Positions 1 through 64,000 of a stretch of 64,000 nucleotides of DNA are shown piece after piece. The notes under the pieces are model-generated. The model was not told the origin of the DNA and searched no databases. It was given only the letters and a program-made list of their open reading frames with translations. Within the stretch, counting starts at the first letter, position 1. Every line of letters starts with the position of its first letter. Source of the DNA: Ferroplasma acidiphilum (lineage in GTDB: Archaea; Thermoplasmatota; Thermoplasmata; Thermoplasmatales; Thermoplasmataceae); NCBI RefSeq assembly GCF_002078355.1, contig NZ_CP015363.1:1612001-1676000 (forward strand), given 5' to 3'. A program made the translations under genes and the position numbers.

Positions 1-508
1 CATAGATAAGTGTTGTGGGGAAAGTGAAAACCCCTGTCAATCCAAAGGCCAGAAAGAGCCCGAACATTGCAATTGGGCTTGAGGTAAGTTTGTCCACATA
101 TGCATTTGCGCCATACCATATAGAAATTATACCGGCAAAGAATGCAAGAATACCGACATACTGAAGTTTCTGTTTTAGGGCTATTGTGCCAGCCATCATC
201 AGTACTATAATGCCGAGGAACATAAATGGGTCGTCAAAAAGTATATTATACGCCCCGGGAAGTGGCCATACCATCTCACCCCAGAGCCCCATAAGAACAA
301 TTATAGCACCCAGTATTCCAAGCGGGAGCGCCCCTGGCTTCAATATCTCATTAACATTTTTAGCTCCGTTTTTCCTGAACTCAATATACACCCAAGCCGA
401 CATATAAATAGAAACTATTGCCACCAATGATATTAAAAAAAGTTCCATTGGGGTGTCATCTACAAATCCCATATTTTTGTCACCAAGCCCATAATCTGCA
501 TTGAGCAT
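1..508 (-). CDS. DUF981-like polytopic membrane protein (C-terminus outside window)
   Basis: The minus strand is open from an ATG at 508 to the window edge (169 codons seen). The product is hydrophobic with about five membrane spans: one near residues 20-42, then others around 60-80, 95-115, 118-140 and 145 onward, separated by short polar loops. The loop motif WGEMVWPLPGAYN and the small acidic N-terminus resemble the DUF981 family of predicted archaeal membrane proteins; I assign this by pattern only. No catalytic residues are evident and the function is unknown. It is transcribed divergently from the dehydrogenase-like gene that begins at 712. Confidence 0.7.
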   Translation of the reverse strand, partial: MLNADYGLGDKNMGFVDDTPMELFLISLVAIVSIYMSAWVYIEFRKNGAKNVNEILKPGALPLGILGAIIVLMGLWGEMVWPLPGAYNILFDDPFMFLGIIVLMMAGTIALKQKLQYVGILAFFAGIISIWYGANAYVDKLTSSPIAMFGLFLAFGLTGVFTFPTTLIY

Positions 509-711
509 ATAGCTTTATGTTATTGGATATAAATATTTTGAAGCTATGATATAGACAAAATGGCGTATTATTCTATATTTCCGGAGCAACAGCCCATTAT
601 AAAACCGTATTATCAATATTTTCAAAAAATATGATTGATTAAACATTTATAATAAATAACTCTTCGAATAGTGTATCTTATTTCTGGAAATTACACATTG
701 AAAAAAATTAT

Positions 712-1845
712 ATGCTTGTAAGCATGGTGAATTTAATGTATATAGAGTTCACCGATTCTGGCATGGTGGTTCCAGATGTCCTTACCATCGGTTATATAGA
801 TGGCGATGGCATAGGCCCTGAAATTACCGGAGCTATGATAGGAGTTGTTAACAGTGCGATTGAACTTGCGTATAAGGGCAGCAGGTCCATTGAATGGCAT
901 AAAATACTCATAGGAACAGAAGCATATGAGAAATTTGGAACTTATGTGCCGGAGGACTCCATAAAGGAAATCCAGAAAATGTATATAGCCATGAAATCAA
1001 CACTGAACTTTATGCCTGACAAGAGAGATTTGAATACAATATTGAGGAAGCGGCTTGGGTTATATTCAAATATACGAATATTAAAATATATTGAGGGAAT
1101 GGATATACCGGTAAATACATTCAACAGGCTGAATCTAACAATTATAAGGGATTCCACCCCGAACAGCCACATATTTTACCATTCTTCTGAAAGCACCGAT
1201 GATTTAATCCGGTTTATATCTGACAATTATGGATTGAATATTACGCCCGACTCAGGGATATATATGATGCCACAGAGCAAATTCAGGACAAGGAAGATTG
1301 CAAAACAGGCCGTAAGGTATTCCAGAAGAAATGGGAAAAAGAAAATTACAATACTGGAAAGCCAGCAAAACCATGAATTTGCAAACTGGTGCATAGAAGA
1401 AGCATCAGCCCAGGAGGACGTGGGTTATGAAGTTGTGAAAACGCGGGAATTCATGAAACGGCTGATAGCCTCGCCGGAGGATTTTGAAGTTATCCTGGTT
1501 GACAATGTATTAAGCCAGACACTGGTAGACTACCTTGCAGGTACGATTAATATAGAATATGGATCAAGTATAGGAGATGAATGTGCAGTTTTTGAAGCCG
1601 TCCAGTCCTCTTTGCCATCTGAAGCAGGATATGATGCCGCTGACCCACTTTCATTCATTCTTTCAGGGTGTGAGATGCTTATGCACATAGGATGGGTTGA
1701 GGCAGCACAAATTATTGAGAAAGCAATATCTGCCGCGTTTAAGGACAATAAAATTCCAAAAGATATAAACACAAGGCCGGATATAAGCCCTATAAAGTGC
1801 TCTGAATTTTCATCAGAAATTATAAAAAGGATGAATGGTGCCTAA
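712..1845 (+). CDS. Isocitrate dehydrogenase-like protein with altered active site
   Basis: A 377-residue member of the isocitrate/isopropylmalate dehydrogenase family. Family signatures are present: GDGIGPEI at residues 31-38, a LRKRLGLYSNIR segment matching the substrate-binding arginine region, and IGDECAVFEA plus KCSEF near the C-terminus as in E. coli-type Icd. However, the segment that normally carries the catalytic lysine (KGNIMK-like) reads ILESQQNHEF, the aspartate-rich NGDYISD segment reads LSQTLVD, and the cofactor HGTAP loop reads QSSLP. It may be inactive, regulatory or act on another substrate. The start is uncertain: ATGs at 712, 724 and 736 are in frame. Its last 33 bases overlap the convergent protease-like gene. 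Confidence 0.8.
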   Translation: MLVSMVNLMYIEFTDSGMVVPDVLTIGYIDGDGIGPEITGAMIGVVNSAIELAYKGSRSIEWHKILIGTEAYEKFGTYVPEDSIKEIQKMYIAMKSTLNFMPDKRDLNTILRKRLGLYSNIRILKYIEGMDIPVNTFNRLNLTIIRDSTPNSHIFYHSSESTDDLIRFISDNYGLNITPDSGIYMMPQSKFRTRKIAKQAVRYSRRNGKKKITILESQQNHEFANWCIEEASAQEDVGYEVVKTREFMKRLIASPEDFEVILVDNVLSQTLVDYLAGTINIEYGSSIGDECAVFEAVQSSLPSEAGYDAADPLSFILSGCEMLMHIGWVEAAQIIEKAISAAFKDNKIPKDINTRPDISPIKCSEFSSEIIKRMNGA

Positions 1846-3594
1846 TTGCATTTCATAGTATCCAGTATAATTGATGGTTGGGAATATTCCGGGCGGGCTA
1901 ACCGTCCTTGGCCGTGGCTCCGGCAGTATATGTATATTCACAATAGCTGCCTGGCCGCCCTGCCCCATTATAATAAGTTTTAGATTTCCAGGGTCATATG
2001 ACACCAGTGTCAATGTCTGGTTCTGCCCACCGTATATTTGGAGTATCCCTAGAGGAATGTGTGGGTTCAGGTTAATTTCTGCATTCAGGTTATTCTGTAA
2101 GCTCATGTACAAGCCTGTGCTATTAAAAATTGGTATTATCTGTGCATTCAATGTACTGTTGCTGTTATTGAATATGGTGATATTGAATGGTTTATATTCT
2201 TTTACTGTTAAATTTTCGGGCCCCATTGTTTTATTAATATGCATATTACTATCAGGTTTCAGGAAATATACTGAAACTGTTTTGTTAACACTGCTCATTC
2301 CGGTATCAACTGTTATGGTAAAATTTTTCCTACCGGAGTAATTATGGTTGTAAGTGATCAGTTCTAGAGTGTATATGGTATCAGCTTTATTCTGTGTAAA
2401 TCCTTTAACTGTAAAATTACCGGGTGTAACAGAGAATAAAGGAGAAATATTTACACCATGGTTCTGTACCGTAATATTAACGGAAACATTCCCGGTATTG
2501 TTCTGCTGCATTATATAACAGGAATCCGGAATGGCGACGTTGTTGCTATCTGTATTATGCAAAGGCAATGGGGCAAAGCCAAGAATGATAACTATAACTA
2601 CTATTACCAATGCCAACCATTTGACCGAAGCACGTGGCTTAAAGAAGTTATTCATTGGCAGTGCCCCCTTAATCCCGAGCAAAATTGAGAGCACAGCAAG
2701 AATGAGAATGTATGGATACAGAATGCTGGCGGCTAGAAGTATGGCTATTCCAGCATAGGATGCATATTTAAATTGTTTTCCCAGTATTCCGGAAAAGACA
2801 AGCCCGCCATCCATAAACCCAACAGGCATTGAGTTTAATGCAGTTGTTATAATGCCAACATACCCGGCAAGTTCCAGGGGATCCGGTATAATATATGCAG
2901 GGAATAAATGGTCAAGGGCAACCGGGAAAACAAGAGGGAAGTTGAGAACAGAAATTGGGGAATGGATTGCCGAACTATAATTCACATATGGCATGATAGC
3001 CGCACCGGCAATTATTAAAAGAATCGATGCAAGAAATCCAAAAAATAATGAAAATGTGCCTGCCTCAATCATGGATTTTGAGTCTCTAAATTGGTTTTTG
3101 TTTGAATTTATGGTTCCAAGGGTCCCCAGGCCAGGAGATGGAACAAAAATGGGAAAATTATATTTTATATGGTTTTTTCTTAAAGCTATATACTTTCCTG
3201 CTTCGCGGAATAACAGGATAGAAATCACAGGTATTGCATAGAATAATGTTCCATATATGATATTACGGTATATTAAATCTGATGAGTAGTATGATGAATA
3301 ATAAACAGAGCCGGTATAAATCAGGGCGGCCATGGAAAGGAAAAGCATCAGGGTTTTTAATCCCCTGCGTTCCCGGCTTACATTGCCATTATTTATTACT
3401 ATTATCTGGCTATCAGGAAAATCGTTTGTAAAAGCTGTTGCACCTACTGGAGCAAGTTCATCAAGAAGGTAGCCAAATGTTTTTTCATCCCCTCTGCCCT
3501 GTATATGGAATACCATAGAATAGCGTGTATTTTCAACTTCTGAAACGTCGTAATACTTTTTTACTATCCCGTCAATGGTACTGGATTCTATCAT
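1813..3594 (-). CDS. Site-2 protease-like (EGY-type) membrane protein lacking zinc histidines
   Basis: A 593-residue protein with an N-terminal cytoplasmic domain (about 1-80), several membrane helices (about 80-340) and a C-terminal sequon-rich domain (about 345-593) predicted outside the cell and built like beta-sandwich repeats. The core matches S2P/EGY proteins: PIFVPSPGLGTLGTI follows the first active-site helix and MPVGFMDGG (258-264) matches the second. The zinc motif HExxH is replaced by REAGK at 130-134, so both histidines are lost while the glutamate and the DGG aspartate remain. It is probably a pseudoprotease, as known for plant EGY3. Its start overlaps the alaS stop as ATGA, suggesting co-transcription and translational coupling. 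Confidence 0.8.
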   Translation of the reverse strand: MIESSTIDGIVKKYYDVSEVENTRYSMVFHIQGRGDEKTFGYLLDELAPVGATAFTNDFPDSQIIVINNGNVSRERRGLKTLMLFLSMAALIYTGSVYYSSYYSSDLIYRNIIYGTLFYAIPVISILLFREAGKYIALRKNHIKYNFPIFVPSPGLGTLGTINSNKNQFRDSKSMIEAGTFSLFFGFLASILLIIAGAAIMPYVNYSSAIHSPISVLNFPLVFPVALDHLFPAYIIPDPLELAGYVGIITTALNSMPVGFMDGGLVFSGILGKQFKYASYAGIAILLAASILYPYILILAVLSILLGIKGALPMNNFFKPRASVKWLALVIVVIVIILGFAPLPLHNTDSNNVAIPDSCYIMQQNNTGNVSVNITVQNHGVNISPLFSVTPGNFTVKGFTQNKADTIYTLELITYNHNYSGRKNFTITVDTGMSSVNKTVSVYFLKPDSNMHINKTMGPENLTVKEYKPFNITIFNNSNSTLNAQIIPIFNSTGLYMSLQNNLNAEINLNPHIPLGILQIYGGQNQTLTLVSYDPGNLKLIIMGQGGQAAIVNIHILPEPRPRTVSPPGIFPTINYTGYYEMQLGTIHPFYNF

Positions 3595-6266
3595 ACGTTA
3601 ATGCTTACTAAAATCTCCTTTATTAACTTTTCATTTATTCCCGGATTGCATATTGCCGTGTACAGTTTCCTGTTTCTTGATTTCTCTTTAATCCCTATAT
3701 TGCGCGTGGAAAGCCCGGATATAAGGGTGTCAACGCCAGCATCAATCCCTATTGCAGTAAGCTCCGTTTCACTGTTAATTATAATCGCTTTAATATTTTT
3801 CCTGAATATGCCCTGGATCAGGAGGTTAAATTCATACCGGTCCAGATTTGTGGCATAAACATAGATATTTTCGTGAACCGGTTCCCTGGAATTAAGTATC
3901 CCTTCAATTTTTTCTTTTCTGTACTTATCTATAAGTTTTCTGTTTTCCAGATTTTCATGGAAAATTTCCAGGGATTGCCTGTATACATCCTCCGTATCAA
4001 CCTTCAGGTATTCCTGTTCCATCTGAACGGTATCATAAACCAACTGAACATAGCGCATTGCTGCAGGGCCTGCGGAGAAGGTAATCCTCTGTATTCCTTC
4101 CTGTAGGGTTTCTACTTTCATAATTTTTATAAAGCCTATTGGGGCCGTGCTGTCCAGATGCGTACCCCCGCACCCTTCAGAGTCTATGCCATCTATGGTA
4201 ACAACTCTGATTTTGGATGATACGGGAACACCCCCCTCAAAAAGCCTGAAACCGTATTTTTCTATGGCAGGATTCCAGCTTACATTTGACACTGTAATTT
4301 TTCTGTCCTGTTCTATGGCTTCCATGCACATATCTTCTATATGCCTGATATCCTCCAGAGTTATTTTCCTGTAATGCGTTATATCTATTCTTGATTCTTT
4401 TATATCTTTCTTTACACCGCTCTGCCATACATGTTCACCGAAATACTTTCTCATTATTCCAAGCAAAAGATGTGTTGCTGAATGGTGTATCATAAGCTGC
4501 TTTCTCCTTGTGTAGTCTATATAGCCCTTAACACGTGAATTAGCCGGTATATTATTATCAAGAAAATGTACTATTGAATCGTTGTATTTCTGGACATCAA
4601 CAACGTTAACTTTTTTTCCGTTGGCAATAAAATATCCGAGATCACATGGTTGCCCTCCGCCTTCCGGATAGAATGCAGTCTGGTTTGGTATTATGCACTT
4701 TTCCCCGGAGTAAAGCACTATTCCTGTAAACTCGCTTATTTTAGTATTGTCATAATAAAGTGGCCTGGTATGTACAGGCGGAAATTGAGGCATCTCTTTC
4801 TTCTTTGTATGCCTTGTTTCGTGCCTGGATATTACTATTTCCTGAAAATTGTCAGGAAGTTCGAGGTCTTTTCCTGTAATTTTCTTAAATGATTCACTGA
4901 TCAGATCCTCATTCATGCCTTCAGAGTCATAAAGCGTGATTGCATCCTTCAGCTCAAGCTTGCCAGAATGTATGTATTTTCTTACTTTCCCTTCAGCGGA
5001 TTTATTTATTTCAGCGTATTTTTCCTTCTCTATATCAATAATATTTTTGATGAAATCCCTGTCGTAGTTAGAAACTATTCTGGAAAATATTTCATGCTGG
5101 AAGTCCATGAGGTCCATAAAATCCTGTGAGAAACTTATATCATCCATAAATTTCAATGACCTTCTAATCAAAGTCCTTGCCAGGTATCCAACCTTAACGT
5201 TTGAAGGTATAACATAGTCGGCAAACATTAAAAGAAGTGTTTTTGTATGGTCCGCCAGTGAATAAAGGCTTCTGACACTTTTGAGCCGGCTCAGGAATTC
5301 ATCGTCAATGTATATGTGCTTCTCCTTAAGCCATGGAGCTACCTGCTTAAGGAGTTTTGACTCACTGTATGGGTCTATTTCTGCCGAGAGTTCCGATAAC
5401 TTCTGCATAATTTCCGGGTCCATATCTCCTGCTGAAGAGTTTTTCCTTATATATTCTATTGTCTTCCCCAGTATGGATTCATAAACTGTGGGAGTGCCTG
5501 TAGAAAGCCAGACAAGCCTTTCCAATCCGTAACCGGTATCAACAATTTTGAGTGGCATCATGGAATACTTCGTGCCCTCGATGTCTATTTCCCCATCGGG
5601 GTCTTCTTTCATGTCCATAAACACGAGTGTTGCTACCTCCAATCCCCTGACAAAAACTTCCACAGCGTTTCCAGCATTGCCACCCCCAAACCAGGGTTTT
5701 TCCTTGTATGTAATTTCAGTTCCATCCACATGGAGTTTTTCTGTAAGAAACCTGTATGAATATTCTATTGTTTCGTTCTTCCAGTATATGTACTTGTTTT
5801 CATAATTGAACGCATCATGGCACAGCATCTCAAATGATGTCAGATGCCGCCCGGTTTTGCCCACAAGGTCAAGGTCCAGCATCCGTATACTTGGCTGTGA
5901 CATGGCCAGAGGGTTTCCTGGAGGGGGCACCAGTCCCGATGTTACCTGTGGCTGGAAATCATATATGGACGCATTGACAAGGAGAACGTCATCACGCCAC
6001 CTGGGGACTACAGGATATTTTTCTATTATAGTGTGTGGAAGTTTATCCTCTTTAAAAAATGACAGGAACTCCTGGCGCATCTCATCAAGGCTATATTTCC
6101 TGTCTACGGGAGAGTTGCCAATAAATGAATAGCCTTCACAGGCAGGGTCCCCGCATGTCTTTTTCCCCGGGTTCTGTGTCCAGAAGAACGATGAGCATAC
6201 TATACATTGTTTTCTAAGGAAATTATTGTCCCTGAAGAAATCCAGGTCAAATTCATCTTGCACCAT
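3591..6266 (-). CDS. alaS: Alanyl-tRNA synthetase, archaeal type
   Basis: Charges tRNA-Ala in the cytoplasm. The 891-residue product has the archaeal N-terminal zinc-binding segment (two CxxC-like groups), the class II catalytic core (DFQPQVTSG, GGGNAGNAVEV), and the editing domain with HHSATHLLL and CGGTH. The frame is open up to an ATG at 6371, but I prefer the ATG at 6266: archaeal AlaRS proteins start near MVQDEFDLDFF, a TATA-like element lies about 25 bases upstream of 6266, and the longer start would run into the promoter of the divergent dCMP deaminase. The cognate tRNA-Ala(CGC), with its G3:U70 pair, is also in this window at 53616-53687. Confidence 0.95.
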   Translation of the reverse strand: MVQDEFDLDFFRDNNFLRKQCIVCSSFFWTQNPGKKTCGDPACEGYSFIGNSPVDRKYSLDEMRQEFLSFFKEDKLPHTIIEKYPVVPRWRDDVLLVNASIYDFQPQVTSGLVPPPGNPLAMSQPSIRMLDLDLVGKTGRHLTSFEMLCHDAFNYENKYIYWKNETIEYSYRFLTEKLHVDGTEITYKEKPWFGGGNAGNAVEVFVRGLEVATLVFMDMKEDPDGEIDIEGTKYSMMPLKIVDTGYGLERLVWLSTGTPTVYESILGKTIEYIRKNSSAGDMDPEIMQKLSELSAEIDPYSESKLLKQVAPWLKEKHIYIDDEFLSRLKSVRSLYSLADHTKTLLLMFADYVIPSNVKVGYLARTLIRRSLKFMDDISFSQDFMDLMDFQHEIFSRIVSNYDRDFIKNIIDIEKEKYAEINKSAEGKVRKYIHSGKLELKDAITLYDSEGMNEDLISESFKKITGKDLELPDNFQEIVISRHETRHTKKKEMPQFPPVHTRPLYYDNTKISEFTGIVLYSGEKCIIPNQTAFYPEGGGQPCDLGYFIANGKKVNVVDVQKYNDSIVHFLDNNIPANSRVKGYIDYTRRKQLMIHHSATHLLLGIMRKYFGEHVWQSGVKKDIKESRIDITHYRKITLEDIRHIEDMCMEAIEQDRKITVSNVSWNPAIEKYGFRLFEGGVPVSSKIRVVTIDGIDSEGCGGTHLDSTAPIGFIKIMKVETLQEGIQRITFSAGPAAMRYVQLVYDTVQMEQEYLKVDTEDVYRQSLEIFHENLENRKLIDKYRKEKIEGILNSREPVHENIYVYATNLDRYEFNLLIQGIFRKNIKAIIINSETELTAIGIDAGVDTLISGLSTRNIGIKEKSRNRKLYTAICNPGINEKLIKEILVSINV

Positions 6267-6377
6267 TTTACATATAATACATCTGTATAAATAAATATAA
6301 TTGTCCGTGTTTATATATACGGGCTGTAATGAATCGAGATAAAGAATATTTATATCCTTATTTTCAATCAATAGTTT
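6267..6377. promoter_or_regulatory. Divergent promoter region between alaS and dCMP deaminase
   Basis: The 111 bases hold TATA-like elements in both directions: TTTATTTATA around 6285-6296 read toward alaS, and ATATTTATATCC around 6346-6357 read toward the deaminase. Each lies roughly 20-30 bases before the chosen start codon, as expected for leaderless transcripts. Neither gene shows a convincing ribosome binding site here. Confidence 0.5.
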
Positions 6378-6896
6378 ATGGAAGAAAGGCTAAAAAGGCC
6401 GTCATGGGATGAATACTTTATGCGTATGGCTTATCTGGCGGCATCACGCTCCAACTGCACAAGAAGAAAGGTTGGCGCGGTTATTGTGAGAGACAATAAT
6501 GTACTGGCTACCGGATATAATGGTCCGCCATCGCACACGGTAAACTGTGATATAGTAGGATGTATAAGGGATGAACTTAACGTGCCATCTGGTGAAAGAC
6601 ATGAGCTTTGCAGGGGATTGCATGCAGAGCAGAATGCGATTATACAGGCTGCAGTTAATGGTTCATCAATCAAAGGATCTAAAATATATGTGACAACACA
6701 TCCCTGTGTTGTGTGCTCCAAAATGATAATGAATTCCAGCATAGAGGAAATAATATTCGCCGAAGGGTATCCTGATGACCTTGCTGAATTGATGTTGCTT
6801 GAAAGCAATATTACAATACGTAAATTTAATCTGCCAGACCCGGAAGTGGAGTCTATAATAGGAATATATTATACACATAAAACAGGGGAAGATTAA
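6378..6896 (+). CDS. dCMP deaminase (ComEB-like cytidine deaminase family)
   Basis: A 172-residue zinc-dependent deaminase, likely converting dCMP to dUMP for dTMP synthesis. The zinc site is complete: HAE at 82-84 with the catalytic glutamate, and PCxxC at 109-113. TGYNGPP in the N-terminal third and the insertion with extra cysteines (CDIVGC, ELCRG) are typical of dCMP deaminases rather than cytidine or tRNA deaminases. The gene is divergent from alaS, with a TATA-like box about 25 bases upstream of the ATG, so it is probably leaderless. Confidence 0.9.
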   Translation: MEERLKRPSWDEYFMRMAYLAASRSNCTRRKVGAVIVRDNNVLATGYNGPPSHTVNCDIVGCIRDELNVPSGERHELCRGLHAEQNAIIQAAVNGSSIKGSKIYVTTHPCVVCSKMIMNSSIEEIIFAEGYPDDLAELMLLESNITIRKFNLPDPEVESIIGIYYTHKTGED

Positions 6897-7038
6897 ACAG
6901 TATTGCTGCTATTATTTTAATATATTATAATTTAATTATTATCCAATTTTAATCTGAGGGAGATGAATCTATTCCTGAACATTGAGCAGGAATATTGCTA
7001 TATTTAAATTGTTATTCAATAAATAGTGTGTTGCATAA

Positions 7039-8004
7039 TTAATAGGCATGTGTCATCCCCCTCATAATATTGTAATTAACTACCTTAAGAGCTAATTCCT
7101 GTACAATATACTCTATTTTCTTAGCTTTAATTACCTCTGACATTACTCTTTTTAATCCTGAAAAATATATTTCCACGAGCCATCTTTTACCATAGCTATT
7201 ATTCTCCTTCCACTGTTCCATGGAGTTCTTTTTTATAAATCTTACAATCTTAGCCCTTGCAGGTGATCCTCTGAATTCAGTAGAAGCATTCTTCCTGGGA
7301 GGTATTATTGCATTATATCCAAACATATTGTAGATATATTTGGAATCATATCCCCTATCCCCAAAGAGCCTTAAAATATTATTTTTCATTTTACTCAATA
7401 GTTTTCTGGCAGCCTTAGAATCATGTGTATGCTCATCTGTAATTGTGAATGATAATACAGTAACATCTTTTAATGATATTATTACATGTAATTTTATCCA
7501 TCCTCTCCTTTTCTTATGCCATTTATGCCTTAAATAATCCCCTCTTATTGTTATCTTAGAGCCAGTAGAATCTATAATGCAATCCAGCTTACTGTTAATA
7601 TTATTCAATTCAGGTTTGATTCTCCTTATCCTCCTGAATATTTCACTATATGATATTGATTTTATATTAGCTATAATTGCTAAGGACCTTAACACCCCTT
7701 CAAGTGACCTGAAAGGTATACTGAATATAGATCTTAATCTCGCTAAATATATTATCAATGCATCAGGAACTTTGTATGGATGGCCTATTTTACCATTATT
7801 TTTTTCCTCCAGCAGACGATCATTATCCTTTATGAATGATAGATCTGCAAGGTATTCTATTCTATCTGCAAGGTATTCTATTCTATCTACAAGGTATTCT
7901 ATTCTATCTACAAGTGATTCATTATACTTTCCCCATCTCCTGTTAGAACCGAGCCAGTACCTTTTTATACTTCTATTTATTTTATTATTGATTTGTGGAG
8001 TCAA
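7039..8004 (-). CDS. IS5-family DDE transposase
   Basis: A 321-residue transposase that should cut and rejoin the ends of its element. The DDE triad is visible: D in CIIDSTG, D in GDRGYDSKY, and E in RWLVEIYFSGLKR, the last within the IS5/IS4 C-terminal signature. The N-terminus contains a tandem heptad (L-V/A-D-R-I-E-Y repeated three times with a partial fourth), which would lengthen a helical segment before the catalytic domain. The reading frame is intact, so the element may be active. Start ATG at 8004; the stop is inside the terminal inverted repeat. Confidence 0.92.
   Translation of the reverse strand: MTPQINNKINRSIKRYWLGSNRRWGKYNESLVDRIEYLVDRIEYLADRIEYLADLSFIKDNDRLLEEKNNGKIGHPYKVPDALIIYLARLRSIFSIPFRSLEGVLRSLAIIANIKSISYSEIFRRIRRIKPELNNINSKLDCIIDSTGSKITIRGDYLRHKWHKKRRGWIKLHVIISLKDVTVLSFTITDEHTHDSKAARKLLSKMKNNILRLFGDRGYDSKYIYNMFGYNAIIPPRKNASTEFRGSPARAKIVRFIKKNSMEQWKENNSYGKRWLVEIYFSGLKRVMSEVIKAKKIEYIVQELALKVVNYNIMRGMTHAY
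7843..7914 (-). repeat. 21-bp tandem repeat inside the IS5 transposase gene
   Basis: About 3.4 head-to-tail copies of a 21-base unit (ATCTGCAAGGTATTCTATTCT on the plus strand; the third copy has one changed base). Because the unit is seven codons, copy number changes keep the frame and add or remove one heptad of the encoded protein. Confidence 0.9.
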
Positions 8005-8112
8005 AGCAAATCACCCCTATATTTCACTATATAGGGGTTTTTCTTTTAAGTTTTAAATTTATTATGGGATAATTATTAAATTAGAATGAATTATGCAACA
8101 CACTATTCAATA

Positions 8113-8575
8113 AAACCAACTACTCCCCGGACACCTAAAATACATTTCAATTTGGATCGTGCTTACCATCTTCTTTTATCTATTGCATTGGAAATAGAAC
8201 ATTGCCAGCTGGTGCAATTTGAATCCCCAACAATAACTAGCATTGCTGCCATGTTTCCATTATGCTAAATGAAAACTATAGTACAATAAAAAACCCAGCT
8301 AGGAAACTCTAACTTTATGCCCCAATAATTGTCTTCTGCTATTAGTCGCTTGCACCGTATAAATGTTCGCTTACTCTGTGTATAAAATGTGTTCCGGGAA
8401 CAAAGTATGGTGGCTTATAGTTGAAATTTAATATATCATTAATATTAAATCACAGTTTATATTGTATAAAACGTTGTAATCACAGACACTTTCTGCGACA
8501 CCAGAAAAAAGTTGAATAATTTTCATTTTATGTTTAAACTTAACGTGTTGTTTGAACAAACAGGGAAGTGTAATA
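8113..8575. other. Noncoding stretch between the IS5 element and a small membrane-protein gene
   Basis: 463 bases without a credible gene. The short plus-strand frame 8086-8268 begins inside the IS and has no family features. I see no tRNA-like fold, strong hairpin or repeat beyond the IS target duplication. Confidence 0.6.
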
Positions 8576-8938
8576 CTATGAATGGGGTAATTTACCTTTC
8601 TTTGATTCCTTTACTCTCAATATTATAAATCCCGCCAGACCAATTAATAACGATATAACACCATATATCACAACCAGCATGTATCTTCTGGATTGTATCG
8701 AATTGTATTCAAAAACTCTATCCGAGTAGGGGTATCCTATTACAATAAGAGTTATAGCAATTATTCCAGACGCGAGAATTATAAATAGAGTAAAATATTG
8801 CCCGGATTTTGACCAATCGGATCTGTGTCTACGGAATGAAATAGTTAACGAGATTGAAAGTACAGCAAAGATAATTATGAAATATATAAAAAATGCTATG
8901 TTAGGAGTATAAATATTGCCAAACATTAACTCACCCAA
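8576..8938 (-). CDS. Small three-helix membrane protein, possible partner or immunity protein
   Basis: A 120-residue protein with three hydrophobic segments (about 14-34, 48-68, 88-108) joined by a basic loop (SFRRHRSDWSKS) and ending in a charged tail. It overlaps the secreted-protein gene upstream by 13 bases on the same strand, so the two are very likely co-transcribed and translationally coupled. I recognise no family. The size, topology and position resemble immunity proteins next to bacteriocin genes, but this is inference from context only. Confidence 0.7.
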   Translation of the reverse strand: MGELMFGNIYTPNIAFFIYFIIIFAVLSISLTISFRRHRSDWSKSGQYFTLFIILASGIIAITLIVIGYPYSDRVFEYNSIQSRRYMLVVIYGVISLLIGLAGFIILRVKESKKGKLPHS

Positions 8939-10041
8939 TTATTTTCACCATATTTGTTCCCCAGATAATGGACATAAGACGAAAAATATCCACTTATGAC
9001 TACGCCTGGCACTCCACCAAAAACTCCAAGCGGTGTATTTTGGAATATTGTAACAGTGTTTCCATTGGAGAGATGCCCGTAAAATCCAATGGAGGAAGCT
9101 AAACTACCGACAACTGTTATCCATGGATAATAATAATCATTCATCATATATGTCCATATATATTTATTTCCTGATGGTTCATTGGCATATGTTGATTCAT
9201 ACAACTTTGTCATGGCGTCATCAATATGCATAATTACAAGTCCAGCCACTATACCAACTACTGCACCAACAATGGTACCAACTGGACCGCCCCAAGAACC
9301 ACCTATTGCACCGGCTAATACATATCCTGTAAGACCAGATGCAGCGGCACCACTTGCAATCCCATCCAGCGTCATGTACTTTTCAAAACTATTATACTCT
9401 TTCTGTGCTGTACTACCAGCCCATAGTTCGTTAAAATCATCCTGCTCACCATAAGTTACAGTCCATCCCCCAAGCCACCAGGGTGCATGGTATACGAAAT
9501 AGTTAATAGTTACCATAACCCATGTTCCACTATCTGATGAAACACCACCGGGAAGGTCTGCCATTATATTTAAGACATATGACATAGAGTCTTTTCCATT
9601 TATTACAGATGGAACTTTGTGCCCTGAATGCAGTATAGATTCTATTGAGCTCACTTCCATCTTGTTGCTTTTATTAAAGGATGATTTTTCATTAGCTGTA
9701 AGCTGTGATATGTATGCCTTTCCTGCTATTGACTGGTTAATGTATTGCATAAATAAAGATTGTCCGGTAGTTGATGATATCTCAGGAAGGTTTTCTTTAA
9801 CATGGTTCTTCATGTACCAGCTAGAGAATGATACTGCAATTTTATTTGATAGGTTTGAATTTGTTGTGGTAGTGGGTTGTGATTTATTTACAACATATTT
9901 GCCAATAGCTACCTGGGGAGAAATATTCCCTGGTGCTTTATTGCTCTGAACTGAATGTATATTGTCTGCCACAGGGACAAATGCGAGTATCACAAATATT
10001 GCTGCCATTAATACACCTATTATTATCCTCTTTTTATTCAC
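8926..10041 (-). CDS. Secreted precursor with glycine-zipper segment (archaeocin-like candidate)
   Basis: A 371-residue protein of no recognised family. Residues 1-25 form a Sec-type signal (KKR, hydrophobic core, FVPVA). A Thr/Asn/Ser-rich pro-like region follows to about 160, then an aromatic stretch (APWWLGGW), and a long glycine/alanine-rich hydrophobic segment at about 227-270 containing GAIGGSWGGPVG, the pattern of pore-forming class II bacteriocin peptides. The C-terminus is aromatic and polar. The leader closely matches that of the secreted protein at 33533 (KR then GVLM then IF then F-P). The small membrane protein downstream overlaps it. Function as a toxin or a surface protein is undecided. 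Confidence 0.65.
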   Translation of the reverse strand: MNKKRIIIGVLMAAIFVILAFVPVADNIHSVQSNKAPGNISPQVAIGKYVVNKSQPTTTTNSNLSNKIAVSFSSWYMKNHVKENLPEISSTTGQSLFMQYINQSIAGKAYISQLTANEKSSFNKSNKMEVSSIESILHSGHKVPSVINGKDSMSYVLNIMADLPGGVSSDSGTWVMVTINYFVYHAPWWLGGWTVTYGEQDDFNELWAGSTAQKEYNSFEKYMTLDGIASGAAASGLTGYVLAGAIGGSWGGPVGTIVGAVVGIVAGLVIMHIDDAMTKLYESTYANEPSGNKYIWTYMMNDYYYPWITVVGSLASSIGFYGHLSNGNTVTIFQNTPLGVFGGVPGVVISGYFSSYVHYLGNKYGENNWVS

Positions 10042-10377
10042 AATGATATTAATACATGAATATATATATATATATTTCTGTAATAATATTAATAAATGAT
10101 TTATTATTTAATAATTTACCGGTCAATTTTACAACTTAAACCATACTTATAATAGGAATTTACGGTTATTTATATAAATTATATGTATTACATTTATAAC
10201 TCCATTGTGCATATATATACAACAGTTCATTTATTCCTTATGTTTCTCGGAACAATACCTTTATTGCACCTGTGCCAGAAGTTATATATTTGCAATGCGG
10301 CATTTATTTATAATGCAATATTTTTATATTATATTTAAATAAAATAAATATTTATATACATGTTAATAATATACAGA
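10042..10377. promoter_or_regulatory. AT-rich divergent region with an AT microsatellite
   Basis: This 336-base stretch separates the secreted precursor (minus) from hsp20 (plus). Toward the precursor, a run of alternating T and A at 10061-10075 occupies the position of its TATA box, about 20-35 bases before the ATG at 10041. Toward hsp20, TTTATATA at 10351-10358 is a clear TATA box. No gene is visible in the remainder. Confidence 0.5.
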
Positions 10378-10396
10378 TAACAACCAATGGTTGTTA
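10378..10396 (+). promoter_or_regulatory. Palindromic operator over the hsp20 transcription start
   Basis: TAACAACCAATGGTTGTTA is a perfect inverted repeat: two 9-base arms around one central A. It begins 20 bases after the TATA box at 10351-10358 and so should cover the transcription start and block polymerase when occupied. A Shine-Dalgarno-like AGGTGAT (10401-10407) follows, then the hsp20 ATG at 10412. The adjacent Phr-like regulator gene is the obvious candidate to bind it. Confidence 0.7.
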
Positions 10397-10411
10397 ACTA
10401 AGGTGATATAA

Positions 10412-10951
10412 ATGAATGGAAGAAGAGATGATGACTGGGATGATATATTTAACGACATGTATGATGAATTTGGCTTTGACATGAAGAAAATAAACAGGGA
10501 AATTGCCAGATTCTGGGAATCCATCATGAAAGGAGAACCGAACAGCAAAATTATGGGCCCATATGTATACGGATTCAGTTACAAGATGGGGCCAGATGGG
10601 AAACCTGTTTTCCAGGAATTCGGCAATGTGCCAAGAAATGGAATAGGGCCAAAAGCAGAGCCACAGGGAGGGTTCAGGGAGCCACTTACAGACATAAACG
10701 AAGACAAAGAAAATGTATACATCACATATGAATTGCCCGGTGTCGAGAAAAATGATATTGACCTGGTAGTAAACGAGAACAACATAGAACTTAAGGTGGA
10801 CAAGGGGTCAAGGAAATATTATAAAAACATAGAATTCGACAGGGAAGTCGATATAAACAGTGTTATAGCTAAATTTACCAATGGCGTCCTGGATATAACA
10901 ATTAAAAAAGTAAACAACAAAAGTACCGGCAGGGCAGTAAAAATCGATTAA
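10412..10951 (+). CDS. Small heat-shock protein, Hsp20/alpha-crystallin family
   Basis: A 179-residue ATP-independent holdase that should bind unfolding proteins in oligomers. The N-terminal third is acidic and divergent (DDDWDDIFNDMYDEF). The alpha-crystallin domain spans about residues 85-175: YITYELPGVEKNDIDL, then FTNGVLDITIKK with the A-x-x-x-NGVL-like core motif. The domain is followed only by a short tail, and a clear C-terminal I-x-I motif is replaced by AVKID. A GGTGAT ribosome site precedes the ATG. The next gene, 29 bases downstream, encodes its probable repressor. Confidence 0.93.
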   Translation: MNGRRDDDWDDIFNDMYDEFGFDMKKINREIARFWESIMKGEPNSKIMGPYVYGFSYKMGPDGKPVFQEFGNVPRNGIGPKAEPQGGFREPLTDINEDKENVYITYELPGVEKNDIDLVVNENNIELKVDKGSRKYYKNIEFDREVDINSVIAKFTNGVLDITIKKVNNKSTGRAVKID

Positions 10952-10980
10952 ATATATTTTTAATATTTTATGGTGTTTAC

Positions 10981-11562
10981 ATGGACGAGGATTTATGGTC
11001 TATTTTAATTGCACTGGAAAACAATACCAGGAGAGAAATGCTAAAAACACTGGCAAATTATAATTCCTATGGGCTCGAATTAAGCAGGATGATAGGGGTT
11101 TCACAGCAGGCCATCAATAAACAGCTTGAAATTCTGGAAAAACTTGGATTGATATGTACAGATGGAAGCATACCATCAACCATGGGGCCACCGCGGAAAG
11201 TTTACAGGTCAATGGGATTCTCAACCATAATTATAGATTATTCAAAAAATTTTATGAAAATTAAGAAAATGGATATTGATTATGGAGACGAAAATATTGA
11301 AGGGAATAATTCTGATCTTGTCAATAAATTAAATAATTTAAATGGTGAAATAGACAAAATCGACAGGGAAAGAAATTTGCTGTCATCGAAAAAGGATGCA
11401 ATAATAGGCATGTTAAAGGAGAGAGCCTCAGGCTTTGACAATTTCTACAGAAAGGTAATATACGGATATCTTGAAACTATGGATATATCAATTGTGGCTC
11501 ACAATATGGGGATTCCTGAGGAGCTTGTTAAAGGGATTGTGGATAAATTTTTGCAGGGATAA
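10981..11562 (+). CDS. ArsR-type winged-helix regulator, Phr-like heat-shock repressor
   Basis: A 193-residue DNA-binding protein. Residues 1-80 form a winged helix: NNTRREMLKTLANY, then ELSRMIGVSQQAINKQL as recognition helix-turn-helix, then a wing with GPPRKVYR. Residues about 105-145 are a charged coiled coil (NKLNNLNGEIDKIDRE). This layout, including the PRK-Y wing and the C-terminal coiled coil, matches Pyrococcus Phr, which represses hsp20 and an AAA ATPase and is released on heating. Position directly after hsp20 and the perfect palindrome at the hsp20 promoter support autoregulated control of the two-gene operon; that control is inference. Confidence 0.85.
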   Translation: MDEDLWSILIALENNTRREMLKTLANYNSYGLELSRMIGVSQQAINKQLEILEKLGLICTDGSIPSTMGPPRKVYRSMGFSTIIIDYSKNFMKIKKMDIDYGDENIEGNNSDLVNKLNNLNGEIDKIDRERNLLSSKKDAIIGMLKERASGFDNFYRKVIYGYLETMDISIVAHNMGIPEELVKGIVDKFLQG

Positions 11563-11623
11563 TAAAATTCATTTCATAACATGAGTGGGTTAAAAGTTAT
11601 ATATATTTCATAAATATGCAAAT

Positions 11624-12040
11624 ATGAAAGTATCGTTTAAGTTTGATAGTGATGTTGGGTTTATTTCAGATGATGGGAAGAGAGAAACTAAATTCAAAAA
11701 TTCTATAGTAGGCAATGACGAATACCATTCACCTACAGAGCTCCTGCTTCTGGCAATGGGTGGATGCAGCAGTGATGATGTGCTCAATATCTTAAAAAAG
11801 ATGAAAAAGGAAATTAAGAGTTATAGATGTGAGGTTACAGGAGAAAAAAGGGATACTGATCCAAAACTTTTAAAATATGGGGAAATACATTACATATTTG
11901 AAGGGGATATGGATCCGGAATCTGTGAAAAAGGCAATAGATCTGTCTCTGGAAAAATATTGCTCGGTATCGCTCACCGTGAAAGGCGCAGGTATTCCTGT
12001 TTCCTATTATTATACAATAAATGGGCAGGATTACCGCTAA
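11624..12040 (+). CDS. OsmC/Ohr-family protein
   Basis: A 138-residue OsmC-like protein, a family of thiol peroxidases that reduce organic hydroperoxides. Both conserved cysteines are present: one in MGGCSSDDV (near residue 47) at the N-terminus of the central helix, the other in KYCSVSLTV (near 114). PTELLLLAMGGC is the family hallmark. TTATATATATTTC about 25 bases before the ATG suggests a leaderless transcript. The gene end overlaps the convergent threonine synthase gene by 4 bases. Substrate is not predictable from sequence. Confidence 0.88.
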   Translation: MKVSFKFDSDVGFISDDGKRETKFKNSIVGNDEYHSPTELLLLAMGGCSSDDVLNILKKMKKEIKSYRCEVTGEKRDTDPKLLKYGEIHYIFEGDMDPESVKKAIDLSLEKYCSVSLTVKGAGIPVSYYYTINGQDYR

Positions 12041-13050
12041 TTTTTTAATCCATTTCCGGTAAGTACTAGGAGTGACGACCCTTCAAAATTGAATTTTCTG
12101 TATGCTGCGAATACAGTAGCCGAACTGTATTCTGCATAAAACCCTTTCAATGCAAGGTCTTTTCTTGCTGTTATTATTTCATTTTCGGATACAGAAATGC
12201 ACCTGTTGCCATCATTCATAATTTTAATCATTTTATTCATCAGTACAGGGCGTTTTGCTACTAGAGCATCGGCTATGGATGAAAGGTTATTGTCAGGATC
12301 ATATTTTTCTCCGTTTATGAATGAGCATACAGGCGAAATATTCTCCGGCTGGACACCAACTATTACAGGTACTTTACTTATTTCTCCGGAATTATAAAGA
12401 TGGGTTAAGCCGCTATATAGCCCTGAAAGCAATGTGCCTGCTGATATTGGTACGAATATATTGTCAGGCATTTTGCCCTGAAGGAATATTTCATAGGCAA
12501 GTGTCCTGATGCCATCCCTGAATTCCGGGTTTAATATATGGGAAGCATAGAATCCTTCCGCATGTTCTGCTTCTTCCTGCACATGGTCCCTTGATCCATC
12601 TACCTTGATTATATGAGCCCCATAACTTTCAATCTGTTTCAGTTTGGCCGGATTTGCATTTGAAGGAACGTAAATATTAGTTTTAAAGCCTGCACTTATT
12701 CCATATGCTGCTATTGAAGAACCTGCATTCCCGGAAGAATCTTCATTGATCATTTCTATATTAAGTTCATTTCTCCTTGATGATATATAGGAAATCAGAT
12801 TTCTTGTACCACGATCCTTGTATGAATAAGTTGGTGAAAAGTAATCCAGTTTAAATGAAAGATCATTATTAATTTTGACAACCGGTGTCCTGACTTCGCC
12901 CAGGGTCACCCATCTGGAGATATAATCAAAATTTTTATCCATATCATCGTAAAATTTTCCTTCAGGAACAATCTCAAATGGTTCATTGCATTGCCTGCAT
13001 CTTAACTCGTGCTCGAGCCGTGGATGGCCGTTAAAACAAACTGTGCGCAT
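12037..13050 (-). CDS. thrC: Threonine synthase-like PLP enzyme
   Basis: A 337-residue fold-type II PLP enzyme that should convert O-phosphohomoserine to threonine. The PLP lysine lies in YSYKDRGTRN, followed by a SSGNAGSSIAAY phosphate/substrate loop and a glycine-rich SAGTLLSGL loop, with LTGNGLKN closing the fold. The N-terminus has a small cysteine group (CFNGH, CRQC) as in archaeal ThrC proteins. Cysteate synthase and related enzymes share this fold, so the substrate is inferred. Start ATG at 13050; its end overlaps the convergent OsmC gene. Confidence 0.85.
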   Translation of the reverse strand: MRTVCFNGHPRLEHELRCRQCNEPFEIVPEGKFYDDMDKNFDYISRWVTLGEVRTPVVKINNDLSFKLDYFSPTYSYKDRGTRNLISYISSRRNELNIEMINEDSSGNAGSSIAAYGISAGFKTNIYVPSNANPAKLKQIESYGAHIIKVDGSRDHVQEEAEHAEGFYASHILNPEFRDGIRTLAYEIFLQGKMPDNIFVPISAGTLLSGLYSGLTHLYNSGEISKVPVIVGVQPENISPVCSFINGEKYDPDNNLSSIADALVAKRPVLMNKMIKIMNDGNRCISVSENEIITARKDLALKGFYAEYSSATVFAAYRKFNFEGSSLLVLTGNGLKN

Positions 13051-13093
13051 AAAAATAAGAATACAATTAAAAATAAAATACTATGCAAAAAAA

Positions 13094-15292
13094 TTAAAGG
13101 GATGAATAGTAGGATTCATCATATGGTTCTGGCTTAAGTCCCTTTCTTTCCCTTATCTTTGCAACTATTCCAGCCTGCAGTTCATATGGAACACGCTGAT
13201 ATCCAGAGTTTTCTGAACTCCATATAGCTTTTCCGCCTGTTGCGCTCCTTATTGCGGATGCGAAACCTATCATTCCTGAAACAGGGGCATTTGCTATAAC
13301 AGTGATTTCTTCACCATTCTGCTGCATATCTTCAACAACGCCACGCCTCTGCTGGAGTTCACTGGTTACAGGGCCCATTAATTCCTGTGGAACGCTGATG
13401 AAAACTTTCTGCATGGGCTCCATTAATACTCTGCCTGCCTGGCACATTGCACCATATATTGAGTTTCTTCCTGCAGGTATAACCTGTGCCGGCCCTCTGT
13501 GGATACTATCCTCATGAAGTTTTGCGTCCATCAGGCTTACCTTCAATCCATATACCTTTTCATTTGCAAGCGGGCCCTTGTCCAGGGATTCGTTAAATGA
13601 CTCTATAAGAAGTTCCATTGTTTCATCAAGGTACTGGATTCCCTTTGTCATGTCCAGAAGAAGGTTTGCCCCGTGGATAGATACAAGCCCCCTGGCTTCA
13701 TTATGGTCAAGGCCAGCTTCCTCGAGTATGGCCATGACAGCTTTCTTATCTTTTATTTTAGACCCGTCAGGCACTTTACCTTCCAGGATAGCCTGCACTA
13801 CACCTTCAGGCAATGGCTCAACTTTGAAATAGAACCTGTTATGCTTGTTGGGTGATTTTCCCTCAAATGGCCCACCTGTTTTGTCCACAGTTTCCCTGTA
13901 AACTACAAGGGGAGCTGAGGTAACAACATCAACGTGGTAATCATTTTTTATCCTGTACATTGTGATTTCAAGATGCAATTCTCCCATACCAGAGATTAAA
14001 TGTTCCCCTGTTTCCTGGTTTATATCTACCTGTATGGACGGGTCTGCCTTGGAAACCGATCTCAGTACATCGATAAGTTTGGGAAGGTCTGCAGTATGTT
14101 TTGCTTCAATTGCAAGGGTAACTACTGGATCAGAATAGTGGGACATTGGTTCAAAGTCATCCATATCCTGCAGTGATGATACTGTAGAACCTGCAATTGC
14201 TCCCTTTAATCCAACAACTGCTGCGATATTTCCTGCAGCTATTTCGTCTATTGAAATTCTGTCAGGGCCAACCATCATAGATAGTAACTGGACCTTTGAT
14301 TTTCCAGCTCCTGTAACATATAATTCACTTCCTTTCCTTATTATACCGGAGAAAACTCTTCCCACTGCAATTTCTCCTGCATGCGGGTCTATAAGTATTT
14401 TTGTTATCATCATACTTACAGGGCCATTGTCATCACACTTTTCCATAGCCTTGCCTATCTCGCTGTCAAGGTCCCCATGCCATATCTGTGGTATTCTATA
14501 CTTCTGGGCAACAGCCGGATTTGGAAGGTTTTTGGTAACCATATCAAGAACCACCTTATGTAAAGGTGCTTTTTTAGCCAGTTCCTTCTGTTTTCCTGCA
14601 CTGACGAGATCTACTATATCTTTAAATGTAACCTTGAATAATGCCATTGCCGGAACAGATAGTGCCCAGTTATGGTATGCTGAACCGAAAGCCACTGTTC
14701 CATTTTTAACATTTACAAGCCATGAATCAGCGAATTCCTTCGGTGCATATTTTGTTATAAGCTTGTTTACATCTGTAATAACTTTTATGAAACGTTTCTG
14801 CATTTCATCTCCATTCAGCTTCAATTCATTGATAAGCCTGTCCACTTTATTAATAAAAAGCACTGGCTTTACTCTCTCTTTAAGGGCCTGCCTTACCACT
14901 GTCTCTGTCTGTGGCATTACACCTTCAACAGAATCCACAACGATTACTGTACCGTCAACTGCCCTCATAGCCCTTGTAACATCACCGCCAAAATCAACAT
15001 GCCCTGGCGTATCTATAAGATTAATAAGAAATTCTTTTCCATCTACTTCATGCACCATGGAAGCATTAGCTGCATTTATGGTTATTCCTCTTGCCTGCTC
15101 CTGTTCATCATAATCAAGCAGCAACTGCTTTCCTGCCAAATCTTCGCTCATCATGCCAGCACCGGCAATAAGATTATCACTCAATGTGGTTTTACCATGG
15201 TCTATATGAGCAGCAATATCAATATTTCTGATCAATTCTGGATGTTCGACTAATTTCATTGCTTTTGCAACATTTTCTTCTTTTCGCCCCAT
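13094..15292 (-). CDS. fusA: Translation elongation factor 2 (aEF-2)
   Basis: A 732-residue translocase GTPase. G motifs are visible: AHIDHGKTTLSD (G1), DTPGHVDF (G3), NKVDRL (G4). The diphthamide histidine lies in LHEDSIHRGPAQVIP, the archaeal/eukaryotic signature. The open frame allows an ATG at 15304, but I choose 15292 (MGRKEEN, the usual archaeal aEF-2 start), preceded by a GGTG ribosome site with proper spacing. It is separate from the tuf-rps10 pair located 2.4 kb away. Confidence 0.96.
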   Translation of the reverse strand: MGRKEENVAKAMKLVEHPELIRNIDIAAHIDHGKTTLSDNLIAGAGMMSEDLAGKQLLLDYDEQEQARGITINAANASMVHEVDGKEFLINLIDTPGHVDFGGDVTRAMRAVDGTVIVVDSVEGVMPQTETVVRQALKERVKPVLFINKVDRLINELKLNGDEMQKRFIKVITDVNKLITKYAPKEFADSWLVNVKNGTVAFGSAYHNWALSVPAMALFKVTFKDIVDLVSAGKQKELAKKAPLHKVVLDMVTKNLPNPAVAQKYRIPQIWHGDLDSEIGKAMEKCDDNGPVSMMITKILIDPHAGEIAVGRVFSGIIRKGSELYVTGAGKSKVQLLSMMVGPDRISIDEIAAGNIAAVVGLKGAIAGSTVSSLQDMDDFEPMSHYSDPVVTLAIEAKHTADLPKLIDVLRSVSKADPSIQVDINQETGEHLISGMGELHLEITMYRIKNDYHVDVVTSAPLVVYRETVDKTGGPFEGKSPNKHNRFYFKVEPLPEGVVQAILEGKVPDGSKIKDKKAVMAILEEAGLDHNEARGLVSIHGANLLLDMTKGIQYLDETMELLIESFNESLDKGPLANEKVYGLKVSLMDAKLHEDSIHRGPAQVIPAGRNSIYGAMCQAGRVLMEPMQKVFISVPQELMGPVTSELQQRRGVVEDMQQNGEEITVIANAPVSGMIGFASAIRSATGGKAIWSSENSGYQRVPYELQAGIVAKIRERKGLKPEPYDESYYSSL

Positions 15293-15912
15293 TAACAACA
15301 CCATTTAACGTTTATAATACCGTATCGAAAATCATTATTTAATAATTATTAAAATTTAATGATATTACGACAACAATATGTATTTTGTTATATCCACTAT
15401 ATATTATACGAATTTATATGTTTTCATTTTATTAGTGTGAGTGGTGGAGACCACACCGTTTATATGTGGGATAAATGGGGACTTAAAGTTAATAAATACA
15501 ATACTAATTATAAAAAAGGGAATTGTTTTAAAACATATCATACATTTCCAACCTTGTTGCGCCTTTTGAATATTGATAGATACGCCGGATTAGTATTATA
15601 TTTTATGATTCACTATTTAAATTTAATGTTTAATCTCTCTTTTGTTTATATCGTGCAAAGTTACAATGGTATAAACCATACTCAAAAACAACCGCGGGGT
15701 CATGGGGTTAAAGGAGAATAATATGTATTTTATTTCAAGACTAAAGAAGAATGCTGGTCATACTAAAATAGAAGAGGAAACGTGGGAATATTAAAAAATT
15801 CCATTGACCGATAATAATTTCCATAGCAACACTGAAATTGATGTTATTTTTATGAAATTGCAGATAATTAGATATAAGTATTGGAAATTTAGATGATAAT
15901 TAAGGAAAAACT
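15293..15912. other. 620-base intergenic stretch, no convincing gene
   Basis: Contains the fusA promoter side and little else that I can support. A plus-strand frame at 15359-15721 has no recognisable features. A small frame at 15723-15794 (23 residues) has a good GGAG ribosome site (15712-15715) six bases before its ATG and could be a gene remnant. A short hairpin, GTGGT-GGAG-ACCAC, lies near 15443-15456. Confidence 0.5.
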
Positions 15913-16140
15913 TTAATTATTTAAAATATTATGCCTATTTTTTACTAGATATATGACCACTACTATATAAACTATTGTCCCAATAATAAATATGTAAAGT
16001 AAAATATTTATGTGGGATATATCATATGCAACTGCTATAAGTTCGACAATAACAAACAATAAAAGTATAATTATCCCTAATTTTATAGATTTTTTTTTGC
16101 TTATCTTATTTTCTTCTTTATTATTATGAGTATTGTTCAT
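15913..16140 (-). CDS. Small two-helix membrane protein, possible partner of secreted precursor
   Basis: A 75-residue protein with a lysine-rich N-terminus (KKKSIKLG) and two hydrophobic helices (about 20-40 and 46-66), ending in a short basic tail. Its ATG directly follows the stop codon of the upstream secreted-precursor gene with no gap, which implies coupled translation. No family recognised. The arrangement parallels the overlapping small membrane gene at 8576-8938 and suggests an immunity or anchoring role, by context only. Confidence 0.65.
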   Translation of the reverse strand: MNNTHNNKEENKISKKKSIKLGIIILLLFVIVELIAVAYDISHINILLYIFIIGTIVYIVVVIYLVKNRHNILNN

Positions 16141-17052
16141 TTACCATCCCCCATAACATGCATTACCAATCAGATATGTTTGATAACCTATCAAACCTAT
16201 AGATAGACTTAAGCCTAGAATGAAAAGAGCTATGGCCGCTCCTCCGGTTATCCCAGTGGAAAGAGCTAGACCTCCTAACATTGCTACTACTCCCATTAAT
16301 TCAACAACAAGAATCGTTATTGATACTATGCATCCCCAACTCCAGTCTATTGCTATTGCACTTGTTTTATCTACAACTATATTTTTTACATTATTATTTG
16401 TAAATCCTAACATAGTATTCATTGCTATAGCAATGTATGAATATTCTATGCCAAATTTATTTAATGTACTGTTGCCGGAGAACATATAATTAAATGCAAC
16501 CAGTTTAACATCGCCTATCAGTGATTTCATTTCATTACTATACGTGCCCTTATAATTCAATGTAAATTCATTGCCTAATAATATCTTTGATGAGTTTATG
16601 GGAACTATGTTTGCATATATATAAGATATCTTATTATTATTTTCATTTGCTATTATATCAGCTATTTCTACTTTATAATCTTTGAACTTTTCTGTAAATG
16701 CTATTGTATACTTTATAGTGGAATTATTATAATACTGTAATAGATAATTTGAATTGTTTGATTTAGTATAATTGTATTGATATGCTGTTATACTATTATT
16801 TTTTATATCATTGTTATTATAATTATATATGTTGTTTATGGAAGTTTTGTTTATATTAGCTGGTATTATTGTGCCATTGTTAGAATCAATAAAATTGTTC
16901 ATAAATGTAATGTTCCCGAGTTTAACATAATTATTATTTGATTTGGCATCATTAATATTGTTTATATAATTAGTATTGGCAGATGAATATGCAATCATAA
17001 TAAACATAGTAGCAATCAGTACCGCAACTAGTGCTACATACTTTTGCTTCAT
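16141..17052 (-). CDS. Secreted precursor with hydrophobic C-terminal two-cysteine domain (archaeocin-like candidate)
   Basis: A 303-residue protein. Residues 1-25 are a signal peptide (MKQKY, hydrophobic core, SSA). Residues about 26-230 are very rich in Asn and Tyr with many sequons. The last 68 residues change character sharply: DWSWGC (Cys241), two glycine-rich hydrophobic helices including GGLALSTGITGG, and a terminal NACYGGW (Cys299), a pattern like a cleavable membrane-active peptide. The frame extends to 17121, but a TATA element (GTTTATATATTTTTT) 25-40 bases before 17052 and the signal peptide there favour 17052. No family recognised; antimicrobial function is a hypothesis. Confidence 0.65.
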   Translation of the reverse strand: MKQKYVALVAVLIATMFIMIAYSSANTNYINNINDAKSNNNYVKLGNITFMNNFIDSNNGTIIPANINKTSINNIYNYNNNDIKNNSITAYQYNYTKSNNSNYLLQYYNNSTIKYTIAFTEKFKDYKVEIADIIANENNNKISYIYANIVPINSSKILLGNEFTLNYKGTYSNEMKSLIGDVKLVAFNYMFSGNSTLNKFGIEYSYIAIAMNTMLGFTNNNVKNIVVDKTSAIAIDWSWGCIVSITILVVELMGVVAMLGGLALSTGITGGAAIALFILGLSLSIGLIGYQTYLIGNACYGGW

Positions 17053-17687
17053 AATAAATATAATTCTAAAAAATATATAAACTATTCGATATAGTAATAG
17101 TTCAATGGTTTGAATTAACATGGAGTTAATATGGCTTTAAATTTATTTTTGTTTCAATAGGATTTCTGTACAGTGTAAAGATGTGAAAAATACTATGGAC
17201 TATCTGATACTTTCCATTATGTAATTATTGATCTTATTGACCTTTCTGACTTATTGTTTGCAGGTCGATTTTATTACAAATCGAAATCTATCATCCTCTT
17301 ATGCCTTAACTGGTTGTTTACAAAATCTCTGGATTTCTTTCATTCATATGGTGTATCTATATGGATGAAATTTTCATTCAATGATTTTTATATGATTCTG
17401 TAACGTTTTCATGCGCCCGTTTAGTATTTCCTTTGCCTTATTGTATATCTATTTCAATGTATTATAGATATATTCACTGGCGTGCTCCATTTATTATTTA
17501 GATAGTTATCAAGTCGAATATTGGGATAATATAATGGGTAAATTTACAGCAATAGCAGGCCAGCATTAGTAATGACCATTCTATAACTCATTTAGAACAA
17601 ACTGCATATAGCAAAATAATCTTGAAGATTTCGGAGATAAAGAAAAATTAATTGAAATAAAAAATAATATTAAAAAACACAGATAAT
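17053..17687. other. 635-base intergenic stretch, no gene seen
   Basis: Holds the promoter of the precursor gene at its left end (TATA-like run near 17078-17092, read leftward). The rest is AT-rich with no open frame of substance, no tRNA-like fold and no repeat matching the window's IS ends. Confidence 0.5.
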
Positions 17688-17999
17688 TTAGCTTTTTATC
17701 TGGATTTCAATCCTGACGCCATCAGGAATGGATATCCTCATTAATTGCCTTAGGGTTCTCTCATCGGCATCCACATCCATAAGGCGTTTGTGTACTCTCA
17801 TTTCCCAGCGGTCCCATGTTGGAGAACCTTCCCCATCGGGGCTTTTCCTTAATGGAACTTTAAGTTTTTTTGTAGGCAATGGGATTGGACCGTGTATTTC
17901 TACACCAGTTCTCTTTGCTATGGCTTTGATCTCGTTGCAAACTACGTCAACTATTTGATTTTCGGTGCCACTCAGTGAAATCCTTGCTTTATATGCCAT
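17688..17999 (-). CDS. rps10: Ribosomal protein S10 (uS10)
   Basis: A 103-residue small-subunit protein with the archaeal S10 pattern: [10 protein letters not shown] at the start, [18 protein letters not shown] in the middle (the loop reaching into the head), and [14 protein letters not shown] at the conserved second half. It follows tuf by six bases on the same strand, a conserved archaeal arrangement. Normal length for the family. Confidence 0.97.
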
Positions 18000-18005
18000 A
18001 TATCA

Positions 18006-19286
18006 TCACGCTACTGTGGCTTTTTCAAGGTCTATGCACTGACCGGCTGCAACGGTCATACCCATATCCCTTATTGCAAATCTTCCCAGCTGCGGGAACT
18101 CCGATACTTTCTCTATTACAAGGGGTTTGTCAGGTATAACCTTAACTACAGCTATATCCCCTGCTTTTATGAAATCGGGTTTTTCCTTAAGTGTGGTTCC
18201 ATCCTTCGGGTTTATTGTTTTTATGATTTCTTCAAATCTGCAGGCTATCTGGGCAGTATGTACGTGGAATACAGGTTTGTATCCAGCTGCTATTACACTC
18301 GGGTGCTGAAGTACAACTATCTGGGCTGTAAATGATTTTACAACTGTTGGCGGTGCAGATACTGGGCCGCAGACATCTCCTCTCTTCAGGTCGTTCTTTG
18401 CAATTCCCCTTACGTTGAATCCTATATTGTCACCAGGTTCAGCGCTTTGCATTGCAGTATGATGCTCCTCTATTGACTTCACTTCCCCTGACTTGTTTGC
18501 AGGAAGGAATATTACCTTGTCATTTATTTTAATGACTCCAGTTTCCACTCTCCCTACTGGAACTGTGCCTATACCTGTTATGGAGTAAACATCCTCAACC
18601 GGTATTCTAAGCGGTTTGTCTGTTGGTTTTGCTGGTACCTTAAGGTTATTAAGTGCTTCCATAATTGTTGGGCCTTTCCACCATGACAGATTTGCGCTGT
18701 TTTTCATGATGTTGTCTCCCTTGTAACCGCTCATGGGTATAATTGGAACATCCTTAAATCCAATCGGGGTAAGCAGTTTTGTAACCTGTTCCTTTACTTC
18801 GTTGTACCTTTTTTCACTGTAAGCTGGCTGTGTTGCATCCATCTTGTTGACTGCAACTATGAGCTGTGATACACCAAGGGTCCTGGCAAGGAAAGCGTGC
18901 TCTCTTGTCTGTGCCATTACACCGTCACCCTCTCTTGCTGAAACAACAAGCACTGCTGCATCTGCCTGGCTTGTTCCTGTAATCATGTTCTTAACAAAGT
19001 CCCTGTGTCCGGGTGCATCAATAATAGTAAAGTAGTATTTGTCTGTCTGGAATTTTCTGTGTGTAAGGTCGATTGTAACTCCTCTTTCCCTTTCTTCCTT
19101 AAACCGGTCCATAACCCAGGCAAACTCGAATGTTGCCTTTCCCTTTTCTTCAGACTCTTTCTTGTACTCGTCTATTATGTGCTGTGGGATCTCTCCGTGT
19201 TCGAACAATAATCTTCCTACGAAAGTAGACTTTCCATGATCGACATGCCCTATTATAACTAAATTCATATGTGGTAATTCTGCCAT
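18006..19286 (-). CDS. tuf: Translation elongation factor 1-alpha (aEF-1A)
   Basis: A 426-residue GTPase delivering aminoacyl-tRNA to the ribosome. GHVDHGKST (G1), DAPGHRDF (G3) and NKMDA (G4) are present, and the C-terminal barrels end with [15 protein letters not shown] as expected. The ATG is preceded by a GGTGA ribosome site (19294-19298) with proper spacing, so unlike many genes here it has a leader. rps10 follows within six bases. Confidence 0.97.
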
Positions 19287-19723
19287 TTTCTTTCACCTTT
19301 AACCAGGATTGACAATCCTTTCTTTACCATATAATACTTTAATATTTAAATATCTTTCTTATCATAATGGTAGTACAGATAAAAACGCGGGAGTTATACT
19401 TGAATCTTTAATTCTAAAAAATGTTTTGTGGCATAATTTCTGGCCCAGAATGGAATACTGGGGCTTTGCCCGTTCTAACCGGATCCTGGATATGGTACCA
19501 CAAAAAAAGTCAAAATTGTCGAATATTGGGTGTATGATAATTTTTCAAATGAAGGAGGCAGGTTCCGGTGGAATTTAGGCTAGAGAATTTATTTGAAAAC
19601 TCCTGAAGAATATTTTAACCGGATAGAAACTATGAAAATTGCTCTCTGCAATGATGAATAATAAAAATTAAAAATATCTCGCTCCTGTGATAATAAATAT
19701 ATACTAATTTAAAATATAGCTAC
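19287..19723. other. 437-base intergenic stretch with possible decayed coding fragment
   Basis: Between divergent tuf and rpoL. A plus-strand frame at 19309-19578 is not convincing. In another frame, up to a TAG near 19578, the translation KVKIVEYWVYDNFSNEGGR looks protein-like but cannot be assigned and has no start; it may be the tail of a decayed gene. rpoL's TATA-like sequence (AATATATACTAATTT) lies near 19696-19710. Confidence 0.35.
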
Positions 19724-20038
19724 ATGGATTCTCAATTTAACATTATTTCAAAGGACAAAGATTCAATTAAAGTAGAAATGATAAATTATGACAATACCGT
19801 TTTAAGGCCCCTTGTCGAGGAGATATTAAAGGATGATAAGGTTGTGGAATCTCACTATTACATAAAACACCCCGACATAGACAATCCGGAGATTTATGTA
19901 AAAGTCAGTACGGGAAAGCCCCAGGCTGCAATTAAAAGAGCTATAAAACGCATGAACAAGATTTACGAATCGCTGGATGCGGAATTGCAGAAGGAACTTG
20001 AAAAATTCAAAGCCAGCACAGAAAAAAATGAACAGTAG
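19724..20038 (+). CDS. rpoL: RNA polymerase subunit L (Rpo11)
   Basis: A 104-residue subunit, the archaeal counterpart of eukaryotic RPB11, which pairs with subunit D to start polymerase assembly. The conserved core is present: NTVLRPLVEEILKDD, then YIKHPDIDNPEIYVKV, then a long helix (AAIKRAIKRMNKIYES). The C-terminus is charged. Its last 11 bases overlap the tRNA methyltransferase gene, so the two form an operon. Confidence 0.93.
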   Translation: MDSQFNIISKDKDSIKVEMINYDNTVLRPLVEEILKDDKVVESHYYIKHPDIDNPEIYVKVSTGKPQAAIKRAIKRMNKIYESLDAELQKELEKFKASTEKNEQ

Positions 20039-20999
20039 ATATATCCTGGAACTTTCAGGTGAAAATATTGAAATAGCCTACACTGAAATAAAATCTATCC
20101 AGGAAACTTATAAAAATTTTCAGATAATTTTTCTCAGTGGTAAATTCGCATTAATTGATGGTGACCCTGCAAAGGTAATGAATTCTGCATTCACCAATTA
20201 TATATCCAGAGTTATAAATGAAAGTGACGATTACAAGAATTTTACCGGAACAGAAATTCCGGATGGTTTTTTTTACGTCAGGGTTATAGGAAAAGCTAAA
20301 ACAGAGACAGAGGGGATAGAATCTGAAATAGGGAGAAATTTAGGTGGCAAAGGCAGAATATCCTTTAAAAATCCGGATTTTATTGTCAGGGCAATTTTTC
20401 TGGATAAATGGTACCTGTGCATCCTCACATATGAAAGGGATAAAAAACGTTTCGAAGAGCGCAGGGCGCCTATGAGGCCATTTTTTTCACCCGTTTCCCT
20501 CCACCCTAAATATGCAAGATATCTGGTTAACACATCAGGGACAGTGGAGGGAGATACCTTGCTTGACCCGTTCTGTGGAACTGGCGGCATACTCATAGAG
20601 GCTTCAATGCTTGGGAGAAAAATAATCGGAAACGATTCAGAACTTAATATGGTAATGGGCACAAAATTGAATTTTAAGTATTTTGGCATAGAGAATTATA
20701 AAATGTATAATTTAGATATAGCCAGCTTATCACTGGATAAGAAGGTTGATGGGATAGTCACAGATATGCCGTATGGGAGAAGTTCCGGAGTAAACAACCA
20801 TGACATAGTAGAATTATATAAAGAATCATTCATAAAATTTAACGAATTGTTAAAAAGCAGAGGAAAGTGCTCCATTATAGTAAATAATACCCAGTTTCTT
20901 GATTATGCTGTAAAATATTTCAATATAGAAAAAATTGTGCCTGTGTACCAGCATAAGTCGCTGATCCGGCAATTTGTTATTTTATCCAGGATTAATTAA
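20028..20999 (+). CDS. tRNA (guanine-N2) methyltransferase, Trm-G10/Trm11 type
   Basis: A 323-residue enzyme probably adding one or two methyl groups to N2 of G10 in tRNA. An N-terminal THUMP-like domain (about 1-140) is followed by a Rossmann methyltransferase domain with the SAM loop DPFCGTGGILIEA and motif IV reading TDMPYGRSS. The canonical motif is DPPYG, so one proline is replaced by methionine. RAPMRPFFSPVSLHPKYAR between the domains is typical of the family. The ATG at 20028 overlaps rpoL by 11 bases; the 3' end overlaps convergent ileS by 8. Confidence 0.87.
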   Translation: MNSRYILELSGENIEIAYTEIKSIQETYKNFQIIFLSGKFALIDGDPAKVMNSAFTNYISRVINESDDYKNFTGTEIPDGFFYVRVIGKAKTETEGIESEIGRNLGGKGRISFKNPDFIVRAIFLDKWYLCILTYERDKKRFEERRAPMRPFFSPVSLHPKYARYLVNTSGTVEGDTLLDPFCGTGGILIEASMLGRKIIGNDSELNMVMGTKLNFKYFGIENYKMYNLDIASLSLDKKVDGIVTDMPYGRSSGVNNHDIVELYKESFIKFNELLKSRGKCSIIVNNTQFLDYAVKYFNIEKIVPVYQHKSLIRQFVILSRIN

Positions 21000-23900
21000 C
21001 CGGAGTTATGCTTATCTGGACATTTTCACCATCAATATCCCAGGTTTTTCCATCAGTGGAAGATGAAAATTCTATGCTTTTGCTTAATGTCTCATTCTTT
21101 ATAAGATCCATAAACTTCTCTATGGATTTTCTTATATCGCCTGACACATTTATCTCCGTTTTGATATTCCTGGAATATTCCAGATTAAGGTCCTTTCTCA
21201 TTATCTGTATTCTCCTTATAATTTCCCTTGCGTATCCTGCCAGCAGAAGATTGTTGTCAATATTTTTGTTTATGAATACGGATATCCCTGTTTTTTCATC
21301 ACTGGCAAAGGCATATTCCGGTGATGGATCCTCGTGGATTTCAAAAAAGTCAGGTGTAAATTCATTGCCTTTATACGTTATTTTGCCGGTTTTTTTAAGT
21401 TCACTGTAAATGTTTTCTGAATTCAGGTACTCAGCAAATTTATTGGTGTCCCCCCTCAATACCGGAGCTACCTTTGAGAAAACAGGTTTTACTGTTGTTT
21501 TAACTGGCCTTTCTCCAAATGGTATAAATTTAATATCCATAGAATTAAGCTCCGGGGATATTATATCAAGAATAGCCGGATTTAATTCCATATCGCTGTA
21601 CAGCATTATATTGCCCACAACCTGCCTTCCTTTTATATTGGATTCCTGCCTTGCCCGCCTGGAAAGTTCCATTATGGATATGGCATATTTAAATTCCTTT
21701 TCCAGATCGCTGTCTATGTAATTATTGTCAGGTTCCGGGTATTTTTCTGAATGGATTGTTTTTTCCGGGCCTGAGAGTTTCTGGTACATATAATCTGTAT
21801 AGAACGGCGCCAGGGGTGCAAGAAGTTTCAGTATGTTTATAAGGGTATAATACAGTGTTTCGTATGCTCTCTTCTTCTCATCGTCCAGTTTCCCTTCCCA
21901 GAATCTTTTCCTTGATAGCCTCAGGTAATAATTGGAAAAATCGTTTATAAGGTCCATTATGTTTCTGAGAGCTATATGCATATCAAATTCATCCATATTC
22001 TTCCGGGTATTTTCTATTGTAGAATTTAATCTGGAAAGGAGCCACCTGTCCAGAAGGTTGCTGGAGGGTTCAAGGTCCTGGAAGACGAATCCATCCAGGT
22101 TGGCATTGGATGCAAAAAATGAGTAAACGTTGGATAGTGTGCCGAACACCTTTCTTGCAGTATCGCCTATGAGCTTCTTGTCAATTGATTTTGAATTCCA
22201 TGGTGCGCCTGTGTAGAAGAAAAGCCTTGCAGGGTCTGCACCATACATAGATATAAAATCCCTTGCTGTAACAAAATTCCCCTTGCTTTTGCTCATTTTC
22301 TGCCCGTTTTCATCAAGGATAAAACTCATAGACATTACATTTTTATATGCATTTCTTCCAAAAAGCAGGGATGATATAACATGAAGCGTGTAAAACCAGC
22401 CACGTGTCTGGTCAATTGCCTCGGTTATAAAATCTACAGGTATGCCTTCTGTGTCAAAATTTTTGTTAAAGGGATAATGCATTGCGGCATAGCTTGCACT
22501 CCCAGAGTCAAACCATGTATCTATGACATATGGCTCCCTTTCCATAGTTTCTGAACATTCCGGGCACTTCAGTTTAACAGCATCGATAAATGGCCTGTGT
22601 AAGTCATCCGGTATATTGCCACCATGCTTTTCTATGTCTTCCCTGCTTCCAACTGCAAGGTAATGGCCGTTGCTACATTTCCATATTGGCAATGGAGTTC
22701 CCCAGTATCTGTTCCTGCTTAGCGCCCAATCCTTTGCATCATTAAGGAAATTCCCGAATCTTCCGTCTTTAAGGTATTCCGGATACCAGTTAACCTTATC
22801 ATTATTTTTCTTCAGCAGCTCCCTTATTGTGGATACTTTGATAAACCATGCATCCAGTGGATAATAAAGCAGTTTTGTTCCGCACCTGTAGCAAAATGGA
22901 TATGTATGCTTTATTTTCTGGCTTTTAAATAGAAGGTTATTTTCCTTCAAGTATCCGATTATATCAGGATTAACATCCATGACAAACTTATCTTTCCATG
23001 GAACGCTATTATCAAATTTTCCCTCTGAATCCACAGGATTTATAAGGCTAACATTGTATTCCTTTGCTATGTCAAAATCGTCAGCTCCGAATGCGGGTGC
23101 TGCATGGACTATTCCCGTACCATCCTCTGCTGTTACAAAATCACCAGGAACGACCTGGAGTGCATTACTGCCAACGTGAAGAAATGGCATAAGCTGCTCA
23201 TAACGTGTTCCAACAAGGTCTTTCCCTTTCATTGTTTTCAGGACTTTCGCATCCTTAAATAATGATTGGACGGTGCTGGATAATACATAATATTCATTGT
23301 TTCCATCCGAAACCAGAGAGTAATCAAAATCTTTATTGACAACAAGAAGTTCATTTGATGGCAGTGTCCAGGGCGTTGTTGTCCAGGCTATAAGATACCG
23401 GTTCATGCTGCCTTTTACCCTGAACTTCACATACACAGATATATCATCTGTATTCTTATATCCCTGGGCTACTTCATGGGAACTTAATGATGTTCCGCAT
23501 CTGGGGCAATATGGGACAATTTTGTAATCCTTTACAAGCATATTTTCATCAAATAGCTTCTTCAGGGCGTACCATTCACTCTCCATATAGTCGTTTCTCA
23601 ATGTTACATAGGATTTATTCTCATCAATCCAGTAGCCTATTTCACTGTCTACTTCGTTCCATTCATCTATGTATGTAAATACACTGTTTCTGCAGTATTC
23701 ATTAAATTTTTCTATTCCAAAATCCTCTATTTCCTTTTTTGTATTAAACCCGAAATGCTTTTCGGCTTCCAGTTCAACAGGAAGGCCGTGGCAATCCCAC
23801 CCGCCGGTTCTCCTTCCTATGTCGTATCCGGACATATATTTATACCTCATGACAGTATCTTTTACTGTCCTGGTCATGAGATGCCCTACGTGGGGCCTAC

Positions 23901-24066
23901 CGTTTGCTGTTGGGGGCCCCTCGAGAAAAGTATATCTTTTAAGGTTCCTGTCCTTATTCAATATATCCTCGATGATTTTATTTTCTTTCCAGTATTTTCT
24001 TATTTCTTTCTCAATATCCATCGATGATTTGTTAACGTCAATAGTCTGGTAAAAATTGCTACTCAT
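20992..24066 (-). CDS. ileS: Isoleucyl-tRNA synthetase
   Basis: A 1024-residue class Ia synthetase. Signature one reads PHVGH (HIGH) in GRPHVGHLMTRT, signature two KMSKS in GQKMSKSKGNF. The CP1 editing domain is present (YLIAWTTTPWTLPSN and TAEDGTGIVHAAPAFG), along with zinc-like CPRCG and C-x2-C groups and the eukaryote/archaeal-like C-terminal extension. Start ATG at 24066. Its end overlaps convergent trmG10 by 8 bases. Nothing unusual in the active site. Confidence 0.97.
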   Translation of the reverse strand: MSSNFYQTIDVNKSSMDIEKEIRKYWKENKIIEDILNKDRNLKRYTFLEGPPTANGRPHVGHLMTRTVKDTVMRYKYMSGYDIGRRTGGWDCHGLPVELEAEKHFGFNTKKEIEDFGIEKFNEYCRNSVFTYIDEWNEVDSEIGYWIDENKSYVTLRNDYMESEWYALKKLFDENMLVKDYKIVPYCPRCGTSLSSHEVAQGYKNTDDISVYVKFRVKGSMNRYLIAWTTTPWTLPSNELLVVNKDFDYSLVSDGNNEYYVLSSTVQSLFKDAKVLKTMKGKDLVGTRYEQLMPFLHVGSNALQVVPGDFVTAEDGTGIVHAAPAFGADDFDIAKEYNVSLINPVDSEGKFDNSVPWKDKFVMDVNPDIIGYLKENNLLFKSQKIKHTYPFCYRCGTKLLYYPLDAWFIKVSTIRELLKKNNDKVNWYPEYLKDGRFGNFLNDAKDWALSRNRYWGTPLPIWKCSNGHYLAVGSREDIEKHGGNIPDDLHRPFIDAVKLKCPECSETMEREPYVIDTWFDSGSASYAAMHYPFNKNFDTEGIPVDFITEAIDQTRGWFYTLHVISSLLFGRNAYKNVMSMSFILDENGQKMSKSKGNFVTARDFISMYGADPARLFFYTGAPWNSKSIDKKLIGDTARKVFGTLSNVYSFFASNANLDGFVFQDLEPSSNLLDRWLLSRLNSTIENTRKNMDEFDMHIALRNIMDLINDFSNYYLRLSRKRFWEGKLDDEKKRAYETLYYTLINILKLLAPLAPFYTDYMYQKLSGPEKTIHSEKYPEPDNNYIDSDLEKEFKYAISIMELSRRARQESNIKGRQVVGNIMLYSDMELNPAILDIISPELNSMDIKFIPFGERPVKTTVKPVFSKVAPVLRGDTNKFAEYLNSENIYSELKKTGKITYKGNEFTPDFFEIHEDPSPEYAFASDEKTGISVFINKNIDNNLLLAGYAREIIRRIQIMRKDLNLEYSRNIKTEINVSGDIRKSIEKFMDLIKNETLSKSIEFSSSTDGKTWDIDGENVQISITPVN

Positions 24067-24216
24067 TATCAGTTCAGTAATAAAATGTATTTATTATTTT
24101 TTATCAAATCTAATTATATGCAATGTTAATAATCCGCGGGTAGTTGAAAGGATCCATAAAATACATACTACCAGCATAAAAATAATCGGGGCAGTTGCAA
24201 AGATGCCACAGGATAT

Positions 24217-24534
24217 TTAATTCCTGTACTTGCTGTATGAATATATTAAATCTATGAGGTTTTTCTCCATTTTTTCGTCTATGGTGCCATCTTCCTTCTT
24301 TTTAATTATATATTCCTTGGCATCCTTAATGCCTTTCTTTGAAGTGATAGCATATATGCTGCCCCTTACTGCTCCCCTGACACTGTCAGGAAGGTCCTTC
24401 AGCATAGTTCCAAGCATGTAGTTGAATTCGTCTTCCCGCCTCATGTCAAGTTTTTTTGAAGCTTTTTCGCCATTATTTTCCCGGTAATTTTTATTAACCC
24501 TTGTTCCATATTTTCTATACTTGTAATTGGCCAT
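24217..24534 (-). CDS. Small basic protein of unknown function
   Basis: A 105-residue, highly charged protein: a lysine/arginine/asparagine-rich N-terminal tail (about 1-35) then a helical region with MLGTMLKDLPDSVRGAVRGSIYAITSKKGI and a charged C-terminal helix. No motif recognised. It is upstream of, and in the same direction as, ileS with a 150-base gap, and divergent from the ribosomal protein operon. A nucleic-acid-binding role is possible from its charge. Confidence 0.65.
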   Translation of the reverse strand: MANYKYRKYGTRVNKNYRENNGEKASKKLDMRREDEFNYMLGTMLKDLPDSVRGAVRGSIYAITSKKGIKDAKEYIIKKKEDGTIDEKMEKNLIDLIYSYSKYRN

Positions 24535-24650
24535 TCACTTTTATAGGTTAAATTTATATTTAATATTTGTTAATTTATATGCTTTACCTACAATTTATAA
24601 TTGTATAAACATTATATATCAGTAAAAAATATAGTTTAAGGTTTGATATT

Positions 24651-24932
24651 ATGAAAATGCCAAAACAGATAAAAACTTACTGTCCATATTGCAAAAAACA
24701 TACAGTACATGATGTAGAAAGAGTACGTAAAAGAAAGGCCAGCGAATTAAGGGCAGGCCAGAGGAGGTTTAGAAGGGTTACATCAGGTTATGGAGGATTT
24801 CCAAGGCCAAGGTACGAAGGAAGGGAAAAACCAACCAAAAGAATTGCATTGAGGCTTAAGTGCACAGTATGCAAGAAATCTATAACACCACCCACACAGA
24901 GGGCCAAGAAATTTGAAATAGTGGAGGCATAA
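24651..24932 (+). CDS. rpl44e: Ribosomal protein L44e (eL42)
   Basis: A 93-residue zinc-binding large-subunit protein near the E site. [13 protein letters not shown] and CTVCKKS supply the four zinc cysteines, and the glycine/arginine-rich [18 protein letters not shown] core is typical. First gene of an operon with S27e, aIF2-alpha, Nop10 and a PAC2 protein, a set often linked in archaea. Start ATG at 24651; a second in-frame ATG is at 24657. Confidence 0.95.
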
Positions 24933-24934
24933 AT

Positions 24935-25135
24935 ATGGCAGATGAATTTAAAAAATTGAAGGATGTAGGAAATAATTTCCTTAAAATTAAATGTAAAGAT
25001 TGCGGAAATGAACAGATTATTTATTCAAAAGTCTCCTCTGTGGTAGTTTGCAACATCTGTGGGTCAACCATAGCAAAACCAACAGGTTCAACACTTGCCA
25101 CATCTGGAGAGCTTGTTGAAAAGATAAAATTATAG
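24935..25135 (+). CDS. rps27e: Ribosomal protein S27e (eS27)
   Basis: A 66-residue zinc-ribbon protein of the small subunit. Four cysteines in two pairs (CKDCGNEQIIYSK and VVCNICG) bind zinc, followed by the conserved KPTGS and a short C-terminal tail. Two bases separate it from rpl44e, so they are co-transcribed. Confidence 0.94.
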   Translation: MADEFKKLKDVGNNFLKIKCKDCGNEQIIYSKVSSVVVCNICGSTIAKPTGSTLATSGELVEKIKL

Positions 25136-25142
25136 GCCAGTT

Positions 25143-25904
25143 ATGTCCAGAGATATGCCAGAACCCGGAGATTTAGTAGTTGTTACGATAAAAGAAGTCC
25201 AGAATTATGGTGCAATTGTACAGCTGGATGAATATCCTGGCGTTTCAGGTTTTATTCACATAGCTGAGGTCGCAACAGGATGGATTAAGCACATTAAAGA
25301 TTTTGTCAGGGTTAACCAGAGAACAGTATGCAAGGTATTGAATGTTGATAGCAATAGGAGGCATGTTGACCTTTCCCTTAAAAGAGTTAACGAGCACCAG
25401 AAGAGGGAGAAGATAGAAGAATGGAAAAACGACCAGAAATCCGAGAAGCTCCTGGAAATTGTGGCAAAGGAAGCAAACATATCTGATAAGGCCATAACAA
25501 AGAATATGGAAGATTATCTTGTATCAGAATATGGAAGTGCCTATGACGCATTCTTTGAGGCAGCATCAAATAAGGAGTTCATGAGCGATAAAAATGAGCC
25601 ATGGAAAGATGCATTCATAAAGGTTGCAAAGGAGAACATTTCAATCCCAATGGTAAAGATAGGCGGCGAGATAGATATGTATTCGCTGGCATCAAACGGA
25701 ATAGAGCTCATAAAGGAAGCACTTGATGTAGGCTCCGGAAATAATGTTGAAATAACATATGCAGGGTCACCAAAATACAGGATTTCTATAGTAGATGAGG
25801 ATTATAAATCTGCAGAGGAAAAATTGAAAAATGTGCTTGAAAAGATCTCAACTGCATGCAAAAAAAACAATATATCATATAGTTTCACAAGGGACGAACA
25901 ATGA
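25143..25904 (+). CDS. Translation initiation factor 2, alpha subunit
   Basis: A 253-residue subunit of aIF2, which brings initiator tRNA to the small subunit. An N-terminal S1/OB domain (residues about 8-85: GDLVVVTIKEVQNYGAIVQL, then HVDLSLKRV) is followed by a helical domain and a C-terminal alpha-beta domain that binds the gamma subunit. Normal family length. The stop overlaps the nop10 start as ATGA. Confidence 0.95.
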   Translation: MSRDMPEPGDLVVVTIKEVQNYGAIVQLDEYPGVSGFIHIAEVATGWIKHIKDFVRVNQRTVCKVLNVDSNRRHVDLSLKRVNEHQKREKIEEWKNDQKSEKLLEIVAKEANISDKAITKNMEDYLVSEYGSAYDAFFEAASNKEFMSDKNEPWKDAFIKVAKENISIPMVKIGGEIDMYSLASNGIELIKEALDVGSGNNVEITYAGSPKYRISIVDEDYKSAEEKLKNVLEKISTACKKNNISYSFTRDEQ

Positions 25905-26080
25905 GAACTTTAATAAGGATATGCCCATCATGCAAACTGTACACAATGAATGATATATGCAGTAATTGTGGAACGGCAACTGTTATGGCAATCCCGATGA
26001 AATATTCGCCCGCGGACAAATTCCAGAAGTACAGGATTAAATTGCTTGAGGATGAACACAATGGAAAAAATAATGTTTAA
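25901..26080 (+). CDS. nop10: H/ACA RNP protein Nop10
   Basis: A 59-residue zinc-ribbon protein of the H/ACA guide RNP for pseudouridylation. The ribbon reads ICPSCKLYT with a second pair CSNCG, followed by the conserved PMKYSPADKFQKYR segment that contacts Cbf5. It overlaps aIF2-alpha by four bases (ATGA), a common archaeal linkage. Too short for many gene callers, but the family match is clear. Confidence 0.93.
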   Translation: MRTLIRICPSCKLYTMNDICSNCGTATVMAIPMKYSPADKFQKYRIKLLEDEHNGKNNV

Positions 26081-26813
26081 AAATTATGAAGAACCTGAAT
26101 TGAATTCCCCCATATTCGTAGGCGGGCTTCCAGGCATAGGCAATGTTGGCAAAATTACAGTTGATTATTTTGTTGACAAATTAAAAATGAAAAAGCTGGC
26201 GGATGTGTATTCCGAATTCCTTCCACCACAGGTATTTATTAACAACAATGTGGTGCACCTGGTAAGGGAATCACTTTATTATAAAAAAACCAGCGGGGAA
26301 CACGACCTTATTTTCTTAACAGGCGATTTCCAGGGAACAACACAGGAAGGACAGTATGAACTCTCATACAGGATGCTTGAATTTCTTAAAAAATATGAAG
26401 TTTCAATGATTTATACCCTTGGTGGCTATAGTGTGGGAAAGATAGTTGAAAAACCCCGCGTACTGGGAGCTGTAACAGACAAAAAACTGATAAAGCCCCT
26501 TGCCCGCAAAGGTGTTGTTTTCTCAGAAGGCGAGCCAAGTGGTGGGATAGTTGGATCTGCCGGATTAATTCTTGGCATGGGAACTGAACTGTTTTCAATT
26601 CCAGGTGCCTGTTTTATGGGGGAAACATCCGGTTATTTTGCCGACCCAAAGAGTGCCAGGGAGATAATAATGGTTCTGGCAAAGGTCCTTAAGACCAGGA
26701 TAAACCTGAAGGACATAGATGAAAAAACCAGGCAGCTGGAGGATATAACCGAAAAGATGAAGCAGGAAGCACAGAACAAGGCTCCCAAGGATGACCTGGG
26801 ATACTTTGGATAA
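26061..26813 (+). CDS. PAC2-family protein (proteasome assembly chaperone-like)
   Basis: A 250-residue protein of the PAC2 fold, related to eukaryotic proteasome assembly chaperone 2. Features: FVGGLPGIGNVGKITVDYF at the N-terminus, LIFLTGDFQG, YTLGGYSVG, then GGIVGSAGLILGMG and GACFMGETSGY, all typical. A C-terminal helix (about 210-240) is charged. The start is ambiguous: TTG 26046, ATG 26052, 26061 and 26073 are in frame; 26061 is chosen for the GAGG ribosome-like site just upstream. It overlaps nop10, ending the rpl44e operon. Confidence 0.88.
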   Translation: MEKIMFKNYEEPELNSPIFVGGLPGIGNVGKITVDYFVDKLKMKKLADVYSEFLPPQVFINNNVVHLVRESLYYKKTSGEHDLIFLTGDFQGTTQEGQYELSYRMLEFLKKYEVSMIYTLGGYSVGKIVEKPRVLGAVTDKKLIKPLARKGVVFSEGEPSGGIVGSAGLILGMGTELFSIPGACFMGETSGYFADPKSAREIIMVLAKVLKTRINLKDIDEKTRQLEDITEKMKQEAQNKAPKDDLGYFG

Positions 26814-26912
26814 ACATTTTAAATTATATCCATAAAAGCCACATTATTTTTGGCTAGTTGGAATTTTGTAGAATAATGTCAAATTTTTATATTTTAATAA
26901 CATGTAGTAATA

Positions 26913-27530
26913 ATGAAAGCCGAAGTTTTTAAACCAGGCAACATTAAAAAATTAAAAAAGGATTTTGACAATATTGATGAATGTGACAAGCCCGTATATT
27001 ATATGGTGATAAATCTTTTTGAATCTTTTCCGGGCAAAATTTCTGCAATAAAGGTATACAGGGGCAGCGATATTGATTTAAAGATAAGGCTGGGAAATAC
27101 CGATTACAGATATATAAAAATATTGAAGTCAAAATCAGGGATGTTTGAAATTATGAGGCTCCCACTTGATGAGAGGAAAATTGGGAAATACAGCCTGTAT
27201 GATATGATCAGGAATGATGTGGAATCCGGAAATGAGCTTAAAAGGGAGACCAGGAATGAAATATTGAAATACATAGATTTTAACAGGAACAGAAAAAAAT
27301 TGCTTTATATTCTGAATGACAGTGAAAATGCAAATTATTACATTATGAAGGAAACAACAATAAAAGATATTGTGGTGCGTGACATAGAATATATGTATAC
27401 AAAAAACAGTTCATACAGGGTATATAATGGCACAATACCTGTAAAATTTATAGGGGATTACTGGAGCAGTTACCTTAAAAGAAGGAAAAAGACAGAAAAA
27501 GACGTATGGAAATCCTTAATAACACAATGA
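26913..27530 (+). CDS. Conserved-looking basic protein of unknown function
   Basis: A 205-residue soluble protein rich in Lys, Arg, Tyr and Ile. No motif recognised. The N-terminal half has alternating strands (YYMVINLFESFPGKISAIKVYRGSDIDLKI), the C-terminal half is more helical with a KRRKK cluster near the end. It stands alone between the PAC2 gene and fixC, with codon use like its neighbours. Confidence 0.65.
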   Translation: MKAEVFKPGNIKKLKKDFDNIDECDKPVYYMVINLFESFPGKISAIKVYRGSDIDLKIRLGNTDYRYIKILKSKSGMFEIMRLPLDERKIGKYSLYDMIRNDVESGNELKRETRNEILKYIDFNRNRKKLLYILNDSENANYYIMKETTIKDIVVRDIEYMYTKNSSYRVYNGTIPVKFIGDYWSSYLKRRKKTEKDVWKSLITQ

Positions 27531-27596
27531 ATTTTTAATTTAAAAGAGTTAACAGCATATACCAAAAATTATTAAATATAGTAATTATACGTAATA

Positions 27597-28862
27597 ATGG
27601 ATTATGATGTTGACGTTGCAGTGGTGGGAGGCGGACTCGCCGGCATTTCTGCGGCGATAAGTGCTGCAAAAAATGGCCTCTCTGTTATAGTTCTCGAACG
27701 TGGGGAACACTCCGGTTCAAAAAATGTATCGGGTGGCAGGATGTATATCCATTCCCTAAAGACGCTCCTTGGAGACAGATACAGGGATGCCCCGCTGGAA
27801 CTGCCAATTAAGAAGGAAACCTTTGAAATTTATACAGGGAATAACAAGGCAAGCTTCTCATTTGAAAATAAAGAAACTGAAAATAGTTACTCTATACTCA
27901 GATCAAGGTTTGATGCATGGTTTGCTTCTGAAGCTGAAAATCTTGGAGTTCCTGTATCTTACTCCACACTTGTGTCAGGAATTGATAGGGAAGACGGCGG
28001 CCTAGTTGTTAAAAGTGACAGGGGAGACATAAGGACACCACTTGTAATAGAAAGTGATGGTGCTGCAGGTTTTGCTTCCAGATACCTTGGAATCAGGAAG
28101 GAAAAGGCATTTAAAATGCAGCCGGTGAAAAATCTACAGGAAAACCCTGATTTTATGCCAAAGCAATTCATGGTCGGCGTAAAGGAAATAGTGGACAAAA
28201 AGCCTGATGCAGATTATGGTGAAGCGAAAACTATACTCGGACTTTCCAATGGCGTAAAGGGTGGCGGATTTGCATACACAAATAAGGATTCTACATCAAT
28301 AGGTCTTACATTAAAGCTGGATTCCCTGGAGGGGCACAGTGAAAAAGCCTTCGATCTAATAGAGGATTTCAGGGAAAAGCTCGGCATTGAAGGGAAATTG
28401 CTTGAATATTCTGCCCATTTAATACCATTTTACAGGTTTGAAACACTTCCAGCTAGATATGTAGACAATTTAATGGTTACAGGTGACGCAGCAGGATTTT
28501 TAATAAACGATGGATTTACGATAAGGGGCATGGACAATGCCATAGAATCCGGGCGCCTTGCTGGGGAAGCTGCTAAAAAAATAACAGATTCCGGTGATTT
28601 CAAGGACACATATATTTACGAACAGATGCTGGAGAATAGCTTTATACTGAAAGACATGCAGGCTGCTTCAAGAATATCTACATTATTCGGCAATGAAAGG
28701 ACATTCGATGCATACCCGAAGATGATGGCCGGGATTCTTGAAAGGATGTTCACAGTTACAGACAATCCCCGGGAAAATATAAAAAGTGTTTTGATGGATG
28801 AAATAAAAAAGAACAATATAGGGTATTATACATTGCTGCAGGATATGTTAAAGGTGATATAA
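27597..28862 (+). CDS. fixC: FixC-like ETF:quinone oxidoreductase flavoprotein
   Basis: A 421-residue FAD-dependent oxidoreductase that should pass electrons from electron transfer flavoprotein to quinone at the membrane. The N-terminal dinucleotide-binding motif is VVGGGLAGISAA (residues 9-20), followed by ERG-x-SGSKNVSGG, the FixC/ETF-QO signature; VTGDAAGF marks the second FAD contact. The stop and the fixX start overlap by one base (TAATG). The acyl-CoA dehydrogenase and dienoyl-CoA reductase-like genes in this window are plausible electron sources through ETF, whose genes are not here. Confidence 0.92.
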   Translation: MDYDVDVAVVGGGLAGISAAISAAKNGLSVIVLERGEHSGSKNVSGGRMYIHSLKTLLGDRYRDAPLELPIKKETFEIYTGNNKASFSFENKETENSYSILRSRFDAWFASEAENLGVPVSYSTLVSGIDREDGGLVVKSDRGDIRTPLVIESDGAAGFASRYLGIRKEKAFKMQPVKNLQENPDFMPKQFMVGVKEIVDKKPDADYGEAKTILGLSNGVKGGGFAYTNKDSTSIGLTLKLDSLEGHSEKAFDLIEDFREKLGIEGKLLEYSAHLIPFYRFETLPARYVDNLMVTGDAAGFLINDGFTIRGMDNAIESGRLAGEAAKKITDSGDFKDTYIYEQMLENSFILKDMQAASRISTLFGNERTFDAYPKMMAGILERMFTVTDNPRENIKSVLMDEIKKNNIGYYTLLQDMLKVI

Positions 28863-29128
28863 TGGATTTAATAAAGAGACTTGGGCTGAATAAAAATGAA
28901 GTTGGAAACCAGAGCCATATAGAGGTCAATACTGATATGTGCAAAATATGCGTTGATAAGCCGTGCATAAAGGTTTGCCCTGCTGGAACATATGAGGAAG
29001 ACAAGGAAAATGGCATATCTGTCCACTATGAGAGATGCCTGGAATGTGGTGCTGCACTTTATGCATGCCCATTTGGAGCCCTGCAATTCAAGTATCCTGA
29101 GAAGGGTGTAAGCTATATTTACGGATAA
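28862..29128 (+). CDS. fixX: FixX-like ferredoxin
   Basis: An 88-residue ferredoxin-like partner of FixC. Cysteines lie in MCKICVDKPCIKVCP and in RCLECGAALYACP; the second group carries the consensus CxxCG-x5-CP arrangement for a [4Fe-4S] cluster. FGALQFKYP and the terminal YIYG match FixX proteins. It overlaps fixC by one base. Confidence 0.92.
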   Translation: MDLIKRLGLNKNEVGNQSHIEVNTDMCKICVDKPCIKVCPAGTYEEDKENGISVHYERCLECGAALYACPFGALQFKYPEKGVSYIYG

Positions 29129-29175
29129 ATTCCTGAAATATTAGCAATAGATAAAACCAGAGATAGTTGCTGCCT

Positions 29176-30558
29176 TTACCTTCCTTTTATTATTTCTCTT
29201 CTGCAACTGCATGAGGCAAAATCACATGATTTTATTGCGAATTCCGGGCACATGTCCAGTATCTCCGGAGTCTTTCTGGCAACAGCAGTTTCAATATTTT
29301 CTATAGATGTCCGGCATGCTGAAATAATCCTATCTATGTCAAACTTCACCTCGTGCACTTTTATAGTTTTTTCAAGTTTCGGATATACCACTACTATGAG
29401 ACCTTCTTTTATATTTCTCCTTGCGCATGTAATTGCCAGCTCTGAATAATATGTGTCAGGGATATTGTTCGTATATTTTGAATTGTTTATCTTTAATAAA
29501 TATGGAACTATTGTATTTTCGTCATATATATTTTTGATGATGTATCTATCATCACCGTAGAGTGGCAGGGTTGATACCTTATTGATGTTTGCTTTTTCGG
29601 TTCCGCTTACATTCAGTATTGAGCTGTCTATGGAACCCAGGACAAAAAATTTTATATTATTCTTTTCATAATAGGAGTCGGGTATCTGGCCGCTACTTCC
29701 TGCATTTCTGGAATCGCCGGTAATTTTGTGGTAATATTTTCTCTGGTATATAAGATCATAAAACCTCAGGTCTATAGTACTTTTGCCATGTTCATATATC
29801 TCCTGAAGCCTGGATTCCATGCCATAGTCTTCTTCTACTTTTGCCACATTGCTTATCCATGAGGAATCACTGTGCCGGAGTGAATGGCAGGGGCATACCT
29901 GTGCCTCTGAAAACTGGCAGCCGTAACCAAAATATGAACACCGTGGGAAATCTCCAATATCTCCATTTTCCATAGCTCTGGTGATAAGGGAAAAACGGTA
30001 AACCATTTCATCTTCTATTATTGCCCTGTCATGTACTGAAACTTTGTAAACATAAAATTTTTCATCTGAAAAGAAAACGAGGTAATTGTCCTCTGTGAAA
30101 TTTTTATTCATTGCAGCATAGAAAAGCAACTGCTCAAGATCAGAGCTGTAAACGCTGTATATGCTTTCAAGGTCTATCATGTCAACATGCTTTGTCTTGA
30201 ATTCAACAATAGAATTATAGAGCATAAAATCTGCCCTCCCAACAACGTTTAATCCTATGTCAGCACCGGTCAATATAACTTCAGACCCGGAAAAGCCGGG
30301 CAACTGTTCAAACCATTGCCTGGCAAGAAAATGTATTTCCTCCCCATTTTTCATTCTGGCTTCAACGTTTTCTGGCAGCGGGATCTCTGGATATTTTCTT
30401 GTAAAATATGACCTTACAGGGTTTATAAGGTCTGTAACATAAAGATATTCGGGAATATCGAAATTTTTTATCTTTATCCTATCTTCCAGTACACGTGAAA
30501 TGTATGTATTTTCAGTATCACTGAGGATAGAATATTTAACTTCCCTTAAAAATGACAT
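29176..30558 (-). CDS. PD-(D/E)XK nuclease, RecB/Cas4-like, with cysteine cluster
   Basis: A 460-residue protein. Residues about 95-130 hold the nuclease core: GRADFML supplies the aspartate and IVEFKTKH the ExK, the RecB/Cas4 pattern. Downstream, LEQLLFYAAMN resembles the QxxxY helix region. A cysteine group (RCSYFGYGC, then CPCHS) follows, and further cysteines lie at the C-terminus (DMCP, KSCDFASCSCR), so an iron-sulphur cluster is likely. The second half (about 250-440) is unfamiliar. There is no cas gene or CRISPR nearby, so a DNA repair or plasmid-defence role is more likely than adaptation. Confidence 0.75.
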   Translation of the reverse strand: MSFLREVKYSILSDTENTYISRVLEDRIKIKNFDIPEYLYVTDLINPVRSYFTRKYPEIPLPENVEARMKNGEEIHFLARQWFEQLPGFSGSEVILTGADIGLNVVGRADFMLYNSIVEFKTKHVDMIDLESIYSVYSSDLEQLLFYAAMNKNFTEDNYLVFFSDEKFYVYKVSVHDRAIIEDEMVYRFSLITRAMENGDIGDFPRCSYFGYGCQFSEAQVCPCHSLRHSDSSWISNVAKVEEDYGMESRLQEIYEHGKSTIDLRFYDLIYQRKYYHKITGDSRNAGSSGQIPDSYYEKNNIKFFVLGSIDSSILNVSGTEKANINKVSTLPLYGDDRYIIKNIYDENTIVPYLLKINNSKYTNNIPDTYYSELAITCARRNIKEGLIVVVYPKLEKTIKVHEVKFDIDRIISACRTSIENIETAVARKTPEILDMCPEFAIKSCDFASCSCRREIIKGR

Positions 30559-30593
30559 TATAATACATTGTTCCGGGCTTAAAAAAATTTTGT

Positions 30594-31241
30594 TTATAGT
30601 ATAGAAAACTTATTTTCCCGTTTTTTCAGCATTTTCAACGATGCAATGTTTTCCAGGACTTCGCTGAGGTTAACATCTTCAACGTTCAAATTATAGTTTT
30701 CTACTAATTTTTCCTCGAGTTTTTCTACATCAATAGGGTCTTCCATAAATTTCTTGGAAAGGTTATATGTATCTTCATAAACGTTCCAGGGGAATATAAA
30801 CCATGCCCACTGTTCCTTTGAAAGCCCTTTTCCGTAGTAATCTGGAGTGTAATTAGAACCGTTTACATAAAGCATTGAAGTTGTTTTTACCGTTGCTGGA
30901 TTAAGGGATTTAATATAATTGTATGAGAGTTTCATGCTTTCTCCAGTATCTGTTATATCGTCTACTATGAGAACTTTCTTTCCAGTAATATCATAGTTCA
31001 GTTTTTCCTTCAAAACAGCCTTTCCATCCATTGTAGCCGTCAATCCCCAGTGTTCGGTCTTAATTGACAGTAAATCTTTTTTGAAAAGGTAATCTGCAAC
31101 CATTCTTGAAGGGACAAGGCCGCCACGTGCAATGCCTATAATTATGTCGGGATTATAATTATCCTCTATGACCATTTTCATTATTCCCTTTGTCCATTCT
31201 TCTATTTCGTTCCATGAAACATATGTAGCCTTGAATTCCAT
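30594..31241 (-). CDS. Purine phosphoribosyltransferase-like protein
   Basis: A 215-residue type I phosphoribosyltransferase. The PRPP-binding motif is VLIVDDITDTGESM, preceded by IIGIARGGLVPSR, the pattern of archaeal xanthine/guanine or hypoxanthine transferases. The C-terminal quarter is an extra helical charged extension. It likely salvages a purine base, but the specific base cannot be read from sequence. Same strand as the nuclease gene, with a 35-base gap, so they may share a transcript. Confidence 0.85.
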   Translation of the reverse strand: MEFKATYVSWNEIEEWTKGIMKMVIEDNYNPDIIIGIARGGLVPSRMVADYLFKKDLLSIKTEHWGLTATMDGKAVLKEKLNYDITGKKVLIVDDITDTGESMKLSYNYIKSLNPATVKTTSMLYVNGSNYTPDYYGKGLSKEQWAWFIFPWNVYEDTYNLSKKFMEDPIDVEKLEEKLVENYNLNVEDVNLSEVLENIASLKMLKKRENKFSIL

Positions 31242-31512
31242 TTCTATCTATAGATAAGTGGTTATTATTATTTTAAAGTTCTTTAAGTGACATCTCCTCG
31301 TGCAATGACAGTAGATAAAAAATATATCAGTATGAAAATTATCTGGCATGAACTCCCCTGTCATAACGGCAAAAAACACTCTAGACAGAGTATAAGGCAG
31401 TTATACTTATATCCACGAATACACCTATACAACATATGGTTTCACGCGAAGACTTATTCAGAAACCAGGATAATTGCAGGTAACCTCTGGATATTTATAA
31501 CCTTAATAATGA

Positions 31513-31704
31513 TCAAAGCAAATTCATTCTCCACCAATCCTGTTCAGTCAAACAGGCATCCTGAGGTGATTTTTGATCTGCTGTTTCAGAAGAGGATTTT
31601 CTGCTCAAAAATGTTAAAATTTTGCCGGATATAATTGCCTTCTCATTTTCATAAATAGCCGGAAATATAAATATATTTGAATCAATGTAGAAAATCTCGG
31701 TCAC
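31513..31704 (-). pseudogene. Truncated PIN-domain toxin (VapC-like) fragment
   Basis: Begins at a GTG (31704) that overlaps the end of the AbrB-like remnant upstream. The first 23 residues (MTEIFYIDSNIFIFPAIYE) are a normal PIN start with the first metal aspartate (IDSN). After about residue 35 the sequence loses all PIN character and stops at 63 residues, so the remaining acidic residues are missing. A small inverted repeat (CCTGTT/AACAGG, 31542-31559) lies in the foreign tail. It is probably the dead remains of a toxin gene. Confidence 0.7.
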
Positions 31705-31935
31705 ACTCCCTATCCAATATTTTATTTATATCTATATTATTTTTCAATTTCTTAGAATATGTGGCCGCATAATAAGTAAAGTAACTTTCAGTTGCTGGTT
31801 TCGATTTTTTAATAACTATGCAATCATCATTTAATGATACTATGACTTCTGTATTCTCTTTTATCCCGGTTATAGTCCTGATTTCTTTCGGGATAAGGAT
31901 CTGCCCCTCGGCCCTATCTTCATTTTTATCTCCAT
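31682..31935 (-). pseudogene. Frameshifted AbrB/SpoVT-type antitoxin gene
   Basis: Starting at the ATG at 31935, the translation MEIKMKIGPRG is the normal start of an AbrB swapped-hairpin domain. The continuation QILIPKEIRTITGIKENTE is found in another frame. The shift is at or next to the GGGG run at 31903-31906 and behaves like loss of one base. In that second frame the protein continues to a stop at 31682. The PIN fragment begins within its last codons, so this was an AbrB-PIN toxin-antitoxin pair. Confidence 0.75.
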
Positions 31936-32202
31936 AATAGTTATGTGTATAATATTTATTTATACTTTATTATATTAAATTTAGAAAAATAAATGGTATG
32001 GCTAGCCATAAGTTCTGGAATAACCGGTGACTGTATAAACCAGTCAACCCCTATGATAAACACAAAAACCAGTATGGGATTAGTTTCTTAATGTTGTCAA
32101 TGATTGCTATAGTATATCTTTTTAATAATATTTGGATTGTGTATATTGTGCATAATTATACCCAGTTAGGAATATTTAATAATCATAAATCCATAAAATA
32201 AT
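31936..32202. promoter_or_regulatory. Spacer before the acyl-CoA dehydrogenase gene
   Basis: 267 bases with no gene. An imperfect hairpin (GGTGACTG with CAGTCAACC, near 32027-32049) and an AT-rich stretch with TATA-like TATTTAATAATCAT near 32171-32184 precede the ATG at 32203 by about 20-30 bases, so that gene is probably leaderless. Confidence 0.4.
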
Positions 32203-33360
32203 ATGGATTTTTCATTAAGTGATGAACAGAAACTGCTAAGAAAAAATACTGCAGAGTTTTTAGAAAAGAATTTAAAGCCTTTTGTCAGGGAAATAGACAA
32301 CAATGGAGAAATTCCTGTTGAATTTTTCAGGAAAGCTGGAGAAAATGGCATTATTTCACCATTAATAAAACTGAAATATGGTGGGCCAAGCCTGTCATTC
32401 ATGGATTCGGTAATTATATCTGAGGAAATAGCCAGGATAGATACCAGTATGGCAACATCTGTATACTATTTATTGAATACTTCATGGGCATATGTACTCC
32501 AGAAGTATGGAAAACAGGAACTTAAGGATAAACTGTTGCCAGAAATAGCGAATGGAAGCAGGTTTATCGGCATAGCATCTACAGAACCGTCCGGAGGGAG
32601 TGATGTTGCGAATATCACAACAACGGGAAGAATAGAAAATGGAAAGGTAATTATCAACGGAGAGAAGATGTACATAAGCGGCGCAGTGGAAGCCAAAAAG
32701 AATGGAGGCGGCCACCTTACTCTTGTTAAAACAAAGGAAGGAGTCGGGCATAAAGGGATAACAATGGTATATGTCCCTGCTAACGCAGATGGCATTGAAA
32801 TTACAAAATTAAATAACATGGGCAGGATGGGTATTTCTACCTCAGGGATAAAATATACAAATGTGGAAGTGCCCGAAGAGAATATAATAGGCGAAATAAA
32901 CGAAGGATTTTACTATTCCATGGATGGGTTTAACCATGCACGTATAATGGTAGCTGCAGCATGCAACGGATTATCTTACAAAATGCTGGAAGAGGGATTG
33001 AACTACATTAAGGAAAGGAAAGCATTCGGGAAACACCTCAGCGACTTTGAGGCCATATCATTCGAAGCTGCAGATTTAAGAACGGATATAGAAATGGCAG
33101 CACTGTTAAACTACAAAGCTGCATACCTTGCAGATGTGGAAGACCCCGATTTTTATATATATAGCTCTATGTCCAAGCTTAAATCTCCCCAGATAGCAAT
33201 GGATACGACAAAAAAGGTAATGATGTGGTTCGGTGCTTATGGCTATACAAAGGATTCAGGAATAGAGATGGCTGCAAGAGGAATATTCTCCTATCTTGTT
33301 GGTGCAGAAGGGGCATTGAATATCATGAAAGTTATTATATCTAAAGCAATTTTGAAATAA
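32203..33360 (+). CDS. Acyl-CoA dehydrogenase
   Basis: A 385-residue flavoenzyme that should introduce the alpha-beta double bond in an acyl-CoA and reduce ETF. Three domains are recognisable: helical N-terminus (LSDEQKLLRKNTAEFLEKN), central beta domain with IASTEPSGGSDVANI (flavin binding), and C-terminal helical domain with RKAFGKHLSDFEAISF. The base is probably the glutamate in VGAEGALNIMK, equivalent to the family's EGT position. FixCX in this window would carry its electrons to quinone. Chain-length preference is not predictable. Confidence 0.92.
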   Translation: MDFSLSDEQKLLRKNTAEFLEKNLKPFVREIDNNGEIPVEFFRKAGENGIISPLIKLKYGGPSLSFMDSVIISEEIARIDTSMATSVYYLLNTSWAYVLQKYGKQELKDKLLPEIANGSRFIGIASTEPSGGSDVANITTTGRIENGKVIINGEKMYISGAVEAKKNGGGHLTLVKTKEGVGHKGITMVYVPANADGIEITKLNNMGRMGISTSGIKYTNVEVPEENIIGEINEGFYYSMDGFNHARIMVAAACNGLSYKMLEEGLNYIKERKAFGKHLSDFEAISFEAADLRTDIEMAALLNYKAAYLADVEDPDFYIYSSMSKLKSPQIAMDTTKKVMMWFGAYGYTKDSGIEMAARGIFSYLVGAEGALNIMKVIISKAILK

Positions 33361-33532
33361 TTATTTTATATTATTGACAGCTATTCATATTTACGGACAA
33401 CTATATTCAATACCTTAATTATTCTGATAATTCAAACCACTGAACTCCCCCAAAATATCGATAAATCATTTAATAATCAATTATTTACTAGTATTATTAT
33501 CGTAATATATATATTGATGTGTTAATATCACT

Positions 33533-34120
33533 ATGTATATAAAGAGAATGGTAGCAGGTGTATTAATGGTAGTGATATTTACTATGATTTTATTCGCCCC
33601 TGCAATAAGCAGCGGCTATATGGGGAGCAATCAGGTTCAATTGCCGGATTCCCCCATAATATGTACTCAGCATAGTAATTTGATTATTGAAACAAAAAAT
33701 GTATCGTCAGGTCTATTTAGTTCTGTTAACTCGATCGACACAGGATATTTCAATGTCACACAAACCTATTATTATAATTATCACGACCTGGAACATGATA
33801 TTGCATGCAATGTATTGGGAAAGGTAACCGGGAACACAGGAGGTTGTACAATAATTACACAACAGTTCAGTTATGTAATCACGGCTTCAAATTCTACCGG
33901 GACTTTTAAGGAGTATAACGGATATGTAGTAATGAAAAATCTAGGGTTTAGCTGGGGTGGTTCCTATACACACAATTACGTTGCAATGAATGTAAATCTT
34001 GAGATTTATAGTAATGGAGATGTATTTATGCAATATTCCATAGCCTATAGCAGGACACCATCTGAAATCAGTATGGCATTTATAGACATAACTGGTCTGG
34101 TAAAAAATATGGATTGTTAG
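33533..34120 (+). CDS. Secreted cysteine-containing protein, first gene of ABC-transporter operon
   Basis: A 195-residue protein with a signal peptide (residues 1-27; KR, then GVLMVVIF, then APAISS) closely like that of the precursor at 8926-10041; 14 bases of the leader coding region are identical (33556-33569). The mature part is Ser/Thr/Tyr/Asn-rich with sequons and four cysteines (44, 92, 105 and the C-terminal residue 195), suggesting disulfides. No family recognised. The next four genes, closely spaced or overlapping, encode a membrane protein, an ABC ATPase, a permease and another membrane protein. It may be the exported product of that system. Confidence 0.7.
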   Translation: MYIKRMVAGVLMVVIFTMILFAPAISSGYMGSNQVQLPDSPIICTQHSNLIIETKNVSSGLFSSVNSIDTGYFNVTQTYYYNYHDLEHDIACNVLGKVTGNTGGCTIITQQFSYVITASNSTGTFKEYNGYVVMKNLGFSWGGSYTHNYVAMNVNLEIYSNGDVFMQYSIAYSRTPSEISMAFIDITGLVKNMDC

Positions 34121-34128
34121 GTGCATAG

Positions 34129-34959
34129 ATGAAGCGAAGAACAATATTTATGACTGTAATTGCTATCTTAATAATATTAACAGCCAGTATTATGATAGCT
34201 GTTATAGACAATGTCTCCAGCGAGGTTGACGTAGAAAAGCCTTCGCCTGCAACAAATGGTGCATACTTTGTATATAGCTATACATCAGAGTTACGCTGTA
34301 AATCATTTCCGAGTAATTCTATATACAAAAATGAAACACTTAAGCATGGGGATTTATATATAAATGGTCGTGTGTATATAAATATTACCGGATCTTCTGC
34401 AGTTTTTCATAGTTATTTATGTAACTCTACAGGAACCATTATAGCAAACAGAACATTTTCCGAGCCATTAAACGGAACTATATTTACGGCTATGTTTCCA
34501 GAGGAAAACCACATCAATACAGGAAATATTGTGATATTCGGCAATAATGTGATAGCAATAAAAGGAATGTATACAACATGCCCCTCTTCACATTATGTAG
34601 TTAATTATGGAAAAAAGCAGGTTCAATATATACCATATATTGGCAAGATCGAATCACTAACGGATGTTATACAGGATTACAATTATAGCCTTTTTAATTA
34701 TGCAAATTTTATACAGTCAAGGGGATATTCAATACTGTCTTCAATATCGATTCCTGGAAATTCCAGCATAGCTGCTATGATACAGGACAATATCGGCATC
34801 AAGACATCATGGTTTACAATGAAACTTGACAGAACAAACGTAGGGATAACTGCTATAAATTATATATCCTATATTGAAAAGTATACAATAGTTTATGCGG
34901 TGATATGGATAATCGGCATAGGATATTTAATTTCCATAAAGGTAAAAAAGAAGAGATAA
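34129..34959 (+). CDS. Double-anchored membrane protein with outer domain
   Basis: A 276-residue protein with an N-terminal membrane helix (about 5-27), a large sequon-rich outer domain (about 28-245, three cysteines) and a C-terminal helix (about 248-268) followed by a short basic tail (KVKKKR). No family recognised. Such topology suits a receptor, an export accessory protein or an immunity factor. It starts nine bases after the secreted-protein stop and ends two bases before the ATPase ATG. Confidence 0.7.
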   Translation: MKRRTIFMTVIAILIILTASIMIAVIDNVSSEVDVEKPSPATNGAYFVYSYTSELRCKSFPSNSIYKNETLKHGDLYINGRVYINITGSSAVFHSYLCNSTGTIIANRTFSEPLNGTIFTAMFPEENHINTGNIVIFGNNVIAIKGMYTTCPSSHYVVNYGKKQVQYIPYIGKIESLTDVIQDYNYSLFNYANFIQSRGYSILSSISIPGNSSIAAMIQDNIGIKTSWFTMKLDRTNVGITAINYISYIEKYTIVYAVIWIIGIGYLISIKVKKKR

Positions 34960-34961
34960 TA

Positions 34962-35813
34962 ATGGATGGAATATACTTTGGCAATGCAACCAAGAAGTTC
35001 GACGATATAACTATATTCGAAAACTCTACATTCAGAGTTGATAAGGGAGTTACACTTTTAATCTCCCCAAATGGTTCCGGCAAAAGCACAATTATTTATT
35101 TAATAATGGGAAATTACCGCATTAACTCAGGGGAAATATACGTTAACGGCTATAATCCAGTGAACAATCACAGACTGGCTTTTTTAAATACATCGTTAAT
35201 GCCTGAGAATCCAGTATATTTTGGTTCCGGGACTGTCAGGGAACATATTAGCCTGTTTTCTCGCTTAAAAGGAGTGGCCAGTTCCGAAATATATGGATTT
35301 TTGTCATATTTTAAGATGGAACATATTATAAATTCAAGGATATCTTCCTTAAGTATGGGAGAGGCACAGATACTGTACATATCATGTTATTTATCAGGAA
35401 ACTATAAATTATATATATTTGATGAGCCAAATTCTAACCTTGACCAGCCAAACAGGAGGAGATTCGCTGAAGCTGTAAAATTAAAGCAATTAAATTCTAA
35501 TTCTATATTTTTGATTACAAGCCACATAAACGATGAATTAAACCAGCAGGCAAATCAAATATTAACAATTACAGGAAATAAAGTCAGGGCATTTTACAGG
35601 GATGATATAAATATAGCCTACGCCCTGAAATTTTATGACATTAAAACTGTGGAGGGGAAATTAAAAGGATTAAAACATTTTATGGTTAACGATTCAATAG
35701 TCATTAAGAACGCTTCAATAAGGGATATAATAGACGTTATACCTGAAAGCAATATAAAGGAAATTACCAGAATTCCTCCTGCGATGGTTGAGTATTATGA
35801 GAATCAAAAATAA
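34962..35813 (+). CDS. ABC transporter ATP-binding protein
   Basis: A 283-residue ATPase. Walker A is SPNGSGKST (35-43), the signature LSMGEAQ (130-136), Walker B LYIFDEP (150-156), and the switch histidine is in LITSHINDE. The usual Q-loop glutamine is not evident (the region reads LNTSLMPENP). A C-terminal extension of about 60 residues follows the core. The frame extends upstream to 34905, but the ATG at 34962, two bases after the previous stop, matches the family start. It should energise the permease encoded next, for export or for self-protection. Confidence 0.9.
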   Translation: MDGIYFGNATKKFDDITIFENSTFRVDKGVTLLISPNGSGKSTIIYLIMGNYRINSGEIYVNGYNPVNNHRLAFLNTSLMPENPVYFGSGTVREHISLFSRLKGVASSEIYGFLSYFKMEHIINSRISSLSMGEAQILYISCYLSGNYKLYIFDEPNSNLDQPNRRRFAEAVKLKQLNSNSIFLITSHINDELNQQANQILTITGNKVRAFYRDDINIAYALKFYDIKTVEGKLKGLKHFMVNDSIVIKNASIRDIIDVIPESNIKEITRIPPAMVEYYENQK

Positions 35814-36558
35814 TCTTATGTCTATTATTTTCCAGGACTTTGACAGCAGGTATTTCATTGAAATAATACTAATAATAGGCATATGTGCAACTGTATATTT
35901 CAGTTATATTCAATCTATATCCATATCGCCGCATTTAAATTTTGGTTACCCTGAAATTGGTGTGTTATTTTTTTTCAAGCAATATTTGTATTATGCATCA
36001 TATCCGTTATTCACTATATTTTATATTGTTACAATAGTTATTTCATCCTATGAAGTATTTTTATTTTCTTCGTCTATAGTACGAAATAAATTTCTTGTTA
36101 TGTATTCTATGGGATTCAGAAAGAATTCTATAATACTTTCATATTTTATTCTATTTGTTATTTATCCCCTACTCATATTATCCATTTCGTATTTTGTAAT
36201 CTCCTACGTAGATTTTTTCTCAATAGAATATTATATAATATGGCATCTGGTACTGTTCACTTTTATAAGTTTGATGTTTTTTATAAGTATAGGCATGGTA
36301 TTATCCGCAATAACAAAAAATTTATTGATCCCGGGTGCTTTCATTATAATATTCTTTTATTTTCTGGTACCGCTTGTATACATAAGGCCACAGAACACAA
36401 TATTATACCATGTGGTTGATCCTGTATACGGCTATCTAAATTACGGCTTTAACCACATTACTTTTATTGGTGTTATAATAGAAGTATTGCTTTCTTTAAT
36501 GTTTATATTCCTAACCATGCTGATAGCACGGTATAGAGATATGAAGGTGGTGAGATGA
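35797..36558 (+). CDS. ABC-2-type membrane permease
   Basis: A 253-residue protein with six hydrophobic segments (roughly 19-40, 60-82, 108-128, 150-172, 180-200, 220-242), the layout of small ABC-2 export permeases. There is no ATPase motif. The start is uncertain: a TTG at 35788 and this ATG are both in frame, and both overlap the ATPase gene. It ends with an ATGA overlap to the next gene. Partner of the ATPase at 34962. Confidence 0.75.
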   Translation: MRIKNNLMSIIFQDFDSRYFIEIILIIGICATVYFSYIQSISISPHLNFGYPEIGVLFFFKQYLYYASYPLFTIFYIVTIVISSYEVFLFSSSIVRNKFLVMYSMGFRKNSIILSYFILFVIYPLLILSISYFVISYVDFFSIEYYIIWHLVLFTFISLMFFISIGMVLSAITKNLLIPGAFIIIFFYFLVPLVYIRPQNTILYHVVDPVYGYLNYGFNHITFIGVIIEVLLSLMFIFLTMLIARYRDMKVVR

Positions 36559-37124
36559 ATTATAAAAGCCTGTTACGCATATTTCTTATATTATTAGTTA
36601 TTTTTGCTGTATTAATTACCTCTATTCCCTTTGCAAACCATTATGATAATTCATTTACTCTTAATACCAAAAACAACATAACTGAAAAATACAATGGAAC
36701 AACACACTACATAATTCAGGGGCGATACTATTCAGCATTCTTCAGAACATATGGAGGTAAATTGAAATTAATGCCGGACACCAGCATAATTGAAAATGGG
36801 CAAAACTATACGATTAATAACTGTGTATCAATTTATTCTGTTAGTCTGCATTATAATAATTCAACTGGCCATAAAATTTTTGAAAAAAATATTCTAAACA
36901 CAGTAAATGTAAATTTGACAGCCGGATATTATATGATAAAATATAATTCGACACTAACAATTTATGGAAGGGAGAACTCCAGTCAGGTAAATAAATTAAA
37001 TCTTATAGTTGTTGATCCGCCGGGAAATTATGCAATGATGGCCATTATTTACATTTTTGCCATACCAACAGCAGCCACTGGCATATTATCAGGAATTTTA
37101 TATAATAAAAATAAACATAAATAA
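36555..37124 (+). CDS. Double-anchored membrane protein, last gene of ABC operon
   Basis: A 189-residue protein with an N-terminal helix (about 7-27), an outer domain rich in Asn, Tyr and sequons, and a C-terminal helix (about 158-180) with a basic tail (NKNKHK). Its layout repeats that of the 276-residue protein two genes upstream, though the sequences are not obviously alike. It overlaps the permease gene by four bases. No family recognised; an accessory or immunity role is a guess from context. Confidence 0.7.
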   Translation: MNYKSLLRIFLILLVIFAVLITSIPFANHYDNSFTLNTKNNITEKYNGTTHYIIQGRYYSAFFRTYGGKLKLMPDTSIIENGQNYTINNCVSIYSVSLHYNNSTGHKIFEKNILNTVNVNLTAGYYMIKYNSTLTIYGRENSSQVNKLNLIVVDPPGNYAMMAIIYIFAIPTAATGILSGILYNKNKHK

Positions 37125-37357
37125 TGGTAAGTCAATAATTATCTTGCATATATTCCATTATTTAAAGTTTTATTGATACGGAGTAAATAACACAACAGTC
37201 TACATTTAACATTTTCAGAAAGTGTAGAGATAAATATCTTAAATTCAGGATTTATCTGATATTGCCAGGGCGCATATTTTAATTCTTACCTGATTTGCAT
37301 TTAGATTAAATATTGTTCCAGGCATTATAGTTATATCATTCCATCATATATTCATCA

Positions 37358-38191
37358 ATGTTTAAAGAGAATTTACTGAAAGATAAGAATATCCTGATTA
37401 CAGGCGGAGGAACAGGCCTCGGAAAACAGATGACAGAAACTTTCCTGAAATTAGGTGCTACAGTATCAATAATTAGCAGGAAAGAAGAGCATCTTACCGC
37501 TGCAAAGGAATATTTTAATAATATGGGATACAAAATTGAAGCTGTGAAATGCGACATAAGGAATCCTGATGAGATTAAAAACGCAGTGGATTTAATAGAA
37601 AGTAAAACAGGGAAAATTAATGTTTTAATAAATAATGCTGCGGGAAATTTTATCAGCAGGACAGAGGACCTAACTCCTAAGGCGTTTGACACTGTAATGG
37701 GGATTGTTTTACATGGGACAGCATATGCTTCACTGGAAATGGGGAAAAGGTGGATCTCTAATTCCATGAAGGGAACAATACTGAGCATTGTGGCAACATA
37801 CGCCTGGACAGGTTCCGGATATGTGGTGCCATCAGCAATATCCAAGGCCGGAGTTTTAGCCCTTACAAGGTCACTTGCAGCCGAATGGGGACATAAGGGA
37901 ATAAGGACTGTTGCAATTGCCCCTGGAGCATTTAAGACTGAAGGAGCATGGTCAAGGCTTCTCCCTGGCGATGATTATGAAAAGCAGCTCATATCAGGAA
38001 ACCCTGAAAGGAGGCTTGCAACAAAGGAAGAAATAGCTAACATAGCTGCCTTTCTTATCTCGGACATGGCATCCTATATCAATGGAGAAGTTGTTACTGC
38101 TGACGGAGGGCAGGCATTATATGGCTCCAGCATGTTCAACATGATGGAAAGCCTTCCTGATGATATATGGAAAATGATGAGACAAAGGTAA
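37358..38191 (+). CDS. SDR oxidoreductase, 2,4-dienoyl-CoA reductase-like
   Basis: A 277-residue short-chain dehydrogenase. The cofactor motif is TGGGTGLGK near the N-terminus and the NAAGNF motif follows. The active region resembles mitochondrial 2,4-dienoyl-CoA reductase rather than common SDRs: ATYAWTGSGYVVPSAISKAG places the tyrosine before the TGSG loop with the lysine in SKAG, and PGAFKTEGAWSRL matches the same family. It would help degrade unsaturated acyl-CoAs with the acyl-CoA dehydrogenase 4 kb upstream. Substrate is inferred; NADPH use is likely but unproven. Confidence 0.85.
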   Translation: MFKENLLKDKNILITGGGTGLGKQMTETFLKLGATVSIISRKEEHLTAAKEYFNNMGYKIEAVKCDIRNPDEIKNAVDLIESKTGKINVLINNAAGNFISRTEDLTPKAFDTVMGIVLHGTAYASLEMGKRWISNSMKGTILSIVATYAWTGSGYVVPSAISKAGVLALTRSLAAEWGHKGIRTVAIAPGAFKTEGAWSRLLPGDDYEKQLISGNPERRLATKEEIANIAAFLISDMASYINGEVVTADGGQALYGSSMFNMMESLPDDIWKMMRQR

Positions 38192-38303
38192 TCAGGCAAC
38201 ATTATAACTGCTACCTGATAATTGTGCTATTATAACCTATATAAAACAATGTTTACAATATTTATAAGAATACCTTTTAATACTCTATTTTAGATGGATA
38301 TTA

Positions 38304-38669
38304 ATGGCATCTAACGCACGCATACGGTATCTAATTACATCAATTGGTTCGATTATAACTTTTATTTCAGGAATTATAGTATTGCTTTTATTGTTTATTT
38401 CGGGGCTTGGAGGAGCAGCACAACTTCTCTTTTTCAATCCAGCAGGAGCCGCAGTGATAGGCAGTTCTATTGTTATGGCAATTGTTCCTATAATATGGAT
38501 CATTCTGGCATATATTATTTACACCAGGGCAGATGGAGGTAGAAGAAAGGATAAAGTTCTCAATGGTGTCATTATAATATTCCTCGGATTTATAATACTT
38601 CTACTGGGCGGCGGATTTGTAATAGGCCCTGTGATGGAAATAGTAGGCGGATTTCTATTGATATTATAG
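38304..38669 (+). CDS. Four-helix membrane protein of unknown function
   Basis: A 121-residue hydrophobic protein with about four membrane helices (13-35, 45-66, 68-75 merging into a short loop with RADGGRRKDK, then 86-118 split by a glycine-rich turn GGGFVIGP). No family or catalytic residue recognised. It stands alone between the SDR gene and the interrupted MFS gene. Confidence 0.65.
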   Translation: MASNARIRYLITSIGSIITFISGIIVLLLLFISGLGGAAQLLFFNPAGAAVIGSSIVMAIVPIIWIILAYIIYTRADGGRRKDKVLNGVIIIFLGFIILLLGGGFVIGPVMEIVGGFLLIL

Positions 38670-39220
38670 GGATATACCATAATAATACGATATTAAATTG
38701 CCAGTATTCTCAACAGATTGGAAAACTATAGCTAATTATGGGGCAAAGTCGGACACTCTGCCACATACAGCAATAAAAATTTACTTTAAGTATTTCTGGA
38801 TTATAGGTTGAAATTAAATATATTTATTTTTATCAGGCTGTATTGTATATGCTTGGGAACAAATTCTGGAAGAAATCATAGATAAATTTCCGGAAATGTG
38901 CAGGATATTTTTATATAGTGCTAAACATTGACAAACGTATGGATAGTATTTTTAAATTGGGATTTCAAAAAAAGGAAACGGTCAGACAGGCTGCAGGAGA
39001 AAGCCTTGCACGATTTATTATAATAGCTATTGTTGCTGGCCTGCCTGCTTTTCTGGAAGGATTTGATGGAGAGATTTATTCATTCGGTTCAACATATATT
39101 GTTCCTTCCCTGACTGGCCCGCTATACCTCTCAATAGGGCTTATACTTACAGGATATGCTATAGGCATAGCCATATTCAGCCTTGTGGGTGGATACTTAT
39201 TTGACAGGTATTCAGTTAAG

Positions 39221-40745
39221 CCTTAACTCTTCATTTTTTACGTAATATGTCCAGGTCTACCCCTAATTTTGATATGAGTTCCTTTGCCTTCTTCGGTATT
39301 TCGCTTACCATCTCAGTTTTCCCTGTACTGTATATTTTTATCCTGGAAAGAATGAGTAGAATATCCCTCACACTGTATTTTCCATCTATCGTGTTAAGTA
39401 CCTGGAAATGCAGGTAAAGTGAGAGTAAATTCAAAAACATGTAGGATGAAAGCATGTGATCATCTCGGATATATGATCTATCTGCTTCAAGGTCATTCTT
39501 GTATACATTGAAAGCGTATTCAACATATTCACGTTCTTTGTACAATCTGTATATCCGTTCCGGTTCATCAATAATATCGGATAAAAGGTAAAGCTTTCCA
39601 AAATCACCGGAATGATCGTAGTATGATGATTTTGACCTGATATTGTCATGGATTCTTATGAGGTAGTCCCTCTCCTCCTCTGATTTCAGGACAGGGTCTT
39701 CGAATACATATACACCATTCTCAGGCTTCCAGTACTTCACAGGCTTTCCATTGTACATGAAAACATTAAGGAAATCACCGCTTTCCGGTATAATGGAAGA
39801 ATTCCTCCTCAATGGTATGATGTAGCTAAGATGCCTCCTCTTCAGCTTTTTAATATTGTCTGCGGAGAAGAAGCCCTTATCTGCTACTATAACGCATCTT
39901 TCCACGCCTGCTATGTCTATTGTATTTGCCATAGCTGATACATCCCTTATTGAGCCTGGAAGTATCCTTATGAATGTGGGTACAGTCCTTGTTGATGAGA
40001 ACAGCATCATTACATTGATCTGTGGAAGGTGTATCTCCTTTGAATTATGGCCAGGCTCAAGGAATGATATGTTCTCTGACCTGGAGAATATTGCTGTTGA
40101 ATCCATTAAAACATACTCGCCCTTTTCTGTGAGCTTTCTCATTACTGCTACCATGCCTTCCTGTGGCAGTGATGACAGCATTCCTGAAATGGACCCGGGA
40201 GACATGGATTCATTATACATTCTTGAAAGGTATGTTTTCTCATATAGATACCTTAAGGACTTCATTGGTAGCGGCTGTATATCCCTGAGTATTACATATA
40301 TTATTATCCTCTCATACATATATGGAAATACCTGCTTCAGTACCGGGAGTATTGTCTTCCCTGCTATTCCATACAACAATGCAATATTTCCATATTCATA
40401 GTCCCCACTTATGCCTGAAACATCGCTTTTCTTTATTATTCCAGCAGGTGTTACAACCCCAAGGTATTTCCCTGTCACTTTCTTTGCCCTTTTTAGATCC
40501 TTATCATACCTGCTTGATGATTCATATGCATAATACCTGTCACCGAACCTCCTTATCTCTATCCCCTTCCCCTTATGTTTCAATACCCAATCTGGCATAT
40601 TATTCATATAACGTATATATACGTAATATGTATATAAATATTTCTCTAATCAAATGTGGTAATAAACCCGGTAAAACACTAACTTACTATTACATAGATG
40701 GAGAGAGAAAATGTGACATATAACGTAAAAAACTAAGAGTTAAGG
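39221..40745 (-). mobile_element. IS4/IS1634-type insertion sequence inside the MFS gene
   Basis: The element of 1525 bp is bounded by 23-bp inverted repeats (39221-39243 and 40723-40745) beginning CCTTAACTCTT, differing at two positions. It is flanked by the 6-bp direct repeat GTTAAG. It carries one intact transposase gene on the minus strand. A palindrome, ACGTATATATACGT (40611-40624), lies just upstream of the transposase start, near its promoter. Perfect target duplication and an otherwise intact host gene suggest a recent insertion. Confidence 0.92.
39231..40607 (-). CDS. DDE transposase, IS4/IS1634-like
   Basis: A 458-residue transposase with a Transposase_11-type catalytic domain: D in YVLMDSTAIF, D in CVIVADKGFF, and E in REYVEYAFNVYKNDLEAD, which is the E-containing C-terminal signature of the family. 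The N-terminal quarter (KKVTGKYLGVVTP) is typical of IS1634/ISL-like proteins. The frame is intact. Start ATG at 40607 or, three codons later, 40598. Confidence 0.9.
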   Translation of the reverse strand: MNNMPDWVLKHKGKGIEIRRFGDRYYAYESSSRYDKDLKRAKKVTGKYLGVVTPAGIIKKSDVSGISGDYEYGNIALLYGIAGKTILPVLKQVFPYMYERIIIYVILRDIQPLPMKSLRYLYEKTYLSRMYNESMSPGSISGMLSSLPQEGMVAVMRKLTEKGEYVLMDSTAIFSRSENISFLEPGHNSKEIHLPQINVMMLFSSTRTVPTFIRILPGSIRDVSAMANTIDIAGVERCVIVADKGFFSADNIKKLKRRHLSYIIPLRRNSSIIPESGDFLNVFMYNGKPVKYWKPENGVYVFEDPVLKSEEERDYLIRIHDNIRSKSSYYDHSGDFGKLYLLSDIIDEPERIYRLYKEREYVEYAFNVYKNDLEADRSYIRDDHMLSSYMFLNLLSLYLHFQVLNTIDGKYSVRDILLILSRIKIYSTGKTEMVSEIPKKAKELISKLGVDLDILRKK

Positions 40746-41748
40746 GTTAAGAACACAGTTATTCTCTCTGTGCTGGTGTTTTCAGCCTTTACCATAATGA
40801 CAGGATTTGTTACAACAACGCCCGAGTTATTCATAGCAAGGCTTGGTGTTGGAGTGGGTGTTGGCATATTCCAGCCCGCTGGAGTAGCTCTACTTGGCGA
40901 TATATTCTATGAAACCAGGGGAAGGGCAGTATCTGTCTGGGCTACTTTCTTCTCAGTAGGATTATTTGCGAGCCCTTATCTAATAGAACCATTCCTTCCT
41001 GCATTCAGGCTCCCCTTTGAAATATCGGGTGCCATGGCAATAATTATCCTTGCACTGGTAATAATGGTAATACCTGTTACATTCAAAAAGGAAAAGCCAA
41101 CAACAAAATTGAACATAAGAAATGTCTTCAACAGGAATATTATACTTTTATCCATATCTGTATTCTTCTTTGGAATAGCTTTATTTGCAGGATATCTTGG
41201 CTATTTCTCTGACTACCTGATAAAGGGTCTTTCTATATCCGATGGCAATGCGGCTATAATAGCTTCAATGGCAGGGGCGGGAGGATTCATAATGGCTTTC
41301 CCTATTGGGTACACAGCAGATAAGATAGGAAGAAAGTATATGGTGATAATAACTTCCCTTTTAATTGCTTTCGGTTCCCTGGGAATGTTTTTCCTGTTTA
41401 CGTCATTTGCAGGGCTTATTGTATCTACTTTCATTTTCGGAGCTGGATGGGGGGTTTATGTTGATCTTCTTGTGGCCCTCGGGCAGGATTCCGTAGAGGA
41501 TAGAATAGTCGGGACAATCTCAGGTTTTCTATTCTTTATATTCAATGTGGGAACTATAATAGGGGGGCCATTATACGAAGCTCTCTTATCTGAGGGATTC
41601 AAGAAAACCTCACTTCTGTCAGTAATTATACCTGCATTCCTGGCAGTATTGTTTGTGGTATTCACAAAAAAGATGACCAAAAGCACAATAGAAGAACATC
41701 CAGAATTCGAGAAGCAGGCATCATAATTTTTTAAATTTTAATTTGCTT

Positions 41749-41940
41749 TTAATTTGCATTTCTTAATTTATATATGTGCCTGTGCAAAAGATATAAAATT
41801 ACAAGTATGATTACAGTTGGCAATGCAGCATAATAGGTGAAAAACCTGAATGAAAAATAAATATTTGATACAGCGGTGTAAATTACCATTATAATGGCTA
41901 CTGCACCTATAATGTAATCTAAAATGGCAAGCCTTTCCAT
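41749..41940 (-). CDS. Small two-helix membrane protein
   Basis: A 63-residue protein with two hydrophobic helices (about 8-27 and 33-52) and a basic tail. No family recognised; composition and the clean spacing to both neighbours favour a real gene. It is divergent from the winged-helix regulator starting at 42053, which might control it. Confidence 0.5.
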   Translation of the reverse strand: MERLAILDYIIGAVAIIMVIYTAVSNIYFSFRFFTYYAALPTVIILVILYLLHRHIYKLRNAN

Positions 41941-42052
41941 AGCTTCGGATTTTTACCTTATATATTAAGTTTTATTAAGTGACATGGTACATGGAGATAA
42001 TTTTTATGTAAAATTATTAAATAATTAGAACCGATATATTGAAGGATGGGAT

Positions 42053-42367
42053 TTGGGTGCAGAATTTGATAGCTCTTTTAAAAGGCTGTTATGGTGGATA
42101 TTTATATCTACAAGGGGAGGAGAAATGCGTATTAAAGTAATGAAATCCCTGATGGAATCCCCTAAAAACGCTTATGGGTTAAGTTGCAGCCTTGGCGTAA
42201 ATTACCGTACCATTGAACACCATATGAAAGTTCTGCTTTCAAATAATTTTGTTGTTGTACAGGGCCAGGGTTACGGGAAGGTGTACTTTCCAAGCCCCAC
42301 TCTGATAAACAATATCAAAATATTTCAGGAAACTCTTGCTGCTGCAGGGATTAAATGGGATCCTTAA
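42053..42367 (+). CDS. Winged-helix transcriptional regulator
   Basis: A 104-residue DNA-binding protein. After an N-terminal LLWWIFISTRGGEMRIKVMKSL helix, the helix-turn-helix is YGLSCSLGVNYRTIEHHMKVL, followed by a wing (VVVQGQGYGKVYFPS). It resembles small ArsR-like archaeal regulators. The start is a TTG at 42053 with a GGATGGGA-like ribosome site just before it; no ATG is available in frame nearby. It may regulate the divergent small membrane protein or itself. Confidence 0.78.
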   Translation: MGAEFDSSFKRLLWWIFISTRGGEMRIKVMKSLMESPKNAYGLSCSLGVNYRTIEHHMKVLLSNNFVVVQGQGYGKVYFPSPTLINNIKIFQETLAAAGIKWDP

Positions 42368-42602
42368 TTATAGATTTATCATGCAATAAATCCCCAGATT
42401 ATAGCAATAGCATACTAAATATAACATTTATAACAGTTATTCCATGTTAAGTGCCGGCAAACTATGACTGAAAGATAGAATTAAATCATATGTTAATTAT
42501 AACGTAACTGTTTATTCATATTTATACATAATTTGCATATTATTTATCTATAATTTGTGTGTAATTTTGAAATATCCTTAAATCAATTTCACTTATAATC
42601 AA

Positions 42603-43628
42603 ATGATAAATATGAACATGAAAATGTTAGCAGCTATATTTATTGCTTTGACCATAATATTTGCAGGGCTTTTTATAGGTTTTTACGCCGTTGATAACTC
42701 AACAATTGCACATAAGGATACCCAGCTGAAAAAGTCTCAGAATGCGTACAGTGATGCAAAGGCATCATCAGCTCTCGAAGCCGCTTATGCCCACTGGAAC
42801 AATATAACTATAGAGAATCTTGCGAATGTTTCTGCTGGATACACAGATAATGCAACATTGCACTGGATAGGTGGACCTTTAAATGGAGTTTACTCTGGAA
42901 TAGCAAACATAAATTCTACCTGGAGCAAGTTCTTTAAGACATGGTCAGCAGTGTGGTTTTATGCAGAAACACCGCCGACTGTGGTGGTAAATGGCAATTA
43001 CTCAAATGTAACATCAACCAACCAGTTTATACTAACACCATTCAACAATGAAACACAGGTACAGTACCTGAATGTAAGCTATACACTTGATATGATGTAT
43101 ATGGACAACAGCTGGCACATATACAATGAAATATGGCATATAACAGGGTCTGGATATGTATCATATGCACAGGAATTTGCAGAGTACAACGAGATCAATG
43201 CATTGTCATTGCAGCACTGGAACCAGATAGCAATTGAGAATCTATCTCTGATAATGAAAGAATATGCAAATAATGCAACATTGCACTGGATCGGAGGGCC
43301 ATTAAATGGGACATATTCCGGAATAACAAGCATAAATTCAACCTGGAATAAGTTCTTCACTGCCTGGAAAGCTGTATGGTTCTATGCATCAACCAGCACT
43401 ACGAATAATCCGGAGATATCCATAAACGGTAATATGGCAACAGTAAGTGCAAACTTTACACAGTTTATAGTCCAGAATGCAACAACAAATGCGTTCCAGT
43501 ATATAAATACAACATATGCTATAACATACTATAACTATGGATTCAACGGGCATCTGGGAGAAAACAGTTTCAAAATAGTTAACGAAACATTCCACATAAC
43601 CGGTTCAGGGAATTTAACTGATCTTTAA
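42603..43628 (+). CDS. Membrane-anchored outer protein with two tandem SnoaL/NTF2-like domains
   Basis: A 341-residue protein with an N-terminal signal-anchor (about 7-30) and a sequon-rich outer part. Two copies of one domain follow, each starting with an AHWN/QHWN helix, then NATLHWIGGPLNG, YSGI, INSTW-K-FF, and ending WHITGSG or FHITGSG. This matches the SnoaL-like/NTF2-like fold by pattern. The copies also remain similar in DNA (for example 42850-42925 against 43274-43349), so the duplication is not ancient. Ligand or enzymatic activity unknown. Three in-frame ATGs lie within the first 20 bases. Confidence 0.75.
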   Translation: MINMNMKMLAAIFIALTIIFAGLFIGFYAVDNSTIAHKDTQLKKSQNAYSDAKASSALEAAYAHWNNITIENLANVSAGYTDNATLHWIGGPLNGVYSGIANINSTWSKFFKTWSAVWFYAETPPTVVVNGNYSNVTSTNQFILTPFNNETQVQYLNVSYTLDMMYMDNSWHIYNEIWHITGSGYVSYAQEFAEYNEINALSLQHWNQIAIENLSLIMKEYANNATLHWIGGPLNGTYSGITSINSTWNKFFTAWKAVWFYASTSTTNNPEISINGNMATVSANFTQFIVQNATTNAFQYINTTYAITYYNYGFNGHLGENSFKIVNETFHITGSGNLTDL

Positions 43629-43702
43629 TAAACTAAATATTTTTATTTTGTATTTATATTCAGCAAATAAGTTATAATAAAGAAAAATTATAGGGTAATT
43701 CA

Positions 43703-43987
43703 ATGGAATATATATGGATAACAAATATGGTAATTATTGCTATTGAATTCATAATATTTTTGATAATCGGCATTAGCTACATAAAAAATTATAAAAAAAC
43801 TGGATTAAAAGTGTATAATCAAATATTTGTGTTCCTATTTGTATTCATGGTTCAGAGTGCAATGACACTCTATATTTATTACAATTTTTCAAAATTTCTG
43901 GGGTTAAACGTGTCTTTGCCCTTATTAATTATAAATATCACAGGATTAACAGGAACAGTATTATTGTATAAATTTATATCACAGTAA
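43703..43987 (+). CDS. Small three-helix membrane protein
   Basis: A 94-residue protein with three hydrophobic helices (about 6-26, 38-60, 68-90) and a short basic loop (KNYKKTG). No family recognised. It follows the SnoaL-like outer protein by 74 bases on the same strand and might be co-expressed, since a TATA-like stretch between them is weak. Confidence 0.6.
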   Translation: MEYIWITNMVIIAIEFIIFLIIGISYIKNYKKTGLKVYNQIFVFLFVFMVQSAMTLYIYYNFSKFLGLNVSLPLLIINITGLTGTVLLYKFISQ

Positions 43988-44224
43988 TTTTCCATGGTGA
44001 TTTGCATCTTTGCTGGAATAAAAACCAGGTAACAGGATAATTCAACATTTCAGGGCATTATATTTCTAACATTGTTTAACATTCATCCGGTTTTACAGGT
44101 TTTGCTTATCATAAATATGGTGTATAAAGTTCAGAATATATATTTACAGGATAAATTATAAATTTGAAACAAATAAATGAAAGATTAGTAGAACTATTAA
44201 TATAGATAAATATCATATTTCATT

Positions 44225-45370
44225 ATGGAGACTGAGGAATACATAATTGCAATGAGGGAATATTTCCATGAAAACCCGGAATTGAGCTTTAAAGAATTTA
44301 AAACTGCAGATAGGCTGGAGAAAGAATTAAGAGATATGGGGTTAAACCCTAAAAGAATCACAGAAACAGGAATAATTGCAGATATAAAGGGAAAAGGCAA
44401 AAAAACAGTGGCAATAAGGGCAGATATAGATGCTTTGCCAGTTACAGAAGAAAACAAAGTTGACTATGTGTCTAAAAACAAGGGTGTAATGCATGCCTGT
44501 GGCCATGATACCCACATGGCTATGCTATTGGGTGCAGCGAAAATGCTTATAGCAGAAAAGGAAAAACTCAATGGCAACATAAGGTTGATTTTCCAGCCAG
44601 CTGAGGAACTCCCTCCAGGCGGTGCAGTTGGCATGATTAAAAACGGTGCACTGGATGGTGTTGACTACATAATAGGGCAGCATATAATGGGATTTATACC
44701 TGCAGGAAAGATAGCAATATACTACAAGGAAATGATGGCAAATGCGGACGAATTTGATATTAAAATACATGGGAAAGGCGGGCACGGTTCTGCACCACAG
44801 GATTCAATTGATGCTGTTTACATAACAGCACACCTTATAGAAATGCTGAATACAATTGTTTCAAGGGAAATTGACCCCCAGGAGCCTGCAGTAATAACAA
44901 CCGGGACAGTGAATTCAGGATACAGGTATAACATAATAGCTGCACATGCAGAACTCACCGGCACTGTGAGGACATTCAACACAGAGATCCAGGAAAAGAT
45001 AATAAAAAGGATAAAGGATATATTGGAAGGGCTGAAATCCATTTATGGAATTGAATATGAGTATGAGTACAAGAAGGGGTATCCGGTTCTGGTAAACAAC
45101 GAAAAAATAGCTAAATATATAGAGGAAGCTGCAAAGAGGGTTGTTGGGAAAGATAATATAATTTACCCTAAACCCAATATGGGTGGTGAAGACTTCGCAT
45201 ATTTCCTGCAGAAAGTTCCTGGATCTTATTATTTCATTGGGGGGAGCAATCCTGAAAGAGGAATTGATTCTATGAACCATTCTCCTACATTTGATATGGA
45301 TGAAAGTGCACTTTATACCGGTGCCAAGGTTTTAAAGGAAGCCGCAATGGAAATATTGAATAAGGAATAA
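44225..45370 (+). CDS. M20-family amidohydrolase (carboxypeptidase/aminoacylase-like)
   Basis: A 381-residue two-zinc peptidase or amidohydrolase. Metal ligands and catalytic residues are visible: ADIDALPV, MHACGHDTHMA, the EE pair in PAEELPPGG, and GGEDFAYF. A dimerisation domain interrupts the catalytic one at about residues 180-295 (HGKGGHGSAPQ begins it). Members cleave N-acyl amino acids, hippurate or short peptides; the substrate is not decided by sequence. The next gene is a proline-racemase-like enzyme, suggesting amino acid or peptide catabolism. Confidence 0.9.
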   Translation: METEEYIIAMREYFHENPELSFKEFKTADRLEKELRDMGLNPKRITETGIIADIKGKGKKTVAIRADIDALPVTEENKVDYVSKNKGVMHACGHDTHMAMLLGAAKMLIAEKEKLNGNIRLIFQPAEELPPGGAVGMIKNGALDGVDYIIGQHIMGFIPAGKIAIYYKEMMANADEFDIKIHGKGGHGSAPQDSIDAVYITAHLIEMLNTIVSREIDPQEPAVITTGTVNSGYRYNIIAAHAELTGTVRTFNTEIQEKIIKRIKDILEGLKSIYGIEYEYEYKKGYPVLVNNEKIAKYIEEAAKRVVGKDNIIYPKPNMGGEDFAYFLQKVPGSYYFIGGSNPERGIDSMNHSPTFDMDESALYTGAKVLKEAAMEILNKE

Positions 45371-45419
45371 AATAATTATTTTATCCAAAATTATTTATTT
45401 ATAGTCCAATTATTAGATA

Positions 45420-46412
45420 ATGAGCTTGAAATCTGATTTTACCATTGATGTTATAGATACACATACAGAGGGAGAGCCAACACGTATTATGTTCTGGAAT
45501 AACATTCCTAAAAATTTAAGGGATGCGCTTTCCGTGAGAAAATATTTCATTGACCATTATGACTACATAAGAAAAATATTGCTGCTGGAGCCCAGGGGGC
45601 ATAAGGACCAGTTCGGCGCCATTCTCCTTCCTCCGGTAAACCCTGATAGCGATTATACCGTGATTTATCCTACAACTGAATCATATCTTGATATGTGCGG
45701 GCATGCAACAATTGGTGTGAGCACTGCACTGGTTGCACTTGGGTATGTTCCATTTGAAGGCAATGAGAAAACTCTGGTATATGACACAGTAGCCGGGACT
45801 GTTAAAGCAAGGGTCAAGATAGAAAACGGAGAACCTGTTTCTGTATCCATTGTGGATGTCAAATCATATTTTGTAAAGCAGATTAAGGTAAATGTGAACG
45901 GGAAAGATGTGGATGTTAATATTTCATATGGAGGAAATTTCTACGCCATTGTAAATTCTAAGGATCTTGGAGTTGATGTGGAGCCAGAATATATTGATGA
46001 CCTGCTTGCATATGGGAAAATAATAAGGGAAAAAGCATATGAGACTTTGAAAGAACTGTATCCTGAAAACCGTAAAAACCTGGAGCCTCTTGCAATGATA
46101 ACCGATAATAACCATGATTACCGCGCAATAGTTACCTTTGCAGGCAATAGCTTTGATAGGTCGCCGTGTGGTACTGGAACTGCTGCCAGGGCTGCTTTTC
46201 TTGTCCATGAGGGAAAGTTGAAACTGGATGGCAGCTATGTTAATGAGTCAATTCTCAGGACAAAATTTGAATGCAGGATAATATCGTGGGAGAAAGTCAA
46301 CGACACCATTGCAATTGTCCCTGAAATTACAGGTAGGGCATGGGTAACACAGCTGTGCAAGCTTATAGTTGACCCATCAGACCCTTTGAAACACGGGTTT
46401 CTGGTACAGTAA
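45420..46412 (+). CDS. Proline racemase / 4-hydroxyproline epimerase family enzyme
   Basis: A 330-residue PLP-independent racemase. Both catalytic cysteines are present: LDMCGHATIG (Cys93) and DRSPCGTGTAAR in the second half. Two cysteines indicate racemase or 2-epimerase activity; dehydratases of the family have Ser or Thr at the first site. DTHTEGEP at the N-terminus and the C-terminal GRAWVTQ are family features. It lies 49 bases after the M20 gene in the same direction. Confidence 0.9.
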   Translation: MSLKSDFTIDVIDTHTEGEPTRIMFWNNIPKNLRDALSVRKYFIDHYDYIRKILLLEPRGHKDQFGAILLPPVNPDSDYTVIYPTTESYLDMCGHATIGVSTALVALGYVPFEGNEKTLVYDTVAGTVKARVKIENGEPVSVSIVDVKSYFVKQIKVNVNGKDVDVNISYGGNFYAIVNSKDLGVDVEPEYIDDLLAYGKIIREKAYETLKELYPENRKNLEPLAMITDNNHDYRAIVTFAGNSFDRSPCGTGTAARAAFLVHEGKLKLDGSYVNESILRTKFECRIISWEKVNDTIAIVPEITGRAWVTQLCKLIVDPSDPLKHGFLVQ

Positions 46413-46489
46413 TTATTCATTAAATAATGACTCTTTTTCTGGAAATGTTTCGCAATATTTATTTATATTTATGTTATAAAACATCATAA

Positions 46490-47080
46490 ATGCCGGACAC
46501 AATATATGTTTATGAAAACCATAAAATTACAGGCCCCGATGGCTATAATGTTGATATAATTATATCTGACCATGGAAAAGAAATAACCATAGAAGGGACT
46601 GATAATATACAATTAAAACGGGAAAAGGGCAAATATATCATAAGCCACAATTTTCTCGAAGAAGGCAACCTGGAAAGAGGTTCTGCAATGGAGTATAGGG
46701 GAACCAATTTCTGGATTCCAAAAAAGGATATGAAAAAGTTAAGAATGTTAAATTTTGCTATTTATTCTCAAAATATAGAAGTTGCATATATTAACAAATT
46801 CAAAAATAGCCTCAATATAAATATAGAAAAAAATGAGTATACAATTCCAGTAATAATATACATTGCGGTACTATCCAGAGAGTTAAAGGAAAAATTCGGA
46901 AAATTGTATATGAAAACCGGGGCACTAAATATGGCTGGATCAGTTTTATATCCGCTACTTGGAATTTCCTCACTATTGGGGGTTAGCGTAAACTCACCAG
47001 CAATTTACATAGTAAGTATACTCATTTTTGTGGCTTTACCTGTTGCATCATCAATAATAGGTAGGAAAGGTGTATTTTAG
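46490..47080 (+). CDS. Hypothetical protein with C-terminal membrane helices
   Basis: A 196-residue protein. Residues 1-130 are soluble and strand-rich (DTIYVYENHKITGPDGYNVD at the start), then two hydrophobic segments (about 145-165 and 170-188). This resembles tail-anchored proteins with a cytoplasmic beta domain. No family recognised. It stands alone between the racemase and a methyltransferase gene. Confidence 0.65.
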   Translation: MPDTIYVYENHKITGPDGYNVDIIISDHGKEITIEGTDNIQLKREKGKYIISHNFLEEGNLERGSAMEYRGTNFWIPKKDMKKLRMLNFAIYSQNIEVAYINKFKNSLNINIEKNEYTIPVIIYIAVLSRELKEKFGKLYMKTGALNMAGSVLYPLLGISSLLGVSVNSPAIYIVSILIFVALPVASSIIGRKGVF

Positions 47081-47204
47081 TTAATTTCTGGAGCCCGAAT
47101 ATGTTATCTGGCCAGTTGACATTTAATATTTAGCGGTATTTAACGATACTCCAATTTCATATGGAAATGCAAATAAATAAATATTGAAGTGGGATAAAAT
47201 TACC

Positions 47205-47786
47205 ATGGCAGAGATTGATTTTGGAACGTATCACCATTCATCCTTAGAAGGGTCAATAAAAGTAAGGGCGCTGGTGGAGGAAAATATGAACCAGGTACTT
47301 GGCAACTTGTATCCAGCAACTCAAAAAATAAATATTCTTGATGCGGGTTGCGGCCTTGGTTTTATGGTTTCCATAGCTGCAAAACATTTTCCCTATGCAT
47401 CAATTACCGGTATTGACATATTTAACCATGACAGCCTTTCTGGATCTTCCATGGAAAAGGCACTTCAAAATATGAAAGAACTTGGCATAGATAATAGAGT
47501 TTTATTGATCAACCATAACCTCTTAACTCCTTTTACCATAGAAACAAAATTTGACCTTGCAATGTCAAACCTGGTTTTCCATAATCTGGGGAAAAATAGA
47601 TTTAAGGCCTATGATAATGTTATTGAATGTCTTAACAGCGGAGGGTATTTTATTCTTATCGACCTTCTTCCTGAACAATATATAGATATGGATTATTTTG
47701 GAAATAGTTTTTCTACAGTTATGGAAATACCCATCACAGGCAATGGGAAATGGGATTTGCAGATGAAGATATTTCAAAAAATTTAA
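47205..47786 (+). CDS. SAM-dependent class I methyltransferase
   Basis: A 193-residue Rossmann methyltransferase. Motif I is ILDAGCGLGFMV, motif II GIDIFN, and the post-motif region reads FDLAMSNLVFHNLG. The C-terminus is short compared with many class I enzymes but shows no break. The frame opens at a TTG (47184); I prefer the ATG at 47205, which has a TATA-like AAATAAATAAATATTG 20-35 bases upstream. The methyl acceptor is unknown. Confidence 0.78.
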   Translation: MAEIDFGTYHHSSLEGSIKVRALVEENMNQVLGNLYPATQKINILDAGCGLGFMVSIAAKHFPYASITGIDIFNHDSLSGSSMEKALQNMKELGIDNRVLLINHNLLTPFTIETKFDLAMSNLVFHNLGKNRFKAYDNVIECLNSGGYFILIDLLPEQYIDMDYFGNSFSTVMEIPITGNGKWDLQMKIFQKI

Positions 47787-49025
47787 TTTAAAAATAACAA
47801 AATATAAAAAAATAAATTATCTTATCTGGAATGCTTTACGAATAATACCAGAATTCCAGCTACCAGGGCAAATAATGCCATCCCATAAACACCTGCTACG
47901 AAGGAATGGGTTACAGTCTCAAGCCCCCCAACAACTATAGGCCCAACTGCACCACCGAGGTTACCCAGCCCATTGATAAGGCCTATTGACGCAGCGGAAC
48001 TTTCCTTTGTAAGTGATTCCTGGGGTATATTCCAGAAAACCGGAAGGAATGTGAATATTCCAATAGCTGATATTGTAAAGAATGCAAAAGATACATAGGC
48101 GTTCGATATTGAGAAAGCACTTATTGCAAGCCCTATAAAAGCGATAAAGAATATAATGGCTGTAAGTTTTTTCCGATCACCTTTTCTATCCGAGTACCTC
48201 AGTATAAAAATAAGTGCTATAGCTGCAACTATATATGGTATATCAGACAGGAAACTGGAAGAAGCTGCGTTAACATGCGCAAAAGACCCTATAATTGACG
48301 GTAACCATATAGAATACCCATAGAGTGCTGTTACACCGAAGAAATATACAAGTGTTAATAAAATAACATCCGGCTCCATTAATGCCTTCTTCCAGGGGAT
48401 TTTTAAAGCTTTATTTTTTTGTTCAATATCAAGGTCTGCTTCAAGGGCATTTATTTCTTCTTTTTTCATCCATTTTGCCTGTGATGGAAAATCGGTTAGG
48501 ACTATCCATAAGATTACGACTGAGACCAGGGCAAGTATACCTTCGATTATAAACAGATATCTCCAGCCAGGATTGTTGCCATAAACAGTAAAAATTTCAC
48601 CTGAAAGTAAGCCACCAAATATACCGGCAACCGGAATTGCAGCATTGAAAAAGGCATTCGCAACTCCCCTCTCGGACTCAACAAACCATACACCCATAAA
48701 GAACATAACTCCCGCATAGAATGGAGCTTCTGCCAATCCAAGAATGAATCTCAGGGCATAAATTTCTGGCACATTTTGGACAAAACCGGTTATTATTGTT
48801 ATTATTCCCCATGCAGTAAAGGCTACTGCGAAAATTTTTCTTACACCTACTTTGTTTATCCTTAACGTGGTGAACACCTGTGGTATGGCATATGCCACGA
48901 AAAACAATGCCGATGCTATGCCTGCAATTAAATCAGCCGATGATTTCGGTACCCCTATATCAGGGAACATCCCTGCAGATATTGCATAGGATAGATTCAC
49001 CCGGTCTAAAAAATTTATAACGTAG

Positions 49026-50007
49026 TATATTGTCCCGTAAATATTTCCTATATATACCCTCTAAAAATATAATAAAAGAATATAAGCCCAGAATGAAGTT
49101 AAATGAGAAAAAAATAAAATATATAATAAGGGAGAAAAATAAGAGAAGATCATCTACAGAAATAGCTAAGGAAATGAAAATAACAACAAGGTATGTAAAT
49201 TACATATACAAAAAATACAGGGATAATGGAGAATATACAATAGGTAAAAGGAAACATAGGGAATTAAACAGCAAGGATATAGAAATAGTTAAAAAAATAA
49301 GATATGAATACCCTATGTCAGGACCTGAAAGAATAAGGAAATACCTTAAAAGAAAGGGGATAATAATAGCTAAAAACAATATATACAGAATACTGTTATT
49401 ATTAAATATGGTTGATAACAGCAATAATAAGAAGAAACAGAGAAAATATATAAAATATGAGAGGAAACATAGCAACTCACTATGGCATATGGACTGGACT
49501 AAATACAGTGACAGTGAGAAGTTAATAATAATAGAAGATGATGCTTCAAGGTTCATAGTAGGAATGGGAATATACGGTGAGGAAACAATAGATAATACAA
49601 TAGAAGCACTGGAAATAGCAATAAACACTTACGGTAAGCCTGAAGAGATATTAACAGACCATGGAACACAGTTCTTTTCAAATGGTAAGAATGGAATACC
49701 TGGAGATCACAATAAGTTCCAGGAATACTTAGATAACAGTAATATAAAACACATACTTGGAAGGGTAAAACACCCTGAAACAAATGGAAAACTGGAGAGA
49801 TTAAACTATACCATAAAACGTTTAAGGCCATATTTCAGTACCTGGGAAGAGGTAGTATACCATTACAACTATGAAAGGATGCATGACTCACTGTCAGATG
49901 GTGATAATATAGTTACACCAGCAATGGCATATAAAAATAAAATGGTGGTAAAATGAAAAAATATAAATTCATACAGTATATAAAGGAAATAATAATGGGA
50001 CAGTACA
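49026..50007 (+). mobile_element. IS481-type insertion sequence inside the ACS transporter gene
   Basis: About 982 bp, with imperfect terminal repeats (TATATTGTCCC at 49026-49036; the complement of GGGACAGTACA at 49997-50007). The host sequence AAATTTATAACGTAG occurs on both sides (49011-49025 and 50008-50022), a 15-bp target duplication within the range known for IS481 elements. It carries one intact transposase on the plus strand, opposite to the host gene. Confidence 0.88.
49093..49956 (+). CDS. IS481/IS3-like transposase (rve integrase core)
   Basis: A 287-residue transposase. N-terminal helix-turn-helix segments (SSTEIAKEMKITTRYVNYIY, then PMSGPERIRKYLKRKGI) precede a retroviral-type integrase core with D in WHMDWTKY, D in ILTDHGTQF and E in NGKLERLN. 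Absence of a second orfA frame favours IS481 over IS3. The frame extends upstream to a TTG at 49030 inside the terminal repeat, but the ATG at 49093 is the likelier start. Intact. Confidence 0.9.
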   Translation: MKLNEKKIKYIIREKNKRRSSTEIAKEMKITTRYVNYIYKKYRDNGEYTIGKRKHRELNSKDIEIVKKIRYEYPMSGPERIRKYLKRKGIIIAKNNIYRILLLLNMVDNSNNKKKQRKYIKYERKHSNSLWHMDWTKYSDSEKLIIIEDDASRFIVGMGIYGEETIDNTIEALEIAINTYGKPEEILTDHGTQFFSNGKNGIPGDHNKFQEYLDNSNIKHILGRVKHPETNGKLERLNYTIKRLRPYFSTWEEVVYHYNYERMHDSLSDGDNIVTPAMAYKNKMVVK

Positions 50008-50099
50008 AAATTTATAACGTAGAGAAAAAATAGTATAGGCGCTATCCTTATATATCTCTTCTTCAACGAAGAAGCCACACTAAACTTAGTAGTTTCCAT

Positions 50100-50638
50100 A
50101 ACAGATAGAATAAATATCTTATATATAAATTGTTACATGATAACACTGGTCATGTATGATGTTTTCTAAATATGGATTAATGGATAGTTATGTGCTTGGT
50201 TATAAACTTTTCAAGTTTCGTTATTCATAATAGATACCCCATAAGCGTATTTAGTTGTTACTTTACCTTTGTATATGAACATATAGGAAAACTTTAAGGT
50301 TTCTTTAAGGTTTTGAACATCATTCAAATTCATAGAAATGAAGCATAATAGCGGAGATTGAAACACTCTCAAAAATATCAGTTGATATATTTGAGTTCGA
50401 AAATAATATGATCAGGCTATAACAGGAGTATTATGGCAATACTCTCTGGTTATAATACATGTACTCACATTCATAATAATAGAAAAATGGAGCAAAAAAC
50501 CTACAATACAAAGTTAGTAAAATGAGCGAATTCAGATTTTATTAGAATATTACTAGAATACAAATTCTTTTACAAAAAGAGAGATGATATAGTAATTAAA
50601 AACTTATATTTTTGTGTACTATACAAAAGCAGGGTATT
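50100..50638. other. 539-base intergenic stretch at the left edge of the toxin-antitoxin island
   Basis: Holds the promoter side of the interrupted ACS transporter at its left end. No frame, tRNA-like fold or repeat could be supported. A GATTGAAAC sequence near 50356 is single, so it is not a CRISPR repeat. Confidence 0.5.
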
Positions 50639-51130
50639 TTATTTCAATAATTCCAAGTATTTTGGAGGTTCTAATATTCTATTAACGTCAATGCCATTTA
50701 CGGTAGCATACCTGAGGACATGTTTAGTATTCCATGTGACAATATAGTCAATACTGACTGATTTTGCTATTGAAATCATGTACCAATCGTTTCCAACATC
50801 TTGTATTGCCGTAGGGTCTATTGTAAGATTCTCTGTTTTTATAAAATTCAGTTGCATAACATAAGGATCGAGCCTTGAGTTCAAATATTCAGGTCTAACA
50901 TTATTTAGGGCGCGAAATACATCTCCTTCTTTCTTTCCACTCCGTGAAATCTTTTCAACCAGATCTGGGTCCAAATCAAGAAGTCTTTTCAACTCACCAT
51001 AGAGTATATCGCAGGTAAATGCCTTATCTGAGCCATTGACGACTCTTTTACATACCTTACCATTTGCGGAGCTACCAGACCCGGAGATAAGGTAGGCTAA
51101 TATAACATTGGTATCAATTATGAGCCGCAT
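50639..51130 (-). CDS. PIN-domain ribonuclease toxin
   Basis: A 163-residue PIN protein, a fold typical of RNA-cleaving toxins. The first metal aspartate is in LIIDTNVILAY, the acidic residue of helix 3 in CDILYGELKRLL, and the C-terminal aspartates in DVGNDWYMISIAK and SIDYIVTWN. TWNTKH closes the fold as in PIN_3 proteins. Its ATG directly follows the stop of the 51131-51661 gene, which is therefore the likely antitoxin, though that gene is not of the usual VapB kind. Confidence 0.87.
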   Translation of the reverse strand: MRLIIDTNVILAYLISGSGSSANGKVCKRVVNGSDKAFTCDILYGELKRLLDLDPDLVEKISRSGKKEGDVFRALNNVRPEYLNSRLDPYVMQLNFIKTENLTIDPTAIQDVGNDWYMISIAKSVSIDYIVTWNTKHVLRYATVNGIDVNRILEPPKYLELLK

Positions 51131-51661
51131 TTATTGTTTCAGTGCCTCTTTGGCCAGGTTGACAGCAGAGACTACATCTTCTTCAGTTATTTTATTTTCC
51201 TGCAGAAACTCAGCAAAATACTTATCTACAACCTCTTTCTTAAGGGCTGATCTTTTAGTGAATTTTGGGTACCTTGAATATACCGTATCAAGTAATTCTT
51301 TTAAACTCATATAATTGAAGGTAGACTTGACATAGTATATTTGTTGTTTCTCAAAATCAGATAAGTTGTTCCAAACTGAAGCGGCAATTTTAAAACCTCT
51401 GTTGGTAAGTCTTAGCTCATCAAAAGAAATCAGTCCTCTTGATTGAAAATCAGTAAGATCTCCTGAAAGTTCCTTTGAAAATGGGCCATACCAAAGAGGT
51501 TCAAAGTGATAGATCTCCTTCATATCTATGAATGGAGTTCTTCTACATAGGAGGAAAATTTCCTTCTGTAAATGTGTAACTGATGGGATTGACTCATTAT
51601 TCTTCTTAGACTTTCCCCATGCGTATATGAAAGAAAGCAACAAATCACTTCTTGAAACCAT
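51131..51661 (-). CDS. YwgA/Panacea-like protein, probable antitoxin of the adjacent PIN toxin
   Basis: A 176-residue alpha-helical protein. The succession of an N-terminal helix (LLLSFIYAWG), THLQKEIFLLCR, FEPLWYGPFSKEL, RGLISF, LTNRGFK and a C-terminal ELLDTVYSRYPKFT resembles YwgA- and Panacea (DUF4065)-type proteins, some of which act as antitoxin domains. The frame opens at 51739, but a TATA element (AAATATATATAAC near 51683-51695) lies about 25 bases before the ATG at 51661, favouring a leaderless start there. It abuts the PIN gene without a gap. Confidence 0.65.
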   Translation of the reverse strand: MVSRSDLLLSFIYAWGKSKKNNESIPSVTHLQKEIFLLCRRTPFIDMKEIYHFEPLWYGPFSKELSGDLTDFQSRGLISFDELRLTNRGFKIAASVWNNLSDFEKQQIYYVKSTFNYMSLKELLDTVYSRYPKFTKRSALKKEVVDKYFAEFLQENKITEEDVVSAVNLAKEALKQ

Positions 51662-51860
51662 ATAACGAAGATATTCCATTGTTATATATATTTCTTGTGT
51701 AACGCAGTAAGTTTTCACGAGTAGAGGTTGGTTGTGCATCTCGGATAAAATAGTGGATCAGTCGGGATTTAATTATAACTTAATCTGGATAGAAGAACCT
51801 GTAAATACTAAAGAAATTTTATTGACACCATCAATAACATTTAAGTATAGTTTAAACATA

Positions 51861-51870
51861 AACATATGTT
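51861..51870 (+). promoter_or_regulatory. Palindrome at vapB start, probable autoregulatory operator
   Basis: AACATATGTT is a perfect 10-base palindrome touching the vapB ATG at 51871, just after an AT-rich promoter (TTTAAGTATAGTTTAAAC). Ribbon-helix-helix or AbrB-type antitoxins commonly bind such sites to repress their own operon. The site would cover the transcription start of a leaderless message. Confidence 0.45.
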
Positions 51871-52083
51871 ATGCCAAAAACAATTACCATTAAAAAGTCA
51901 GTGTATGATGAATTAATCGGTGTTAAAAAGAAAAACGAAAGCTTTAGTGAGTTATTGGAAAGGCTAGTAAAATCACAGAGCAAACAGGAACTACTTCTGT
52001 CATTGCGAGGGCGCATTGAATTCGAAGGAAAGGATGAACTTCTAAAAGAAGTTGAGAAAAAACGGTGGGAGAGAGAAAATTGA
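51871..52083 (+). CDS. VapB-type antitoxin (DUF217/UPF0330 family)
   Basis: A 70-residue antitoxin. TITIKKSVYDELIGVKKKNESFSELLERLV is the typical archaeal VapB start with a ribbon and two helices; the C-terminal half (GRIEFEGKDELLKEVEKKRW) is the toxin-wrapping tail. It overlaps the downstream PIN toxin gene by 19 bases, the usual order and coupling. Confidence 0.85.
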   Translation: MPKTITIKKSVYDELIGVKKKNESFSELLERLVKSQSKQELLLSLRGRIEFEGKDELLKEVEKKRWEREN

Positions 52084-52460
52084 TTCTACTGGATACAGAT
52101 GTTATCATTGAGATACTCGACAAGAAATCGGATAAAGGAGAGACGCTTATGTCAAAGATTATTGACAGCGGAGAATATTACTGCACAAGCTCCATAAATT
52201 TACACGAGGTTCTATATGGAATTAAAAAATATTCTAAAGATTCTAAATTGGTCATGCAGATTCCAGTTTTAGGCTACAGGAAAAGTGACACTGAACTGTC
52301 TGTAGACTTAGAACTAAGTGCCGAAAGAAGTGGGAAAGCTATTCCCAGAATAGATGTAATCATAGCAGCAATAGCGATAAACAACGGGTGTTCACTTTAC
52401 ACTTTAGACAACCATTTTGAAGTTTTAACGGATATTGGCCTAAAGCTGTTCAGGTTATGA
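52065..52460 (+). CDS. VapC-type PIN-domain toxin
   Basis: A 131-residue PIN ribonuclease. Metal residues: D in LILLDTDVIIEIL, E in INLHEVLYGI, D in IPRIDVIIAAIA, and the closing LYTLDNHFEVL. It starts at a GTG (52065) inside vapB; a TTG at 52080 is an alternative. Neutralised by the product of the overlapping upstream gene. Confidence 0.88.
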   Translation: MGERKLILLDTDVIIEILDKKSDKGETLMSKIIDSGEYYCTSSINLHEVLYGIKKYSKDSKLVMQIPVLGYRKSDTELSVDLELSAERSGKAIPRIDVIIAAIAINNGCSLYTLDNHFEVLTDIGLKLFRL

Positions 52461-52533
52461 TTTTTAAAATATACTAATACCCATAAAGCCTGAAGTCAGA
52501 AATATAATTCCAAATACTGATAGAAATAATATT

Positions 52534-52929
52534 CTAATTCCTGCTTTTTCTGTATGCACTCAAACCACCCTGAATTAATAATCTAACCATCGCTGCCAGG
52601 ATAAACAGTATGCCAAGTACAAATGAACCTGCCCATACTAAGGATTTTACTCGTAAGTAGAATGCTAGGATACCGAACGAAAATAAAGTGATTCCACCAA
52701 CTAAACTCATAATTCCTGTTCTAAAAAACCATGGAGAATCTTTTTCCATTATAAGAAGGACTGCAATACCAATAGATGCTATAGAAAAAATCAAGGGTAA
52801 AACTATTGGTAATGCGGATATGAAATGCCCATTGTACTTCAGGTTGTTGGATAAAAATATTGACAGATAGAGAAGTAATAAACTAGCAATATAAAAAAGG
52901 ATAGACTTATAGATGTTTTCATATCTCAT
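52534..52929 (-). CDS. Four-helix membrane protein of unknown function
   Basis: A 131-residue protein with about four membrane helices (12-30, 42-62, 72-92, 100-122) and a basic C-terminus (YRKSRN). No family recognised. The frame opens at 52998, but MRYENIYK at 52929 is a better start, with an AAGGG ribosome-like site nearby. It diverges from the zinc-ribbon membrane pseudogene beginning at 53016, and the two share an 86-base promoter region. Confidence 0.6.
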   Translation of the reverse strand: MRYENIYKSILFYIASLLLLYLSIFLSNNLKYNGHFISALPIVLPLIFSIASIGIAVLLIMEKDSPWFFRTGIMSLVGGITLFSFGILAFYLRVKSLVWAGSFVLGILFILAAMVRLLIQGGLSAYRKSRN

Positions 52930-53015
52930 GTTTGTTTCCCTTACTCTTATCAAGCCCCAGTATAAAATATTTATTTTGATAGAACATTTAAATATCAAGG
53001 TTAAATGCTCAGTTA

Positions 53016-53438
53016 ATGACGTCCAATGTTCCTGAGCAATTTGCTAAAAAGCATACTTCGAAGGTTAAATGCCCTAACTGCCAGTTCGAATTCAATTTTA
53101 TACATTCAAAGTATGGATCAATTACTGCCGTGAGAGCCTTTAACGTATAGATATTTAAATGCCCAAGATGCAACCAGAAAGAGAGTTTTGATCTTTCAGA
53201 TCATGAATACGATCCATCTATTCCAACATATGTAGATCCGGGTTTCGGAAAGTTCTTTGGATTTATAATACCTCTTTCTATTGGGCTGGCAATCTCTGTA
53301 ACTGTACTTGGTATTTTCCTTCCATCTGCTTATAAGGCATTGTCACTTATACCTCTTATCCCATATATAATAGCTATGGTATGGCTTACTTTGCTTATGA
53401 TGAAAACGTCTAAGATCAAATTGTGGAAACCAGCATAA
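53016..53438 (+). pseudogene. Zinc-ribbon membrane protein gene with in-frame TAG
   Basis: Apart from one TAG (53148-53150), the frame is open for 140 codons. Before the TAG: VKCPNCQFEFNF; after it: FKCPRCNQKESFDL, so the two halves of a CxxC-CxxC zinc ribbon lie on either side of the stop. Two membrane helices follow (GFIIPLSIGLAISVTVLGIF and IPLIPYIIAMVWLTLLM). A TATA-like CATTTAAATATC lies about 25 bases before the ATG. A point mutation in a once-intact gene is the simplest reading; stop readthrough or recoding is not excluded. Confidence 0.75.
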
Positions 53439-53615
53439 TATACATATGTTATTTTCAGAAGCTAGCAATAGACAAAGTTTCTTAATACTAATGATTAAAA
53501 CAGGATTATTAAAACATCAACCTACATCGTCTTATAGAAGAAATTTCTGACACCAGGGTTCCATAGCCGTAATAAATGTGTTTACTGAATAGTAGTATAA
53601 AAGTATTAGATTAAG

Positions 53616-53687
53616 TGGACCGGTCGGGATTTGGACCCGAGCCCTCTTGCTTGCGAAGCAAGCGATCTACCGCTGATCTACCGGCCC
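53616..53687 (-). tRNA. tRNA-Ala (anticodon CGC)
   Basis: A 72-base tRNA with all four arms: acceptor GGGCCGG with CCGGTCC, D arm GATC/GATC around AGCGGTA, anticodon stem CTTGC/GCAAG with loop TTCGCAA (anticodon CGC, reading GCG), variable AGGGC, and T arm TCGGG/CCCGA with loop TCCAAAT. The third pair is G3:U70, the identity element of tRNA-Ala. The discriminator is A; CCA is not encoded, and there is no intron. Its first base is also the last base of the rfcS stop codon, so it must be cut from an rfcS-containing transcript or have an internal promoter. Confidence 0.96.
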
Positions 53688-54643
53688 TAATTAATTTCAC
53701 TGCCGATATAGGACAATTTAGCCAGAAGTGCATCCATCTGTATATTGTCTGTGCCACCTTCAACAATTCTGAATTCAGCCTCAGCCAGTGCCATGATTAT
53801 TTCGAGCTTCTGCTTGTATGCTATCTGCTCTCCCCGTATAGATGAATGCATCCCTTTTATTATATCTATTCCTGACAATCCATAGTCAATTAACATCTTG
53901 TCAAGATAATTCCTGGCATCATTAAAATTCCCTTCTATTGCCATATTGATGAGATTTTTATATTCATCCCTGTTAATTTCCCCTGATATCTCATATATTG
54001 CAGTAGCAGAAACTTTTCCTGAAAGCTTTACCGCCTGAAGGACGTTTACGGCCTTTCTCATATCACCATCTGAGATTTCGTATATGGCATCAAGGGAATC
54101 ATCGTCTATTTCGAAATTCTCCTTTTTAGCTATATCCTTTAACCTGTTCTTCATTGATTCCCTGTCAATAGGCTTGAAACGGAGAACCACACATCGGGAT
54201 TGAATCGGAGGAATTATCTTGGATGAATAGTTGCATGAAAATATAAAACGGGTTGTGTTGTAAAACATCTCCATTGTCCTTCTCAGTGCAGCCTGGGCAT
54301 CCCCTGTAAGATGGTCTGCTTCATCAAGGAATATGATCTTAAATCCCAGATCATTTGATGGCCTGATCTTGGCAAAGTTTTTGATATTGTCCCTTATAAT
54401 ATCTATGCCACGGTCATTGGATGCATTTAATTCCATAAAATTTTCTTTCCATGAATCGCCAAATAATGAAATTGCCAGTGCAATAGCTGTGGATGTCTTG
54501 CCTGTCCCCTGTGGTCCGGCAAAAATAAGGTGTGGTATATTTTTATCCTTAACATAGGCATTCAGTCTGTTTATGTTCCCTTTTTCGCCTATGACATCCG
54601 AGAGTTTGCTTGGCCTGTATTTTTCCGTCCAGATATTTAACAT
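53687..54643 (-). CDS. rfcS: Replication factor C small subunit (clamp loader)
   Basis: A 318-residue AAA+ ATPase that loads PCNA. Motifs: IWTEKYRPSKLSDVIG (RFC box II region), Walker A GPQGTGKTSTA, Walker B IIFLDEADHLT, sensor 1 FIFSCNYSSKI, SRC arginine finger in IQSRCVVLRF, and sensor 2 GDMRKAVNVLQ. Full family length, no intein. The stop TAG shares its G with the first base of tRNA-Ala on the same strand. Confidence 0.96.
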   Translation of the reverse strand: MLNIWTEKYRPSKLSDVIGEKGNINRLNAYVKDKNIPHLIFAGPQGTGKTSTAIALAISLFGDSWKENFMELNASNDRGIDIIRDNIKNFAKIRPSNDLGFKIIFLDEADHLTGDAQAALRRTMEMFYNTTRFIFSCNYSSKIIPPIQSRCVVLRFKPIDRESMKNRLKDIAKKENFEIDDDSLDAIYEISDGDMRKAVNVLQAVKLSGKVSATAIYEISGEINRDEYKNLINMAIEGNFNDARNYLDKMLIDYGLSGIDIIKGMHSSIRGEQIAYKQKLEIIMALAEAEFRIVEGGTDNIQMDALLAKLSYIGSEIN

Positions 54644-54689
54644 ACTTTTTTTTGATAATTACTTTATTTATAAACATATCTATTCAAAA

Positions 54690-54907
54690 TTCTTATTTCA
54701 ACGTGCTATTTACAATTGAAGGGTATACATTACGAACACCTTCTGTAGCTTCTATTTCTGCTATGCATTCATTCAATGATTTTCCATATAGCTTTGAAAT
54801 GACTATAGCTATGGCGGAATGATCTCCAGAAGTTGAAAAAAGGCTCTTGATAAAGGTTAATTTTCTTAATTCTTCCAGTGTCTTTGTATAATGTTCAGGC
54901 ATAATAT
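54690..54907 (-). pseudogene. Duplicated 3' fragment of an asnC/lrp gene
   Basis: A 218-base copy of the 3' end of the regulator gene at 59457-59879, in the same orientation, with about 11 mismatches by eye and no length change. It encodes the last 69 residues (from MPEHYTKTLEELRKLTF), that is the effector/RAM domain without the DNA-binding half. The similarity begins at 54690, just beyond the stop codon, and ends abruptly at 54907. It may be the displaced gene end left by element integration; a short translated RAM-only protein (54693-54902) is possible. Confidence 0.85.
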
Positions 54908-54935
54908 TGAGTTGACTATTAATTATACCATTTAA

Positions 54936-54954
54936 CCGTAAAACTTTTATACGG
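54936..54954 (+). promoter_or_regulatory. Inverted repeat over the promoter of the second vapBC pair
   Basis: CCGTA and TACGG form 5-base arms separated by nine bases, within which TTTTATA serves as TATA-like element, about 20-30 bases before the antitoxin ATG at 54973. Binding by the antitoxin here would block initiation. Confidence 0.4.
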
Positions 54955-54972
54955 CATTATGATAATATAAAT

Positions 54973-55209
54973 ATGGTAAAAACCACAATCAATCTTGATG
55001 ACGAAATTTATGCTGAAATTGTGAGAGAATCTATTGAAAAATATGGGAGTACTAAGAATATGTCCAAGATTATTAATCAACGCCTTGGGAATAAGAAATC
55101 CGATACAGGTAAGAGTGGAAAGCGAATTACATTCAACGTCAGAGAAGACCTTGCATCTCTTGATGCAGACAAAGAGATAAAAAAAGGTTGGAAAGCGAGG
55201 GATAGATGA
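54973..55209 (+). CDS. VapB-like ribbon-helix-helix antitoxin
   Basis: A 78-residue protein. VKTTINLDDEIYAEIVRESIEKYG is a ribbon-helix-helix DNA-binding start; the tail (RITFNVREDLASLDADKEIKKGWKARD) is a charged toxin-binding region. It overlaps the downstream PIN gene by four bases (ATGA), the standard order for a vapBC pair. Confidence 0.82.
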   Translation: MVKTTINLDDEIYAEIVRESIEKYGSTKNMSKIINQRLGNKKSDTGKSGKRITFNVREDLASLDADKEIKKGWKARDR

Positions 55210-55613
55210 CATTAGTAGTGGACACAAATGTCCTGGTATATGATGCTATAGAAAACTCTCCACAGCATGGCCGTGCAACTGAGATTATAAATGAATCGGA
55301 AAATATTATAATAAATTCCCTTTCAATTATTGAAATTGGATTTGTTCTTCCAAGATATGGAATAAATAATAACAGTGTCGGGATGAAACTTGAAGAATTA
55401 TTGCACAGCGATTATTTCATGGTTTCCTGGCTATCCGAAAGGATGCTTGAGGGGACATCTACATTCATAGTTGAAAACAACTTCAGTTTCAGGGATTTCA
55501 ATGACTGGATAATTGCATATGACGCGCTTTCCCGAAATGCTCCCCTAGTGACTTTTGATAAAAAACTATCCAAGCAATGCAAAAAAATCGGAATAGAAAT
55601 TATTGAGTGCTAG
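55206..55613 (+). CDS. VapC-type PIN-domain toxin
   Basis: A 135-residue PIN ribonuclease with D in LVVDTNVLVYDAIE, E in LSIIEIGFVL, D in FRDFNDWIIAYDAL, and the closing PLVTFDKKLSKQC. All the acidic residues expected for activity are present. Translationally coupled to the upstream antitoxin gene. Confidence 0.88.
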   Translation: MTLVVDTNVLVYDAIENSPQHGRATEIINESENIIINSLSIIEIGFVLPRYGINNNSVGMKLEELLHSDYFMVSWLSERMLEGTSTFIVENNFSFRDFNDWIIAYDALSRNAPLVTFDKKLSKQCKKIGIEIIEC

Positions 55614-55688
55614 TTGATAGAACGAAGTACAGGGAAAATGAGAGTCTCCAGTATCCTTTAATTAAGGGTGCTTTAGAAACATGAACCA

Positions 55689-56159
55689 TCACTTTATTTC
55701 ATTAACATAGTCTGATAGAGCCCTGCTGTATTCGGGCAGCATACCCTGATTACTAGATAGGATAAAATTGAGGGCATACTTAAGAGCCTTATCAGCTTGC
55801 CCGGATCTGAAAAGAGCAATGCATAGAAATTCCAGTGATGCGGGGTCTGCTGTATCCTTATAAACTCCATCTAGAATAGCTATTGCACTTTCATGTTCAC
55901 CTTTTATGCTTAATGAACTCCCCAACTGCATTTCAGCCTGTATTTTCATTTTGCCCGTAAGTCTTAGTTTTATTGCCTTTTCATAGAGTGGAATTGCCTC
56001 GGTTTCCTTACCCAGAAAATCCAGAACATTGGCATATTCAAACAGGTAAGCAGCATTTTCGCTGAAATCATCATAGGATTCCTGGAAAATTTTCAACATG
56101 ATTTCCGGTTTGTCCTGATACTTCCAGGCTTCTTCTATAATATTGTTCGGACTTTTCAT
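55689..56159 (-). CDS. Tetratricopeptide-repeat protein paired with a VapB-like gene
   Basis: A 156-residue helical protein with about three TPR-like units: NAAYLFEYANVLDFLGKETEAIPLYEKAI, then AEMQLGSSLSIKGEHESAIAIL, then LEFLCIALFRSGQADKALKYAL. It resembles small TPR_5-type bacterial proteins. No nuclease motif. Its ATG directly follows the stop of a VapB-type gene, so it occupies the position where a PIN toxin would be expected. Confidence 0.8.
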   Translation of the reverse strand: MKSPNNIIEEAWKYQDKPEIMLKIFQESYDDFSENAAYLFEYANVLDFLGKETEAIPLYEKAIKLRLTGKMKIQAEMQLGSSLSIKGEHESAIAILDGVYKDTADPASLEFLCIALFRSGQADKALKYALNFILSSNQGMLPEYSRALSDYVNEIK

Positions 56160-56393
56160 TTATTTCCATCTCTCAAAAAGCTTTTCAATTTTTTCCCTCC
56201 TTGCTTCTCTAGATTCCACTATGCTATTTCTCATGCCATTTGCATCCTCATTTGAAATAGTGCCCCTCAATTCAAGCAGGGTAATAGTTGAGAACAGCCT
56301 GTTTATAACAGCGGTAAAACTTTCATTTTTACCTTTTAATTTTTTTAATTTGTTGTATGCTTCATCTGAAATTGATATATTCTTGCTGGGCAT
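56160..56393 (-). CDS. VapB-type antitoxin (DUF217-like) without a PIN partner
   Basis: A 77-residue protein with the VapB start KNISISDEAYNKLKKLKGKNESFTAVINRLF and a charged C-terminal helix (REARREKIEKLFERW). It is related to the VapB at 51871 in layout. It abuts the TPR gene with no gap. Either the toxin was lost and replaced, or the pair works as a distinct system. Confidence 0.8.
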   Translation of the reverse strand: MPSKNISISDEAYNKLKKLKGKNESFTAVINRLFSTITLLELRGTISNEDANGMRNSIVESREARREKIEKLFERWK

Positions 56394-56804
56394 TATAATA
56401 TCTATATGCGTATATATTTTAAACTTTACTAAATTGGGTTAATGAGCAGTTATTTATTCTTCAGGGGAAAAATAAACGGATTAAAAGCATACAGAAGTAT
56501 GACTTGCGATAAACGGCTGGATGCGCTCCCTGAAGGTGATGAGGAGTGAATGTATACTGAGAATTTCAGAATTTCTTTGCTAACAAGCCTCATTAATGTA
56601 AAAGAGAAGAAAACATACACATCAGAAGAAGTAAAGAAACAGTTGAGAATTCAGTGACCAACTTTGAAGTTAAATATTCAGAAGAATATAGTTTCCCATC
56701 TTAGAGGCCGGGAGAATTATCCAGGAAATAGAAAGTACCATCTGGCGTAGCCCACAATTCCCATAGATACACGAGAATAAAAGAAAAAATTTTTAAAGCA
56801 AAAA
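56394..56804. other. Spacer with remains of a further toxin-antitoxin module
   Basis: No intact gene. It contains the short frames described at 56550-56790. A 35-codon frame just upstream (ATG 56441 to a TGA at 56546-56548) cannot be assigned. Confidence 0.4.
56550..56790 (+). pseudogene. Probable decayed RelBE/ParDE-like pair
   Basis: A GAGGAG ribosome site precedes an ATG at 56550 whose 35-residue product ends EKKTYTSEEVKKQLRIQ, like the tail of small antitoxins. Its TGA overlaps a GTG (56654) that starts TNFEVKYSEEYS, like a RelE/ParE toxin start, which stops after 16 residues. Further on, GRIIQEIESTIWRSPQFP is readable in another frame before a TAG. The pattern suggests a toxin gene broken by deletions; the evidence is short and tentative. 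Confidence 0.35.
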
Positions 56805-57320
56805 CTAACTCTTGACTTTTAGCTTGCTCCCAAATGCCGTTGTGAGTGTTTCTTTGTATTGAGAAAATATTTCATCTGTCAATTTTCCCCTTCCATGGAA
56901 GTTGCAACGAACAAGGTGGAACTTCAGCTTCTTTCTATTCGCATGCAAAAGAATCTCAGGAAGGGAAACTACCGTTCCGCCGCTTAATTCTGCCTTATCT
57001 ACGGTTGAATAAGGAATAACTGTATATTGAGGTGGTACTTCTGAGAGCTTTGTTTCCAGGTTATCTTCTATTTCTTTGCCTCTTCTGGCATTCTCCATAA
57101 CTATGTTTTCAGCCTCTTCCTGGGTAACCTTATAATTGGAATAATTGCCAACAACAGGCGCCATTCTTTCTGGATTACCCATAGTTGTATGCCACATATC
57201 GGAAAGCCTTTCCTTTGCACTCATTGTCAAGAATTGATACATTTCATTATCGGTGAAAATGAGATAGTAAGTGTCGTTCATATGGGCAGCATTATCTATT
57301 GAACCAATGATTTTTACCAT
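56805..57320 (-). CDS. Hypothetical soluble protein
   Basis: A 171-residue protein with no family recognised. It starts with a strand-rich segment (VKIIGSIDNAAHMNDTYYLIFTDNEMY), has a central charged helix (EEAENIVMENARRGKEIEDNLE) and ends with a basic strand/helix (KLKFHLVRCNFHGRGKL). No membrane segment. It lies in the accessory stretch between the two asnC copies. Confidence 0.65.
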   Translation of the reverse strand: MVKIIGSIDNAAHMNDTYYLIFTDNEMYQFLTMSAKERLSDMWHTTMGNPERMAPVVGNYSNYKVTQEEAENIVMENARRGKEIEDNLETKLSEVPPQYTVIPYSTVDKAELSGGTVVSLPEILLHANRKKLKFHLVRCNFHGRGKLTDEIFSQYKETLTTAFGSKLKVKS

Positions 57321-57793
57321 AATGAAATAATTTATAATATGTATTAAATTTTGCTGTTAAAATTCATAGCCATTATCTATATTTGGATAAGAACTGTTTT
57401 TGTGTATAATTTCTTCAGTAAAATGTATTATTTTAGGGATAATTTCAATAGGTACGTTTATTCATCTGAGAGAATGTAATTAACATGATGATATAAGTAT
57501 TTCAGAACATGGTTAATTATTAAGATAACCATGGCTATTCATGATACGATAATAAGAAAATAATGCTTGCCTCCCTGCAGTCCCGAATCAAGCTTGATTG
57601 CAGACTACTTCATTCATTGCCAAAAAATAGATTTCATGCTTTACTGGACATATTAAGCAGGGCATAATGAATATTAATTAAAGCTTATAGATCGGTGCTA
57701 ACAACACAATTTTTGGTAACGTTTTTATAATGCACCACTTACTTATTTTAACTAACATTTATATATATCCACAAATTATATAATTGGAAAACT
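57321..57793. other. 473-base intergenic stretch, no gene seen
   Basis: AT-rich and without a supportable frame. A TATA-like ACATTTATATATATCC near 57757-57772 lies about 25-35 bases before the zinc-ribbon gene at 57794. A short palindromic sequence, TCAAGCTTGA (57587-57596), has no clear role. Confidence 0.45.
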
Positions 57794-57973
57794 ATGACAG
57801 ATATTAAGTGTAGAAAGTGCGGGGAAATATTCAAAAAACCACGGTGGGGATTTAAGCCTCTGGAATACAAGGCCGGGATGAAAATGCCAGGAGGACTTGT
57901 AGCCCTGGGTGCAATTATTGTGTGCCCGAAATGCGGTTTCGAAGGGTCTTTAAAAGAATATGATACTGTTTAA
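57794..57973 (+). CDS. 59-residue double-CxxC zinc-ribbon protein
   Basis: Cysteine pairs in IKCRKCGE and IVCPKCGFEG flank a middle section with KKPRWGFKPLEYKAGMK, forming one zinc ribbon. The start has a well-placed TATA-like sequence, suggesting a leaderless message. Small zinc ribbons of this kind often bind nucleic acids or proteins; no family assigned. It is short but has a consistent frame and conserved-looking motifs, so a real gene is likely. Confidence 0.7.
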   Translation: MTDIKCRKCGEIFKKPRWGFKPLEYKAGMKMPGGLVALGAIIVCPKCGFEGSLKEYDTV

Positions 57974-58144
57974 ATTGCATTCCCTTAAAAATTACACATT
58001 TACCAACTTCTAAATGATGTCCGCAATAGAAAAGCCGGCATCGGTATCAACTAATTCCAGAATATGACCTCCCATTTAACCATAGTCGATCATGGAAGGT
58101 GCTCTGGAAAGGATACTACAAGAGTTATTTATCTTCTCTTGTAT

Positions 58145-58669
58145 TTATAATGGCAGTTTCTTCCAGTCCATCAGGTCCTTATCATTCAGGGATCTAATTT
58201 CAAGCTTCTCCAGAATATCCGTAAACAGGTCATCGCTAATTGAACCGGCATAAACCTTTTCTTCAGAGTGCCGGAAGATGGCAGACCGTATTGCGCTTGC
58301 TGCTATAGTAGACTGGAGATGCGAATCCACAACAGAATCGTCCTTTATCTGCTTTGAATAAGTGCCCGATATGTCGTCTTTCTTTATGTCCTCAAGCAGG
58401 TCATCAACAGTGGCTTCAAGTTTCCTGTTATTCTCTTCTGCCAGTACTACACGGACTTTGTATGTTGGCTCGAAATCAATCTTATCATCATCCACCTTGA
58501 ACCAGTTCTTCGCATCCTTTTCAAAGAATACTTCAGCCAGTTCCTTTGCGACAAGCTTGGGATTTGAAAAATCAACTCCAGAAGTTAAATCATAAGTAAC
58601 CATTGAACCGTCCTGTGAAACTTTTCTGCATTTTTCAATATCTGACTTAAGTTTATCTTCATTTACCAT
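58145..58669 (-). CDS. Hypothetical acidic protein
   Basis: A 174-residue, strongly charged soluble protein rich in Asp, Lys and Glu. No motif or family recognised. The central segment (YKVRVVLAEENNRKLEATVDDLLEDIKKDD) is strand then helix, and the C-terminal third is helical. It lies alone in the accessory stretch, with a TATA-like sequence weak or absent. Confidence 0.6.
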   Translation of the reverse strand: MVNEDKLKSDIEKCRKVSQDGSMVTYDLTSGVDFSNPKLVAKELAEVFFEKDAKNWFKVDDDKIDFEPTYKVRVVLAEENNRKLEATVDDLLEDIKKDDISGTYSKQIKDDSVVDSHLQSTIAASAIRSAIFRHSEEKVYAGSISDDLFTDILEKLEIRSLNDKDLMDWKKLPL

Positions 58670-58937
58670 AAATATACATACAGTTTTGCCTAAAAAGACT
58701 TTCCTAAAGATGCTTTCCGGTAGTTATATAACATTTAGTCCGGTTCCCTCTTTTGCGAATAAAAAATTAATACATAGTATATCCTTTTGGTCGAAATAGA
58801 ACAATGATAGTAGGATAATTCCCTAAGGTGTATAACACATGGTCAAAATAAAGATAGACTAGCATTGCTCAAAGAGCAGTGAAAAGAGCTGATGCCGACA
58901 GTGCAATAATAAGGTATGTATTATTCACTTTGATGCT
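58670..58937. other. 268-base noncoding stretch
   Basis: No supportable gene. A plus-strand segment near 58868-58920 reads AQRAVKRADADSAIIRYV without a start codon and may be residue of a lost gene. Confidence 0.35.
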
Positions 58938-59192
58938 TTACTCTCTCTTTTTCTTCTTGCTGAATATCTCATCAGTCCTCTGTTGAAGTTTTCCACTTCT
59001 TGCACCAATGACTAAACCTATTGCCAGGAGAATTATGGAAATTAGGAAGGCTAATCCTCCATAAAGAAAACTGTCTGCCAAAATTGTACCGTTAGAATGA
59101 AAAATTGCACCGATAGCCAATACAATAAGGGAGACAAAAAACAAAAAGGTGCCAGCAGTCATTATTTTGTTTATCGCATGAAATTTGACCAT
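58938..59192 (-). CDS. Small two-helix membrane protein
   Basis: An 84-residue protein with two membrane helices (about 12-34 and 42-64), the second ending in RSGKLQQRTDEIFSKKKKR, a basic cytoplasmic tail. No family recognised. A CGAGGCGAT-like sequence precedes the ATG (on the minus strand) and may act as ribosome site. Confidence 0.6.
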   Translation of the reverse strand: MVKFHAINKIMTAGTFLFFVSLIVLAIGAIFHSNGTILADSFLYGGLAFLISIILLAIGLVIGARSGKLQQRTDEIFSKKKKRE

Positions 59193-59456
59193 TTTATCGC
59201 CTCGTTTATAGCCATAGTGCTAATAAATATTTGCTTTCTGCCGTAAGTTTAGAAGTCACACATAAAGTAGGAAGATGTTAACTTACGCAGGAGTGTAGAT
59301 AACTACTTTACCATATAAAGGGCAGATATTAACCAGGAATGATATGGCGAAATCTCAGATCCCTTCAGACACCAAAAAGCATTATAATCACCGGGCGGTG
59401 AAATAGCCGTTGCAATTGCAGTAGATATCTTCCTTTACCCTGGCAAAATAAGGTTC

Positions 59457-59879
59457 TTATTTCAACGTGCTATTTACAATTGAAGGGTATACGTTCCTGA
59501 CACCTTCTGTAGCTTCTATTTCCGCTATGCATTCGTTCATTGATTTTCCATATAGCTTTGAAATGACTATAGCTATAGCTGAATGATCTCCAGAAGTTGA
59601 AAAAAGGCTCTTGATAAAGGTTAATTTTCTTAATTCTTCCAGTGTCCTTGTATAATGCTCAGGCATAATATCAAGCCCCAGTATTGCTTCTTCCAGGCCG
59701 AGGCGTTTCCCCTGGAGCCTTGTTGTATATGCTATAATTTGCTTGTCTGTTTCCATCTTCTGCAGATGGTTTCTAATAGTCCCAGGACTAACATTGCATA
59801 ATTTAGCAAGGTCACGTATGGACAATTTTGAGTTGTCAATCAGATACCGGGCAATTTCCGTGTCCAGTTTATCAACCAT
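59457..59879 (-). CDS. Lrp/AsnC-family transcriptional regulator
   Basis: A 140-residue regulator. The N-terminal helix-turn-helix (residues about 5-50: LDTEIARYLIDNSKLSIRDLAKLC, SPGTIRNHLQKM) is followed by a RAM effector domain (about 65-140) that oligomerises and binds small ligands. It is divergent from the peroxiredoxin/EncFtn operon; the shared region has an inverted repeat that may be its operator. A second copy of its last 218 bases lies at 54690-54907. Confidence 0.92.
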   Translation of the reverse strand: MVDKLDTEIARYLIDNSKLSIRDLAKLCNVSPGTIRNHLQKMETDKQIIAYTTRLQGKRLGLEEAILGLDIMPEHYTRTLEELRKLTFIKSLFSTSGDHSAIAIVISKLYGKSMNECIAEIEATEGVRNVYPSIVNSTLK

Positions 59880-59941
59880 ATTAGTATATTATAATAAAGA
59901 ATAAAAATTTATGTTTTATAATTTAGATTTACTGAACATTT

Positions 59942-59980
59942 GTATAATTAAATAAGTATAATTGGTAATTATAATTATAC
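59942..59980. promoter_or_regulatory. Inverted repeat between asnC and the peroxiredoxin operon
   Basis: GTATAATT (59956-59963) and its complement AATTATAC (59973-59980) form 8-base arms with a 9-base spacer. A third copy of GTATAATT in direct orientation lies at 59942-59949, 14 bases earlier, about one and a third helical turns. Lrp/AsnC proteins bind such multiple AT-rich half-sites. The cluster sits 48 bases before the peroxiredoxin ATG and 63 after the asnC start. Confidence 0.5.
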
Positions 59981-60027
59981 ATATACACAAAGTATTTATG
60001 CAAACATACAATTAAGAGTTGATAAAC

Positions 60028-60723
60028 ATGGAAAACAGAATGCCTTTAATTGGAGAGAAATTCCCTGAAATGGATGTTGTTACAACACAGGGAAGCAAGA
60101 AGTTGCCTGACGACTACAAAGGAAAATGGTTTGTCCTATTCAGCCATCCCGGAGATTTTACTCCAGTATGTACCACTGAGTTCTTTTCATTTGCACAGAG
60201 AAATGATGAATTCACTAAATTAAATACTGAATTAATAGGATTGAGTGTTGATTCAAAAATATCACATATGGAATGGATCAACTGGATACATGACAATTTA
60301 AAAATAGATGTTAAATTTCCCATAATAGCGGATCCTATGGGAAACGTTGCAAAATCTCTTGGAATGATACATGCTGAATCTGCAACATCTACTGTAAGGG
60401 CAGTATTTATTGTGGATGACAAAGCAGTGGTAAGGGCTATACTTTATTATCCCCTGGAGATAGGAAGAAATATATCTGAAATTCTCAGGATGATCAAAGC
60501 CCTGCAGATGGTTGACAAATATAAGATAGCAACACCTGCAAACTGGCCTGACAATGAATTAATGAAAGGGAGGTTTATAATTCCACCACCGGCAACTATG
60601 AACGATATACCGGAAAGATTAAAAAAATATAAGGGATATGCCTGGTGGTTAACATACCGTGATGCTCCTGAAGAAGAAGTAAAAGAAGCAAAGGAAGTAT
60701 CAAGAATGAAGGAGGCGAATTAA
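60028..60723 (+). CDS. Peroxiredoxin (Prx6-type, 1-Cys)
   Basis: A 231-residue thiol peroxidase. The peroxidatic cysteine is Cys48 in FTPVCTTE, with the supporting arginine in the second half ([16 protein letters not shown]). No second cysteine is present, so it lacks an internal resolving cysteine and needs an external thiol. The long C-terminal domain ([13 protein letters not shown]) is typical of archaeal Prx6 proteins. The frame opens at a TTG (60019), but the ATG at 60028 is preferred. The next gene follows with no gap. Confidence 0.93.
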
Positions 60724-61008
60724 ATGCCGATGTACGAAACAGAAAATAGTTTAGATGAAAAGACAAAGGATATGTCAAGAGCAAGGCAATCGCTAATAGA
60801 AGAAATGCAGGCAATAATGTTCTATGACGAGAGATTGGATGCATCAAAGGATCCTGTATTGAAGGAAGTGATAAAGCATAACAGGGACGATGAAAAAGAA
60901 CATTTCTCATTGCTGCTGGAATACCTCAGGAGAAATGACCCGGAACTTGACAGGGAATTAAAGGAAATATTATTCTCCAAAAAAGAATTAAAAGAGCTTG
61001 GGGATTAA
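60724..61008 (+). CDS. Encapsulated-ferritin (EncFtn)-like protein
   Basis: A 94-residue helical protein. SLIEEMQAIMFYDERLDAS with Glu27 and Tyr34, then HNRDDEKEHFSLLLEYLRRNDP with Glu57 and His60, reproduce the iron-site pattern of encapsulated ferritins, which oxidise iron at a dimer interface. Families of this kind normally sit beside an encapsulin shell gene; here the partner is a peroxiredoxin and no shell gene is visible in the window. The usual C-terminal cargo tag is also not evident (sequence ends FSKKELKELGD). Co-transcribed with the peroxiredoxin, suggesting iron and peroxide handling together. Confidence 0.85.
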   Translation: MPMYETENSLDEKTKDMSRARQSLIEEMQAIMFYDERLDASKDPVLKEVIKHNRDDEKEHFSLLLEYLRRNDPELDRELKEILFSKKELKELGD

Positions 61009-61114
61009 ATATTTATTTTTATAAACCCTGTGAGAGGACTTAAATATTTTTAATGATTTTTTAAAAACAATTATAATATCAAATAATTTTTAAAACAAAA
61101 GGCAATTCCATGCC

Positions 61115-61723
61115 ATGTATAATATTGTTGTACTTGCATCTGGAAACGGGTCAAATTTTCAGGCAGTGGTGGATGCAATAGATAATGGCGTCATAAATGA
61201 TGCAAAGATTTCAAAATTAATATGCAATAATAAAAGGGCGTATGTACTCCAGAGGGCAAGGAACAGCGGTATAATGCCTGTCCTGGTAGACAGTAAAAAA
61301 GAAGATTATAACAATATTATATCTGAGATTCTCGCTGCAGAAAACCCGGATTTAATACTTCTGGATGGGTACATGAAAATAATTCCAGATAATATAATAG
61401 ATGCTTATCCTTTCAAAATGATAAACCTCCATCCATCATTATTGCCTGCTTTTGGCGGCAAAGGCTATTACGGGGGGAAAGTCCATGAAGCTGTTATAAA
61501 ATCCGGCGCAAGGTTTTCCGGCTGTACAATTCATTTTGCTACAAAGGATGTTGACAATGGGCCTATTATAGACCAGAGAGTTGTTGAAGTATCTGACAGT
61601 GATACACCGGAGTCACTGGAAGAAAAGATACATGAGGAGGAACATAAAGCACTTGTATATTCAATAAATTTGCTGATTACAAAAAGGTATTCAATTAATG
61701 GCAAACGTGTAATCAGGGAATAA
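61115..61723 (+). CDS. purN: Phosphoribosylglycinamide formyltransferase
   Basis: A 202-residue folate-dependent transferase for the third step of purine synthesis. The substrate loop LASGNGSNFQA is at residues 7-17. The catalytic Asn-His pair is in INLHPSLLPAFGG, and the Asp in TKDVDNGPIIDQ completes the triad. Normal length. Its end touches the convergent LysE-type gene. Confidence 0.94.
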   Translation: MYNIVVLASGNGSNFQAVVDAIDNGVINDAKISKLICNNKRAYVLQRARNSGIMPVLVDSKKEDYNNIISEILAAENPDLILLDGYMKIIPDNIIDAYPFKMINLHPSLLPAFGGKGYYGGKVHEAVIKSGARFSGCTIHFATKDVDNGPIIDQRVVEVSDSDTPESLEEKIHEEEHKALVYSINLLITKRYSINGKRVIRE

Positions 61724-62287
61724 TTATTTCAATATCAGGTGCAATCCATCGAACAGTATGTATATTGCAAATGCAAATATTATAGCTGCAGAAACAATTT
61801 TAATGTATTTTTCATAGCCCGTTCCAAAACGCCACACAACATATGGGAATACTATTGTCCACACCACGATTCCAGAATATAATCCGGTGATGGAAAATAT
61901 GCTCAGTTCCTTGAGCAGGAAGAATCCAACTGTAAACCACCATATTATCTGAAAAGGGTTTGTCAATCCCATGGTTACTCCTAAAACATAATTGCCTTTC
62001 CTTGTTTTTGATGGCATTTTTGACCTGAGTATTGATATGCCCAGGTAAAGCATGAAAATACCACCTATTATGTATATAACCTTCAGAATTGTAGGGCTTA
62101 TGATTCCATTGGTAAGGAATACTATGGCAAAAAATGTTAAATCCGCGGTCATTGCACCTAATCCTACAAGTGTGCCATGAAGCGGAGATTTAAGCGCTTC
62201 GTTTGCAATAATTGAATTTACGGAACCGGGCGGGCCTGCAAGTGATAGCCCCAGCAGGATGCCTAAGCCATAGTCGTAAAGAAACAT
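61724..62287 (-). CDS. LysE/RhtB-family amino acid exporter
   Basis: A 187-residue membrane protein with about six helices. The N-terminal GLSLAGPPGSVNSIIANEAL is the LysE/RhtB hallmark (glycine-proline-rich helix 1). Substrates in the family are basic or neutral amino acids. It is in the same direction as the ornithine-cyclodeaminase-like gene, with a 30-base gap, so both may be one transcript concerned with amino acids. Confidence 0.88.
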   Translation of the reverse strand: MFLYDYGLGILLGLSLAGPPGSVNSIIANEALKSPLHGTLVGLGAMTADLTFFAIVFLTNGIISPTILKVIYIIGGIFMLYLGISILRSKMPSKTRKGNYVLGVTMGLTNPFQIIWWFTVGFFLLKELSIFSITGLYSGIVVWTIVFPYVVWRFGTGYEKYIKIVSAAIIFAFAIYILFDGLHLILK

Positions 62288-62317
62288 CTATGGAAATATT
62301 ATAGGAGTATTTTAAAA

Positions 62318-63208
62318 TTATAGCAATGACATATTTTTAAGGACAATATATCCTGCAGCCAGGTCTTCCAGCCCTATTCCAAGGCATTTGAAAACAGATT
62401 TGCTGTTTCTGTATTTATCAGGGTTTAACATAAATTCTCCCAATGTGGTTATTTTGCTCCTATCCTTTATATCGCTTATTTCTGATGATTCCATTGCTGA
62501 TTGCTTAGAATTTTCCTCTATTACCAGCCCTGAGTTTTCAAATACATCCTTATCTGCTTCCCTTGAACCTAAGACATTTGAGCCGATCAGGTTAATATGG
62601 TAATTTTCAGGTAGCATGGAATAATTAAATATTGGCTCCTCTGTATCCGTTGCAGATGCAATGATGTCTGATTCCTTAAGGCATGATAGGTCTTTAACGG
62701 GTTCAACTTTAATTCTGGATTTTTCTGCAAATTTCTTTGCATGTTCAAAGTTTCTTGAATATACATGGGCATTTTCCAGTTCGTAGTACTCTGAAATTGA
62801 ATTCAACTGTGATTCAGATTGAAATCCTGACCCTATAATTGTATAATTGATTCTCTTCTTCTTTACCAGCATTGTTGTAACCATTGCTGAAATAGCACCT
62901 GTCCTTATCTGCCCGAGAACGTTTGCGTCCATTGCAAATAGTTTGCCGGGGTTTTCTGTACTGAACAGTATAACAAAAAACCGGTATCCGCTTTTTCCAT
63001 ACATATATGTTTTCAATCCTGCTATGCCACGTTTTTCATAAAGTGCTGGCATGGTGCTGAAAACAAAATCTTTTCCGTATATCCTGTCCCTGGGGCTAGA
63101 GTCAGATTCCCCTTTTCCATATGAAATAAAAGCTTCCTTTAACTCATCAACACATTCTTTTACAGGAAGGTTGTTTTTAACATCATTATCATCTATGTAG
63201 GTAATCAT
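62318..63208 (-). CDS. Ornithine cyclodeaminase / mu-crystallin family protein
   Basis: A 296-residue NAD-binding protein. The N-terminal TYIDDNDVKNNLPVKECVDELKEAF and DRIYGKDFVFSTMPAL match the family, followed by a Rossmann domain with TIIGSGFQSESQL and IIASATDTEEPIF. Members deaminate ornithine to proline, or act as alanine dehydrogenase or imine reductase; the exact reaction cannot be decided. It has a proline-racemase relative elsewhere in this window (45420), but they are 16 kb apart. Confidence 0.87.
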   Translation of the reverse strand: MITYIDDNDVKNNLPVKECVDELKEAFISYGKGESDSSPRDRIYGKDFVFSTMPALYEKRGIAGLKTYMYGKSGYRFFVILFSTENPGKLFAMDANVLGQIRTGAISAMVTTMLVKKKRINYTIIGSGFQSESQLNSISEYYELENAHVYSRNFEHAKKFAEKSRIKVEPVKDLSCLKESDIIASATDTEEPIFNYSMLPENYHINLIGSNVLGSREADKDVFENSGLVIEENSKQSAMESSEISDIKDRSKITTLGEFMLNPDKYRNSKSVFKCLGIGLEDLAAGYIVLKNMSLL

Positions 63209-63291
63209 AGTTTAACATATGATTATTATATTTCAATTTTCCCGGAATAAAATTCATAATAAATTAATAAACAGTGAAGAAATTATGAATT

Positions 63292-63963
63292 ATGATCAGG
63301 GTTGGCATGATAGTACCGGCCAACAACGTGGCACTGGAATACGATATGTATAGAATGGCTCCTGAAAATATGAGCTTCCATTCAACCAGGATGAGGCCTT
63401 CCAGGAACTGCGAGCCTGATGACCCGGTAAAATTCAGGAATGATTTGAAACAGGCCTATAGCTTATTGAGAAGATCATCAAACGTAATTGTATATGGCAG
63501 GACATTTGGAACACATAAAAATGCAGATATTATAAGGGAAGTATTCGGAAGAAATGTCATCATACCTGAGGAAGCTGTTATTGAATACCTCCAGGAATCA
63601 GGGAGCAAATACATGTGGCTTGGAACGCCATATATAAAGGAAAGGACAGATGAAGAAAAAGAATATTTTTCAAAGAAAGGTTTTCACATTGCCGGGTCCT
63701 ATGGATTAAATAAAATATATGCGCTGGACATTGCCAGAACCAGCCTGGAGGAAATAAGATGCATGCTGGATAAAAATATTGGTACTGTAGAAAAAAGTGA
63801 TTTAATTTACATCTCATGCACCGCAATGCCCACATCAAAAATCCTTGATAAGTTAAGCAGCATATATGGAAAACCGGTATTATCGGAAAACTCGGCTATA
63901 CTGTGGAAAATATCCAGGATTACCGGAAATCCCATAAGAATACCAGGTTTGCAGGATATTTGA
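63292..63963 (+). CDS. Maleate isomerase / arylmalonate decarboxylase-like protein
   Basis: A 223-residue protein of the Asp/Glu racemase superfamily, nearest in pattern to maleate cis-trans isomerases (VGMIVPANNVALEYDMYRMAP, then FHSTRMRP). The second active cysteine is present in IYISCTAMPTSKIL, but the first, expected in a yaCTSG-like segment, is replaced: the segment reads VIVYGRTFGTHKN. Activity may be altered or lost. Start ATG at 63292. It is divergent from the cyclodeaminase-like gene. Confidence 0.82.
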   Translation: MIRVGMIVPANNVALEYDMYRMAPENMSFHSTRMRPSRNCEPDDPVKFRNDLKQAYSLLRRSSNVIVYGRTFGTHKNADIIREVFGRNVIIPEEAVIEYLQESGSKYMWLGTPYIKERTDEEKEYFSKKGFHIAGSYGLNKIYALDIARTSLEEIRCMLDKNIGTVEKSDLIYISCTAMPTSKILDKLSSIYGKPVLSENSAILWKISRITGNPIRIPGLQDI

Positions 63964-64000
63964 TTTATTCCCATATTATTTAAATATGAATAATTATTTA

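Follow-up and report, generated by a model that had tools for sequence, protein, structure and literature searches.

A five-gene ABC transporter cassette of Thermoplasmataceae as a candidate archaeal conflict system

Introduction

In the lactococcin 972 cluster, a Sec-exported beta-sheet bacteriocin is encoded together with a membrane protein that has a large outer part and with a dedicated ABC transporter. To our knowledge, very few weapons have so far been described from acidophilic archaea. Sulfolobicins (sulA/B/C) and the B310/C108 toxin of SSV9 are reported as secreted proteinaceous archaeal toxins that carry signal peptides and are active on relatives (PMC3718332, PMC8628083), and a survey of a related archaeon's genome with standard tools found no bacteriocin or secondary-metabolite loci (PMC10354927). 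Here we analyse a locus on the chromosome of Ferroplasma acidiphilum Y(T), which an earlier reading of the DNA (henceforth the original prediction) had interpreted as a secreted-peptide production and self-protection system, with surface-polymer export as an alternative.

Results

Layout of the cassette

The window (i.e., the whole stretch of 64,000 nucleotides that was analysed) contains five tightly packed genes on the + strand at 33533-37124, in the order secreted protein, double-anchored protein, ABC ATPase, six-TM permease and double-anchored protein:

33503..33515, + strand: TATA-like box (TAATATATATATT), 18-30 bp 5' of the gene 1 ATG, by sequence inspection
33533..34120, + strand: gene 1, 195-residue secreted protein with signal-like helix, beta domain and cysteines 44, 92, 106 and 195
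34129..34959, + strand: gene 2, 276-residue double-anchored membrane protein, beta ectodomain probably outside (AlphaFold model, sequon enrichment)
34962..35813, + strand: gene 3, ABC ATPase of 283 residues (PF00005, alignments, PDB profile match)
35797..36558, + strand: gene 4, 253-residue permease with six helices, resembling ABC-2 permeases solely in size and partner
36555..37124, + strand: gene 5, 189-residue double-anchored membrane protein, ectodomain rich in glycosylation sequons
33361..37357, no strand: accessory insert between an acyl-CoA dehydrogenase (32203-33360) and an SDR (37358-38191), given as the interval between these flanking genes; BLAST comparison leaves the insertion boundary approximate

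Genes 3/4 and 4/5 overlap, while the spacing between genes 1/2 and 2/3 is 2-8 bp. The starts given for the ATPase (34962, 283 residues) and the permease (35797, 253 residues) are most likely better than the mechanical ORF starts at 34905 and 35788. Given the TATA-like box 5' of gene 1, the tight packing and the GGTG-type ribosome-binding sites seen by inspection before genes 2 and 5, the layout suggests a single leaderless transcript beginning at gene 1. Judged from sequence, the window also holds three transposase-like ORFs, at 7039-8004 (- strand), 39231-40607 (- strand, 3' of the cassette) and 49030-49956 (+ strand).

The secreted protein

In protein 1, the sequence MYIKRMVAGVLMVVIFTMILFAPA forms a signal-like helix, and four cysteines occupy positions 44, 92, 106 and 195, the last being the final residue, as originally predicted; C44 and a cysteine at or adjacent to the C-terminus are retained in all six complete Ferroplasma-type homologues. 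The Sec-like signal is followed by a beta domain of ~165 residues, so that the product is not a small peptide. In the AlphaFold (AF2) model this domain is a long-strand beta-meander with seven strands of 9-20 residues, predicted with moderate confidence (pLDDT 77, pTM 0.62). Protein 1 matched no Pfam or NCBIfam family, substrate-binding proteins included, and neither a profile search of the PDB nor Foldseek returned a significant match to a solved structure or a toxin fold. The Foldseek list consisted mostly of pore-forming proteins in their hairpin form (complement C9, CDC-like, gasdermin), none of them significant. With E-values of at least 0.009 and TM-scores of at most about 0.2, we do not take this resemblance as evidence of homology to pore-formers; the list tells us no more than that the model of protein 1 contains long antiparallel hairpins. 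A search of viral contigs with gene 1 found no relative.

Across lineages, the gene 1 products form several groups that can barely be aligned with each other. A common plan unites most of the products that are not of the Ferroplasma type: a cytosolic, mostly acidic leader of ~15-50 residues, then a hydrophobic helix, in many cases a Gly-rich stretch, a beta-like domain and finally a C-terminal helix. One clade ends in SGGG, and the Ferroplasma type keeps one cysteine near each end of the mature domain. The acidic leaders (e.g., in L051, L055, L089 and L108), most of which have a net charge of about -1 to -5 ahead of the helix, are the opposite of a normal Sec signal, whereas the Ferroplasma type starts basic.

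Two further secreted proteins were observed in the window. One, of 371 residues (8929-10041, - strand), has a Gly-zipper hydrophobic C-terminal region and is followed by a 120-residue multi-TM protein (8579-8938, - strand); five more places in the genome share just its N-terminal 37-197 residues, while some matches in other genomes share just the C-terminal half. The pair has a polymorphic-toxin-like layout, comparable to SSV9 B310/C108 (PMC8628083). The other (16144-17121, - strand; 326 residues) is Asn-rich, ends in a ~60-residue hydrophobic Gly-rich region with two cysteines, matched no Pfam or NCBIfam family and is bacteriocin-like in appearance.

ATPase, permease and double-anchored proteins

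The ATPase is the sole member of the cassette to match Pfam or NCBIfam (PF00005, 67.4 bits against a cut-off of 25), which agrees with the original placement of the non-ABC parts outside known families. Its motifs comprise Walker A, LSMGE, Walker B (FDEP) and an H-loop, a C-terminal extension of ~75 residues follows, and among 27 aligned relatives Walker A, LSxGE, DEPN[SA]N[LVI]D and the H-loop are all intact. The lack of a Q-loop glutamine, noted originally, was confirmed: the position is occupied by Glu (E82), invariantly in 27 of 27 homologues. To judge from these alignments, the Glu is a family trait of an ATPase that still belongs to the ABC superfamily, and the idea of a defective enzyme was rejected, since only the Q-loop residue differs, invariantly, and all catalytic motifs are intact.

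The best PDB profile match of the ATPase was ABCA3 (8e-47). In NCBIfam its best match by E-value was the lantibiotic-protection ABC family TIGR03740, at 78.7 bits against a cut-off of 309.75, and scores also fell far below the cut-offs for the phenol-soluble modulin exporter PmtA (NF047565; 64.5 against 350) and the lactococcin 972 ABC family TIGR03608 (61 bits against 254.85). We read this ranking as shared ABC sequence and not as specific membership. Proteins 1, 2, 4 and 5 did not match the lactococcin 972 bacteriocin and immunity models TIGR01653 and TIGR01654, and on these comparisons the system lies outside every bacteriocin-transport family tested. The permease has six predicted helices and an ATPase partner, with no sequence match in Pfam, NCBIfam or the PDB; the original assignment of an ATPase holds, and an ABC-2 type for the permease is suggested solely by its size and its partner.

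As had been predicted, a single helix lies at either end of protein 2 and likewise of protein 5. Both tails of protein 2 are basic and probably cytosolic, with a beta ectodomain outside, and its AF2 model is a confident TM-beta-TM form (pLDDT 85.5, pTM 0.82) for which Foldseek found nothing significant. Proteins 2, 4 and 5 matched no Pfam or NCBIfam family, singly or as homologue sets, and no solved structure significantly. N-x-S/T sequons were strongly enriched in the ectodomains of gene 2 (201 observed against 122 +/- 10 expected) and gene 5 (197 against 75 +/- 7), in contrast to gene 1 (61 against 64), the ATPase (76 against 62 +/- 7, i.e., little enrichment) and cytosolic control proteins of the window (48 against 46). 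Because of this enrichment relative to controls, both ectodomains are most likely outside and glycosylated. A search of 32 gene 2 homologues and 28 of gene 5 detected no Wzz domain (polysaccharide co-polymerase), and the gene 2 ectodomain is predicted to be mainly beta. Profile similarity between proteins 2 and 5 or 1 and 2 lies mainly in their N-terminal hydrophobic segments, and we do not claim common ancestry for either pair. A search for protein 2 on plasmids gave no match. Three-gene clusters encoding N-anchored large extracellular proteins with a weakly gene-2-like N-terminus were seen in G005 (L106:3182-6523 and L107:2226-5503).

Distribution, mobility and variation

The ATPase profile was rejected as a tracer across genomes because DEPNANLD is common in unrelated ABC ATPases and its matches were mostly bacterial; the distribution was traced with the gene 2 profile. 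Matches were found in 25 of the 77 genomes of the family Thermoplasmataceae, spanning 11 of its 19 genera, with 2-4 copies in several genomes and up to four or five gene 2 matches per genome, some of them fragments. No match appeared outside the family among 300 genomes of the class and 390 of the phylum (both draws including family members). From 41 regions fetched around gene 2 matches and some weaker matches we obtained 20 complete loci, all with the order 1-2-3-4-5 on one strand, which bears out the predicted operon of five adjacent or overlapping genes and their co-occurrence. Since this one order recurs among differing neighbours, the unit comprises the five genes, and on this comparison chance does not account for the layout.

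Seven loci, one in each of six congeneric genomes and one more on another contig of G008, have the acyl-CoA dehydrogenase and the SDR about 100-475 bp apart, i.e., the site is empty; G005 and G006 have the empty site here and cassette remnants elsewhere. The F. acidiphilum cassette is 55-69% identical per gene to that of G025, a genome of another genus (EF-2 89%), and 29-53% to that of its congener G007 (EF-2 92%). Between G014 and G013/G091, which belong to different genera, the cassettes are 74-89% identical, against 77-78% for EF-2, with a synonymous divergence of just 0.33-0.45. The simplest reading is horizontal transfer of an accessory, mobile cassette.

Median identities over the 20 loci were 16, 21, 29, 18 and 16% for genes 1 to 5, and the divergence of genes 1, 2 and 5 is correlated (rank correlations of 0.49-0.58). 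One close pair had a gene 1 dN/dS of 0.78 against 0.21-0.39 for genes 2-5; in most pairs the gene 1 value resembles those of the other genes, and among the Ferroplasma-type loci the evolution of gene 1 does not outpace that of genes 2-5. Genes 2-5 are intact in four loci that lack an intact copy of gene 1: it is absent from L054 and L088, frameshifted and separated by an ISL3 transposase in L053, and truncated and cut off by a DDE transposase in L092. In L054 and L088, genes 2-5 have a pairwise dN/dS of 0.10-0.41, in which the branch after gene 1 loss is not isolated. Judged from these loci, no other part of the cassette is as dispensable and variable as gene 1, and the resemblance of the four loci to orphan immunity is suggestive, not decisive. 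Loss in the reverse direction also occurs: in G005, genes 3-5 are gone and an intact pair of genes 1-2 lies beside a Mutator-type transposase, and in G006 gene 1 persists while genes 2-5 decay.

Discussion

The explanation that we favour, at about an even chance of being right, is an archaeocin-like effector with a dedicated ABC protection or release complex, carried as a horizontally mobile conflict cassette. It is favoured because mobility, patchiness, multiple copies, a divergent secreted product, a dedicated pump and survivors without gene 1 occur together, each of these lines being weak by itself. Protein 1 would be a Sec-exported beta-sheet effector, possibly membrane-active, and the doubly anchored proteins 2 and 5 would hold beta ectodomains at the outer face, where they could bind effector arriving at the membrane of the producer itself. 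They would then hand it to the ATPase-permease pump (proteins 3 and 4), whose extrusion or release of the effector would protect the producer, and strains with genes 2-5 but no gene 1 would be immune non-producers. Of the original prediction, the conflict element fits the co-occurrence, gene 1 loss, transfer and patchiness, while its secreted peptide has become a folded-size domain and its self-protection reading has to contend with the absence of toxin or immunity homology among the cassette proteins. G005 and G006 count against a simple version, since it is hard to see how a producer could do without the pump unless protein 2 is protective by itself.

The main rival is surface-protein or surface-structure assembly, in which protein 1 would be a variable surface or adhesive subunit, proteins 2 and 5 scaffolds, and the pump an exporter of lipid, glycan or peptide for assembly, the variation reflecting pressure from viruses or partners. 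Sequon-rich double-anchored ectodomains, a predicted beta-rich protein 1 and the pump-less gene 1-2 pair of G005 would all suit it, and variable surface genes also move horizontally. We nevertheless think it less likely: no polymer, glycosyltransferase or lipid gene recurs beside the cassette in the loci read (neighbours, which differ among loci, were judged by size and helix content and a few by family search), four loci have lost or broken gene 1 with the remainder intact, and the gene 2 ectodomain is beta-rich without a Wzz-type Pfam match. The surface-polymer export raised originally is likewise less likely, as polymer genes were not seen nearby and the ectodomain is beta-rich.

A transporter for uptake or efflux of a small solute (metal, lipid or drug), with protein 1 as an accessory binding protein, would agree with an ATPase nearest to ABCA lipid exporters in the PDB profile search and with faint, statistically insignificant resemblances of proteins 1 and 2 to lipocalins; given that protein 1 matches no substrate-binding family in Pfam or NCBIfam, that gene 1 is hypervariable and dispensable and that the cassette is accessory, we regard it as improbable. 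Peptide signalling or sensing, in which protein 1 or a fragment of it would be a released signal and the pump and ectodomain proteins would release or perceive it, seems less probable still. The dedicated secreted product with its transporter, the joint divergence of genes 1, 2 and 5 and the acidic leader of some gene 1 products are what it would lead one to see, against which stand a cassette free of regulators and kinases, a protein 1 of full folded-domain size and a patchy, multi-copy distribution.

The conflict cassette can be put in a stronger form, i.e., a new class of archaeal antagonism in which a Sec-exported, pore-forming-like polymorphic beta effector is met by four-subunit ABC protection with double-anchored glycosylated capture ectodomains, shuttled among Thermoplasmataceae; this we offer tentatively, as a rather doubtful extension. 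A conserved, mobile five-gene cassette in cultured strains, with non-ABC parts that are unrecognisable, would make archaeal strain-versus-strain conflict directly testable, and would explain how such loci escape searches of the antiSMASH or BACTIBASE type.

Among described systems, sulfolobicins and the SSV9 toxin, set against protein 1 by description only, differ in that the available text of PMC3718332 and PMC8628083 describes no ABC transporter alongside them. As in LanFEG (TIGR03740), a dedicated ABC exporter adjoins the gene of a putative secreted antimicrobial; unlike LanFEG, the cassette has no lanthipeptide genes and one permease gene in place of two, and adds two double-anchored ectodomain proteins without a family match. 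Its ATPase resembles ABCA/NatA-type (type V) exporters in its best profile match, to ABCA3, and in its C-terminal extension, and Glu in place of the Q-loop Gln also occurs in ATPases of that type, whereas the permease is recognised by no model and the two double-anchored subunits are extra. With the lactococcin 972 cluster it shares the layout of a secreted beta product, an outer-domain membrane protein and an ABC transporter. By analogy, the system may work like a known bacteriocin-ABC immunity cluster without being one.
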